A stretch of DNA of 41,854 bases from Pseudomonadota bacterium. Lineage in GTDB: Bacteria; Desulfobacterota; Binatia; Binatales; Binataceae. The notes below the pieces were generated by a model. The model had not been told where the DNA came from. It saw only the letters and a program-made list of their open reading frames with translations, and did no database searches. Positions 1 to 41,854 of this stretch are shown here, piece by piece. Numbering within the stretch: position 1 is the stretch's first letter; each line of letters begins with the position of its first letter. The DNA is taken from NCBI GenBank assembly GCA_021325355.1, contig JAJPHI010000013.1, positions 1 to 41,854 on the forward strand, written 5' to 3'. Position numbers and translations under genes: made by a program.

Positions 1-1360
1 CGCCGGTGCGCGGATCGAGGGCCACCAGTGTGCTTTGCAGGCGCTCTGCGGGATTACTGCGGCGCAGCCGCGGATGCGCGCGTTCGAGCCGTTCGAGGTT
101 GGCCGTGACGGCCTCCGCGGCGCTCTCCTGCATATCCGGGTCGAGCGTCGAATAGACGCGCAGGCCGGCCAGGTGATGGGCATCCAGGCCGGGTAGCCGC
201 TCGACCTGGGCGATGACCAGGTCGGTAAAGTAAGGCGCGCGGCGGAGACCGAGGCCCTTGACGGTCTCGACGGGCGCGGCACGGGCCTCGGCGTACTGAG
301 CGTTATCGAGCAGATGCGCCCGCCACATCAGCGTGAGCACCGTATCGCGCCGCACACGCGCCGCGTCGGGATGGCGGCGGGGGTCGTAGAGCGTCGGCGC
401 CTGAATCATGCCGATCAGGGTGGCCGCCTCGGCCGGCGTGACCTGCCGGATATCCTTATTAAAGTAGTAGCGCGCCGCCAGCGGCAGCCCATAGACCGGC
501 GTGCCGTCGTACTCGCCCATCGCGACGTCATTGACGTAGCGTTCGAGGATATCGTGCTTCGAGAGGCGAAGCTCGAGCACGAGCGCGATGGCGAGCTCGC
601 GGAACTTGCGGCCGAAGGTCCGCTGACGATTGTCGATAAAAGTGCGCGCCAGTTGCTGGGTAATCGTGCTGGCGCCCTGGCGCAGCCGATGGCTGTGGAA
701 GTCGATAAGGGCGGCCTCGATGATGCGGATGGGATCGAAGCCGAAGTGATAATAGAAGAAGCGGTCCTCGGTCGCGAGCAGCCCTTTCGTCAGATAGGGG
801 GGTATCTCGTCGAGCGGCACTTCGACCCGCTCGGCGGGAGCGTCGGGCAGCAGTCGCCCGATCACTTCCGGCTCGACCATCGCCGCGGGCAGACTCACCC
901 CGAAGGCATCGGCGATGTCGGTGACGGTATCGTGGGCGAAGCGAATGCGGACGAGAGCCGCCGGATAGCCTTGAGTGCCGATAGCAAAGTCCCGGGTAAA
1001 AAGCGTTATCCCGTGCGCGTCGAGCGCGAATTCGCCCGGATGAGTGGGATTGGCAACGCGGATATAGCTCAGGCGGTCGAGGCGATCGAGCAGATGGAGC
1101 GCCGCAAGATCATCATGCGGATGGATCACCAGCGGAGCCGAGTAAATCGCCGAGGTCAGGGCCGCGCGCCGTTGCTCGATGAGCGTGGAGATGGAGGCGT
1201 AAAGGCCGGCGAGATAGAAGCCGAGGGCGAAGGCGGCACCGAGCAAAAGGCCGGCGAGGCCGCGCCGCCATCCGATGCGCCGGGCGAGATTGCGCACTCC
1301 GCCCGTCAGCCGCGCGCCCCATCCGCTCCGCGTCTTGCCCCGCTTTCGCGACTTTGCCAT
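1..1360 (-). CDS. mrcB: Bifunctional penicillin-binding protein 1B (N-terminal part)
   Basis: Class A PBP that polymerises lipid II and cross-links peptidoglycan at the outer face of the inner membrane. Reading the minus strand from the ATG at 1360 gives a basic cytoplasmic tail, one membrane anchor around residues 35-55, and a UB2H-like domain (a THPGEF segment as in E. coli PBP1B). A GT51 transglycosylase domain follows, with ATEDRFF (catalytic Glu), QGASTITQQLARTF and an RKFRE...ILERYVN block. About 453 codons are present; the transpeptidase domain lies beyond the window edge, so the gene is partial only because of the window. UB2H is the reason to prefer PBP1B over PBP1A. The start has no strong ribosome binding site but fits the family N-terminus. 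Confidence 0.92.
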   Translation of the reverse strand, partial: MAKSRKRGKTRSGWGARLTGGVRNLARRIGWRRGLAGLLLGAAFALGFYLAGLYASISTLIEQRRAALTSAIYSAPLVIHPHDDLAALHLLDRLDRLSYIRVANPTHPGEFALDAHGITLFTRDFAIGTQGYPAALVRIRFAHDTVTDIADAFGVSLPAAMVEPEVIGRLLPDAPAERVEVPLDEIPPYLTKGLLATEDRFFYYHFGFDPIRIIEAALIDFHSHRLRQGASTITQQLARTFIDNRQRTFGRKFRELAIALVLELRLSKHDILERYVNDVAMGEYDGTPVYGLPLAARYYFNKDIRQVTPAEAATLIGMIQAPTLYDPRRHPDAARVRRDTVLTLMWRAHLLDNAQYAEARAAPVETVKGLGLRRAPYFTDLVIAQVERLPGLDAHHLAGLRVYSTLDPDMQESAAEAVTANLERLERAHPRLRRSNPAERLQSTLVALDPRTG

Positions 1361-1445
1361 CGCCCCGCCCGCCGTTAACTATAGCCGAAAGTCGTGCCGC
1401 GCGAGGGATACGGATGCGGCGTCAGGCGAAGCGGAAAGCCGCCGC

Positions 1446-3128
1446 CTAGCAGCGCAGGAGGAAGCGGATATCGCCGAAGCGGACCTCGCTGCCGGAGGCG
1501 ACACGCACGGAGCCCTGCACGAGTTGATCGTTGACGTAGCTGCCGTTGGTCGAGTTAAGGTCGGTGAGCTCGAAGAAGCCGTCGCGGCGGACCAGGCGCG
1601 CATGATTGCGCGAGACGCTCGCGTGAGGAATGACGATATCATTGTTTTCGCCACGGCCGACGGCAATCTCCGGCTTCATCAGGGCGTATTCGGTGGGAAT
1701 CGATTCGAGGCGATCGAGCGCCTCGAGGCGGGCTTCACCGGGGCGATCGTTGGTGGTCGCCGGGACGAGGGGCGGCGCTGGTCGCGCGGGCGGCGCATGA
1801 GCGGCGCGGGCGCGCTGCGCGACCTCGCGGACGGCGGCGCCGAAGCTCGGCACGGGGGCGGCGTTCTGCGCCTCGACGATGGCTTTGAGCTCGTCGGCGC
1901 CGACTCCGAATCTCACGCGTGAGAGCGCGAAGAGGGCCATCAGCGCGATCAGCGGAACGGCCGCGTTCCACCAGGCAAAGGCAAGCTGCGGGAGCGACGT
2001 CTCACCGGAAGCGCCGCCTGCGCTCGGAACATTTATCGCGGCGCCGCCGATCCCTTTGACCTGGTAAGAGGTGTCGGCGGAGGCCGACTGCCCGTTGTAG
2101 GTGACGCGCAGTTCAACGTTGCGGCGGGTGCCGTCTTCGATCGGGCGCGGCGTGCGATAGGTCAGCGAGTATTCGGTCGCGATGGAATGGCCAATCTCGC
2201 GCACCAGTTCGGGAAAGCGGCTGCCGCCGTCGGTCACGATATTGTAAAGGCGGCCATGAGTGGCCTGCACGATCTCTTCGTATTGCGGCGCGATGAAGGG
2301 CGGCGGCGCGACCGCATAGAGCGTCAGCCCCTGCTTCTGATAGAGGTCGGCGACCTTCGGACCGGTCTCCTCGGTAACGTCGGCGTCCTTGTCCGGATGA
2401 TGCAACTGGTAGGCTTCGTCACCTTCGCGATCGGGACCGTCGCCGGCGACGTGGGGCGGCGCGTCGGTCACCAGCACCACGATCGCCTGCGCGTCGGGCC
2501 GAAACGGCAGCGTCGCGGCATAGGCGAGCCCGTCGAGCTGATCTTCGGGGATATCACCGCCGCCGCCGGCATGCAGGGCGCCGACCCAGCCGATGAACTT
2601 GTTGACGTCGGGCGTGAGCTGGTTGCGATACTCGCAGTTGCAGTCGGGATACTGCGAGACCACGTAATCCTCAAAGGTCACCAGGCCGAGGCGAAAATCG
2701 CGATTGTTGGCGGCGAGATCGTGGGCGAAACTGATGATGCTCTGTTTGACGCCGTCGATATAGGGCTGCATCGACTCGGTGACGTCGAGGACGAAGACGA
2801 TATCGACGGGACGGCCCTGGCCGACGCCGCGGAAGTAGAGAATCTGGGCGGGCTGGCCGTCCTCGAAGACCTGGACGTCGTCCTTGGTCAGATTACCGAC
2901 CGGCGCGCCGTTCTGATCGGTCATGCCGAAATCGAGTTCGACGCCGCCGTCGGAGTCGAAATGGGAAAGGCCGGGATTGCCGATCGCGATCTGCAGGTCA
3001 GCGCGCGCGACTGAAGGCCGAGCCAGCAGCAGAAGCGGCAGCGCCAGAGCGGCGACCACGAGGCCAACAGCCGGACTTCTCACGTGGCGTATTTTAGCAG
3101 GCACCGGAGACATAACGTAATCAGGCAT
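1446..3128 (-). CDS. VWA domain protein with C-terminal FHA domain
   Basis: Membrane protein of about 560 residues. Order: signal peptide or anchor (hydrophobic run near residues 20-36), a short beta-rich region, a von Willebrand A domain from about residue 108 with a MIDAS of the DxTxS type (DVTESM), a transmembrane segment near residues 385-405, a linker rich in Ala, Pro and Arg, and a C-terminal FHA domain (GRGENND, SRNHARL, NSTNGS motifs). FHA domains bind phosphothreonine; VWA domains bind protein ligands through a metal. The predicted topology puts VWA outside and FHA in the cytoplasm. A TTG at 3149 and an ATG at 3113 are alternative starts; none has a clear ribosome binding site. Function is not known from context. 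Confidence 0.88.
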   Translation of the reverse strand: MPDYVMSPVPAKIRHVRSPAVGLVVAALALPLLLLARPSVARADLQIAIGNPGLSHFDSDGGVELDFGMTDQNGAPVGNLTKDDVQVFEDGQPAQILYFRGVGQGRPVDIVFVLDVTESMQPYIDGVKQSIISFAHDLAANNRDFRLGLVTFEDYVVSQYPDCNCEYRNQLTPDVNKFIGWVGALHAGGGGDIPEDQLDGLAYAATLPFRPDAQAIVVLVTDAPPHVAGDGPDREGDEAYQLHHPDKDADVTEETGPKVADLYQKQGLTLYAVAPPPFIAPQYEEIVQATHGRLYNIVTDGGSRFPELVREIGHSIATEYSLTYRTPRPIEDGTRRNVELRVTYNGQSASADTSYQVKGIGGAAINVPSAGGASGETSLPQLAFAWWNAAVPLIALMALFALSRVRFGVGADELKAIVEAQNAAPVPSFGAAVREVAQRARAAHAPPARPAPPLVPATTNDRPGEARLEALDRLESIPTEYALMKPEIAVGRGENNDIVIPHASVSRNHARLVRRDGFFELTDLNSTNGSYVNDQLVQGSVRVASGSEVRFGDIRFLLRC

Positions 3129-3257
3129 GGGCAAAACTGACGGCGGCAACCGGTTTTGCCCAACGTATCACCAATCTGACGAAAGGAACCCAGCTTGCCT
3201 TCACCGGCTCGATAGGTTATCCCAATTCGCTGACTTAGCAGTTGGCGGGGTCATGGC

Positions 3258-5633
3258 GTGAAGCATTTGAGCGCGCGATGGGTAGCGGTGGTTTGTTTGA
3301 CCCCGGTGCTTATTCTGATTGCGATCCTCTTCGGCGATATCAAACGGGTGCTGGCGCAGTCGGGCAGCGTCAAGGGCACGGTGCAGATCGCGTTCAGCGC
3401 GGTCATCAACAGTTCGGTCAATAATCTCAACTTCCAGAGCGTGCAGTTGAATGTAATCTCGGTGCGCCTCAACCCGCACAAGAGCACCGAGAACGTCACC
3501 GACACGACGCCCGGATGGCAGACTATCAGCGTACCGAGCGGCACGACCGCCGGCGAAACCAACACCTCGGTCTCTTTCGGGACCAATTTCGGCCCCAACG
3601 GCACGACAGTCGGTATCGGCATGGGGCGGACCGAGATGGCGATCAACCTTTCGGCGCTGCAGGGCAGCGTGCAGCTCTTCAACACCGGCAAGATCAAGGC
3701 GCAGACCTACAACTGGCTCGAACTGGTGCTCGATCCGAGCACGCCCGGATCGGTGATTTCCCAGTGCGGCGGCAACACCGCGAGCGGCGAGGGCTGTATC
3801 ACGTATCCGCTGCAATTCAGCTCGACCGGGTCGAGCTCGATCATTCTTAATCTGGCGCCCAATTCGATCACCCTGACGCGCAAGACCAGCATCCTGCTGC
3901 CGATCGCGATCGCGGTGGACTTGGGCGCGCCGCCGACCCAGTCCAATCAGACCGTGCTCTTGAACTCGGTCAATATCTGTCCCCTGCAGACCCTGACGAG
4001 CGGTCCGCTGCCGCAGTGTCTGAGCACCCCGCCTTTCCTTAACTTCCCGGGCCTGAATGCCGGCGAAATCCAGGATACGGTCGATGGCTCGGTCAAGAAG
4101 ACGACGGTCAATGCCGAGCAGGTCGGGACCGGCAACGTGATCGCGAGCGTGCCGGTGAACACGAGCGATCACTCGTACGACATCGTGCTGCCGACCGGCA
4201 ACTACGACCTCTACGTGCGATCCGGGTCGGGTCATACGATCGAGGCGCACTCGAACGTTTTTGTACCGGCGGGCCAGTTTTCCGCAGGATCGTTCCCCTC
4301 GCCCGATCCCTTCCATTTCTCGGTGACGACCCACGACACCAGCAATCTGAGCGGCAAGATTGTCGACAACTGCACCGGCTCGGCAATCTCGGGCGCCACT
4401 TTCGAGCTGTTCGCCCCGCCGAGCATCGTCAACCTGACCAGTCCGGCGCCGGGCGTGAGCCCCACGCCCACACCCAACTATGTTGACTGCGCGTCGCCGG
4501 GTCCGGGGACGCCGACGCCGGCGGCTTGCACAAGCTGCGCCCTGACGACCAACAGTTCGGGCGGCACGCAGATTCCGGATAACTGCGTGGTTATCGGGAC
4601 GGCGTCGAGCGACGATATCGGCAACTATCCGCTGCCGGGCAGCACCAGCGTCAAACCGGCCTTCAACGGTATTCCCAAGCTGCCGGCGCCCAGCGCGAGC
4701 CAGACGCCGACCGAACAGTATGCGCTCGAAGCGATCGCGCCCGGTTACAACACCGAGATCCTGAACGTCAATACCAACAAGACCGGATCGTTCGAGTGCC
4801 TGAGCTCGGGCTTCAACAAAAAGGCCGGGATCGTCCCCTGCAACTTCTCGATGCCGCGCGGCGAGCTCGATATCACGGCGAGCGTGGCGCAGGCGCCGAC
4901 GGTCAACAATGACAACGTGCTGGTCACGGCCGAGGACAGCGGCACCTTCACCGGCGAGAACGTCGGCATGACGGCGATCCAGGTGGGTAATACGTCGAAT
5001 CTCAATCCTCTGCCGCTGTTCGTGCCGGCCAACTCGACGCCGACGCCGAACTCGACGGCGAGCCCGTATTACGTGCCGGCGCCGGCGGCTTACGATATCT
5101 TCAGCTCGGTGCAGGATCTCTTCGGGGCAGTGCCGCAGACGACGAGCGGACATACGTTCGGCGTGCTGAGCGCGGTCCCAGCGCCGGGCCTCTGCGCGAC
5201 AGCGACGCCGGCGCCGCTTTCAACCATGGCCTGTGTGGGGCACGGCAGCGTCAGCGGCAGCTTCCAGCCCGGCTTTCCGGATCAGGATACCTTGATAGTC
5301 GCGGCCAAGGCCGATCCGGCGGCGCCCGCCAACCTCGTCGATGTCATCGTCAATCAGGCCCCGCAGGCCGCGACCTTCAATCAGTTCGCGGTGTGTGCGC
5401 CCGACGACACCTACACCATCACGCACTATGAAACGCTGCCGAGTCCGGCCTCGCCGACGCCGATCGCGAGCGCTCCGGATATCGCGCTGACCGCGCCGAC
5501 GCAGATAGGTCTTGGATCACCGGCGCCGACGCCGTTGTGCCATAGTATCTGCAGCGATTTCACCCAACCGTCGGGCAGCACCAACGCCTGCTGGCTCTGC
5601 CTCGCCAGCTCGCCCCTGCCGAACCCGCTCTAG
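3258..5633 (+). CDS. Large secreted DUF4382-like protein with Pro-Thr-rich segments
   Basis: A 791-residue protein with an N-terminal hydrophobic signal or anchor (about residues 8-26) ending near VLAQSG. The next 200 residues resemble DUF4382-type beta domains (GSVKGTVQIAF, a strand pattern around WLELVLDPS). Later segments look like carboxypeptidase-regulatory-type beta folds (SGKIVDNCTGSAISGATFEL) joined by low-complexity SPTPTPN and GTPTPA linkers. Cysteines occur in pairs, as in exported proteins. The GTG start at 3258 follows a GGCGGGG stretch; no ATG upstream fits. The stop sits 4 bp before the next gene, a lipoprotein, so the two are probably co-transcribed. No enzyme motif is visible; a surface or adhesive role is only a guess. 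Confidence 0.8.
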   Translation: MKHLSARWVAVVCLTPVLILIAILFGDIKRVLAQSGSVKGTVQIAFSAVINSSVNNLNFQSVQLNVISVRLNPHKSTENVTDTTPGWQTISVPSGTTAGETNTSVSFGTNFGPNGTTVGIGMGRTEMAINLSALQGSVQLFNTGKIKAQTYNWLELVLDPSTPGSVISQCGGNTASGEGCITYPLQFSSTGSSSIILNLAPNSITLTRKTSILLPIAIAVDLGAPPTQSNQTVLLNSVNICPLQTLTSGPLPQCLSTPPFLNFPGLNAGEIQDTVDGSVKKTTVNAEQVGTGNVIASVPVNTSDHSYDIVLPTGNYDLYVRSGSGHTIEAHSNVFVPAGQFSAGSFPSPDPFHFSVTTHDTSNLSGKIVDNCTGSAISGATFELFAPPSIVNLTSPAPGVSPTPTPNYVDCASPGPGTPTPAACTSCALTTNSSGGTQIPDNCVVIGTASSDDIGNYPLPGSTSVKPAFNGIPKLPAPSASQTPTEQYALEAIAPGYNTEILNVNTNKTGSFECLSSGFNKKAGIVPCNFSMPRGELDITASVAQAPTVNNDNVLVTAEDSGTFTGENVGMTAIQVGNTSNLNPLPLFVPANSTPTPNSTASPYYVPAPAAYDIFSSVQDLFGAVPQTTSGHTFGVLSAVPAPGLCATATPAPLSTMACVGHGSVSGSFQPGFPDQDTLIVAAKADPAAPANLVDVIVNQAPQAATFNQFAVCAPDDTYTITHYETLPSPASPTPIASAPDIALTAPTQIGLGSPAPTPLCHSICSDFTQPSGSTNACWLCLASSPLPNPL

Positions 5634-5637
5634 AGCG

Positions 5638-6309
5638 ATGCGCAGGGTGACGCTAATCGCCGGCCTGGTGGCGGCAGTCCTGGGTGCCGGATGCAACGGG
5701 TTGGGGGGCGGCAACTCGACCAACCCGGGATCGACGCCCAACAGTTCGGCGCAGTTGGTCTTCCGCTTCGTCGGCAGCACCGGCGTGCCGTTTATCGCGA
5801 CGGTTTCGGATCCGCGCTCCTCGTGGCGGCTTCACGGCGTCGTCCCGCTTAATGTGCTGATCGTCAACGGGCCGCTGCCGAATCCGATTCGGATCATTGG
5901 CACCAAGGTGACCAACGACACGCGCCTGTTGAGCGTCGAGATTATCCAGGGCTTCAACGTGAAGACGATCGCGACGACCTCGACCCCATATGGCACGATC
6001 GTCGCCGGGATCAACGGCGCGCTGCCGGCCCTGGGCGCACCGGCTAATCCCGACGTGCGTTTTTACGTGAAGGGACCGCCGAACGGCGTGTACAATGCGC
6101 TGGTCGAGGATGAGAGCGTGGCCTACGTGCTGCAGGCGGCCTCGCCGACGGTTATCCTGTTTGATTCGCCCAACGGCAATTCCGAGACCGGGCGCGTCGA
6201 CGGGCAGTTCACGCAGGTCAAGGGCGCGCCGATCGATATCGATCTGTTCTTCAATAATCAGTTCGTGCATGCGAGCGGCAGCGGCACCTTCACGATCAAG
6301 ATTAATTGA
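5638..6309 (+). CDS. Putative lipoprotein downstream of the DUF4382-like protein
   Basis: A 223-residue exported protein. The first 19 residues form a lipoprotein signal peptide with lipobox LGAGC, so the mature protein should start at Cys19 and be lipid-anchored. The rest is predicted beta-rich with repeated SDPRSSW, LFDSPNGN and SGSGTFTIKI segments; no catalytic motif is recognised. The ATG at 5638 lies 4 bp after the preceding stop, which implies translational coupling, and the lipobox position confirms this start over the longer upstream reading frame. It likely works with the large secreted protein encoded before it. Confidence 0.82.
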   Translation: MRRVTLIAGLVAAVLGAGCNGLGGGNSTNPGSTPNSSAQLVFRFVGSTGVPFIATVSDPRSSWRLHGVVPLNVLIVNGPLPNPIRIIGTKVTNDTRLLSVEIIQGFNVKTIATTSTPYGTIVAGINGALPALGAPANPDVRFYVKGPPNGVYNALVEDESVAYVLQAASPTVILFDSPNGNSETGRVDGQFTQVKGAPIDIDLFFNNQFVHASGSGTFTIKIN

Positions 6310-6432
6310 ACCATCACGCCGGCGGCCCTCGCGCGACCGCGCCGCCAGACGGACGCCGGCGAGTTTTTCAGGCCGCGACCGCGCCGCCGGGCCGGCCGCG
6401 ACGATTCAGTGAGACGCCAGGGCGAGGCGCAA

Positions 6433-6461
6433 TTGACATACCGGGCATTAACGTTTTAAGT
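6433..6461 (+). promoter_or_regulatory. Candidate sigma-70 promoter upstream of the HlyD-like gene
   Basis: A perfect -35 hexamer TTGACA is at 6433-6438, followed after 17 bp by TTAAGT, a weak -10. The 7-bp arms CCGGGCA (6441-6447) and TGCCCGG (6473-6479) flank the -10 area and could be an operator. This lies about 75 bp before the chosen start of the HlyD-family gene. Confidence 0.35.
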
Positions 6462-6535
6462 AAGCCGCTAACTGCCCGGGGACGACATCCCTCGCGCCCA
6501 CCGGGATGGGAATCGGAGAGTATCGTACAGACGCA

Positions 6536-7693
6536 ATGAAACCCGTGATCCGCAGAATTCTGCTCGCGGTTGTTATAATTATCCTGCTAATCGCGATTAT
6601 TCCGGCCTGGCATTACTACAAATACTTTGCCGTACACGTTTCGACCGACGACGCTTACGTGGACGGCACCGTCGCGCTCGTCTCCTCACGGATCCCGGGC
6701 ACCGTCACGCGGCTGTTTGTCGAAGACAACTGGAAGGTCAAGGGCGGCGACCTTCTGCTGGAGCTCGATCCGCGCGACTACCAGGAGCGCGTGTTCGAGG
6801 CGCAGGCGCAGCTCGAACGCGCCGAGCAGTCGGTCGATCAGCTTTACGCTCAGCTCGACGCCGCCGAGGCGGGTCTGAATCTCGCCGGCTCGCAATTGCG
6901 ACAGGCGCAGATCGACTATGATCGCGCGGCGAAGCTCGCCCGCGAAGGGGTCGTTTCGAAGGAATACTACGATCAGGCAACCACCGGACTGCGCGTGGCG
7001 ATTGCCGACCGCGCGCTCGCCGAGCATCAGCTCGAGCAGGCGCGGGCCGCGCTCGGCGCCGACGCCGTGGATCACGCGCGTTATGCGCGTCCGATCGTAC
7101 AGCAGGCGCAGGCCGCGCTCGACATGGCCAAGCTCGATTTGAGCTATACGGAGATTCGCGCGCCGCTCAGCGGAATCGTGACCCGCAAGAGCGTTCACGT
7201 CGGCACGCGGGTGCAACCCGGTGAACCGTTGCTGGCGATCGTGCCGATCGATCGGCTGTATATCACGGCCAACTACAAGGAGACGCAGCTCACCGACGTG
7301 CGGGTGGGTCAGCCGGCCGAGGTGACCGCGGATATCTATCCCGGCTATACCTACAAGGCGCACGTTGATTCGATCAGCGCCGGCACCGGTGCGGCATTCG
7401 CCCTGCTGCCGCCGGAAAATGCCACCGGCAACTGGGTCAAGGTGGTGCAGCGCGTGCCGGTGAAGATCGTGCTCGATGAACCGCCGCCGCCGGACAAACC
7501 GCTGCGCGTCGGGCTTTCGGTTGACGTTTCAATCGATATCTCGAACACCAATGGGCCGCTGCTCTCGTCGACCATTCAGCAGGCCTACGAGCAGAAAGCG
7601 GCGAATCCGAACCTTGCGCCGGAGAAGCTCCAGTCGCTACCACAGACGACGGTGCCCGCACCTCAAGGGCAGCCGCTCCCGCAGCAGCCGTAA
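6536..7693 (+). CDS. HlyD/EmrA-family membrane fusion protein
   Basis: Periplasmic adaptor of a tripartite efflux system, 385 residues. It has a short cytoplasmic N-terminus, one membrane segment (about residues 5-25), a biotinyl-lipoyl-like hairpin half (STDDAYVDG, VKGGDLLLELDPRDY), a long alpha-helical coiled-coil region (about residues 75-180), the second lipoyl half (APLSGIVTRKSVHVGTRV), and a beta-barrel domain. STDDAYVDG is typical of EmrA rather than AcrA. The C-terminus is a Pro/Gln-rich tail. ATG 6536 is preferred because the membrane segment then starts close to the N-terminus; an ATG at 6506 would add ten residues. No EmrB-type transporter or TolC is encoded next to it, so the partner is elsewhere. 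Confidence 0.88.
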   Translation: MKPVIRRILLAVVIIILLIAIIPAWHYYKYFAVHVSTDDAYVDGTVALVSSRIPGTVTRLFVEDNWKVKGGDLLLELDPRDYQERVFEAQAQLERAEQSVDQLYAQLDAAEAGLNLAGSQLRQAQIDYDRAAKLAREGVVSKEYYDQATTGLRVAIADRALAEHQLEQARAALGADAVDHARYARPIVQQAQAALDMAKLDLSYTEIRAPLSGIVTRKSVHVGTRVQPGEPLLAIVPIDRLYITANYKETQLTDVRVGQPAEVTADIYPGYTYKAHVDSISAGTGAAFALLPPENATGNWVKVVQRVPVKIVLDEPPPPDKPLRVGLSVDVSIDISNTNGPLLSSTIQQAYEQKAANPNLAPEKLQSLPQTTVPAPQGQPLPQQP

Positions 7694-7809
7694 CCGTAGC
7701 GCCGCCGGCGGACGCGCTCCGCGCCGCGCTCGCGGCGTACCTTGGGGCGAAGCTTCGCACCTTTCGCGAGCTGGCGAGCGGATGGGAAACGACGGTCTTC
7801 GAGTTCAGT

Positions 7810-8769
7810 GTGGCCGACGCCGGCGCGCGGCTACCGGAGAACGCCGTGGGGACACCGTTGGTCCTGCGCCTGTACCAGGGGCGCTTGGCGGACGAGAAGG
7901 CAGCGCGCGAGGCCGCAGCGATCCGGATGCTCGCGGCAACCGCCTATCCCGTGCCGCGTCCGTACCTGTTCGAGCCGGATCATCAAGCGCTCGGCGCGCC
8001 GTTTCTGGTGATGGAGCGGGTGGCGGGCGGTCCGCTTTTTTCGACCGGCAGTTTTGCCCGCGCGTTCAAGACCTTTTCGTTGGGATTTATCGATTTCGTC
8101 CGCCAACAGGCAGCACTCCATCGGCTGCGCTTACCGGCGGCGGGCGCCAGCGCGGGCCTGACGAGCGCGCGCGGCGGGGCGTCGGCAGGCGGAGGGTTGT
8201 TGACGCGGATCCTTGATCTCATCGAACGGCGAATCGCGCAGGGACCGTTGCCGGGGTTGCGCGAGGCCTTCGCGCGACTGCGTGAGCAGGCGGGTCGCTT
8301 TCAAACTGCGCCGGACGCGATCGTCCATCTGGACTATCATCCGCAGAACGTGATCGTGCGCAATTTCCGGGTAACCGGCGTGATTGATTGGGTGGCCGCC
8401 GATTACGGCGATCGGCATCTGTGCGCGGCGACCACGTCGGTAATTCTCGCGACGAGCGCGATGGAGCATCCGCGGTGGATGCGGGATAATGCGGCGGGCA
8501 ATTTTTTGCGGCGCGTTTTTCGGACGCTTTACCTGCCCCTCTATCACGCGCTGGCCCCGGTCGATCTTCCGCGTATCCGCTATTGCCAAGGGGTGGCCGC
8601 GCTGGCGCGACTCGCGATGTTCGGGCTGATGCAGACGCAGGGAGCGGAGGCCGCGGGCTTCCGCCGGGACGCTATCGCACACGTCACGCCGGACGTGGTA
8701 CGGCTGCTTTCGCGCTATGCCTCGCGGCGGATCGGCGTGCCGACCTGTCTGGCCGAAGAGCGCAAATAA
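7810..8769 (+). CDS. Aminoglycoside phosphotransferase (APH)-fold kinase
   Basis: Small-molecule kinase of the APH/choline kinase superfamily; substrate unknown. Visible motifs are the catalytic loop HLDYHPQN (HxDxxxxN) and the metal-binding IDW segment, with VMERV marking the hinge. Coordinates start at the first canonical start codon, GTG 7810, but the same frame reads upstream without a stop back to 7525 and encodes the expected N-lobe: a YLGAKLRTFRELASGWET stretch with the glycine loop just before 7810. No ATG, GTG or TTG occurs in that open stretch. The true protein therefore begins further upstream at a rare start codon, or the N-terminus is hidden by a frameshift or sequence error. It follows, and in the extended frame overlaps, the HlyD-like gene. 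Confidence 0.8.
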   Translation: MADAGARLPENAVGTPLVLRLYQGRLADEKAAREAAAIRMLAATAYPVPRPYLFEPDHQALGAPFLVMERVAGGPLFSTGSFARAFKTFSLGFIDFVRQQAALHRLRLPAAGASAGLTSARGGASAGGGLLTRILDLIERRIAQGPLPGLREAFARLREQAGRFQTAPDAIVHLDYHPQNVIVRNFRVTGVIDWVAADYGDRHLCAATTSVILATSAMEHPRWMRDNAAGNFLRRVFRTLYLPLYHALAPVDLPRIRYCQGVAALARLAMFGLMQTQGAEAAGFRRDAIAHVTPDVVRLLSRYASRRIGVPTCLAEERK

Positions 8770-8798
8770 AACGCCGGCATCTGGACGATGCCGGCGTT
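8770..8798. terminator. Bidirectional terminator hairpin
   Basis: A perfect 11-bp inverted repeat, AACGCCGGCAT (8770-8780) and ATGCCGGCGTT (8788-8798), with a 7-nt loop. It begins at the stop of the kinase gene and lies between two convergent genes, so it can serve both directions. Confidence 0.8.
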
Positions 8799-8822
8799 GA
8801 AAGTCGAGCAACTACCCTCGGC

Positions 8823-10133
8823 CTAGCGCATCAGCTGTTGCAGGCCGCCGGGCGTCGAATACTTCGCGACGTTGTTGTAGGCGGCCGGCACCTGGGAATC
8901 GACGAAGATCGGCGTGCCGGACTTGTTGAACGTGAAGACGTAACTGACGTGGTCATTCTGCACGTCCCAGTAGTTCTCGATGATGCCGCCGAAGCCGGGT
9001 TGCGGCCCGTAGCTATCGTAGTTGTTGGGCGTGCCGCCGGTCCACACCACTTTCCAGAGCTTCATGTTGGAATCGTCGATGTCTTCGGCCAGTGTGAAAT
9101 AGTACTGCTTGTCGATATACATGCGGCGATTGCCATAGCAGTAGCCGGGATTGAGCGACGGGATGCGCCTGACATCGACGACATAGGCCGGACGTATCTC
9201 CCACGAGCCCCACGACGGCTTCGGCCATCCGAGCATCCCGTCATATTCTTCGGGAAATTTCGCCGCCGTCGGCACGTCGATTTTCTCCAGCGTCAGCAGA
9301 TTCTGTTCGCGCACCACCTTGCCGACGAACTTGCCGACGCCGCCGTTCCATCCCACGCGCTGGTCGTCCTTGACCATATCCGAGCCGAGGAGCGGCGAGC
9401 ATCGCGCCGACGAGGACAGCCGCAGCGAACGCCGCAGTGCGGGCACGAACGCATAGTCGTCCTCGTCTTTGAGGTTGTCCTGCCAGAAGAGCGTCAACGC
9501 CGCGGTGTAGCGCGACTGCTCGGGCAGTTCGACCATCAGCCACTCCGAATACCAGGCGCCCGCGGCGAGCGGATCGGTGCGTGGGACGCCGGGCTGCCAG
9601 TTGTAATCGAGCTGGCGATAGACCGCATCGACGATTTCCGCCGCCCAGCTACCGAAGCGATCCTTGGTGTAAAAGGCGCCGGCATTGTTGAGGTCGATGC
9701 CGACAGCGGTCAGGTAGCCCTGCATCCGGTAGGTGACGTTGGCGGCGATCTGGGTGCCGGCGTCAGGACCGCTCGGATGCGGAAACGGCAGACCCGCGAC
9801 ATAGTTATCGAGGCGATAGCGACCGTCGGGCAATTGGCTCAGGCGCGTCTGGCTGCCGTATTTTTCGGTAGCCTCGACGTAGTCCTTCGGCAGTTCGAAG
9901 GTCTGCGGCTTGCCGACATGAATCTCGACGTCAGGGGGCATCTTCCAGAAGCCGCCGCCCTGGAAGAAGTACTGCACGCCCTCGGAGAAGCAGTCCTTGT
10001 ATTGTTGCCAGTTGGCCATGGTGATGACGGTGCCGGGTTGCGCATTGCAATCCGCCCGGCCGAGGCGCGGGCTCCCCAACGCGGCAACAAGCAGGATTAT
10101 CAAGACAGACGAGAACCGGTAGCGCGTTAACAT
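8823..10133 (-). CDS. DUF1329 family exported protein
   Basis: A 436-residue protein with a cleavable signal peptide (first 27 residues, ending GRA-DC). The body matches the DUF1329 family, whose members have a lipid-binding fold related to LolA and often occur with RND exporters in envelope lipid trafficking. Typical segments are the WP/WGSWEIRP block, the RRMYIDKQYYF strand and the FVDSQVP C-terminus. The ATG at 10133 is fixed by a strong GGGAGGGG ribosome binding site 8 bp upstream and by the signal peptide. Unlike many relatives it has no DUF1302 or RND gene beside it. A -35 TTGACA is visible in its 5' region. Confidence 0.88.
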   Translation of the reverse strand: MLTRYRFSSVLIILLVAALGSPRLGRADCNAQPGTVITMANWQQYKDCFSEGVQYFFQGGGFWKMPPDVEIHVGKPQTFELPKDYVEATEKYGSQTRLSQLPDGRYRLDNYVAGLPFPHPSGPDAGTQIAANVTYRMQGYLTAVGIDLNNAGAFYTKDRFGSWAAEIVDAVYRQLDYNWQPGVPRTDPLAAGAWYSEWLMVELPEQSRYTAALTLFWQDNLKDEDDYAFVPALRRSLRLSSSARCSPLLGSDMVKDDQRVGWNGGVGKFVGKVVREQNLLTLEKIDVPTAAKFPEEYDGMLGWPKPSWGSWEIRPAYVVDVRRIPSLNPGYCYGNRRMYIDKQYYFTLAEDIDDSNMKLWKVVWTGGTPNNYDSYGPQPGFGGIIENYWDVQNDHVSYVFTFNKSGTPIFVDSQVPAAYNNVAKYSTPGGLQQLMR

Positions 10134-10210
10134 GTTGTTGTCCCCTCCCAACCAATTTGCTGGCACCAGCTTTGATTTGCGGTACCAGTTTTTAAATCCC
10201 CGTACCCCGC

Positions 10211-10239
10211 CAGCTACGCCGCAAAAATTTTATTGTCAA
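10211..10239 (-). promoter_or_regulatory. Candidate promoter of the DUF1329 gene
   Basis: On the minus strand a perfect TTGACA (10239-10234) is followed after 17 bp by TAGCTG (10216-10211), a poor -10. It sits about 80 bp before the ATG at 10133. The rest of the 385-bp gap (10134-10518) holds a short direct repeat (10155-10188) and the terminator of the next gene; no gene is seen there. Confidence 0.45.
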
Positions 10240-10439
10240 GAGGGGGTCGTGAAATTGTTTGCCGATGATCGCCGCGCCGCGCTCCGGTGCAGATCCGCCG
10301 TGGCGCGGAATCAGGCGTCTATTGATGCGAGCGGCGATCCGATGCGATCGGCGCGTGCGGCGCCGTTCGGGTGAATTTTTCCCGATGGCCGGGATGGGCA
10401 AAGACGGGCGGGAATTGCGGCAAAGTATCGGCGCCGACG

Positions 10440-10476
10440 CGCCAGGGGAGGCGGACGGCGTCAGCCTCCCCTGGCG
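10440..10476 (-). terminator. Terminator hairpin after the CoA lyase gene
   Basis: A perfect 13-bp inverted repeat, CGCCAGGGGAGGC (10440-10452) and GCCTCCCCTGGCG (10464-10476), with an 11-nt loop. It lies 43 bp beyond the stop of the minus-strand lyase gene. No T-run follows, so the mechanism may not be classical. Confidence 0.7.
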
Positions 10477-10518
10477 GATGCGGTCAGGCGCGACGTCTCG
10501 AGCGCCGACGCGGATTGC

Positions 10519-11556
10519 TCAGGCCACGCGGCGCATCAGTTCGAGGATATCGTAGCCGGTGATGGCGCGACTCTTTTCCGACCATTCTTTCAATTCGGCC
10601 TGACTGACCATCCCGGCCTGCGCGCCCTTGGCGAGGTCCATCAGCGCGATCTTGATCGTTGCCTCGTCGATCATCTCGCCGCTCTTCGGATCGGCCATCG
10701 AACCGCCGCCCTTCTCATGATAGAGCCGGATCACGCGCCGCGCCTCTTCGACCTGATCGGTGGTCGGCGTGAAGACCTCGTTGCAGATCGGCGCCTGCTG
10801 CGGATGGATCACCCAGGTGCCGTCCATGCCGAGATTAGCGGCGCCCTGATTTTTCTCGCGCAGGCCACGCTGAAGCTCGGCCACCCGTTCGGGCGAATCT
10901 TCCTTGCGCCAGAGCCGCAGGTAGACGTTATCGACGGCGTGGAGGCCGGCAGCCTTCGCCGCAACCACCACCGCCTGTTTGGCGTAATGAAAGTTCTGAT
11001 TCTGGTTTTCGACGATCTCGCGGATACCCAGGTTGGCGGCGAAGTCGGCGATGCCGAAGACGAGTCCGGCCATCCGTGGCGAAGCGGTGGCAATCTCGTA
11101 GGCGTGGACCAGCGCCTGCGGGGTCTCGATCAGCGATTCGATCTGCAACTGGTACTTCCATCCGGCGCGCTTCTCGAGATCATCGAGGAGCCGCGCGACC
11201 TGCTTGATCTCCTCGCCGTTGCGGGTCTTCGGCAGCATGATGCCGTGGAAGCGATTCGGCGCGCCGAGCACGATAGCTTCGATATCGCCCTTGAAGAACG
11301 GTGAGTGGATATTGTTGGGCCGGACGGTCACGACCTTGCGCCCGAAGTCGAGCGTGTTGAGCGCCTCGACCATCACCTTGCGGCTCTTCTCGCCCTTGAA
11401 TTCGTAGGGGCAGGCATCCTCGAAGTCCGCCATGACGTGATCGACCGGGGATTTTTGCGGGTCGGCGGCGTTCTGATGCAGTTTGAGATTATGACCGGGA
11501 TAGGTCATCTCGGTGCGCGGGATGACGAAACGGGCGCCGTTTTCAAGCACAAACAT
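10519..11556 (-). CDS. HpcH/HpaI aldolase / citrate lyase beta-type CoA lyase
   Basis: A 345-residue TIM-barrel lyase of the CitE / malyl-CoA lyase superfamily, which cleaves or forms 3-hydroxyacyl-CoA esters with Mg2+. Seen: VMADFEDACP (the DLEDAVP position), KVVTVRPNN (substrate Arg), IMLPKTRNGEEI, QIESLIETPQAL with a metal-binding Glu, and GIADFAANLG with the metal-binding Asp. The exact substrate (malyl-CoA, methylmalyl-CoA or citramalyl-CoA) cannot be read from sequence. The frame is open upstream to 11652, but ATG 11556 matches the family N-terminus. It is divergent from a dehydrogenase gene across a 312-bp gap holding a palindrome. Confidence 0.85.
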   Translation of the reverse strand: MFVLENGARFVIPRTEMTYPGHNLKLHQNAADPQKSPVDHVMADFEDACPYEFKGEKSRKVMVEALNTLDFGRKVVTVRPNNIHSPFFKGDIEAIVLGAPNRFHGIMLPKTRNGEEIKQVARLLDDLEKRAGWKYQLQIESLIETPQALVHAYEIATASPRMAGLVFGIADFAANLGIREIVENQNQNFHYAKQAVVVAAKAAGLHAVDNVYLRLWRKEDSPERVAELQRGLREKNQGAANLGMDGTWVIHPQQAPICNEVFTPTTDQVEEARRVIRLYHEKGGGSMADPKSGEMIDEATIKIALMDLAKGAQAGMVSQAELKEWSEKSRAITGYDILELMRRVA

Positions 11557-11822
11557 CGGGTTGAATTGTCTCCAAAAGGGGATTTGATTACGCGGCCATT
11601 GCTGAAGCTCAGCAACGGCGCGAAGCGCCATCTTCGCGCGATCGCGCGCCAAGTGTAAATACCGCCACTTTCGCCATCGTGTGACTAGCCCGGTCTTACG
11701 CGGTACGAAAGTGCACGAGCTGGCACCATCTGAGCCATCTTTATCTCAAGCCGAGCCTAGTAATTCCTAGCCAAAGAAACTTGCGACAAGTTGGTCAAGT
11801 CGGTACGCTGGGAAGACTTTTC

Positions 11823-11840
11823 GCTGAACGGCTGTTCAGC
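11823..11840. promoter_or_regulatory. Palindromic operator candidate (TetR-like)
   Basis: GCTGAAC-GGCT-GTTCAGC is a perfect 7-bp inverted repeat with a 4-bp centre. The TGAAC...GTTCA core is the shape bound by many TetR-family repressors. It ends 28 bp before the ATG of the dehydrogenase gene, where it could control initiation, and lies in the divergent gap (11557-11868) shared with the CoA lyase gene. No regulator gene is adjacent. The rest of the gap shows only a small palindrome, ACTTG-CGA-CAAGT. Confidence 0.5.
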
Positions 11841-11868
11841 ACAATCAATTATCAAGGTAAACGGCGGC

Positions 11869-12918
11869 ATGAAAGCAATTGTCTTCGAACGCAATGGAGG
11901 CTGCGAGGTTCTGCGCTACACCGAGACGCCCACCCCGAAGGCGGGGCCCAACGACGTCGTCATCCAGGTCAAAGCGTCGGCCTGCAATTTCAACGACATC
12001 TGGGCGCGGCGCGGCCTTCCGGGAATGAAGATAATTCTGCCGCATATTTCCGGTTCCGACGCCTCCGGCGTGGTCGTCGAGACGGGCAGTGAGGTGCGCA
12101 ATGTCCGCGTCGGGGACGAGGTGGTGGTCCATTGCGGAATCTCCTGCCGGGAGTGCGATTACTGCACGCGCGGCGAAGAGTTTTTCTGTCCGCAGTTCAA
12201 GATCTGGGGTTTTCAAACCGGTCCGCTGGACGGCGCCCATGGCGATTATTGCCGCGTACCGGCGGTCAATGTCCTGCCGAAGCCGCGCAACCTGAGCCAC
12301 GTCGAAGCGGCCACGATGCCGCTCGTGCTGGTGACGGTGTGGCGGATGCTGGTGACGCGGGCGCGCATCCAGGCCGGCGACTTCGTGCTGATCTGGGGCG
12401 CGGCGGGCGGTTTGGGCGTGATGGCGATCCAGGTTGCGAAGCTGTACAACGCGCGCCCGATCGCGGTGGCCTCGAGCGATGACAAGCTCGAATTGTGCAG
12501 CCAGCTCGGCGCGGAATTCGTGCTGCATCGCAAGAAACACGACGTTTTCCAGGAGGTGCGCAAGATTACCAACGGCCGCCGCGCCGATATCGTTTTCGAG
12601 CATACCGGCTCGGACACCTGGCCGTTATCGATGCAATGCCTCAAATGGGGCGGCACCATCGTCACCTGCGGGGCGACCTCGGGCTTCGACGCCCATATGG
12701 ATATCCGGCTCTTGTGGAACAAACAGCAGAATTATCTCGGCTCCCATCTCGGCAACAAAGGCGAGCTGATGGACGCGATGCGCTTTGTCGAGCGCGGGTT
12801 GATTAAGCCCGTCGTCGGCAAGGTGCTGCCGCTGCGCGAGATAGCTCACGCGCAGGAGCTGATGGAAACCAACACCATCGCCGGCAAAATCGCCATGATC
12901 CCGCCCGCCGCCGCTTAG
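11869..12918 (+). CDS. Zinc-binding medium-chain dehydrogenase/reductase
   Basis: A 349-residue MDR enzyme. It has the N-terminal GroES-like domain, a structural-zinc lobe with four Cys spaced C-x2-C-x2-C-x7-C (about residues 94-107), and a Rossmann fold with GAAGGLGVMAIQVAK. Several segments (HISGSDASGVV, LIWGAAGGLG, IVFEHTGSDTWP, DIRLLWNKQQNYLGSH) resemble crotonyl-CoA carboxylase/reductase and acryloyl-CoA reductase relatives more than classical alcohol dehydrogenases, so an enoyl-CoA-type substrate is possible; true Ccr proteins are longer and lack the zinc lobe. The ATG at 11869 gives the standard MKAIVFERNG start; 26 upstream codons are also open. It is divergent from a CoA lyase, hinting at a shared acyl-CoA role. 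Confidence 0.85.
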   Translation: MKAIVFERNGGCEVLRYTETPTPKAGPNDVVIQVKASACNFNDIWARRGLPGMKIILPHISGSDASGVVVETGSEVRNVRVGDEVVVHCGISCRECDYCTRGEEFFCPQFKIWGFQTGPLDGAHGDYCRVPAVNVLPKPRNLSHVEAATMPLVLVTVWRMLVTRARIQAGDFVLIWGAAGGLGVMAIQVAKLYNARPIAVASSDDKLELCSQLGAEFVLHRKKHDVFQEVRKITNGRRADIVFEHTGSDTWPLSMQCLKWGGTIVTCGATSGFDAHMDIRLLWNKQQNYLGSHLGNKGELMDAMRFVERGLIKPVVGKVLPLREIAHAQELMETNTIAGKIAMIPPAAA

Positions 12919-12946
12919 TCTCGGCCCGACTCCCGACCCGTATTGC

Positions 12947-12976
12947 GCCGGCGCGAATCCGCGGCTTCGCGCCGGC
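12947..12976 (+). terminator. Hairpin after the dehydrogenase gene
   Basis: A perfect 11-bp inverted repeat, GCCGGCGCGAA (12947-12957) and TTCGCGCCGGC (12966-12976), with an 8-nt loop, 28 bp after the stop. No T-run follows. The rest of the gap to 13191 shows nothing I can support. Confidence 0.6.
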
Positions 12977-13191
12977 CCATGATTATAACGCCCGCCGACG
13001 ATAAAGCTTCGACCCTGCGCCACGCTGCGCGGGCGCTCACGGCGGATAAACTTCGGGCGCGAACTTGCTCATCCTGCGGCCGTAAAAGAGCGCGTTCGCT
13101 AGATCACGCAAAACGTAGACACCGACAGCGCTGACCGTTCGCCATGGTAAATCCTGCACAGATTTGCTACTGAAAGGAAATGGTCAGCAAA

Positions 13192-14214
13192 ATGATAAAA
13201 TTTACGGCGCTTTTAGCTAGCGCGTTCGCCCTGCTGATCGCGTTAGCGGGAGCCGCGCGGGCCGATCAAGTTGTTTTTGCCACCGATCGTCTTGGCACTT
13301 TCGGCAAACTCGACCTGACGACCGGCGTCTTCACCAAAGTCTCTGCGGTGCCGGCATTGTCGGGCCTTGGCATGATTGGCAATACGCTTTACGGCGCCGG
13401 CTTATACACCAACGTCCTGTATCAGATCGATGTCGCCGACGGCACTGCTGCCGAAGTCGGCACGGGCATCATTGCGATCGCGGCGTTCGGCTCGACGATG
13501 ACCGGATTGTACGGGCTCGACAACGGCGGCAACCTGTGGTCGGTCGATGCGGCGACGGGCAAGGCCACGTATATCGGCCAGACCAACCTGCCGGTGGCCA
13601 GTTCGTGCGAGAATTGGCTTTCGTCGGGTTCCTCGACCCTCTATGCGTCAGAGGGCACGGGAAACGGCCTCTATGCGATCGACACAACGACGGGCGTGGC
13701 GACGGAAATCGGCGTCGGCAATGCGGGCGCGCTGGTGCTGCAGAACGGCACGCTCTATGCCGCCGGCGGCTGCCCGGATAACGCGGTTAACATCATCGAT
13801 CCGGAGACCGGCGGCGCTACTTTCGTGGCTGACCTGTCGGGTAACTTTCGCGGAGCGACGCTGGCGGGATTGGCGCCGTCGCCCTCGCAGCAGACCGTGT
13901 TCGGGATCACGGCGCAGGTAGTCGATATCGCCCTGTCGGGCACCACGCTGACGCTGAATCTGCAGTTGACCAACGGCAATGCGCGGACGGTGAGCAATCT
14001 GCGCATCAATTCGATTGCGCTAAGTCCAGCGGCGGACGCCACGCTGAGCGCGCCGACTCTACCCTATACGGTTGGCAATATCGCTCCGGGAACCGCGGCG
14101 ACAGTGCCGATGTCGATCACGATCACCAGCGGACTGCCGCAACTCCAGATGATCGAATCGGGGACGTTTTCGACGAACGTCAATTTCAAATTCAGCCAGA
14201 AGATAACGCCCTAG
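13192..14214 (+). CDS. Secreted beta-propeller-like repeat protein
   Basis: A 340-residue exported protein with a signal peptide (about 23 residues, ending ARA-DQ). Residues 25-230 contain repeated short strands of the type L(Y/W)-x-(I/V)D-(A/T)-x-(T/D)G-x-A-(T/E)-x-(I/V)G, at least five copies, as in beta-propellers. A C-terminal domain with NGNARTVSNLRI and APGTAATVPM resembles an Ig-like or CARDB-type fold. An AAGGA lies 13 bp before the ATG at 13192 and only 1 bp before the ATG at 13180, so the second ATG is preferred. Function unknown; likely a cell-surface or periplasmic binding protein. Confidence 0.75.
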   Translation: MIKFTALLASAFALLIALAGAARADQVVFATDRLGTFGKLDLTTGVFTKVSAVPALSGLGMIGNTLYGAGLYTNVLYQIDVADGTAAEVGTGIIAIAAFGSTMTGLYGLDNGGNLWSVDAATGKATYIGQTNLPVASSCENWLSSGSSTLYASEGTGNGLYAIDTTTGVATEIGVGNAGALVLQNGTLYAAGGCPDNAVNIIDPETGGATFVADLSGNFRGATLAGLAPSPSQQTVFGITAQVVDIALSGTTLTLNLQLTNGNARTVSNLRINSIALSPAADATLSAPTLPYTVGNIAPGTAATVPMSITITSGLPQLQMIESGTFSTNVNFKFSQKITP

Positions 14215-14227
14215 TTCCTCGCCAAAG

Positions 14228-14264
14228 CGCCGCGGAACCGACCGTCGCGAAGGTCGCCGCGGCG
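14228..14264. terminator. Bidirectional terminator hairpin
   Basis: Paired arms CGCCGCGG (14228-14235) and CCGCGGCG (14257-14264), then an AAC bulge, then CGACC (14239-14243) with GGTCG (14252-14256), and an 8-nt loop. It lies between the convergent secreted-protein and glycogen phosphorylase genes. Confidence 0.7.
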
Positions 14265-14324
14265 GCGAGGCTTTAGACGGCGAGCTTTCGTCGATGCCGG
14301 CGCGGCGCGCGCAGGCGAGCGGCG

Positions 14325-16769
14325 CTAATCGCTCAGGTGCCAGATATCACGAGCGTATTCGCGCACTGCGCGATCGCTGGAGAAGCGCCCGATCCGCGCC
14401 ACATTCAGGATCGATTTGCGCCGCCAACTGCCACGCTGCGCGTACTCGCGCGAGATTGCCTCCTGGGTCTCGATATATGCGGCGAAATCGGCAAGCACCA
14501 TGTATTCGTCGCGGCCGAGCAGGCTCTCGCGCACCCAGCGGAACAGATCGGGTTCGCGCGGCAGAAAGCGGCCGTCCGCGATCGCGTCGAGCACGCGCCG
14601 GATGCGCTCGTCCTGGTGATAGTAGCGCGAGGGCTGATAGTCGCCGCGCTGCGTGAGCTCGGCGATTTCACCCGCCGTCAGACCGAAGATAAAGATATTC
14701 TCGGGGCCGACGGCGTCGCGGATTTCGATATTGGCGCCGTCGAGCGTGCCGATCGTGAGCGCCCCATTCATCGCGAATTTCATGTTGCCGGTGCCCGACG
14801 CTTCGCGGCCGGCGGTGGAAATCTGCTCGGAGAGATCGGCGGCGGGAATAATCCTTTCGGCCAGCGAGACGCGGTAGTCGGGCACGAAGGCCACCTTCAA
14901 CAGGCCGTGGGTGCGGGCGTCGTTGTTGACGACATCGGCGACGCAATTGATTAACTTGATAATCAGCTTGGCCGCCCAGTACCCCGGCGCCGCCTTCCCG
15001 GCGATGATATACGAGCGCGGCACGATCGGATCGACATGGTCCTCGACCACGCGCAGATACTGGTAAACGATGCCGAGCAGCATCAGGAGCTGGCGTTTGT
15101 ATTCGTGGATGCGCTTGGCCTGCACGTCGAACAGGGATTCGGGATCAAGGTCAAGCTGCAGCAGACGATGGACGGTGGTCGCGAGCCGCTCCTTGTTCTC
15201 GCGTTTGATAGCGGTGAACTCGGCGTGCAGACCTTCATCGCCGGCGTGCTGTTCGAGGACCCGCAGGCGTTCGAGGTCGGTGACCCAGCCGTCGCCGATC
15301 AGCCGGGTCAGCAGGTTGGCTAAGCGCGGATTGGCAAGCAGCAGCCAGCGCCGCTGCGTCACCCCATTGGTCTTGTTGTTAAAACGCTCGGGCCAGAGCT
15401 CGTGGAATTCCGGGGCCAGCCGCGTCTTAACCAGTTCCGAGTGCAGTTCTGAGACGCCGTTTATCGAATGACTGCCGACCATCGCGAGATGGGCCATGCG
15501 GACCTCGCCGCCGTTGGCGTAGGGGTCGATGATCGCAATCCGGCCGAGCTTCTCGCTCTGCTCACCCCAGACTGTGGCGGCGTGACCGCGCAGCCGTGAA
15601 TCGATTTCGCGGATGATCTGCAGATGGCGCGGAATCACGTGTTCGAGCAGCGCCAGCGGCCAGCGCTCGAGCGCCTCGGGCATCAGCGTATGGTTGGTGA
15701 AGGCGACCGTCGCGTTGGTAATCTCCCACGCGGCGCCCCATTCGAGGCCGTATTCGTCGAGCAGCAGGCGCATCAGCTCGGCGATAGCCAGAGTCGGATG
15801 GGTATCATTGAGCTGAATCGCGACGCGCGACGGCAGGTCGCGGATATCGTCTTCGCCGCGCCGGCTGAAGCCGCGCAGGATATCGCGGATAGCGCAGCCG
15901 ACAAAGAAATACTCCTGCATCAGGCGCAATTCGCGACCCGCTTGAATGGAGTCCGAGGGGTAGAGAATTTTCGAGAGCGTCTCGGAGACAATCTTCTGTT
16001 CGACCGCCTTGACGTAGTCGCCGGAGTTGAAAATGCGAATATCGAATTCGTCGGAAGCGCGCGCGGCGAACAGGCGCACGAAGTTGACGGTTTTTCCGCC
16101 ATAGCCGGCGATCAGCAGGTCGGAGGGCAAGCCGACGAGCGGACGTTGATCGACCCATCGCGGCTGATAGCGGCCTTGACGATCGTCGTGCTCGATCCGC
16201 CCGTAGACCGGCACCACGCAGGCCTCTTCGGGACGTGGAATAAGCCAGGGCGAGGGATCCTGCTGCCAGGCATCGGGCGCTTCGACCTGGTAACCGTCGC
16301 GAACTTCCTGGCGGAACAAGCCGAACTCATAGTTGATGCCGTAGCCGTAGCCGGGCATATCCAGCGAGGCCATCGAATCGAGGAAACAGGCAGCGAGTCG
16401 CCCGAGTCCGCCATTGCCGAGCGCCGCGTCATGCTCTTCATCGAAAAGCGCCTGCAGGTCGATGCCGCGCGCCGCCAGTAGCTCGCGACACATCTCGCGA
16501 ATCCCGAGGTTAAGCAGGTTGTTGTCGAGCGAGCGACCGATCAGGAATTCGAGCGAGAGATAGTAGACCCGCTTGGCGTCGCGGCGGTCGAAGCGCGCCC
16601 GCGTCGCCAGCATCCGATCGACCAGCAGGTCGCGCAACGCCATCGCCACCGCGGTGTACCAATCGCGTTTGCGTAGCTGGCCGCGCGACTTGGCCAGGGT
16701 GAAACGGATGTGATGCTCGATCAGGGCCGCGAGCGATGCGCGGGTTGCCGCCTCAAAAGTCTCGGTCAC
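14325..16769 (-). CDS. glgP: Glycogen/maltodextrin phosphorylase
   Basis: PLP-dependent GT35 enzyme releasing glucose-1-phosphate from alpha-1,4-glucans in the cytoplasm. The 814-residue length is normal for the family. Seen: YLSLEFLIGRSL and ALGNGGLGRLAACFLDS near residues 70-140, RIHEYKRQLL, and the PLP-lysine segment EASGTGNMKFAMNG with its Lys near residue 650. The start ATG at 16769 is the only one giving the full N-terminal helix. It is convergent with the secreted-protein gene and divergent from glycerate kinase; the 262-bp gap to that gene (16770-17031) shows no clear signal. No other glycogen genes are nearby. Confidence 0.96.
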   Translation of the reverse strand: MTETFEAATRASLAALIEHHIRFTLAKSRGQLRKRDWYTAVAMALRDLLVDRMLATRARFDRRDAKRVYYLSLEFLIGRSLDNNLLNLGIREMCRELLAARGIDLQALFDEEHDAALGNGGLGRLAACFLDSMASLDMPGYGYGINYEFGLFRQEVRDGYQVEAPDAWQQDPSPWLIPRPEEACVVPVYGRIEHDDRQGRYQPRWVDQRPLVGLPSDLLIAGYGGKTVNFVRLFAARASDEFDIRIFNSGDYVKAVEQKIVSETLSKILYPSDSIQAGRELRLMQEYFFVGCAIRDILRGFSRRGEDDIRDLPSRVAIQLNDTHPTLAIAELMRLLLDEYGLEWGAAWEITNATVAFTNHTLMPEALERWPLALLEHVIPRHLQIIREIDSRLRGHAATVWGEQSEKLGRIAIIDPYANGGEVRMAHLAMVGSHSINGVSELHSELVKTRLAPEFHELWPERFNNKTNGVTQRRWLLLANPRLANLLTRLIGDGWVTDLERLRVLEQHAGDEGLHAEFTAIKRENKERLATTVHRLLQLDLDPESLFDVQAKRIHEYKRQLLMLLGIVYQYLRVVEDHVDPIVPRSYIIAGKAAPGYWAAKLIIKLINCVADVVNNDARTHGLLKVAFVPDYRVSLAERIIPAADLSEQISTAGREASGTGNMKFAMNGALTIGTLDGANIEIRDAVGPENIFIFGLTAGEIAELTQRGDYQPSRYYHQDERIRRVLDAIADGRFLPREPDLFRWVRESLLGRDEYMVLADFAAYIETQEAISREYAQRGSWRRKSILNVARIGRFSSDRAVREYARDIWHLSD

Positions 16770-17031
16770 AATTTGAGTGTCCTAGCAAGGAGCGCACCAT
16801 CTTTTTTGTTAATATCGTCAATCGCTCGATATCGCGACTTAACGCATCCCAGTGCGACCTGTGTTAAATGGATTGGCGACTGCTGTGGACACACCCCCGC
16901 CCCCACCTGCACCATCTCGAATCGTCGTGCTCACAATCTACGCGTCAGTTGATCAGATTTGAAGCACTCCTTGCGCCAGCCATGGGTGATTTTCAACAAT
17001 TCCGCGCGCATGATCGTCCATTGAGCGAATC

Positions 17032-18348
17032 ATGAACAACGACCTGTCCCGCACGCGATCCAACCTGCTGCGCCTCTACGCTGCCGGCATCGGCGCGGTC
17101 GGCGCGGAGCAGGTCGTCACGCGTGCGTTAGTCACGCATCCGTCGCTCGAGACGCGGCGCGCGCTCGACGGCGCCGCGTCGATAAGAATGCTGGCCGTGG
17201 GCAAAGCGGCGCCCGGGATGGCTGCGGCGGCTGCGCGAATCGTCGGTACGCGGCTCCGCGACGGATTGGTAATCGCGCCGCATGGAGTGCCGACCGCGCC
17301 GTTGCCGCCTGGCGTGCGATCACTATGGGCGTCGCATCCGCTGCCCGACGCCGCGTCGGAAGCGGCGGGCCGGACCGCGCTCGAATTCGTCGCGCAAACG
17401 CCATCGCATGAGCTTCTACTGTTCCTGCTGAGTGGTGGCGCGTCGGCCTTGATGGCGGTGCCGGCCGCGGGAATCTCACTCACGGACAAGGTGGCGGTGA
17501 GTGCGGCGTTGATGCGCACGGAGGCGCCGATCGCGGAGCTGAACGCGGTCAGGAAGCATCTGTCGGAGCTCAAGGGCGGCGGCCTTCTGCGTCGCTTGCC
17601 GACCGGAGCGCGGATGCTCAGCCTGATTCTTTCCGACGTGATCGACAATGATCTGGCCGTCATCGGATCGGGCCCGGCGGTGGCCGATCCCACGACCTTT
17701 GCCGATGCGGTAACGATCCTGAAGCGGCGCAAAGTATGGGGCCGCGCTCCGGAAGCCGTGCGGGCGCGCCTCGAACGCGGGATGGCCGGGGAGCTGCCGG
17801 AAACCCTCAAGGAGGGCGACCCCCGTCTGGCGTCGGTGACCAATGTCATCGTCGGCGACGTCGCGGCGGCGCTGCAGGCGATCGCGGCGGTGGCCGAGCA
17901 ACTGGGTTACGCCGTGACCATCGGACCTCGCCTGCGCGGCGAGGCGGAAAAACTTGGCGGCGAGCTGGGCCGGCGCCTGCTCGCCGTTGATCATCCGCCG
18001 GCATGCCTCATCGCCGGCGGCGAGCCCGTGGTTACGGTCAGCGGCAATGGCAAGGGCGGGCGGGCGCAGCATTGCGCGCTCGCGATCGCGGTCGAACTCG
18101 CGGGCGCGCAGCGCCAGGTGATGGCGCTGGTCGCGGGCAGCGACGGGATCGACGGACCGACCGATGCTGCCGGGGCGATTGTCACGCCGGCTTCGGTCGC
18201 GCGCGCCCGGGAGGCCGGAATCGATCCGCACGCTGCATTACGTCGCTGCGATTCCTATAATGTGTTCGCCGCGCTCGGCGACTTGCTGGTGATCGGGCCG
18301 ACCGGTACCAATGTCGGTGATCTGTTTATCGGACTGGTCAACCGCTGA
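17032..18348 (+). CDS. Glycerate 2-kinase (MOFRL family)
   Basis: ATP-dependent kinase making 2-phosphoglycerate from D-glycerate, as in serine-cycle, glyoxylate or sugar-acid breakdown. The 438-residue protein has the N-terminal GCK domain with LFLLSGGASALM (about residue 135) and LNAVRKHLSELKGG, the SDVIDNDLAVIGSGP block, and a C-terminal MOFRL domain with CLIAGGEPVV, GKGGRAQH and GSDGIDGPTDAAGA. Older annotations call this family hydroxypyruvate reductase (TtuD); kinase activity is now the accepted function for GCK/MOFRL proteins. It lies 82 bp before isocitrate dehydrogenase on the same strand. Confidence 0.92.
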   Translation: MNNDLSRTRSNLLRLYAAGIGAVGAEQVVTRALVTHPSLETRRALDGAASIRMLAVGKAAPGMAAAAARIVGTRLRDGLVIAPHGVPTAPLPPGVRSLWASHPLPDAASEAAGRTALEFVAQTPSHELLLFLLSGGASALMAVPAAGISLTDKVAVSAALMRTEAPIAELNAVRKHLSELKGGGLLRRLPTGARMLSLILSDVIDNDLAVIGSGPAVADPTTFADAVTILKRRKVWGRAPEAVRARLERGMAGELPETLKEGDPRLASVTNVIVGDVAAALQAIAAVAEQLGYAVTIGPRLRGEAEKLGGELGRRLLAVDHPPACLIAGGEPVVTVSGNGKGGRAQHCALAIAVELAGAQRQVMALVAGSDGIDGPTDAAGAIVTPASVARAREAGIDPHAALRRCDSYNVFAALGDLLVIGPTGTNVGDLFIGLVNR

Positions 18349-18430
18349 ACGGCCGATCGGCGAGAGCCGGACTCGGCGGGCGCCTCGCGTCCGGTATCCG
18401 GTTTGACCTCTGAGGTTGGCATCCAGGTTT

Positions 18431-19567
18431 ATGACGACTCAAATCAGCGGACGCGGGTCCGCTTCCGCTCCGCCGGCCTGGCCGACGGTGCCGAAAGAAG
18501 CGGCGCGGCGCCGCCGCGAGGTTCCGGCCGGTGAGGGGCTCACGCCGGTCACTCTGATTCCGGGCGACGGCGTCGGGCCGGAAGTGATCGGCGCGGCGGT
18601 CGAGGTGCTCGAGGCGGCCGGTGTACGGATCGCCTGGGAGCGCCAGGAGGCGGGCGCCGTTGCCCTCCGAAAATACAAGACGCCGGTGCCGGACGAGCTG
18701 ATCAATTCGCTCAAACGCACCCGTATCGCGCTCAAGGGCCCGCTCGAAACCGGCGTCGGACAGGGCTATCGATCGATCAATGTCCATCTGCGGCGCACCT
18801 TCAATCTGTACGCGAACCTGCGTCCGACGCGGAACTTCGAGGGCGTGCAGACTCCGTTCAACAACGTTGACCTGGTGATCGTGCGTGAAAACACCGAGGA
18901 TCTGTATTCCGGTATCGAGCATCAGGTCGCGCCGGGAGTGGTCGAGAGCGTCAAAGTGATCACCGCGCAGGCCTCGCGGCGCATCGCCCGCTTCGCTTTC
19001 GAGTACGCGCTGCATAACGGCCGCAAGCGGGTTACGGCGATCCACAAGGCCAATATCATGAAGCTCTCCGACGGGCTTTTCCTGAAATGCGCGCGCCAGG
19101 TGGCGCAGAGTTTTCCGACGATCAGGTACGACGAGCAGATCGTGGATGCGGCCTGCATGCGTTTGGTGACGAATCCCGCCGCCTTCGATGTCCTGCTGCT
19201 GGAAAACCTCTACGGCGATATCATCTCCGACCTGTGCGCGGGGCTGGTGGGCGGCCTCGGCGTGGTTCCCGGCGCCAATTACGGCGAGCACGGCGCCATC
19301 TTCGAAGCCGTCCATGGCACCGCTCCGGATATTGCCGGCCGGAATATCGCCAATCCGGTCGCCGCGATTCTATCGGCGGCGATGCTCGCCGACTACCTCG
19401 GTGACAGCATCGCCGGCCAACGGATCCGTCGGGCGGTCGGCGAGGTGCTGCGCGGGGGGCGCGTGCTCACGCCCGACCTCGGCGGGAAGGCGACCACCGC
19501 GGCCGTGCGCGACGCGATTATCGCCCGGCTGAACGGACTTACCGAAACGGCGCAGACCAGCGTCTGA
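18431..19567 (+). CDS. Isocitrate dehydrogenase, NAD-type
   Basis: TCA-cycle enzyme converting isocitrate to 2-oxoglutarate. The 378-residue protein has LIPGDGVGPEV, the substrate loop RSINVHLRR followed by NLYANLRP (typical of isocitrate rather than isopropylmalate dehydrogenase), VRENTEDLYSG, the metal-binding Asp segments NLYGDIISDL, and EAVHGTAPDIAG. Asp-Ile after GTAP matches NAD-preferring enzymes; NADP enzymes usually carry Lys-Tyr there. The N-terminus has about 35 extra residues, rich in Ala, Pro and Arg, before the barrel. ATG 18431 has AGG 4 bp upstream; a TTG at 18416 is less likely. Aconitase is 5 kb downstream, not in the same operon. Confidence 0.92.
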   Translation: MTTQISGRGSASAPPAWPTVPKEAARRRREVPAGEGLTPVTLIPGDGVGPEVIGAAVEVLEAAGVRIAWERQEAGAVALRKYKTPVPDELINSLKRTRIALKGPLETGVGQGYRSINVHLRRTFNLYANLRPTRNFEGVQTPFNNVDLVIVRENTEDLYSGIEHQVAPGVVESVKVITAQASRRIARFAFEYALHNGRKRVTAIHKANIMKLSDGLFLKCARQVAQSFPTIRYDEQIVDAACMRLVTNPAAFDVLLLENLYGDIISDLCAGLVGGLGVVPGANYGEHGAIFEAVHGTAPDIAGRNIANPVAAILSAAMLADYLGDSIAGQRIRRAVGEVLRGGRVLTPDLGGKATTAAVRDAIIARLNGLTETAQTSV

Positions 19568-19614
19568 CGGCGCGCGCTCTTCCAGTGCGCGGCGCGCTTC
19601 GTTATCTTGCGCCT

Positions 19615-20217
19615 ATGCCCAAGTCAGCCGCATCCGCGGCTGCCGATTCACGGCTGCCGCCCGGTCAAACGCTGGTGACCAATTTTCCGGTTCTGAGCTA
19701 TGGTCCGACGCCACGCTTCGATCCGGCGACGTGGAATTTGCGGGTCAGCGGCCTGGTCGAGCGCCCGCTGGTGTTTACCTGGAACCAGTTTCGCGAGCTG
19801 CCGCGCACGACCCAACTAGCGGATTTCCATTGCGTGACCTCCTGGTCGCGCTTCGATAATCGCTGGGAGGGCGTCAAAACGCGCCTCGTCGCCGAACTGG
19901 CCGGGGTCAAGGCCGACGCGCGCCATGTCTTCGTGCGATGCGACGGCGGCTATACCACCAATCTGCCGCTCGCCGAGTTTCTCGCCGAGGACGCTCTCCT
20001 GGCCTATCGGCACGACGGCCGGGAGCTCGAGCCGGATCACGGATGGCCGCTGCGGCTGGTGGTGCCGAAGCTCTACGCCTGGAAGAGCGCCAAGTGGGTG
20101 CGCGCGATCGAGTTCACCGCGCGCGATCGCCGCGGCTTCTGGGAAGTGCGCGGTTACCACAATCACGGCGACCCGTGGAAGGAGGAGCGTTATTCCTTCC
20201 AGGAAGACGATGAATGA
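19615..20217 (+). CDS. Sulfite oxidase-like molybdopterin enzyme
   Basis: Cytoplasmic member of the sulfite oxidase / MsrP (YedY) superfamily, 200 residues with no signal peptide. The molybdenum-binding Cys is in DFHCVTSWSRFDNRW (about residue 70), and FVRCDGGYTTNLPL, HGWPLRLVVPKLYAWKSAKW and FWEVRGYHNHGDPW are typical. It is a single-domain form without heme or dimerisation domains. The physiological substrate of this short subfamily is not established. The ATG at 19615 is preferred over the GTG at 19585 because the preceding ten residues do not fit the family. Confidence 0.88.
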   Translation: MPKSAASAAADSRLPPGQTLVTNFPVLSYGPTPRFDPATWNLRVSGLVERPLVFTWNQFRELPRTTQLADFHCVTSWSRFDNRWEGVKTRLVAELAGVKADARHVFVRCDGGYTTNLPLAEFLAEDALLAYRHDGRELEPDHGWPLRLVVPKLYAWKSAKWVRAIEFTARDRRGFWEVRGYHNHGDPWKEERYSFQEDDE

Positions 20218-20260
20218 CCGGGCAGGTTAAGCGGCCGCGCGTCGAGCAGATGGCGCGCGC

Positions 20261-21895
20261 TTGAACCGGGACCGCGGTCCGGACGCTCGGCTCGAGCGCG
20301 CGGCGATGGTCGAGCGGCTTGGGCGCGAGAACTTCGATATCGCGATAATCGGCGGCGGGATCAATGGCGCCGCGATCGCCCGCGACGCGGCGCTTCGCGG
20401 CCTCAAGGTTGCCCTGATCGATAAGGGCGATTTCGCCGGTGAAACCTCGTCGCGCTCATCGAAACTGATTCACGGCGGCTTGCGCTATCTGCCGCAGGGC
20501 CAGTTTCACCTGGTTTTTGAAGCGCTGCGCGAGCGCGAGCGGCTCCGTTGGCATACGGCGCCCCATCTGGTCCATCCGCTGCGCTTCCTGATGCCGTTTT
20601 ATCGCGGCAGGCGGCCGGGCCGGATCGCGATCGGGTTCGGACTGGCGTTGTATGACCTGATGGCCCGTCCCGCACGCGCCGAACGCCATCGGCGGCTTTC
20701 CCGAGAGGCGGCCGCCATGCTCGAGCCGATGCTGCGGAGCGACGGACTGAACGGCGCTGCGACCTATTACGACTGCGCGAGCGACGATGCCCGAATAACG
20801 CTCGAAAACGCGCTGGATGCGGCCTATCACGGCGCGGCGATCGCCAACTACGCGGCCGCCGAGGCCCTGCTGCATAACGGCAGTGCGCTCACCGCAATCG
20901 GCGTTCGCGATCGCGAGCGCGACGTTTCGTTCGAACTGCGCGCCCGCGTGTTTATCAATGCCGCCGGTCCCTGGCTCGAGGCGATCCGGCGGATGGATCG
21001 CGCGGATGCCGCGCCGTGCGCGCGCCTGACCAAGGGCGTCCATCTGATCGTTTCGCGCGCGCGCCTGCCGATCACCGGGCCCCTGGTGCTGACCGACGGT
21101 GAGGGCCGGATCGTCTTCGTGATTCCGCTCGACGCCAATGTTCTCGTCGGCACAACCGATACCGACTTCAGTGGCGATCCGGCAGAGGTGGCCGCGGACG
21201 CCGCAGACCTCGGCTACCTGCTCGAGGTGGTCAACGAAACCCTGCCGGCGGCGGCACTCCGACCCGACGACGTACTTACGGCCTTCGCGGGCCTGCGGGT
21301 GCTCGCCGGCGAAGATCCGGCGCGCAGCGCCTCGCGGGTTGCGCGCGAGGAGCTGATCGAAATCGCGCCGTCAGGACTTGTCACCGTCGCCGGCGGCAAG
21401 CTCACCACCCATCGCGTGATCGCCGAAAAGGTGCTGCGCCGCGTCGCCTCGCGGCTCGGGTTGGGCGGCGCCGCCGCAATGACGCGAGAGCTTCCGCTGC
21501 CAGGCGCGCGACGTCTGGCCGCGACGACTGAGGCCCTCGCTGGGCTCCCCGAGCACCTTCAAGGCGCGCTGCGCAGTCGTTATGGGACGCGTGTGGAGCT
21601 CGTTGCGCGGATCGCGCGCGATGAACCGCGCTTCGCCGCGCCAATCCTCGATGACGCAGCGCTAATCGCCGCCGAGATCATCTTTGCGGTTCGCTACGAG
21701 ATGGCGCGGACCGTGGCCGACTTCCTTATCCGCCGCGTCGCGCTGTCGTGGCACGACCCCGATAAGGCCGCGGCCGCCGCGCCGGTCGTCGCGCGACTGA
21801 TGGCCGCAGAGCTCGGCTGGGACAGGCGGCGTGAAGCCGCCGAAGCCGGGGATTTCCAACCTGGCATCGGTCGCGGCCGCCCCGTATCGCCATGA
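20261..21895 (+). CDS. glpD: FAD-dependent glycerol-3-phosphate dehydrogenase
   Basis: Peripheral membrane enzyme oxidising glycerol-3-phosphate to dihydroxyacetone phosphate and passing electrons to quinone. The 544-residue protein begins its FAD fold with IIGGGINGAAIARDAALRG, then GDFAGETSSRSSKLIHGGLRYL (the GlpD signature), VGTTDTDF and VTVAGGKLTTHR, and ends in the helical C-terminal domain. The given start is a TTG that yields MNRD, common in this family; ATG 20306 (MVERLG) is the alternative and neither has a clear ribosome binding site. It lies 43 bp after the molybdoenzyme gene. No glpF or glpK is present. Confidence 0.93.
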   Translation: MNRDRGPDARLERAAMVERLGRENFDIAIIGGGINGAAIARDAALRGLKVALIDKGDFAGETSSRSSKLIHGGLRYLPQGQFHLVFEALRERERLRWHTAPHLVHPLRFLMPFYRGRRPGRIAIGFGLALYDLMARPARAERHRRLSREAAAMLEPMLRSDGLNGAATYYDCASDDARITLENALDAAYHGAAIANYAAAEALLHNGSALTAIGVRDRERDVSFELRARVFINAAGPWLEAIRRMDRADAAPCARLTKGVHLIVSRARLPITGPLVLTDGEGRIVFVIPLDANVLVGTTDTDFSGDPAEVAADAADLGYLLEVVNETLPAAALRPDDVLTAFAGLRVLAGEDPARSASRVAREELIEIAPSGLVTVAGGKLTTHRVIAEKVLRRVASRLGLGGAAAMTRELPLPGARRLAATTEALAGLPEHLQGALRSRYGTRVELVARIARDEPRFAAPILDDAALIAAEIIFAVRYEMARTVADFLIRRVALSWHDPDKAAAAAPVVARLMAAELGWDRRREAAEAGDFQPGIGRGRPVSP

Positions 21896-21950
21896 CCGCC
21901 CGCGCAGCTCGGCCAATCGCTTAGCGGCACGGCGTCTTCGAAAGCGGTCG

Positions 21951-22547
21951 TCAGCGCTGGTTGACGACCTCGGCATTATCGACGGGCAGGGCTGCGTTGG
22001 GGGTCCCGGCGTCGGTGGCGGCGGCCGCGGAGTTGGCCGCAACGCTCGGCGCGCTCGCAGCTTTCAGCGCCAACGGCGACGCGGTTGCCGGCTGGATCGG
22101 CAGCGCCAACGCCACGGCCGGCTGCTGCTGCGGAATCACCTTGGTTCGCGCGTCGCTCTCGATATGGTTCAGGGCGTACTTGAAGGCGAAGTCCGGGTCA
22201 CCGCCCGCCTCCACCCATTCAGCCAGCGTCAGAAAGACCGGCTCGTGATAGGCGTCGGACATGTTGCGGAGCAGCTTGGCGGTAACCACCCGCTCGTGCG
22301 CGATCCGCTGATGCTCCGCCTGAGCGTCGTTGAGCTGCGCCTGCGTCACCGCGGCCTGCGCTTCGAGCAGGTCCTTGTTGGCGTCGTTCAGCTTGACCGT
22401 TGACTCGGTCGATTTGAATCCGGTCGCGGTGGCGCCCACTTCACCGAGGGCGCTCGCCACGCTCGAAAGTCCCGTCGGATTGCCGAACCCGGCGGCGCAT
22501 CCGCCGGCGGCCAACGCGAGGGCTGCCAACGCAAAAGAAGCCTTCAT
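21951..22547 (-). CDS. Putative lipoprotein with coiled coil
   Basis: A 198-residue exported protein with a lipobox (AAGGC, Cys at residue 17), so it should be lipid-anchored. A helical, Ala/Gln/Glu-rich stretch (about residues 60-95) probably forms a coiled coil, followed by a short globular part and an Ala/Pro-rich tail. No known family recognised. The ATG at 22547 has a strong AAGGGGGG ribosome binding site 5 bp upstream. It is convergent with glpD. Confidence 0.78.
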   Translation of the reverse strand: MKASFALAALALAAGGCAAGFGNPTGLSSVASALGEVGATATGFKSTESTVKLNDANKDLLEAQAAVTQAQLNDAQAEHQRIAHERVVTAKLLRNMSDAYHEPVFLTLAEWVEAGGDPDFAFKYALNHIESDARTKVIPQQQPAVALALPIQPATASPLALKAASAPSVAANSAAAATDAGTPNAALPVDNAEVVNQR

Positions 22548-22977
22548 CTCGACCCCCCTTGGAGATCCGTCAGAGCGTCATCCGGTGCACCTTTGAACGA
22601 GCTGCGGCAGGCTTCAGGAGGAAGAACAAAGGGGGTGTCAGCACTGACCACTCCACGGGCTCAGTAAACACCGTCGCGCGCCCGCTGTCTATCGCCGCAG
22701 TCGGTCGCGAGCCGTTCGCGCAAGGCGTAGCGCAAAGCCATCTTCCGACCGCGACGAGTCGGCATTCGCGAATCTTCTCCCCAGGCTCATTTGCTGCGGC
22801 GGCAAAGCGGCGCCGCGATGCGATCGCGCCCTCCTCTTTGCAGGTTGCGCAGGCGCCCGACCGTGCTTACTGAGAATCCAGGAGCGGTAATCACTCACGG
22901 CACGACGGTCGGCGCGAATATGCAATTACTATTCACGCCACCGGCGCCACCAGACAGATTCATCGAGGAGGTTGCAT
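22548..22977. other. 430-bp divergent intergenic region
   Basis: Lies between the lipoprotein gene (minus) and the heat-shock operon (plus). I find no gene, no CIRCE element and no convincing sigma-32 promoter here. GAGGAG at 22965-22970 is the ribosome binding site of the first Hsp20 gene. Confidence 0.6.
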
Positions 22978-23424
22978 ATGGCACTGCTGAGATTCGATTC
23001 ATCACTCGATCCCATCGACGCAATGCTCAGTTTACAAAACGAGCTCGCGCGCTTCATGCGCAACCCGAGCTTCGGCTCCGGGCTCTCGGGCGTCGGCGCC
23101 TATCCGCCGGTCAACATTTTTGAATCGGATGAAGGCGCGATGGTGATAATCGAAGCCCCTGGCCTTGATCCATCCAAACTCAATATCACCGGGCAGGGCC
23201 GCACGCTGACGATCGCCGGCGAACGCAGCTTCTCGCCCAATGGGCACGGCCGCGGTTACCATCGGCGCGAGCTCAACGAAGGCAGCTTCTCGCGCTCGAT
23301 CCAACTGCCCGAGGACTATGACGTGAACCGTGCCGAGGCGCGCTACGAAGCCGGCATGCTGCAGATCAAGGTTCCGCGTAGCGAACACGCCCGGCCGCGC
23401 CAAATCGCCGTGCAGACGGTCTGA
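22978..23424 (+). CDS. Small heat shock protein Hsp20 (first copy)
   Basis: ATP-independent holdase that binds unfolding proteins, 148 residues. The alpha-crystallin domain runs from about residue 40 (PPVNIFESDEGAMVIIEAPGLD) to AGMLQIKVPR, the family's A-x-x-x-G-x-L hallmark. The short C-terminal tail carries an I-x-V motif (QIAV) for oligomer contacts. ATG 22978 has GAGGAG 7 bp upstream; a TTG two codons earlier is not needed. First gene of a compact operon with a second Hsp20 (19-bp gap) and a DnaJ-like protein (21-bp gap). Confidence 0.93.
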   Translation: MALLRFDSSLDPIDAMLSLQNELARFMRNPSFGSGLSGVGAYPPVNIFESDEGAMVIIEAPGLDPSKLNITGQGRTLTIAGERSFSPNGHGRGYHRRELNEGSFSRSIQLPEDYDVNRAEARYEAGMLQIKVPRSEHARPRQIAVQTV

Positions 23425-23443
23425 AGTATCGGAGGTGAAAGCC

Positions 23444-23851
23444 ATGGCCGACGAAACCAAAGAGATGACGCCGAAGGAAAAGCAGGAAGTCGCCAAGCCG
23501 CAGGAGCAGACGCGGCCCGGTCGCTACTTCGTGCCCGATGTCAATATCTATGAATTTGATGAATCCCTGAAACTGTGGGCTGATATGCCCGGCGTCAGGG
23601 AGAAGGATGTCGAAGTAACGCTCAAGGACGGCGTGCTGACGATCCACGGCAGAGTGGCAACCGAAATGTATAACGGTCTCCGCCCGATATACACTGAATA
23701 CAACGTTGGCAATTACTATCGGGAGTTTGCGCTCCACGAGAGTATCGACGAGTCGAAAATCCGCGCCACGATGCGCAACGGCGTACTCGAACTGGAGCTG
23801 CCCAAGCGCGAGGAGGCCAAACCCCGCCGTATCGAAGTGCGCGCCGCCTGA
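23444..23851 (+). CDS. Small heat shock protein Hsp20 (second copy)
   Basis: A 135-residue Hsp20 that differs clearly from the first copy. A charged N-terminus rich in Lys and Glu (about 25 residues) precedes the alpha-crystallin domain (VPDVNIYEFDESLKLWADMPG to NGVLELELPKR), and RRIEV at the end gives the I-x-V contact. GGAGGTGA at 23431-23438 is a near-perfect ribosome binding site 5 bp before ATG 23444. The two divergent copies may form mixed oligomers, as in other bacteria with paired Hsp20 genes (inference). Confidence 0.93.
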   Translation: MADETKEMTPKEKQEVAKPQEQTRPGRYFVPDVNIYEFDESLKLWADMPGVREKDVEVTLKDGVLTIHGRVATEMYNGLRPIYTEYNVGNYYREFALHESIDESKIRATMRNGVLELELPKREEAKPRRIEVRAA

Positions 23852-23872
23852 TAACGCCGCCCCGGATGCGCG

Positions 23873-24430
23873 ATGCCGGACCGCAGTCTCTACGCGATTC
23901 TCGGCGTGGCCGACGATGCCGACGACGATGAAATCCGACGCGCTTATCGCCAGGCCGCCTTCGCCGCCCATCCGGACGTCGGACCGCATGCCGACCCGGA
24001 GCGCTTCCGCGAGATTCATGAAGCCTACGAAGTGCTCCGGGATCCGGCGCGGCGCCGCGCCTATGACCGCCGGCGTCTGGAGGCCGCGCAGCGCGCGGAA
24101 CCGCGCTTCGCCGCGTCGCGCCGCCCGCCTGCGCCGCTGACCGACATTACCGATGCGTCGCCGCCGGTCCTCCGGCTCGAAGCCGTGCTGTCGCCGCACG
24201 AAGCGCTCTTCGGCTGCCGTGTGCCGTTCGATTTGCCGATCACCACACATTGCCCGCGATGCGGCGGGCGCGACGGATGGTGCCCGGAGTGCGGCGGCTC
24301 AGGCATCGTGGATAAGCTCTCGCTCGTTCTGAATATCCCGGCTGGGATCGGAAGCGGCCGCCTGCTCGAATTCGATCTTCGCGACCTCGGCGTGCCCTTG
24401 CGCCTGCTCGTCAGGGTCGTGGTTCTTTGA
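23873..24430 (+). CDS. Compact DnaJ-like co-chaperone
   Basis: A 185-residue J-protein. Residues 5-65 form a J-domain with HPD intact (AAHPDVGP) and the closing helix AYEVLRDPARRRAYDRR. After a linker a C-terminal-domain strand is followed by CPRCGG...WCPECGGSG, one zinc centre instead of the two in full DnaJ, and then by part of a second strand set ending in LLEFDLRDLG. It is about half the size of DnaJ and lacks the Gly/Phe region and dimerisation part. Being last in an operon with two Hsp20 genes, it probably hands Hsp20 clients to DnaK (inference). The ATG at 23873 is 21 bp after the preceding stop. Confidence 0.85.
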   Translation: MPDRSLYAILGVADDADDDEIRRAYRQAAFAAHPDVGPHADPERFREIHEAYEVLRDPARRRAYDRRRLEAAQRAEPRFAASRRPPAPLTDITDASPPVLRLEAVLSPHEALFGCRVPFDLPITTHCPRCGGRDGWCPECGGSGIVDKLSLVLNIPAGIGSGRLLEFDLRDLGVPLRLLVRVVVL

Positions 24431-24542
24431 GGCCTGATTGCGCGCGGGCAAACGCTCAATTTTGCGCCGGGCAAAAGATGGCGCAGCCATCGCAAATCGC
24501 GCAAAATTGGATCCACTTCGACCTTCTGCGAGAGCCGCCACT

Positions 24543-27314
24543 ATGAAGAACAACAGCTTCGGCACACGCGCCACCCTTACGGTCGGCGCCAGCCAATATT
24601 CGATCTATTCGCTGGAAAATCTGGCGAAACAGGGTTACGAACTCGACCGCCTGCCTTATTCGATCAAAGTCATGATCGAAAATGTCCTGCGCCGCGAAGA
24701 CGGCACCGTGGTCACGCCCGAGCACGTTGAGACGCTGGCCCGATGGGCCGGCACTCGCGGCCGCGTCGAGCAGGAGTTTTCCTTCATGCCCGCGCGCGTA
24801 TTGCTGCAGGACTTTACCGGCGTCCCGGTCGTCGCCGACCTGGCCGTGATGCGCGACGCGATCAAGCATCTCGGCGGCGATCCGAAGCGGATCAATCCGC
24901 TGCAACCGGTTGACCTGGTAATCGATCATTCGGTGCAGGTGGACGTCTACGGCTCGGCGTCGGCCTTCGCGACCAATGCGCAGATGGAGTTCGAGCGCAA
25001 CCAGGAGCGCTATCGCTTCCTGCGCTGGGGACAGGGCGCCTTCCGCGATTTCCGCGTGGTGCCCCCGGATACCGGAATCGTCCATCAGGTCAATCTCGAG
25101 TATCTGGCCCCCGTGGTCTTCACCACGAAGGACGGCGCCGCCTATCCGGACACGGTTTTTGGCACCGATTCGCATACCACGATGATCAACGGACTCGGTG
25201 TCGTCGGTTGGGGCGTCGGCGGAATCGAGGCCGAAGCCGCGATGCTCGGGCGGTCAACCCCGATGCTGGTGCCGGAAGTGATCGGCTTCCGCCTGACCGG
25301 CGCTCTGCCGCCCGGCGCCACGGCGACCGATCTGGTCCTCACGGCGACGCAGATGCTGCGCCGAAAGGGCGTCGTCAACAAGTTTGTCGAATACTTCGGT
25401 CCGGGTATCGAGAACCTGAGCGTCGCCGATCGCGCCACGCTCGCCAACATGGCGCCGGAGTACGGCGCGACGATCGGCTTCTTCCCGGTCGATGAGCAGA
25501 CGCTCAATTACCTGCGGCTCTCCGGCCGCGCCGAAGCCCAGGTGCAACTGATCGCGGCCTACTGCAAGCATCAGGGACTGTTCCATACGGTGCAGTCACC
25601 GGAGCCCGTCTTCACCGATACTCTCGAGCTCGACCTCGGCACGGTCGAGCCGAGCCTCGCCGGTCCGCGCCGCCCTCAGGATCGCGTGCCGCTCAAGGCC
25701 GCCCGGCGCAACTTTCGCGATGAACTGGTGAAGGAGGTACTCACCGACGGCAACAATATCGCGCCGCAGGTGCTCGAACGATGGAAAAGCGAGGGCGGCA
25801 ATCCGGAGCCCGGGCGCGAAGAGCATCCGCTCGAGCATGACCTCGGCGCGCTGAGCCATTCGGCACGCGCCCGTCTCGGCAGCGACGAGTTCACGCTGCG
25901 GCACGGCTCGCTGGTAATCGCCGCGATCACCAGTTGCACCAACACCTCGAACCCGTCCGTGATGCTCGGTGCCGGTCTGCTGGCGAAAAAAGCCGTCGAG
26001 CGCGGCTTGAGCGTCAAGCCCTGGGTCAAGACCAGTCTCGCCCCCGGGTCGAAGGTGGTGACCGCCTACCTGAAGCGCGCGGGCCTGCTCGAATACCTCG
26101 AGCGCCTGCGCTTCAACCTGGTCGGTTACGGATGCACCACCTGTATCGGCAACAGCGGCCCGGTCGCCGAACCGATCGCCGACGCGATCAAGGAGGGCAA
26201 TCTCGTCGCCGCCGCGATTCTCAGCGGTAATCGCAACTTCGAAGGACGGATCAACCCGGTGGTGCGCTTCAATTACCTCGCCTCACCGCCGTTGGTCGTC
26301 GCCTATGCGCTGGCCGGCACCATCGATCTCGATCCCGATCGCGACCCGCTCGGACACGATCCGCAGGGCCAGCCGGTCTATCTGCGCGATATCTGGCCGT
26401 CTGCCGATGAGCTCAACCGCGTGATGGCCTCGGCGGTGGACTCGGCGATGTTTCGCGCGGAGTACGGCCAGGTGTTCGAGGGCGACGAGCGCTGGCGCAG
26501 CCTTGCCGTCCCCCAGGGCGAGCTCTTCCAATGGGAGGACCACTCGACCTATGTCAAAGCGCCGCCCTTCTTTGACGGCATGGCGCCCACCGCGAGCCCC
26601 CTGCAGGATATCCACGGCGCGCGCGTCCTTGCGATGCTTGGTGACAGCGTAACGACCGATCATATCTCGCCCGCCGGGTCGATTCCGGCCGACAGCCCCG
26701 CCGGCCGCTACCTCATCGAACAAGGGGTCGAGCCGCGCGACTTCAACTCGTATGGTGCCCGACGCGGCAATCATGAAGTCATGATGCGCGGGACGTTCGC
26801 CAATATCCGCATCAAGAATCTGCTCGTGCCGGGTGTCGAGGGCGGCGTCACCCTCCATCTGCCGGACGGCGAACGCACCACTATCTTCGACGCCGCCGAG
26901 CGCTATCGGCGTGAGGCCGTGCCGCTGGTGGTGATCGCCGGCAAGGAATACGGCACCGGCTCCTCACGCGACTGGGCGGCCAAAGGCACGCAGTTGCTGG
27001 GCGTTCGCGCGGTCATCGCCGAAAGCTTCGAACGGATCCATCGCAGCAACCTGGTCGGGATGGGCGTGCTGGCGTTACAGTTTCTTGAAGGGCAGAACCG
27101 CGCAAGCCTGGGCCTGACCGGCCGCGAATCCTATTCGATTCTGGGCGTCGCGACGGGTTTGACTCCGCGCCAAAAGCTCAAGGTGCGGGCGGAAGGCGAT
27201 GGCGCCGTCAAGGAGTTCGAAGTGCTGGCGCGCGTCGATACGCCCGAGGACGTCGAATATATCCGACACGGCGGCGTTCTGCCCTACGTCCTCCGCCAGC
27301 TCCTCGCGAGCTGA
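24543..27314 (+). CDS. acnA: Aconitate hydratase A
   Basis: Fe-S enzyme interconverting citrate and isocitrate; 923 residues, a normal AcnA length. Cluster ligands are Cys in AITSCTNTSNPS (about residue 465) and the pair in GCTTCIGNSGP (about residue 535). Other marks are TDSHTTMINGLGVVGWGVGGIEAE, GDSVTTDHISPAG and KEYGTGSSRDWAAKG with the catalytic Ser. ATG 24543 gives the family N-terminus; the frame is open 35 codons further upstream but that part does not match. Same strand as the Hsp20-DnaJ operon, 112 bp after it. The 244-bp gap that follows (27315-27558) shows no gene. Confidence 0.97.
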   Translation: MKNNSFGTRATLTVGASQYSIYSLENLAKQGYELDRLPYSIKVMIENVLRREDGTVVTPEHVETLARWAGTRGRVEQEFSFMPARVLLQDFTGVPVVADLAVMRDAIKHLGGDPKRINPLQPVDLVIDHSVQVDVYGSASAFATNAQMEFERNQERYRFLRWGQGAFRDFRVVPPDTGIVHQVNLEYLAPVVFTTKDGAAYPDTVFGTDSHTTMINGLGVVGWGVGGIEAEAAMLGRSTPMLVPEVIGFRLTGALPPGATATDLVLTATQMLRRKGVVNKFVEYFGPGIENLSVADRATLANMAPEYGATIGFFPVDEQTLNYLRLSGRAEAQVQLIAAYCKHQGLFHTVQSPEPVFTDTLELDLGTVEPSLAGPRRPQDRVPLKAARRNFRDELVKEVLTDGNNIAPQVLERWKSEGGNPEPGREEHPLEHDLGALSHSARARLGSDEFTLRHGSLVIAAITSCTNTSNPSVMLGAGLLAKKAVERGLSVKPWVKTSLAPGSKVVTAYLKRAGLLEYLERLRFNLVGYGCTTCIGNSGPVAEPIADAIKEGNLVAAAILSGNRNFEGRINPVVRFNYLASPPLVVAYALAGTIDLDPDRDPLGHDPQGQPVYLRDIWPSADELNRVMASAVDSAMFRAEYGQVFEGDERWRSLAVPQGELFQWEDHSTYVKAPPFFDGMAPTASPLQDIHGARVLAMLGDSVTTDHISPAGSIPADSPAGRYLIEQGVEPRDFNSYGARRGNHEVMMRGTFANIRIKNLLVPGVEGGVTLHLPDGERTTIFDAAERYRREAVPLVVIAGKEYGTGSSRDWAAKGTQLLGVRAVIAESFERIHRSNLVGMGVLALQFLEGQNRASLGLTGRESYSILGVATGLTPRQKLKVRAEGDGAVKEFEVLARVDTPEDVEYIRHGGVLPYVLRQLLAS

Positions 27315-27558
27315 ACAATCTGAACGGCAACGCGCCGTCTGTACAGCTTCGCGGCTGGCGGCGGCGCGTCTCTCAACTCTCCACCTCACAAGCGTTCCGG
27401 CGCCCGGTTGGCCGGCTGCCGGCACATCGCTACCGGTCATTGCGTACGCCGAGGCAATAACGCGACGGCATGCGCCAGCCGGCGCCGTTCGATCGTCGCC
27501 ACTCTAGCCGGTCTGCTGCCTCTTCGTCGGAGCGTTTTCGAATCGAGGCCGCGCGGGA

Positions 27559-28544
27559 ATGTCAGTCCCGTCCTCATCGGGGAATCAAGTGACACGGCGC
27601 CGCCGTCGCGAATGGCGCAGCACGATCATCCCGCGCTATCAGCGACGCACCGAGCGCGTGGACGAACCGATCCTCGGAGTATACCTGAACGGGACCAACA
27701 CCCACCGGCTGCGCGGAGCACTGGCCCGCTGTTGCGCGGCGCGCCGTGGTCGAAGGACGCGGTATCGCGCCTGGTTGGGCGATTGCGCGAGGACTTTGCC
27801 GCGTGGGCCCGGCGCGATCTCGGCGAACTAAAGGTTCGTTACTTGTTTCTCGACGGCTGGTATCCGCGGGTGCGAATCGGCAAGACGCACGCGCGGGCGC
27901 CGGTGCTGGTCAGCCTTGGGGTATGCGCGGACGGGCTCCGGGTGATTTTGGATCTCAGGCTGGCGGGAGCGGAAAGCGAGCAAGGCTGGCTCGACGCGGT
28001 CCACTCGCTGGTCGCGCGCAATCTGGGCGCGCCGGTGCTGGCGGCGATCGACGGTAATCCGGGCTTGGCCGCGGCGCTCAAGGCGCAGTGGCCCAAGCTC
28101 GCGCTGCAACGCTGTACCAACCACAAGCTCTGGAATCTGCTCGCCAAGGCCCCGGCCCATCTGCGCGAGGAACTGGCCGAGGATTATCGACGCATGCTCT
28201 ACGCCGAGAGCCGCGCGGCGGTGGAACAGGCCCGGGTCGCCTTCGCACGCAAGTGGCGGCTGCGCTGCCAAGCGATCGCCAAAAGCTTCGAGCAAGCCGG
28301 CGACCAACTGCTCACCTTTACCGCCTTGCCAATCTCGCAATGGAAGGCGCTGCGCACCACCAACGCGCTGGAGCGGATCAACGAGCAGTTTCGCCGGCGG
28401 ACCAGAACCCAGCCTTCGCTTCCCAACGAGGAGGCGGTTCTGCTCCTGCTGTTCGGACTCCTGCGCAGCGGCCAGGTGAAGCTGCGCCGGCTCCTCGGCT
28501 GGCACGACCTCACCGCCCTCAATCAAGGTTCGGAGGCAGCGTAA
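27559..28544 (+). pseudogene. IS256-family transposase, frameshifted and 5'-truncated
   Basis: DDE transposase remnant. The catalytic residues remain: Asp in YLFLDGWYPRVR, Asp in AAIDGNPGL, and Glu in LRTTNALERINEQF; RTRTQPSLPNEEA closes the domain. The N-terminal part (RYQRRTERVDEPIL to RLRGALAR) is read in one frame and the rest (LLRGAPWSKDAVSRL onward) in the frame one base back; the join near 27729 fits loss of a single base. The first hundred or so residues of a normal IS256 transposase are not recognisable upstream, so the 5' end is also lost. A TTTTTCCACCAGTTGACAG stretch at 28598-28616 looks like an IS256-type terminal repeat, but I find no partner on the left. Confidence 0.85.
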
Positions 28545-28620
28545 TAGCAACTTGGTAATTCAACTGCTCAACTCGCCGCGGATATCCGATGCCAGGCTTT
28601 TTCCACCAGTTGACAGACAA
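27559..28620 (+). mobile_element. IS256-type element remnant
   Basis: Covers the frameshifted transposase and the possible right end near 28598-28620. The left end and any target-site duplication could not be found, so only the right side of the element seems preserved. It separates aconitase from the aromatic operon. Confidence 0.6.
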
Positions 28621-28666
28621 CACCTGCACCTCGACCCTGACACATATCGTCGCGGTTGAGCGATAC

Positions 28667-29554
28667 CTACCGAGGTCGGCGATGGCCCCAGATGCTGCCC
28701 GATTCGTGCCGCTGCACCTTCCAGACGGCATCGTCGATTACCCGCGCGCCATAGCCGTACTCCACCTCGAACCCTGAGGGCGTGCGCAGATAGAACGACA
28801 CCATATGATCGTTGGTATGGCGCCCGAGCGTGGCCGCGATCGGCACGCCACGATCCTCGCAGAGGTACATCGTCGAACACACGTCGTCGATCGTCCGGAC
28901 CTGCAGCATGAAGTGATGGAGCCGCTTGGTCCCCGGCAACTGTCCGAAGGCGAGCGTGTGATGTCGCGGGTTGCAGTGCAGAAAGGTGATCGACAGGCCG
29001 AATGGCTGCCCCCGCCGCATCCGCATATCGACCAGATCGCTGATCTTCATGCCCAGCAGATCGCGATAGAAGTGCAGGCTCTGCGCGGCGTCGTCCACCC
29101 GAATCACCATGTGCCCGAGTCCCATGATGCCGGTCTCGAACCCGGAAATCGGACGCGGCGACTGGAACGGCTCCTGGAAATTCATCAGCGGACCGAAGTA
29201 GGCCTCGCTGGCGATGCCGTTGGGATCCTTGAACTGCAGCAGCTCGACGACGCCGCGGGCCTGCGCCAGCTCCGGGCTCCCGGTCCTCACTTCGACCCCG
29301 GCGGCGCGAAGCTGCCCTGCGAGTTCCCGCAGCGCCGGCTCGTCGCTCACCTCCCAGCCGATGAAGGCGAGGTCGTCCGCCGCGTTCTGCTGCAGGATGA
29401 AGCGATGGTGATTTTCGTCCATCCGCAGCAGCCGCGCGCCGTCCGGCGCCTCGCCCGCGGCCTGCAACCCGAGGATCTCGGTGGCGAACCGTTCCCATTG
29501 CGCCACGTCGCTGACGTTCAACCCGAGATAGCCCATCTGTGTTACGCTCGCCAT
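28667..29554 (-). CDS. Type I extradiol ring-cleavage dioxygenase
   Basis: Fe(II) enzyme of the vicinal-oxygen-chelate fold that opens catechol-type rings next to the hydroxyls; closest in pattern to BphC/HsaC. The 295-residue protein has two tandem modules. Metal ligands are visible: His in GLGHMVIRV, His in RLHHFMLQV and Glu in GFEVEYGYG; the active-site His in PRHHTLAF and the Tyr in SFYLRTPSG are also present. ATG 29554 follows GGTGAGGTGGAG; an upstream TTG at 29587 overlaps the previous gene's stop. It is the last gene of a three-gene operon with a Rieske oxygenase, so it likely cleaves the diol made by that pathway; the substrate is unknown. Confidence 0.92.
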   Translation of the reverse strand: MASVTQMGYLGLNVSDVAQWERFATEILGLQAAGEAPDGARLLRMDENHHRFILQQNAADDLAFIGWEVSDEPALRELAGQLRAAGVEVRTGSPELAQARGVVELLQFKDPNGIASEAYFGPLMNFQEPFQSPRPISGFETGIMGLGHMVIRVDDAAQSLHFYRDLLGMKISDLVDMRMRRGQPFGLSITFLHCNPRHHTLAFGQLPGTKRLHHFMLQVRTIDDVCSTMYLCEDRGVPIAATLGRHTNDHMVSFYLRTPSGFEVEYGYGARVIDDAVWKVQRHESGSIWGHRRPR

Positions 29555-29579
29555 CGCGCTCCACCTCACCGAATCGTCT

Positions 29580-30056
29580 TCAGACAATAAAAGTCAGGTT
29601 ATCGATGACCTCGTCGTTGTTGACCAGGACGACCTTCTTCGCCGCGATTTTCCAGACGCCCTCGACGCAGCGCAGCCGATGCTCATAGCGGCCGGCGAAG
29701 ATGCGTTCGCGCCCGCGCCGCAGATGGTAGAGCAGAAAATTCGAGCCGATCGACATCGCGTTGTCCTGCGCTTCGGCGACCGTCACGTTGCCGATCAAAC
29801 GTCGCGTCTGCGAGGGTGGGCTCTGCGCGTGCGCCAGACCGCTCTCGAGCCGCCTGACGCGATCGCTCAGCCGCTCGAAATCGTCGTAGACGATCGCGAT
29901 TTCCCGCGTCGGATCGCGGCCCGGTCCGTTGCTCGGAATCCAATAGATCGCGTCCGCCGTCAGCATCGCCAGCCATGCGTCGTAACGGCGTTCGTCGAGG
30001 ATTAGCGCCTCGGCGTACAGCAGGTCTTCGACCGCGCTGCGACTGAGCGTCGCCAT
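29580..30056 (-). CDS. Rieske dioxygenase beta subunit
   Basis: Small, structural subunit of an aromatic-ring-hydroxylating dioxygenase, NTF2/SnoaL fold, 158 residues. LLYAEALILDERRYDAWLAML near the N-terminus, YWIPSN, and RRLIGNVTV are typical, as is the C-terminal strand set ending in VWKIAAKKVVLVNNDEVIDNL. It lies 6 bp after the alpha subunit gene, which implies coupled translation into an alpha-beta complex. The extradiol gene follows 25 bp later. Confidence 0.92.
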   Translation of the reverse strand: MATLSRSAVEDLLYAEALILDERRYDAWLAMLTADAIYWIPSNGPGRDPTREIAIVYDDFERLSDRVRRLESGLAHAQSPPSQTRRLIGNVTVAEAQDNAMSIGSNFLLYHLRRGRERIFAGRYEHRLRCVEGVWKIAAKKVVLVNNDEVIDNLTFIV

Positions 30057-30062
30057 CGTCGA

Positions 30063-31385
30063 TCAGGAGCCCGCCGCAGCCAACGTAACCGAGGGCCGCG
30101 CCGCCGTCGCCACGCCGCACATGATCTCGCGCCAGCGCTTGTAGAAGGCGCGCTGCGGTACTTCGTCGGTCAGATGCGCGGCGATAACCCCGTCCTCGCC
30201 GACCGTCTCGCGTTCGAGTCCGCGCGAGAGTTCGAGCCATTCGGCGCCCTTCACTGCGAGACCCGCCTGGCAGCGGTTGAACATCTCGACGTCGTCCGGC
30301 GCGCCGCCGCCCGCCGGGCCGTAAAATGCCTCGTGAGCGCGCAGCCGCGCGACGTTAATCGCCTCGTGCACGCCGCAGAGCGTGGTCGGCGTCAGGAATA
30401 CTTCGGTGCGGTTGAAACTTATCGGGATCACGTTGCGCAACTGAATGCCGATGATCAGCAGATTCGGGAACACCGCAAGGTTGACGTTGGAGGCGGCGAG
30501 AATTTCCGCCGCTCGCGCCTCGCCATTGCGCGCCACCAGGCTCTGCACATAGGCGTCGCCGATTTCCGCCGGCACCTGCCCGCGCAGGATATTGCTGACC
30601 AGCCGGGGGCTGCTTCGCCGCGGCGCGGTATCCAGCAGCGAATGACCGTGTCCCAGGTCCTTGCTTTCGAGCGGACTGGTCTCGTTGAACAATTTCATCA
30701 CGCGCCGACCCAGCCGTTTCCCTTGAATCTCGAAGAAGGCCTGATGGACGAAGTTCGCATGGTAGCCGTCCACCCCGTTCTCCATCTGGAACTTCCAGTT
30801 ACCGTCGTAACCGTACTTGTGCGTGCCGGCCCGAGCTTCCACCGCACCCTGCGGCGACAGATCCATGAAGAGATCGATGTAGTAGCGCGCTTTGCCCAGA
30901 TAGTCGGGCAGCTCTTCGACGTCCGCGCTGAGACTCGCAAACACGAGCCCGCGATAATTGGCGACCTTGGCCGCCCGGATCAGGCTGAACCGGCTGCGAT
31001 CAAAGTTCTTGCCGTAACCGCCCGGATACGGCAGCCCCACCAACTCCCCGCGACCGTTGTAGGTCCAGCCGTGATACCAGCAGCGGAAGTGGCGCGCGTT
31101 GCCCCGTTCCTCTTGGCAGATCGTGGCCCCGCGATGCATGCAGCGGTTCATCAGCACCTGGATGGCGCCGTCTTCGTCGCGCGTCATGATTGCCGGTTGC
31201 GAGCCGAACCGCACCTGCTTGAAATCACCGGCCGCCGCCACTTCGCTATCATGACCAAGGAAGACCCAGCCGCTCTCGAAAATCCGCTCCATCTCGAGCG
31301 CGAACACCTGGGGCTCGGTATAGATACGCCGATGCACGCGATGGTCCTCGACCAGCGTATTGAGGTCCAACTTTTCGGCCATCAT
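30063..31385 (-). CDS. Rieske dioxygenase alpha subunit
   Basis: Catalytic subunit of an aromatic-ring-hydroxylating oxygenase, 440 residues. The Rieske 2Fe-2S motif C-x-H...C-x2-H is in NRCMHRGATIC and CWYHGWTY (about residues 80-105). The mononuclear iron site is VDGYHANFVH (two His), with an Asp in GAPDDVEMFNR as the third ligand. ATG 31385 has GGAGGT 5 bp upstream; a second ATG follows directly. First gene of the alpha-beta-extradiol operon. No ferredoxin, reductase or regulator gene is adjacent, so electron donors must come from elsewhere. The substrate could be benzoate- or phenylpropionate-like (not provable here). Confidence 0.94.
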   Translation of the reverse strand: MMAEKLDLNTLVEDHRVHRRIYTEPQVFALEMERIFESGWVFLGHDSEVAAAGDFKQVRFGSQPAIMTRDEDGAIQVLMNRCMHRGATICQEERGNARHFRCWYHGWTYNGRGELVGLPYPGGYGKNFDRSRFSLIRAAKVANYRGLVFASLSADVEELPDYLGKARYYIDLFMDLSPQGAVEARAGTHKYGYDGNWKFQMENGVDGYHANFVHQAFFEIQGKRLGRRVMKLFNETSPLESKDLGHGHSLLDTAPRRSSPRLVSNILRGQVPAEIGDAYVQSLVARNGEARAAEILAASNVNLAVFPNLLIIGIQLRNVIPISFNRTEVFLTPTTLCGVHEAINVARLRAHEAFYGPAGGGAPDDVEMFNRCQAGLAVKGAEWLELSRGLERETVGEDGVIAAHLTDEVPQRAFYKRWREIMCGVATAARPSVTLAAAGS

Positions 31386-31572
31386 GAGCGACCTCCGCTT
31401 TTGCCGTGAGATGCTTACTCTCTCTTAACACCTTCGGGTCAGAGGCGGGTAGCGCCGGATCCGCCCGGTTGGCGGCGTCGCACGGTTAACCAAAGTCTCA
31501 AGTTAGCCAGTTCCATGACATTCAGTTATATTTGGCTAAGGTTGACGGATGAGGGAAGTGGAGAAGTTCTGG

Positions 31573-31962
31573 ATGACCGCTCGAGTGAGCCTTGCAATCC
31601 TTTTGATTAGCTCAGTCGCCCTGGCCGGATGCCTGGCGTGGACCGAGGATTCGCAGGGTAACCTCCGCTCCGTCGGCCTTCCGGGTGTGCCCTTATGGCA
31701 GTCGAAGCAGCCCCCGCCGGTCATGACACCGAGCGATTTCGGTCTGACCCCGCAGCAAGCGGCGCAGTACAGCGGGCCGATTCTGGTGATCCCGAATCCC
31801 AACGGTTCGGCGATGTATAAATTCTATAGCGGGCAGAACGGCTGCGCCGACGATCTCAAGGCCATGATGGCGCAACGGGCGCAAAGCAACCAGAACGGCC
31901 CCGCGCCGTACTGTGCGCCACCGCCCGGCCCTGCCGCCGCGCAACAGGGCAGTAAATCATGA
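31573..31962 (+). CDS. Small putative lipoprotein
   Basis: A 129-residue exported protein with signal peptide and lipobox LAGC (Cys at residue 20). The mature part is short and polar, with SDFGLTPQQAAQYSGPILVI near the middle and a Pro/Ala/Gln-rich C-terminus; no known family. GGAG 9 bp before ATG 31573 favours this start; ATG 31549 with AAGG is possible and would add eight residues. Divergent from the Rieske operon. Confidence 0.72.
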   Translation: MTARVSLAILLISSVALAGCLAWTEDSQGNLRSVGLPGVPLWQSKQPPPVMTPSDFGLTPQQAAQYSGPILVIPNPNGSAMYKFYSGQNGCADDLKAMMAQRAQSNQNGPAPYCAPPPGPAAAQQGSKS

Positions 31963-32108
31963 GCGGAGGCGCCGGGCGCGAATAATTCGCCGCGAAGCCA
32001 CAAGTGACCATCCGAAGTGCGTTGCGCGTCAACCCGATCCAGCGACGGGCGGTGCGCGCATGCGCTGTAGGTTAAGTTGACCATATCAGTGTCGAAAGGA
32101 AAGCACTC

Positions 32109-32453
32109 ATGCCGCGTTCAGACTCCTCTAAACCCTCACGGCCGTTGGCCCTAATCGCGATGTTCGGCGCGCTGGCGATGGGCGCCGGCGTCACCAGCAG
32201 TCTTGCCGCTTCGCCCAGTCCCAGTCCCGCCGCCGCTTCCACTGCCGCGGCCCCAGCCGTGAAGCCCATCAACAAGCGCTTCCTCCTGTCGAAGTCCACC
32301 GCGATCTATGCGGCTCCTGACGAGTCGAGTGCGGTGCTGGAACACGTCCGCGCAGGCATTCACGTCGATGTGGTCGGGCTCAGTGGCAAATGGCTCCAGC
32401 TCAAACTGCGTAACGGGAAGACTGGCTATATTCCGGCCACCGCCGCGGAATAA
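32109..32453 (+). CDS. Exported bacterial SH3-domain protein
   Basis: A 114-residue protein with a signal peptide (hydrophobic stretch residues 12-32, SLA-AS) and an Ala/Pro/Ser linker. From about residue 58 there is a bacterial SH3 domain: STAIYAAPDESSAVLEHV, WLQLKLRNGKTGYIP. Such domains bind peptidoglycan or proteins in the periplasm. AAAGGAAA 6 bp upstream supports ATG 32109. A 228-bp gap to the next gene holds a terminator hairpin. Confidence 0.82.
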   Translation: MPRSDSSKPSRPLALIAMFGALAMGAGVTSSLAASPSPSPAAASTAAAPAVKPINKRFLLSKSTAIYAAPDESSAVLEHVRAGIHVDVVGLSGKWLQLKLRNGKTGYIPATAAE

Positions 32454-32612
32454 TCCGTTCGTATGACCTTCCGATCGTCTGCGCTGGCGGCCGCGCCCAC
32501 ACGCTGATCGGAAATGTTCGGCCGACCGGAGATGTCTGGTTGACGGCGCGCCTGGCGATGATGCGGCGGGGCGGAACGTCCGCGCATCCTCGCGTATCCA
32601 ACCGCGACGCAA

Positions 32613-32645
32613 ACGGCCGCCGGGCGTTAACGCTCCGGCGGCCGT
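32613..32645 (-). terminator. Terminator hairpin after the first amidohydrolase
   Basis: Arms ACGGCCGCCGG (32613-32623) and CCGGCGGCCGT (32635-32645), 11 bp perfect, with GCG and CGC extending the stem around a TTAA loop (one T bulged). It lies 36 bp beyond the stop of the minus-strand amidohydrolase. Confidence 0.7.
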
Positions 32646-32681
32646 CGCGATAAGTAACCTAAGTAACCGGGTCCGGTTCTA

Positions 32682-33785
32682 TCAGACGGCGATGTGATAC
32701 AGCTCCGCGACGTTATCGTGCAGAATCGCGTCCTTCTCGACCGGCGTCAGGTTCTTGGTGTGCTGGGCGAGGATCTCCTGCGACCACGGCCAGGTCGAGT
32801 CCGAGTGCGGGAAGTCATTCGCCCACATCATGCGCTTATAGTTCAGCAGGTCCTTCTCGGCGAAAGCGACCCAGTCGTCCTGGAAGGTCAGGTAAACATG
32901 GTCGCGGAAGTATTCGGACGGCATCCGCTCGAGCGGCTGCGCTTTCATCCAGGTCCGATGGCGCTTGTAGGCATGGTCCATCCGGTACATGAAATGCGGC
33001 ACCCAGCCGGCGTCCGCCTCGACGCAGACGATCTTCAGTTTGGGATTACGCTGGAAGACGCCACCGAAGATGAAGGTGCCGATGATGTCCTGGTTGCCGC
33101 GAATGATCGACATGAAGCTGTTGATGAGCGGGCCGCGCGGGCGCGCGCCCACCTGATCGCTCTTGCTGGTCAGGATATGGAAGCTGATCGGCATCTCGAG
33201 ATCGACCGCGGCCTGCCAGTAGGGATCATACATTGGATCGTCGTAGTCGCTGACCATCGGATTGCCGGTCAGCATCACGCCGCGCAGACCGAGCGCCTTC
33301 ATCTCTTCGAGCTCTTTGATGCCCTCCTCGACCGAGCGCATGGTTGACTGGCCGAGACCGAGCAGACGCGTCGGGTTGTAGGAGCAATATTCGGCGATCC
33401 AGCGATTGTAGGCGTCGAAGCAGGCCTTTTTGTAATCGAAGTCGCTGTGATTGCAGAGCAGCATCCCGACCGTCGGATAAATCACTTCGGCGGCGACGCC
33501 GTCGCGATCCTGGTCGGCGATGCGGTACTTCGGGTCCCATCCGCCGCGATGGAGACTGTCGAAGGTGGCGCCCCAGGCGCGCAGATCTTCGGGCGTGCGG
33601 CCGGCCGCGGCGGCGAGCGCGATGCCGAGCGGCTTCTTTATTCCTTCGATAACGAAGACGTCGCCCTTGGTTTCGTCACGCACCATCTTGGGAGCGATAT
33701 GACGGAACTTGGGGTCGATGTAATCGATGTAACAGTTGGGCGGTTCGGTGATGTGAGAGTCAGCCGAGATGCACGGCTTGCTCAT
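32682..33785 (-). CDS. Amidohydrolase-2 family metal-dependent hydrolase (first copy)
   Basis: A 367-residue TIM-barrel protein of the Amidohydro_2 (ACMSD-like) family, which includes decarboxylases and hydrolases acting on ring or acyl carboxylates. N-terminal metal site ISADSHITEP, then the barrel His in SFHILTS, and ANDFPHSDSTWPWS with the final Asp. ATG 33785 has a strong AAGGAGGA site 5 bp upstream; the open frame to 33875 is an artefact of composition. A different amidohydrolase is 4 kb downstream, and an LLM oxidoreductase is divergent. Substrate unknown. Confidence 0.9.
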   Translation of the reverse strand: MSKPCISADSHITEPPNCYIDYIDPKFRHIAPKMVRDETKGDVFVIEGIKKPLGIALAAAAGRTPEDLRAWGATFDSLHRGGWDPKYRIADQDRDGVAAEVIYPTVGMLLCNHSDFDYKKACFDAYNRWIAEYCSYNPTRLLGLGQSTMRSVEEGIKELEEMKALGLRGVMLTGNPMVSDYDDPMYDPYWQAAVDLEMPISFHILTSKSDQVGARPRGPLINSFMSIIRGNQDIIGTFIFGGVFQRNPKLKIVCVEADAGWVPHFMYRMDHAYKRHRTWMKAQPLERMPSEYFRDHVYLTFQDDWVAFAEKDLLNYKRMMWANDFPHSDSTWPWSQEILAQHTKNLTPVEKDAILHDNVAELYHIAV

Positions 33786-33909
33786 CGGGGTCCTCCTTGT
33801 GGTCCGCGGCGGCGAGCGCTCGCGGCAACGTTTTCGGGCAGGGAAAGCATAACGCAGGCTGCGGCTCAGGTTCAACGACCGCGGGCGAGGCCGGGCGACG
33901 CGGGTTCGG

Positions 33910-33954
33910 CCGAGGTTTCACGTCCCGAGGTTTCACGCCCCGAGGTTTCACGTG
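33910..33954. repeat. Three tandem 15-bp repeats with parS half-sites
   Basis: CCGAGGTTTCACG plus two variable bases, repeated exactly three times end to end (33910, 33925, 33940). Each copy holds the parS half GTTTCACG; the third is completed into a full palindrome. It lies in the 319-bp gap between divergent genes (33786-34104), which otherwise shows only a DnaA-like CTATCCACA at 33981-33989. Confidence 0.85.
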
Positions 33955-33958
33955 AAAC
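33945..33958. other. parS site (ParB-binding centromere)
   Basis: GTTTCACGTGAAAC is a perfect 14-bp palindrome and the core of the universal bacterial parS consensus (TGTTTCACGTGAAACA); with flanks it matches 15 of 16 positions. ParB binds here to load the chromosome partitioning complex. By chance this 14-mer would be expected far less than once (about 0.0002) in this window. parS sites usually cluster near the replication origin, so this segment may be origin-proximal. Confidence 0.8.
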
Positions 33959-34104
33959 ATTGGGGGAGCGGGGTCGCGCGCTATCCACAGGATTTTTGTC
34001 ACTATCGACAAGTTTCAAGGCGGACGGTGATGATACCGGTTGACAACGCGCCCGTGGCAGGTTCACGTCGCGGATGTTAAATCGGCATCACGGCAGGAGG
34101 GATC

Positions 34105-35127
34105 ATGGCTGGCGGCAAGCGCAGGCTGAGTTTCGGGTTGTGGTACGACTTTCGTAATCCGGCGCCGTGGCGGCGCACGGACAAGGAAATCTACGACGCG
34201 ATTATCGACCAGATAGCCTGGGCCGAGACGATCGGCTACGACGACGTCTGGCTGACCGAGCATCATTTCGTCGATGACGGCCATGCGCCGTCGCCGCTGA
34301 TTCAGGCGGCCGCTATCGCGGTGCGCACGAAGAAGATTCGTATCGGCACGTCGGTGCTCCTGCTGCCGCTCTACGATCCGGTGCGCGTCGCCGAGGACGG
34401 CGCCACGATCGATCTCATGTCCGGTGGGCGGTTCGAACTGGGAATCGGCGTGGGCTATCGCGCGGAGGAGTTCGCCGGACTGGGAATTCCGATGGGAGAG
34501 CGCGGCGGGCGCGCCAACGAAGGTCTCGAGATCATCCGGCGCTTATGGGAAGGGGAGACGGTGACCTTTCACGGCCGCCATTTCCAGATCACGAACGCGC
34601 GACTCTCGCCGCTGCCGCTGCAGAAGCCGCGGCCGCCGTTATGGGTGGGCGGCTTCGCCAAGGCCGCGGCACGACGCGCGGCGCGGCTCGCCGACGGCTA
34701 TATCGGCACCGGCGACCTGAGCAGTGTCTATCGCATGTACTGCGACGAGTTGCGCGCGGCCGGCAAGGACGCGACGCGGGCGCGCGTCGCGGGCGGGCAT
34801 TTCTGGCTGGTGGTCGCCAACGATCCGGACAAGACCTGGGCGGAGATGGCTCCGCATATACTGTTTCAACTCAATGTTTACAGTGAGTGGACGAAGAAGG
34901 CCGGGATGGAGCTGTTTCCGCCGGTGCCGAACCTCGAGGCGCTGAAGGCGAGCGGCATCTTCCAGGTGCTGACGCCGGAGGCGGCGGTCAAGGCGATCGC
35001 GGAGTATGCCGCGGCGGTGCCGATCGAGCGGTATTACTGCTGGACGATTCCGCCCGGTTATCCGGTCCGCCGGATGGACGAGCATCTGGAGTTGATGGCG
35101 ACCCGGGTGATGCCGCATTTCCGTTAG
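34105..35127 (+). CDS. LLM-class (luciferase-like) oxidoreductase
   Basis: Flavin- or F420-dependent TIM-barrel enzyme, 340 residues. The pattern WLTEHHFVDDGHAPSPLIQAAAIA, the SVLLLPLYDPVRVAEDGATIDLMSGGR block, GVGYRAEEF and PLWVGGFAKAAARRAARLADGYI are typical of the bacterial luciferase family. Such proteins oxidise or monooxygenate many small molecules; which cofactor is used cannot be read here. ATG 34105 has AGGAGG 5 bp upstream. It is 67 bp before the first MetE-like gene on the same strand, so these may be one transcript. Confidence 0.9.
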   Translation: MAGGKRRLSFGLWYDFRNPAPWRRTDKEIYDAIIDQIAWAETIGYDDVWLTEHHFVDDGHAPSPLIQAAAIAVRTKKIRIGTSVLLLPLYDPVRVAEDGATIDLMSGGRFELGIGVGYRAEEFAGLGIPMGERGGRANEGLEIIRRLWEGETVTFHGRHFQITNARLSPLPLQKPRPPLWVGGFAKAAARRAARLADGYIGTGDLSSVYRMYCDELRAAGKDATRARVAGGHFWLVVANDPDKTWAEMAPHILFQLNVYSEWTKKAGMELFPPVPNLEALKASGIFQVLTPEAAVKAIAEYAAAVPIERYYCWTIPPGYPVRRMDEHLELMATRVMPHFR

Positions 35128-35194
35128 GCGACCAGCGCGTTCCTTTGCCCTCGACGGAGGCTCGCGGTAACGTGGCGACGCGGAGGATGGACCA

Positions 35195-36352
35195 ATGAAG
35201 CGGAGCAGCGAGCGTATCCTGACGACCCATACCGGCAGTCTGCCGCGCCCGTCCGATCTGCTGGCGCTGCTGCGGCAGAAGGAGGACGGGCAGGCGGTGG
35301 ATGGGGGCGCGTTTGCGGCGTGCGTCCGGCAGGCGGTGGCGGAAACGGTCAAGCGGCAGATGGCGACCGGAATCGATATCGTCAACGACGGCGAGATGAG
35401 CAAGCCCTCGTACGCGACCTACGTGAAGGATCGCCTGAGCGGCTTCGATGGCAGCGAGCGGAGCCTGCCGATTCGCGGCGCCGATATGCAGGATTTTCCC
35501 GACTATGCGCGGGCCAGCGCGGGCGGGATGGGGGCGAGTGGGGTGCGGATGAAGCGACCGGCCTGCACCGGACCCATCAGCTATCGCGAGCGCGCAGCGC
35601 TCGAGGTTGACTTGACGAACTTCAAGGCGGCGCTCGCCGGCACCAGTCCCGCGGACACCTTCATGAGCGCGGCGTCACCGGGCGTCGTCACCTTCTTCCT
35701 GAGCAACAAGTATTATCCGTCGCACGAGGCCTATCTGCGCGCGATCGCCGAGGCGATGCGGGTCGAGTACGAAGCGATCGTCGCCGCCGGCTTCGTGCTG
35801 CAGGTCGATTGTCCGGACCTCGCGATGAGCCGGCACGTGCATTACAAGGATTTGTCGCTGAGCGAGTTTCGCAAAACGATTGAGCTGCATATCGAAGCGC
35901 TGAATCACGCGCTGGCCAACGTGCCCGAGGATCGCGTGCGGGTGCATCTGTGCTGGGGCAACTACGAGGGACCGCACAATCACGACGTGCCGCTGCGCGA
36001 CATCATCGATATCGTCATGAAAGCGCGCGCCCAGGGAATCTCCTACGAGGCCTCGAACCCGCGCCATGAGCATGAATGGGCGGTCTTCAAGGAGGTGAAG
36101 CTGCCGCCGGGCAAGGTGCTGATACCGGGGGTGATCGATTCGGTGACGAATTTCGTCGAGCATCCCGAGCTCGTCGCGCAGCGCATCTGTAATCTCGCCA
36201 ATGTCGTCGGCCGCGAGAATGTGATCGCGGGTACGGATTGCGGTTTCGGCACGATCGCGGGATCGTCGGCCGTCGATCCGGCGATTGCGTGGGCGAAGCT
36301 CAGCTCGATGGCGGAGGGCGCGCGTCTCGCCTCGCGGATGCTGTGGCATTGA
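35195..36352 (+). CDS. MetE-like (cobalamin-independent methionine synthase II) protein, copy 1
   Basis: A 385-residue single-barrel relative of the MetE C-terminal domain and of epoxyalkane:coenzyme M transferase, zinc enzymes that activate thiols. Seen: TTHTGSLPRP near the N-terminus, GIDIVNDGEMSKPSYATY, LQVDCPDLAM, HLCWGNYEGPH (zinc His and Cys) and AGTDCGFG (second zinc Cys). Lacking the N-terminal half of MetE, it is unlikely to make methionine by the usual route; the thiol and alkyl donor are unknown. Adjacent to a closely similar paralog and preceded by the LLM oxidoreductase. Confidence 0.9.
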   Translation: MKRSSERILTTHTGSLPRPSDLLALLRQKEDGQAVDGGAFAACVRQAVAETVKRQMATGIDIVNDGEMSKPSYATYVKDRLSGFDGSERSLPIRGADMQDFPDYARASAGGMGASGVRMKRPACTGPISYRERAALEVDLTNFKAALAGTSPADTFMSAASPGVVTFFLSNKYYPSHEAYLRAIAEAMRVEYEAIVAAGFVLQVDCPDLAMSRHVHYKDLSLSEFRKTIELHIEALNHALANVPEDRVRVHLCWGNYEGPHNHDVPLRDIIDIVMKARAQGISYEASNPRHEHEWAVFKEVKLPPGKVLIPGVIDSVTNFVEHPELVAQRICNLANVVGRENVIAGTDCGFGTIAGSSAVDPAIAWAKLSSMAEGARLASRMLWH

Positions 36353-36467
36353 GCGCGGCCCACCGTCGGGGCGACGCCGGTTATCCGGGGCCCGCCCAGC
36401 ACAGGTATCAGGGGAGCGGATTGGCCCTGGGGCAAAAGTACCAAGTGGAGACGCCAGGAGAGCACGC

Positions 36468-37613
36468 ATGAAACGCAGCACTGAACGAATCCTCACCACG
36501 CACACCGGCAGCCTGCCGCGACCAGAGACGCTGATGCCGCTGGTCGAGCAAAAGGAACTCGGCGAACTCAAGGACCCGGCGCGCTTCGAGGCGGCGGTGC
36601 AGGAGGCCGTCAAAACGATCGTGCGGCAACAGATCGAGAACGGCGTCGATATCGTCAACGACGGCGAAGTGGACAAGCCGTCGTACGCGACCTATCCGAA
36701 AGATCGGCTGAGCGGCTTCGGCGGCGAAAGCCAGGGGTTTTTCGCCCTGGGCGATCTGGCCGACTATCCGGAGTTTGCCGAGAGGTTGTTCGGCCAGAAC
36801 CAACTGCGGGCGCTCAAGCGGCCGACCTGCAACGGTCCGCTGGCGTACAAGGATCGCGCGAGTCTGGACCGGGAACTGGCGACGCTGAAGGCGGCGCTCG
36901 CCGGCTCGGCGGCGGTCGAGGGTTTCATGAGCGCGGCCTCGCCCGGCGTGATTTCGATATTTTTACCGAATCAGTATTACAAGTCGCACGAGGCGTATCT
37001 GGCGGCGCTGGCGGACGCGATGAAGGTCGAGTACGAGGCGATCCATCGGGCCGGCCTGATCCTGCAGGTCGATTGTCCGGATCTCGCGATGGGCCGTCAT
37101 ATCCAGTTTCCCGACGCCTCGCTGGCGGAGTTTCGGCGGAATATCGAGCTGCACGTCGAGGCGTTGAACCATGCGCTGGCCGGTATCCCGCCCGAGGCCG
37201 TGCGGATCCATCTGTGCTGGGGCAACTACGAAGGCCCGCATCATCGCGACGTGGCGCTGCGCGACATTATCGATATCGTGCTCAAGGTCAGGGCCGACGG
37301 CATTTCATACGAGGCGTCGAATCCGCGTCATGAGCATGAATGGGCGGTGTTCAAGGAGGTGAAACTGCCGCCGGGCAAGGTGCTGATACCGGGCGTGATC
37401 GACTCGGTAACGAACTTCATCGAGCATCCGGAGCTGGTGGCGCAGCGCATCTGCAACGTCGCGAAGCTGGTCGGGCGGGAGAACGTGATTGCCGGGACCG
37501 ACTGCGGTTTCGCGACGTTAGCCGGTTTCCATACGGTGGATCCGAAGATTACCTGGGCGAAATTCCGGGCGATGGCCGAGGGCGCGCGCCTCGCCTCCCA
37601 GGAGCTCTGGTAA
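36468..37613 (+). CDS. MetE-like (cobalamin-independent methionine synthase II) protein, copy 2
   Basis: A 381-residue paralog of the preceding gene, with the same TTHTGSLPRP start, HLCWGNYEGPH and AGTDCGF zinc motifs. The C-terminal third (ISYEASNPRHEHEWAVFKEV, GVIDSVTNF) is almost identical between copies while the middle (about residues 80-120) differs, so the pair arose by tandem duplication and then diverged in the substrate region. GGAG 8 bp before ATG 36468 marks the start. The 115-bp gap between copies has no terminator. Convergent with the second amidohydrolase. Confidence 0.9.
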   Translation: MKRSTERILTTHTGSLPRPETLMPLVEQKELGELKDPARFEAAVQEAVKTIVRQQIENGVDIVNDGEVDKPSYATYPKDRLSGFGGESQGFFALGDLADYPEFAERLFGQNQLRALKRPTCNGPLAYKDRASLDRELATLKAALAGSAAVEGFMSAASPGVISIFLPNQYYKSHEAYLAALADAMKVEYEAIHRAGLILQVDCPDLAMGRHIQFPDASLAEFRRNIELHVEALNHALAGIPPEAVRIHLCWGNYEGPHHRDVALRDIIDIVLKVRADGISYEASNPRHEHEWAVFKEVKLPPGKVLIPGVIDSVTNFIEHPELVAQRICNVAKLVGRENVIAGTDCGFATLAGFHTVDPKITWAKFRAMAEGARLASQELW

Positions 37614-37618
37614 GGCGG

Positions 37619-37646
37619 CGCGCCCCTGGCCGTGCGCCGGGGCGCG
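37619..37646. terminator. Bidirectional terminator hairpin
   Basis: CGCGCCCC (37619-37626) pairs with GGGGCGCG (37639-37646) around a 12-nt loop, in the 36-bp gap between the convergent second MetE-like gene and the second amidohydrolase. Confidence 0.65.
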
Positions 37647-37649
37647 GCG

Positions 37650-38825
37650 CTAGACGGTGAGATTGTAGACGCGGCGCAGGTTGTCGCCGAGAACGTCGCG
37701 GCGGCGCTGCGTATCGGCGATCTTGTCGCCGAAGTGTTCGAGCTCCTCGATATAGTTGCCGGTGTGATCGGGATGGGGAAAGTCGGTCGCCCAGAAGAAG
37801 CGATCACTGCCGCACAGCTCGACCATCGCGGGCAGCGACTTTTCATCGGGATCGGCCGAGACCCAGACGTTGCGCTTGAAGTAGAAGCTCGGCTTTTCCT
37901 TGAGCGGCACGCCACGGCCCATCACGCTGTCATAGACCGCGTCCATGCGATCGAGCCAGTACTGGATCCATCCGGCGCCGACTTCGAGGATGACGATCTT
38001 GAGCTTCGGGAACTTGTCGAAGGTCCCGTAGGCCATGAAGCTGGCGAGCGCATGGCGGATGGCGTCCGACGCGGTGACATTGAGGAACCAGTGTTGTTTG
38101 CGGATGAACTCGCGGTCATAGCGGCCGGGCCAGCACCATTGCGGCTCGAGCGAGACGTGGATGCCGAGCGGGACGTCGAGTTCCTGGGCCTTGGCGAAGA
38201 CCACGTCGTGATCGGGATGGCCGTGGGGCTTGCGGGTGGTGGTGAACTGCACCACCCATCCGCCCTTGTGGCCGGCCTTGACGGCGCGCTCGAGTTCGGC
38301 GGCGGCGGCGGCGGGATCGCTGAGCGATAGATGGGCCACGGGGATCAGGCGACCGCCGCTGTCGGAGGCCCAGTCGGTGACCCAGCGATTGTAGGCACGG
38401 CACATCGCCTGCGAGTATTCGGGATCGTCGGTATCGGTCTCCCAGGTCAGCGCGAGACTCGGATAGATGATCGCAGCGTCGAGCCCTTCGAGGTCAAGCC
38501 GTTTGAGGCGATCCTTGGCGTCCGAGGCGCCCAGTGGAAGGTCGTCGCCGTAACGAATGCGGGGATTGAAGTTGCCGGTGGTGCGGGTCACTTTGCCCAT
38601 CTGGGCAACGTTGCCGAAGTTGCCGCCACGGTTGACACGCGAGGGGACGCCGTTGACTTCGAGATATTCGAGGTCGTCCTTGTCGGGTTTCAGGCGAATC
38701 GCGCGATCGCGATACTTGGCCTCGCAGTAGCGCTCCCACAAGGTCTTGTCCTCGAGGATATGGCCGTCGGCGTCGATCGCGCCCGCATACTTCAGCTTGT
38801 GAATCTTTTCCTGGGTGTCGCTCAT
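37650..38825 (-). CDS. Amidohydrolase-2 family metal-dependent hydrolase (second copy)
   Basis: A 391-residue Amidohydro_2 protein, clearly different from the copy at 32.7 kb (more N-terminal sequence, different middle). Metal motif DADGHILE near residue 20, barrel His in LGIHVSLEPQW, and FFWATDFPHPDHTGNY with the terminal Asp. ATG 38825 has a GAGGCGAG stretch just upstream; the frame is open to 39116 without family match. It converges on the MetE-like pair; together with the LLM and first amidohydrolase genes this makes a five-gene block. Substrate unknown. Confidence 0.9.
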   Translation of the reverse strand: MSDTQEKIHKLKYAGAIDADGHILEDKTLWERYCEAKYRDRAIRLKPDKDDLEYLEVNGVPSRVNRGGNFGNVAQMGKVTRTTGNFNPRIRYGDDLPLGASDAKDRLKRLDLEGLDAAIIYPSLALTWETDTDDPEYSQAMCRAYNRWVTDWASDSGGRLIPVAHLSLSDPAAAAAELERAVKAGHKGGWVVQFTTTRKPHGHPDHDVVFAKAQELDVPLGIHVSLEPQWCWPGRYDREFIRKQHWFLNVTASDAIRHALASFMAYGTFDKFPKLKIVILEVGAGWIQYWLDRMDAVYDSVMGRGVPLKEKPSFYFKRNVWVSADPDEKSLPAMVELCGSDRFFWATDFPHPDHTGNYIEELEHFGDKIADTQRRRDVLGDNLRRVYNLTV

Positions 38826-38922
38826 ACTCGCCTCGATTCGAAAAGGGTTATCGTAACCTGGCTCGGCTTCACTATTTTGGACTGGCGGCCTGCCGTCAAG
38901 AGCGTTAGCGCCGGCGCGGCGG

Positions 38923-39819
38923 TCAGGGACGGCGGCGCGCCTCGAGCTCGTCGAGCGTGCGCGGCCAGTCCTGATGGAGCAGGCGCGAGAGCGCGCGATC
39001 GGCGAGCAGCCGTCCCGCGGTCTGGCAGGTCGCACAGTAGTTGGTTTCGTTGTCAGCGTGGCGGATCCGTTGAATCGGCGAGCCGCAGACCGGACAGGGC
39101 GCGCGATAGCGACCATGAACCGCCATCGCGGGTCGAAAGGCCGTCACGTGTTCGGGGAAAGCGTCGCCGGTCTCGGCGCGCAGCCGCGCGATCCATTCGC
39201 TGAGTGTGTCGCGGGTCGCCTGGTAGAGGCGTTCGATTTCCCCCTCGCTGAGCTTGCGGGTCATCGCGACCGGCGAGAGACGCGCGCGAAACAGAATCTC
39301 GTCCGAATAGGCATTGCCGATACCACTGATTATGTGCGGATCGGTCAGCGCGCGCTTCAGTGTATGGTTGGCGGCGCGCAGCCGATCGACGAACTGCGCG
39401 AGCGAGGCCGTGAGCGGCTCGAGGGCGTCGCCGCGCAGCCCGGCGAGTTCGCCAGCGGGCACGATCCAAAGGGCCGCACGACGCCGGGTCCCGGCCTCGG
39501 TCAGCGTGAGCCATCCATGGTCGAACTCGAACAGCGCGAGCAGGTTGCGGCCGCCGCGTTTGGGCGCCGCGAGGCTCCAGTGCAGGCGTCCCGCGATCAT
39601 CAGATGGAGCACCAGCCACAAATCGCCCTCGAGCGCGATCCCGATCCGCTTGGCGAGTCGGGTTACCTCGACGACGCGCCGGCCGAAGCCTGACGCGAGC
39701 GGCGGCGTGGTCGAGCGCAACAGGAACGGCGAGCGCACGGTCGCGCTCCGCAGGCGTTCGCCGACGATACGCTTGCGCAGCGCCTCGACATAGATCGTTA
39801 CGTCCGGCAGTTCGGGCAT
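38923..39819 (-). CDS. Formamidopyrimidine-DNA glycosylase family protein
   Basis: Base-excision repair glycosylase/lyase of the Fpg/Nei family, 298 residues. The catalytic Pro and Glu are in MPELPD (after Met removal), a lysine of the beta hairpin in RLAKRIG, LMIAGRLHW, the H2TH region NHTLKRALTDPHIISGIGNAYSDEILF, and a C-terminal zinc finger C-x2-C-x16-C-x2-C (PCPVCGSP to YCATCQ). MPELPDV rather than MPELPEV and the overall divergence leave open whether it is Fpg or an Nei-type enzyme. Stands alone. Confidence 0.9.
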   Translation of the reverse strand: MPELPDVTIYVEALRKRIVGERLRSATVRSPFLLRSTTPPLASGFGRRVVEVTRLAKRIGIALEGDLWLVLHLMIAGRLHWSLAAPKRGGRNLLALFEFDHGWLTLTEAGTRRRAALWIVPAGELAGLRGDALEPLTASLAQFVDRLRAANHTLKRALTDPHIISGIGNAYSDEILFRARLSPVAMTRKLSEGEIERLYQATRDTLSEWIARLRAETGDAFPEHVTAFRPAMAVHGRYRAPCPVCGSPIQRIRHADNETNYCATCQTAGRLLADRALSRLLHQDWPRTLDELEARRRP

Positions 39820-39897
39820 CGTTCAAGCCCGGCGCGGATGGAAACGTTGGGCGCTCATGCTAGATTGGGCCACAGTTGCAAGCGCCCGAGAATTATC

Positions 39898-40305
39898 ATG
39901 CGCTACTTCCTCGCCAAAACCGATCCGGAGACGTACGCGATCGACGATCTCGAACGCGAGCGGCGAACGGCCTGGGATGGGGTCACCAATCCGCAGGCGG
40001 TGCGGGCGATTCGCGAGATGCGGCCGGGGGATCGGATCTTCATCTATCACAGCGGCGGCAAGTCGAGCGTGGTTGGTCTTGCCGAGGTGGTTTCGGAACC
40101 TCGCGACGATCCGCGCAATCGCCGCTCGGCGGTGGTCGACGTGGCGTTCGTCGCGCGGCTCGAACCGCCGGTCACGCTGGCTGAGATCAAGGACAGCGGC
40201 AGATTCAAGGACTGGGCGCTGGTTCGGCAGGGACGGCTGTCGACGATGATCGCGCCGGAGAGCTTCGTCGACTGGATGCGTAAGAAGTTCCCGGGCGTCA
40301 TCTGA
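39898..40305 (+). CDS. EVE domain protein
   Basis: A 135-residue single EVE (PUA-like) domain protein: MRYFLAKTDPETYAIDDL, TAWDGVTNPQAVRAIREMRPGDRIFIYHSGG, VVGLAEVV, and LVRQGRLSTMIAPESF. EVE domains bind modified bases (5-methylcytosine type) or modified RNA; stand-alone bacterial copies are common and of uncertain role. ATG 39898 matches the family start; the upstream extension to 39838 does not. Divergent from Fpg. Confidence 0.93.
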   Translation: MRYFLAKTDPETYAIDDLERERRTAWDGVTNPQAVRAIREMRPGDRIFIYHSGGKSSVVGLAEVVSEPRDDPRNRRSAVVDVAFVARLEPPVTLAEIKDSGRFKDWALVRQGRLSTMIAPESFVDWMRKKFPGVI

Positions 40306-40420
40306 GCGGCGGTCGGCGCGTCGTTAGCGGCGGACGCTCGGCCGTGTGCGGCTGAGGGATCTGTCAGCAAGTCACACTGGTATTGGTGGAACGTCGAAGG
40401 CATACTCTGAAGTTCACATC

Positions 40421-40512
40421 GGAGAGGTGGCCGAGCCCGGTTTAAGGCGCACGCCTGGAGAGCGTGTAGACTCGGAAGGGTCTCGGGGGTTCAAATCCCC
40501 CCCTCTCCGCCA
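40421..40512 (+). tRNA. tRNA-Ser(GGA)
   Basis: GGAGAGG pairs with CCTCTCC as acceptor stem, discriminator G then encoded CCA (40510-40512). The anticodon loop CTGGAGA gives GGA, reading UCC/UCU. The long variable arm (TAGACTCGGAAGGGTCT) is typical of class II serine tRNA, and GGTTCAAATCC is the T-loop region. Confidence 0.97.
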
Positions 40513-40530
40513 GGCGCTAACGGCGGGCGG

Positions 40531-40935
40531 CTACTGCCGGCCGCACGCGAGGTCGCCCTCCCGGCAGTTCAACTGAGCTTTCAGCTCCGCGATATGCGCG
40601 GTGGTGATGCGGTCATGGCAGTTGGCCACCATCGCGTCATGGATACTGCCGCCGATGCTGCCTGCGGTATCGAAGGCGCACTGGCGGTCGCGATAAGTGA
40701 TCCAGGCACGCTCGGCATCGCGCAACTGGCGCTTCCCGCGGTCGCTGACCTTCGCCATCAGGGCCTGGTAAACCTGGTTGAGCTCGCGGTCAGTCCGGTT
40801 GCGCGCCGACGCCATACAGCGGTCGATCGCGGCCTCGTCGTGCGCGTTGTCACAGTTCGGATCGGCGGCGTGAGCGTGGGAGCCGGCGGCGCCGATTGCG
40901 ATCAGCAGTGCGAGCAGGCCAATCAGGATTCTCAT
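40531..40935 (-). CDS. LprI-like (DUF1311) exported protein
   Basis: A 134-residue exported protein with signal peptide (to AHA-AD). The mature part has the lysozyme-inhibitor LprI-like pattern: CDNAHDEAAIDRCM, ELNQVYQALMAK, AERAWITYRDRQC, with six conserved-type Cys that would form disulfides in the periplasm. ATG 40935 gives the signal peptide; the longer open frame to 41004 is not needed. Convergent with tRNA-Ser; last recognisable chromosomal gene before the element boundary. Confidence 0.88.
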   Translation of the reverse strand: MRILIGLLALLIAIGAAGSHAHAADPNCDNAHDEAAIDRCMASARNRTDRELNQVYQALMAKVSDRGKRQLRDAERAWITYRDRQCAFDTAGSIGGSIHDAMVANCHDRITTAHIAELKAQLNCREGDLACGRQ

Positions 40936-40981
40936 GTGCGTGAATTGTGCCACAAAGGGTTCTGGACGGGTTTTCCTGATA

Positions 40982-41030
40982 GCGTTTATCGGCCCAGCCT
41001 GCACCTGTTCTGAGGCTGGGCGATAAACGC
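40982..41030. repeat. Long hairpin (18-bp stem)
   Basis: GCGTTTATCG-G-CCCAGCCT (40982-41000) pairs with AGGCTGGGCGATAAACGC (41013-41030): 18 bp with one bulged G and a 12-nt loop. It sits between LprI and the tRNA-Ala fragment; no gene lies in 40936-41221. It may be a terminator or a palindromic repeat unit. Confidence 0.8.
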
Positions 41031-41221
41031 AATAAAGTTTCCGGCAGATACTAACTTATCGCTGGGATACTTCCACGGGGTAGGGCGAACCGATCGCTAC
41101 GTTCAGACCGGATGTAAAAGTCAGGTCGAATCCGTTCAGAAAACCTTCCTCGATCTGAACCCTGTGGATTTGCACGACAGCCTCGCGAAAGTCCGCGGAC
41201 CGAAGAAGTGCTTGATTTTAT

Positions 41222-41268
41222 TGGTGGAGCTGAGCGGGGTCGAACCGCCGACCTCCTGAATGCCATTC
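41222..41268 (-). other. tRNA-Ala(GGC) 3' fragment: left attachment site
   Basis: The minus strand reads GAATGGCATTC (anticodon arm, GGC), then the variable region, T arm GGCGG-TTCGACC-CCGCT, acceptor 3' strand CAGCTCC, A, and CCA ending at 41222. The 5' half of the tRNA (acceptor 5' strand and D arm) is missing. A 47-bp 3' tRNA duplicate is the usual trace of tyrosine-recombinase integration. Its orientation places the inserted DNA to the right, where trbF begins 177 bp later; the intact tRNA-Ala gene should lie at the far end. Confidence 0.82.
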
Positions 41269-41300
41269 GGTTCTCATCGGTCAAAGCCTCCAACAAAAAC

Positions 41301-41353
41301 CAAAAAACCCAATAAAAATCGAGAGATCGCGCCCTTCGTTTTGGGGTTTTTTG
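41301..41353. repeat. AT-rich inverted repeat inside the element edge
   Basis: CAAAAAACCC (41301-41310) and GGGTTTTTTG (41344-41353) form 10 perfect pairs; outer GCCTC (41286-41290) and GAGGC (41353-41357) add near pairs. Base composition here is far more AT-rich than the chromosome to the left. It could be a terminator facing either way or a recombination accessory site. Confidence 0.6.
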
Positions 41354-41373
41354 AGGCCTGTCTTAACGAGTTC

Positions 41374-41444
41374 GCGGACAAATGGCGGACAACTTTACGC
41401 ACACACGAATGGACCGCTGAGCGGCTCGTTCGGGGAGTGTCCGC
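41374..41444. repeat. GCGGACA repeats (two direct, one inverted)
   Basis: GCGGACA occurs at 41374-41380 and 41385-41391 with 11-bp periodicity, and inverted as TGTCCGC at 41438-41444, just before trbF. Short repeats spaced by one helical turn next to an att site resemble integrase arm-type or excisionase sites (inference). Confidence 0.45.
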
Positions 41445-41854
41445 ATGGCCGCGAATCCGTACTTCGAAGCGCGACGGGAATGGGATGAACGCTACGCCGA
41501 TCTGGTACTGGGCAAGCGCAACTGGCAGATAGCGGCGGGCGGGCTGCTCGCGGTTTCGCTGATACTTGCGATCGGGATCGTCTGGCTCGCGACGCGAAGC
41601 CGCTACATCCCGTACGTGGTCGAGGTCGACAAGCTCGGCTACGCGCTCACCGTTCCGCAGCCGCTCACGCCAACGTCAGTCCCCCACGTGACCGGACGCA
41701 TCGAGCGCTACGAGGTCGCCGCCTTTATCCGCAACGCGCGCGCGGTCAGCAGCGACGTGCAGGTCGAGCAGGAGATGCTCAACTCGCTGCTCGCGCATGC
41801 GCGCGGCGCGGCGGACAAGTTCCTCGACGAGTACTACCACTCGGACGGCTTCGC
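41445..41854 (+). CDS. trbF: Conjugal transfer protein TrbF (N-terminal part)
   Basis: VirB8-like inner-membrane component of a P-type mating-pair formation (type IV secretion) system. MAANPYFEARREWDERYADL and GKRNWQIAAGG are the characteristic TrbF opening, followed by a membrane segment (about residues 30-48) and IPYVVEVDKLG, then the start of the periplasmic NTF2-like domain. GGGGAG 7 bp upstream supports ATG 41445. The gene runs off the window. In plasmids trbF is followed by trbG and trbI; these should lie to the right. It marks the inside of an integrated conjugative element. Confidence 0.93.
   Translation, partial: MAANPYFEARREWDERYADLVLGKRNWQIAAGGLLAVSLILAIGIVWLATRSRYIPYVVEVDKLGYALTVPQPLTPTSVPHVTGRIERYEVAAFIRNARAVSSDVQVEQEMLNSLLAHARGAADKFLDEYYHSDGF

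Follow-up and report, generated by a model that had tools for sequence, protein, structure and literature searches.

The right end of a 41,854-bp contig carries a displaced tRNA-Ala(GGC) 3' half and trbF, the probable edge of an integrative conjugative element

The window analysed here is an entire contig of 41,854 bp (G000:C26) from genome G000, which is 95%-complete and was assembled as 3.36 Mb in 35 contigs. The right end of the window is almost certainly the edge of an integrative conjugative element (ICE), whole or decayed, of a lineage represented by a complete homologue in genome G021, and we consider it probable that this edge belongs to a continuing element, of which it forms the attR end. 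The element is of a known kind, a tRNA-targeting ICE whose transfer system is IncP-like, and its host is little studied. The family of this host carries conjugative elements that apparently cross genus borders and have clear, testable attachment sites. A small literature search, which cannot show novelty, found no evidently related paper on ICEs in Binatota or on tRNA-Ala ICEs in metagenome-assembled genomes.

Results

The junction between the tRNA fragment and trbF

The features at the right end of the window are as follows.

40421 to 40512, plus strand: intact tRNA-Ser(GGA), the only complete tRNA in the window (ARAGORN)
41206 to 41221, minus strand: chromosome-side flank beyond the CCA, ATAAAATCAAGCACTT, resembling tRNA-Ala(GGC) 3' flanks of the family
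41222 to 41268, minus strand: displaced tRNA-Ala(GGC) 3' half, attR core, tRNA positions 31-77 including the CCA
41269 to 41444, unstranded: element end from the core to trbF, whose start resembles the ends in G010, G018 (Centralia_MAG_231) and G002:C7
41331 to 41347, plus strand: weak terminator-like hairpin ending in a T tail, located before trbF and not above chance expectation
41375 to 41391, plus strand: two CGGACA direct repeats with starts 11 bp apart (41375 and 41386), probable arm-type integrase sites
41438 to 41443, minus strand: inverted CGGACA copy
41445 to 41854, plus strand: trbF (VirB8-like), ATG at 41445, truncated by the contig end (Pfam VirB8, E = 6.1e-21)

The first-pass annotation had described a 47-bp 3' half of tRNA-Ala(GGC) on the minus strand without its 5' half, followed 177 bp later by trbF on the plus strand, and both observations were borne out. 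The fragment is 97.9% identical over 47 bp to positions 31-77 of tRNA-Ala(GGC) among 59 ARAGORN tRNA calls (overlapping loci included). Direct reading of the sequence, ARAGORN and Rfam all agree that the tRNA 5' half is absent beside it, and neither ARAGORN nor Rfam at the gathering threshold calls a complete tRNA at the fragment. Even when up to 3 mismatches are allowed, the window holds no second occurrence of the 47-mer, for which 100 dinucleotide-preserving shuffles gave 0 matches; the distance from 41268 to the trbF start at 41445 is 177 bp. The side of the junction that holds tRNA-Ser(GGA) is presumably chromosome. The 16-nt flank beyond the CCA is matched, with at most 3/16 mismatches, by the 3' flanks of 18 of the 31 intact tRNA-Ala(GGC) genes of the family; by eye, the likeness of the window flank to some integrase-side flanks reaches as far as about 31 nt, which may reflect an older insertion at the same site.

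The trbF reading frame is open for 136 codons from its ATG to the contig end, its product is 84.6% identical to the G021 protein over these 136 amino acids, and trbF heads the transfer operon in relatives. The hairpin upstream of it is the one found against a shuffle mean of 0.6. A conserved hairpin between the core and trbF was also tried as a candidate and dropped, because RNAalifold gave 0 pairs on 8 sequences. We also considered the speculative idea that the transfer operon might be switched on via the circle junction; a true terminator at 41331-41347, if real, would speak against it.

As a separate observation, 13 of 24 distinct trbF upstream regions (L017, L018, L044, L002, L019-L021 and L023-L028; 150 bp scanned) contain a sigma-54-like -24/-12 pair at a distance of 76-102 bp from trbF, with 9-10 of 11 positions matching the consensus and 0-3 of 200 shuffles as good; the same 150-bp scan found none upstream of the window trbF. 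Several of those 13 regions contain, by eye, GAGCAC/GTGCTC inverted repeats.

A complete homologous element in G021

Contig C15 of G021 has a tRNA-Ala fragment with trbF after it, at 175539, and farther along, at 225253-225328, a tRNA-Ala(GGC) gene that is intact. The two ends of this element carry a 54-bp perfect direct repeat, most of which is the block homologous to the window fragment; the repeats start at 175311 and 225247, and the element is thus about 49.9 kb long. The order, with gene starts from a home-made caller, is the tRNA-Ala 3' half, trbF-trbG-trbI-traF-relaxase-traG-trbB-C-D-E-J-L, cargo, a tyrosine integrase and the intact tRNA-Ala(GGC) gene. The integrase (219592-220659; Pfam PF00589, Phage_integrase, E = 2.6e-21) is located about 4.6 kb from the tRNA. 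The G021 element therefore has what defines a tRNA-targeting ICE, namely a direct repeat of the tRNA 3' part of which one end restores the tRNA, and a tyrosine integrase near the intact tRNA.

The transfer genes were identified with Pfam and NCBIfam models as TrbF, TrbG, TrbI, TraF, TraG, TrbB, TrbC, VirB3/TrbD, TrbE, TrbJ and TrbL. TIGR02782 (TrbB), TIGR02775 (TrbG), TIGR02771 (TraF) and TIGR02783 (TrbL) scored above the NCBIfam cut-off, the TrbF, TrbI, TrbE, TrbJ and TraG models matched below it, and TrbC and VirB3/TrbD were identified by Pfam; by these curated models the Trb proteins are of the IncP-like (MPF_T) type. The relaxase domain was seen on the G010 protein (PF03432, 2.8e-6), to which the G021 relaxase homologue is 79% identical. 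The G010 relaxase also matches the NCBIfam model RlxS (E = 6.5e-56) over model positions 71-316 of 654, at 190 bits, far below the cut-off of 850. Relaxase, coupling protein and type IV secretion genes, the set expected of an ICE, are thus together in G021, and the window holds trbF only. The cargo of the G021 element includes ArdC and an AbiEi/AbiEii pair; the best PADLOC matches of other cargo genes are DruE-, DrmMI- and PDC-S06-like, labels that stand for predicted functions. In G018, as in G000, two half-ends lie at contig ends, with the fragment on C9 and the tRNA followed by CGGACA sites on C38.

Phased CGGACA repeats at both ends

The CGGACA repeats of the window have counterparts at both ends of the G021 element, at 175471, 175482 and 175493 on the trbF side, and at 225188 and 225199 with an inverted copy at 225212-225217 on the integrase side. 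Two CGGACA copies were present in 8/8 aligned trbF-side ends, which had been chosen for likeness from 24 trbF copies, the other copies carrying other repeats. We then scanned the first 75 nt downstream of intact tRNA-Ala(GGC) genes for a looser pattern, [CT]GGACA or TGTCC[GA], using one locus per genome from 31 genomes of the family and omitting two with less than 60 nt. At least two sites were found at 13 of the remaining 29 loci and at least one at 17/29; the corresponding numbers for 424 control windows taken from these loci were 0 and 16. Since 12 of the 29 loci have no site, not every tRNA-Ala(GGC) gene is occupied by a CGGACA-type element. The motif was picked after viewing 11 of the 29 loci; among the loci fetched later (L089-L108, one omitted), 6/19 have at least two sites. 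These phased repeats at both element ends are probably arm-type integrase sites.

The other side of the insertion in G000

A second copy of the 47-bp sequence had been predicted, and it was found in part: the terminal 29 bp of contig C2 (3,589 bp) are identical to the window fragment (29/29), and in G021 the counterpart is the 54-bp repeat. C2 carries NAD kinase and recN-like (Pfam SMC_N) genes, after which a tRNA-Ala(GGC) gene begins and is broken off 29 bp into the shared 3' half. When the C2 tRNA 5' half and the window fragment were joined in silico, ARAGORN called a tRNA-Ala(GGC). Because C2 has just 29 bp of the fragment, a 44-base part of it remains a single occurrence in the whole G000 genome at up to 3 mismatches. 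At L064, L066, L068 and L069, in genomes G011, G027, G013 (with one gene between) and G001, recN and tRNA-Ala(GGC) are likewise no more than about 2 kb apart. C2 and the window contig both break at or near the presumed element, and we infer that they flank the same insertion.

The first-pass annotation had the element extending to the right with a Trb transfer system, relaxase and coupling protein, and its integrase beside an intact tRNA-Ala(GGC) with the same ending. All of this holds for the G021 homologue; in G000 itself the tRNA part was recovered on C2, and the body and the integrase were not. The contig ends at 41854, and a DNA search of the G000 bin with the G021 trb region as query did not find the body beyond it; among the best 40 of 89 candidates, the matches lie on C7, in a 110-bp piece on C32, in short pieces on C28 and over 40 bp on C19. 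The sole integrase match in G000 is 29% identical and is not counted as the integrase of the window copy. Since the body was not found in the assembly, the statement that the element extends to the right rests on homology.

Two other contigs were weighed and rejected. C28 (19,151 bp) is not the missing body: its TrbF is 36% identical, its order is C-D-E-J-L-F-G-I, its relaxase is TrwC-type and its coupling protein TrwB-type, and its integrase start had no match to G021, G030 or G001 at E 1e-3. C7 is not counted as a second copy of the junction because its tRNA-Thr 3' half faces trbF, the reverse of the window.

These contigs carry features of their own. C28 (L057, G000:C28:1-19151) represents a second, divergent element in G000, with the helicase part of the TrwC-type relaxase in a separate frame and the start of an integrase; an element at tRNA-Ala(GGC) in G001 has the same relaxase and coupling types. 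On C7 (L007:13680-15640) a lone trbF accompanies a tRNA-Thr(CGT) 3' half that matches intact copies at 46/46 bp, which looks like a decayed or tandem insertion. The start of C32 (L058:1-150) has a 39-codon trbI piece 4 bp from a 26-bp tRNA-Leu 3' piece.

Relatives lacking the insertion were compared as well, and this comparison failed to yield an empty site among the loci covered, where the left-flank genes of the window are not beside tRNA-Ala(GGC). Among the matches listed (best 7 candidates per genome), these genes match elsewhere in relatives. In G001, a genome of the window's genus, tRNA-Ala(GGC) is followed by another ICE-like set consisting of an integrase, a TrwC relaxase and TrwB.

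Distribution, transfer between genera and tRNA targets

A DNA search of 57 genomes with the trbF part gave matches in at least 21 of the 35 genomes of the window's family and in 0 of 22 outside it; these counts are lower bounds, taken from the best 10 candidates per genome, and one match of less than 40 bp in G051 was omitted. At the protein level (E <= 1e-25), a sample of 148 genomes from the phylum contained TrbF in 6, two of them in the window's family; the four outside are 31-36% identical.

The 410-bp window trbF is similar in DNA sequence to copies in G002, a genome of a different genus, with identities of 95.4% to G002:C19, 93.4% to G002:C7 and 93.3% to G002:C13, against 76-79% to three copies in G001, the one other genome of the window's own genus. 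For the recN part, in contrast, identity is 67% with G002 and 72% with G001. The 95.4% identity of trbF across genera against 67% for recN points to recent horizontal transfer, and a recent transfer of the trbF element between genera is likely on this sequence comparison. Mis-binning is possible for G002:C19 (4,608 bp) and less so for G002:C13 (195,599 bp). The cross-genus identity would also lend indirect support to the predicted excision and conjugative transfer.

tRNA typing covered 14 of the 24 regions upstream of trbF, each set against 10 kinds of tRNA. The 3' halves upstream of trbF belong to Ala(GGC) (window, G010, G021), Lys(TTT) (G017), Lys(CTT) (G011) and Leu(CAA) (G031), and the matched halves begin at tRNA positions 30-33. 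The half upstream of trbF on G002:C13 (L035), Leu(TAA) by eye, is 77% identical to Leu(CAA). The halves on the G001 contigs C8 and C25 (L044 and L045) are Arg(CCT)-like by eye; Arg(CCT) is absent from the reference tRNAs, and these two matched none of the 10 reference kinds, nor did L012, L034, L033, L018 and L017. By eye, the repeats beside trbF vary with the target, CGGACA occurring with Ala and Lys and GCCAAAGT-like repeats with Leu.

From these data we tentatively envisage a family-wide ICE lineage with a fixed F-G-I-first border, exchangeable integration modules, spread between genera and frequent occupation of tRNA-Ala(GGC). The tRNA genes at its ends would be Ala(GGC), Lys(TTT), Lys(CTT) and Leu(CAA), probably joined by Thr, Arg and further Leu genes, and every target would have a repeat motif of its own, phased at 11 bp; taken jointly, these propositions might or might not hold.

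Discussion

Remnant, mixture or continuing element

The strongest rival to a continuing element is that an ICE of this lineage decayed here, and that what is left of it is the attR core, the element end and trbF, in whole or in part. Remnants of the lineage do exist, so the window copy may be one: on G000:C7 trbF is followed by unrelated genes, on G002:C7 it is in two pieces with other genes after it, on G013:C5 thioredoxin-like and other genes follow it, and several genomes have short trbF pieces. The failure to find the remaining element in a bin that is 95% complete fits this as well. However, the window trbF is not visibly decayed: it is open over its 136 codons, and it shares 84.6% of its amino acids with a full copy and, as DNA, is 95.4% identical to one in G002; furthermore, the window contig breaks off within trbF, and C2 within the tRNA part common to both, where an assembly would be expected to break at repeats. 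We regard decay as unlikely on balance, though a serious competitor.

It is very improbable that the junction stems from an assembly error or strain mixture, being real for an element of the community and not for the genome of the rest of the contig. The assembly has 35 contigs, near-identical trbF copies exist in another genus, and the junction is about 630 bp from the contig end; yet the junction is built as in G010 and G021, and the flank beyond the CCA resembles those of other tRNA-Ala(GGC) genes in the family. The idea of a tRNA pseudogene, arisen by chance or duplication, without any tie to mobile DNA and near trbF by accident, has nothing beyond bare possibility in its favour and is hardly credible given the 0 matches in 100 shuffles, the recurrence of the core-end-trbF layout in other genomes and at other tRNA genes, and the complete G021 element.

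Proposed integration and transfer

For a continuing element, a tyrosine integrase would recombine the element attP with a tRNA-Ala(GGC) gene, the copy next to recN on C2 being the likeliest target, and the strands would be exchanged in or close to the anticodon loop. With the insertion would come a new 3' half, so that the tRNA at the integrase end (attL) stays complete, and the original 3' half would be displaced to the far end, where it forms the window fragment (attR). The transfer operon would open with trbF 177 bp inside the attR end and, judging from relatives, continue with trbG, trbI, traF, an RlxS-like relaxase, traG and trbB-C-D-E-J-L, yielding an IncP-like mating apparatus. The window suggests that a fragmented assembly may lose the body of an element and yet keep its ends, and that edge reads of this type could be a means of finding such elements.

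Relation to known elements

ICEMlSym(R7A)-type ICEs integrate at a tRNA site, as the G021 lineage does. These rhizobial symbiosis ICEs, which are named in PMC2789088, also share with it an RlxS-like relaxase, trb genes and a tyrosine integrase; host group and cargo differ. Tn4371-family ICEs are described with traF, a relaxase likened to RlxS, traG, IncP/Ti-like trbBCDEJLFGI and an integrase (PMC2789088), a set that the G021 lineage shares. The Tn4371 family also has repA-parA-parB stabilisation genes. Two differences place it apart from that family as described there. First, Tn4371 uses an 8-bp attB, a TTTTTCAT-like site that is not a tRNA gene (PMC2789088), whereas G021 uses a 54-bp tRNA-Ala(GGC) repeat. 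Second, the Tn4371-type order is traG and then trbBCDEJLFGI (PMC2789088), whereas here F-G-I comes first, followed by traF-relaxase-traG-B-C-D-E-J-L. G021 and G010 show the F-G-I-first order in full, and in G018, G011 and G016 it can be followed as far as trbE, where the contig or stretch ends; it is a rotation of the known order, and thus a modest difference.

Trb proteins are also shared with plasmids of Comamonas (NZ_CP139995.1), Acidovorax (CP053916.1) and Thauera (NZ_CP023440.1), whose TrbE is 42.1%, 41.5% and 42.0% identical to that of G021, respectively. In all three, the trb operon opens with trbB or a TrbB-like ATPase annotated TadA, and only the Thauera plasmid was typed as conjugative, MPF_T.

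Other features of the window

Further to the left, the genes at 35195-36352 and 36468-37613 are adjacent paralogues with 71% identical DNA, probably a tandem duplication. An inverted repeat is visible by eye at 40982-41030 and 41038-41086 (GCGTTTATCGGCCCAGCC / GGCTGGGCGATAAACGC), and beside it is a 49-bp stretch; in G001, 45-49 bp of this stretch reappear with 87-88% identity no more than 2 kb from three contig starts.
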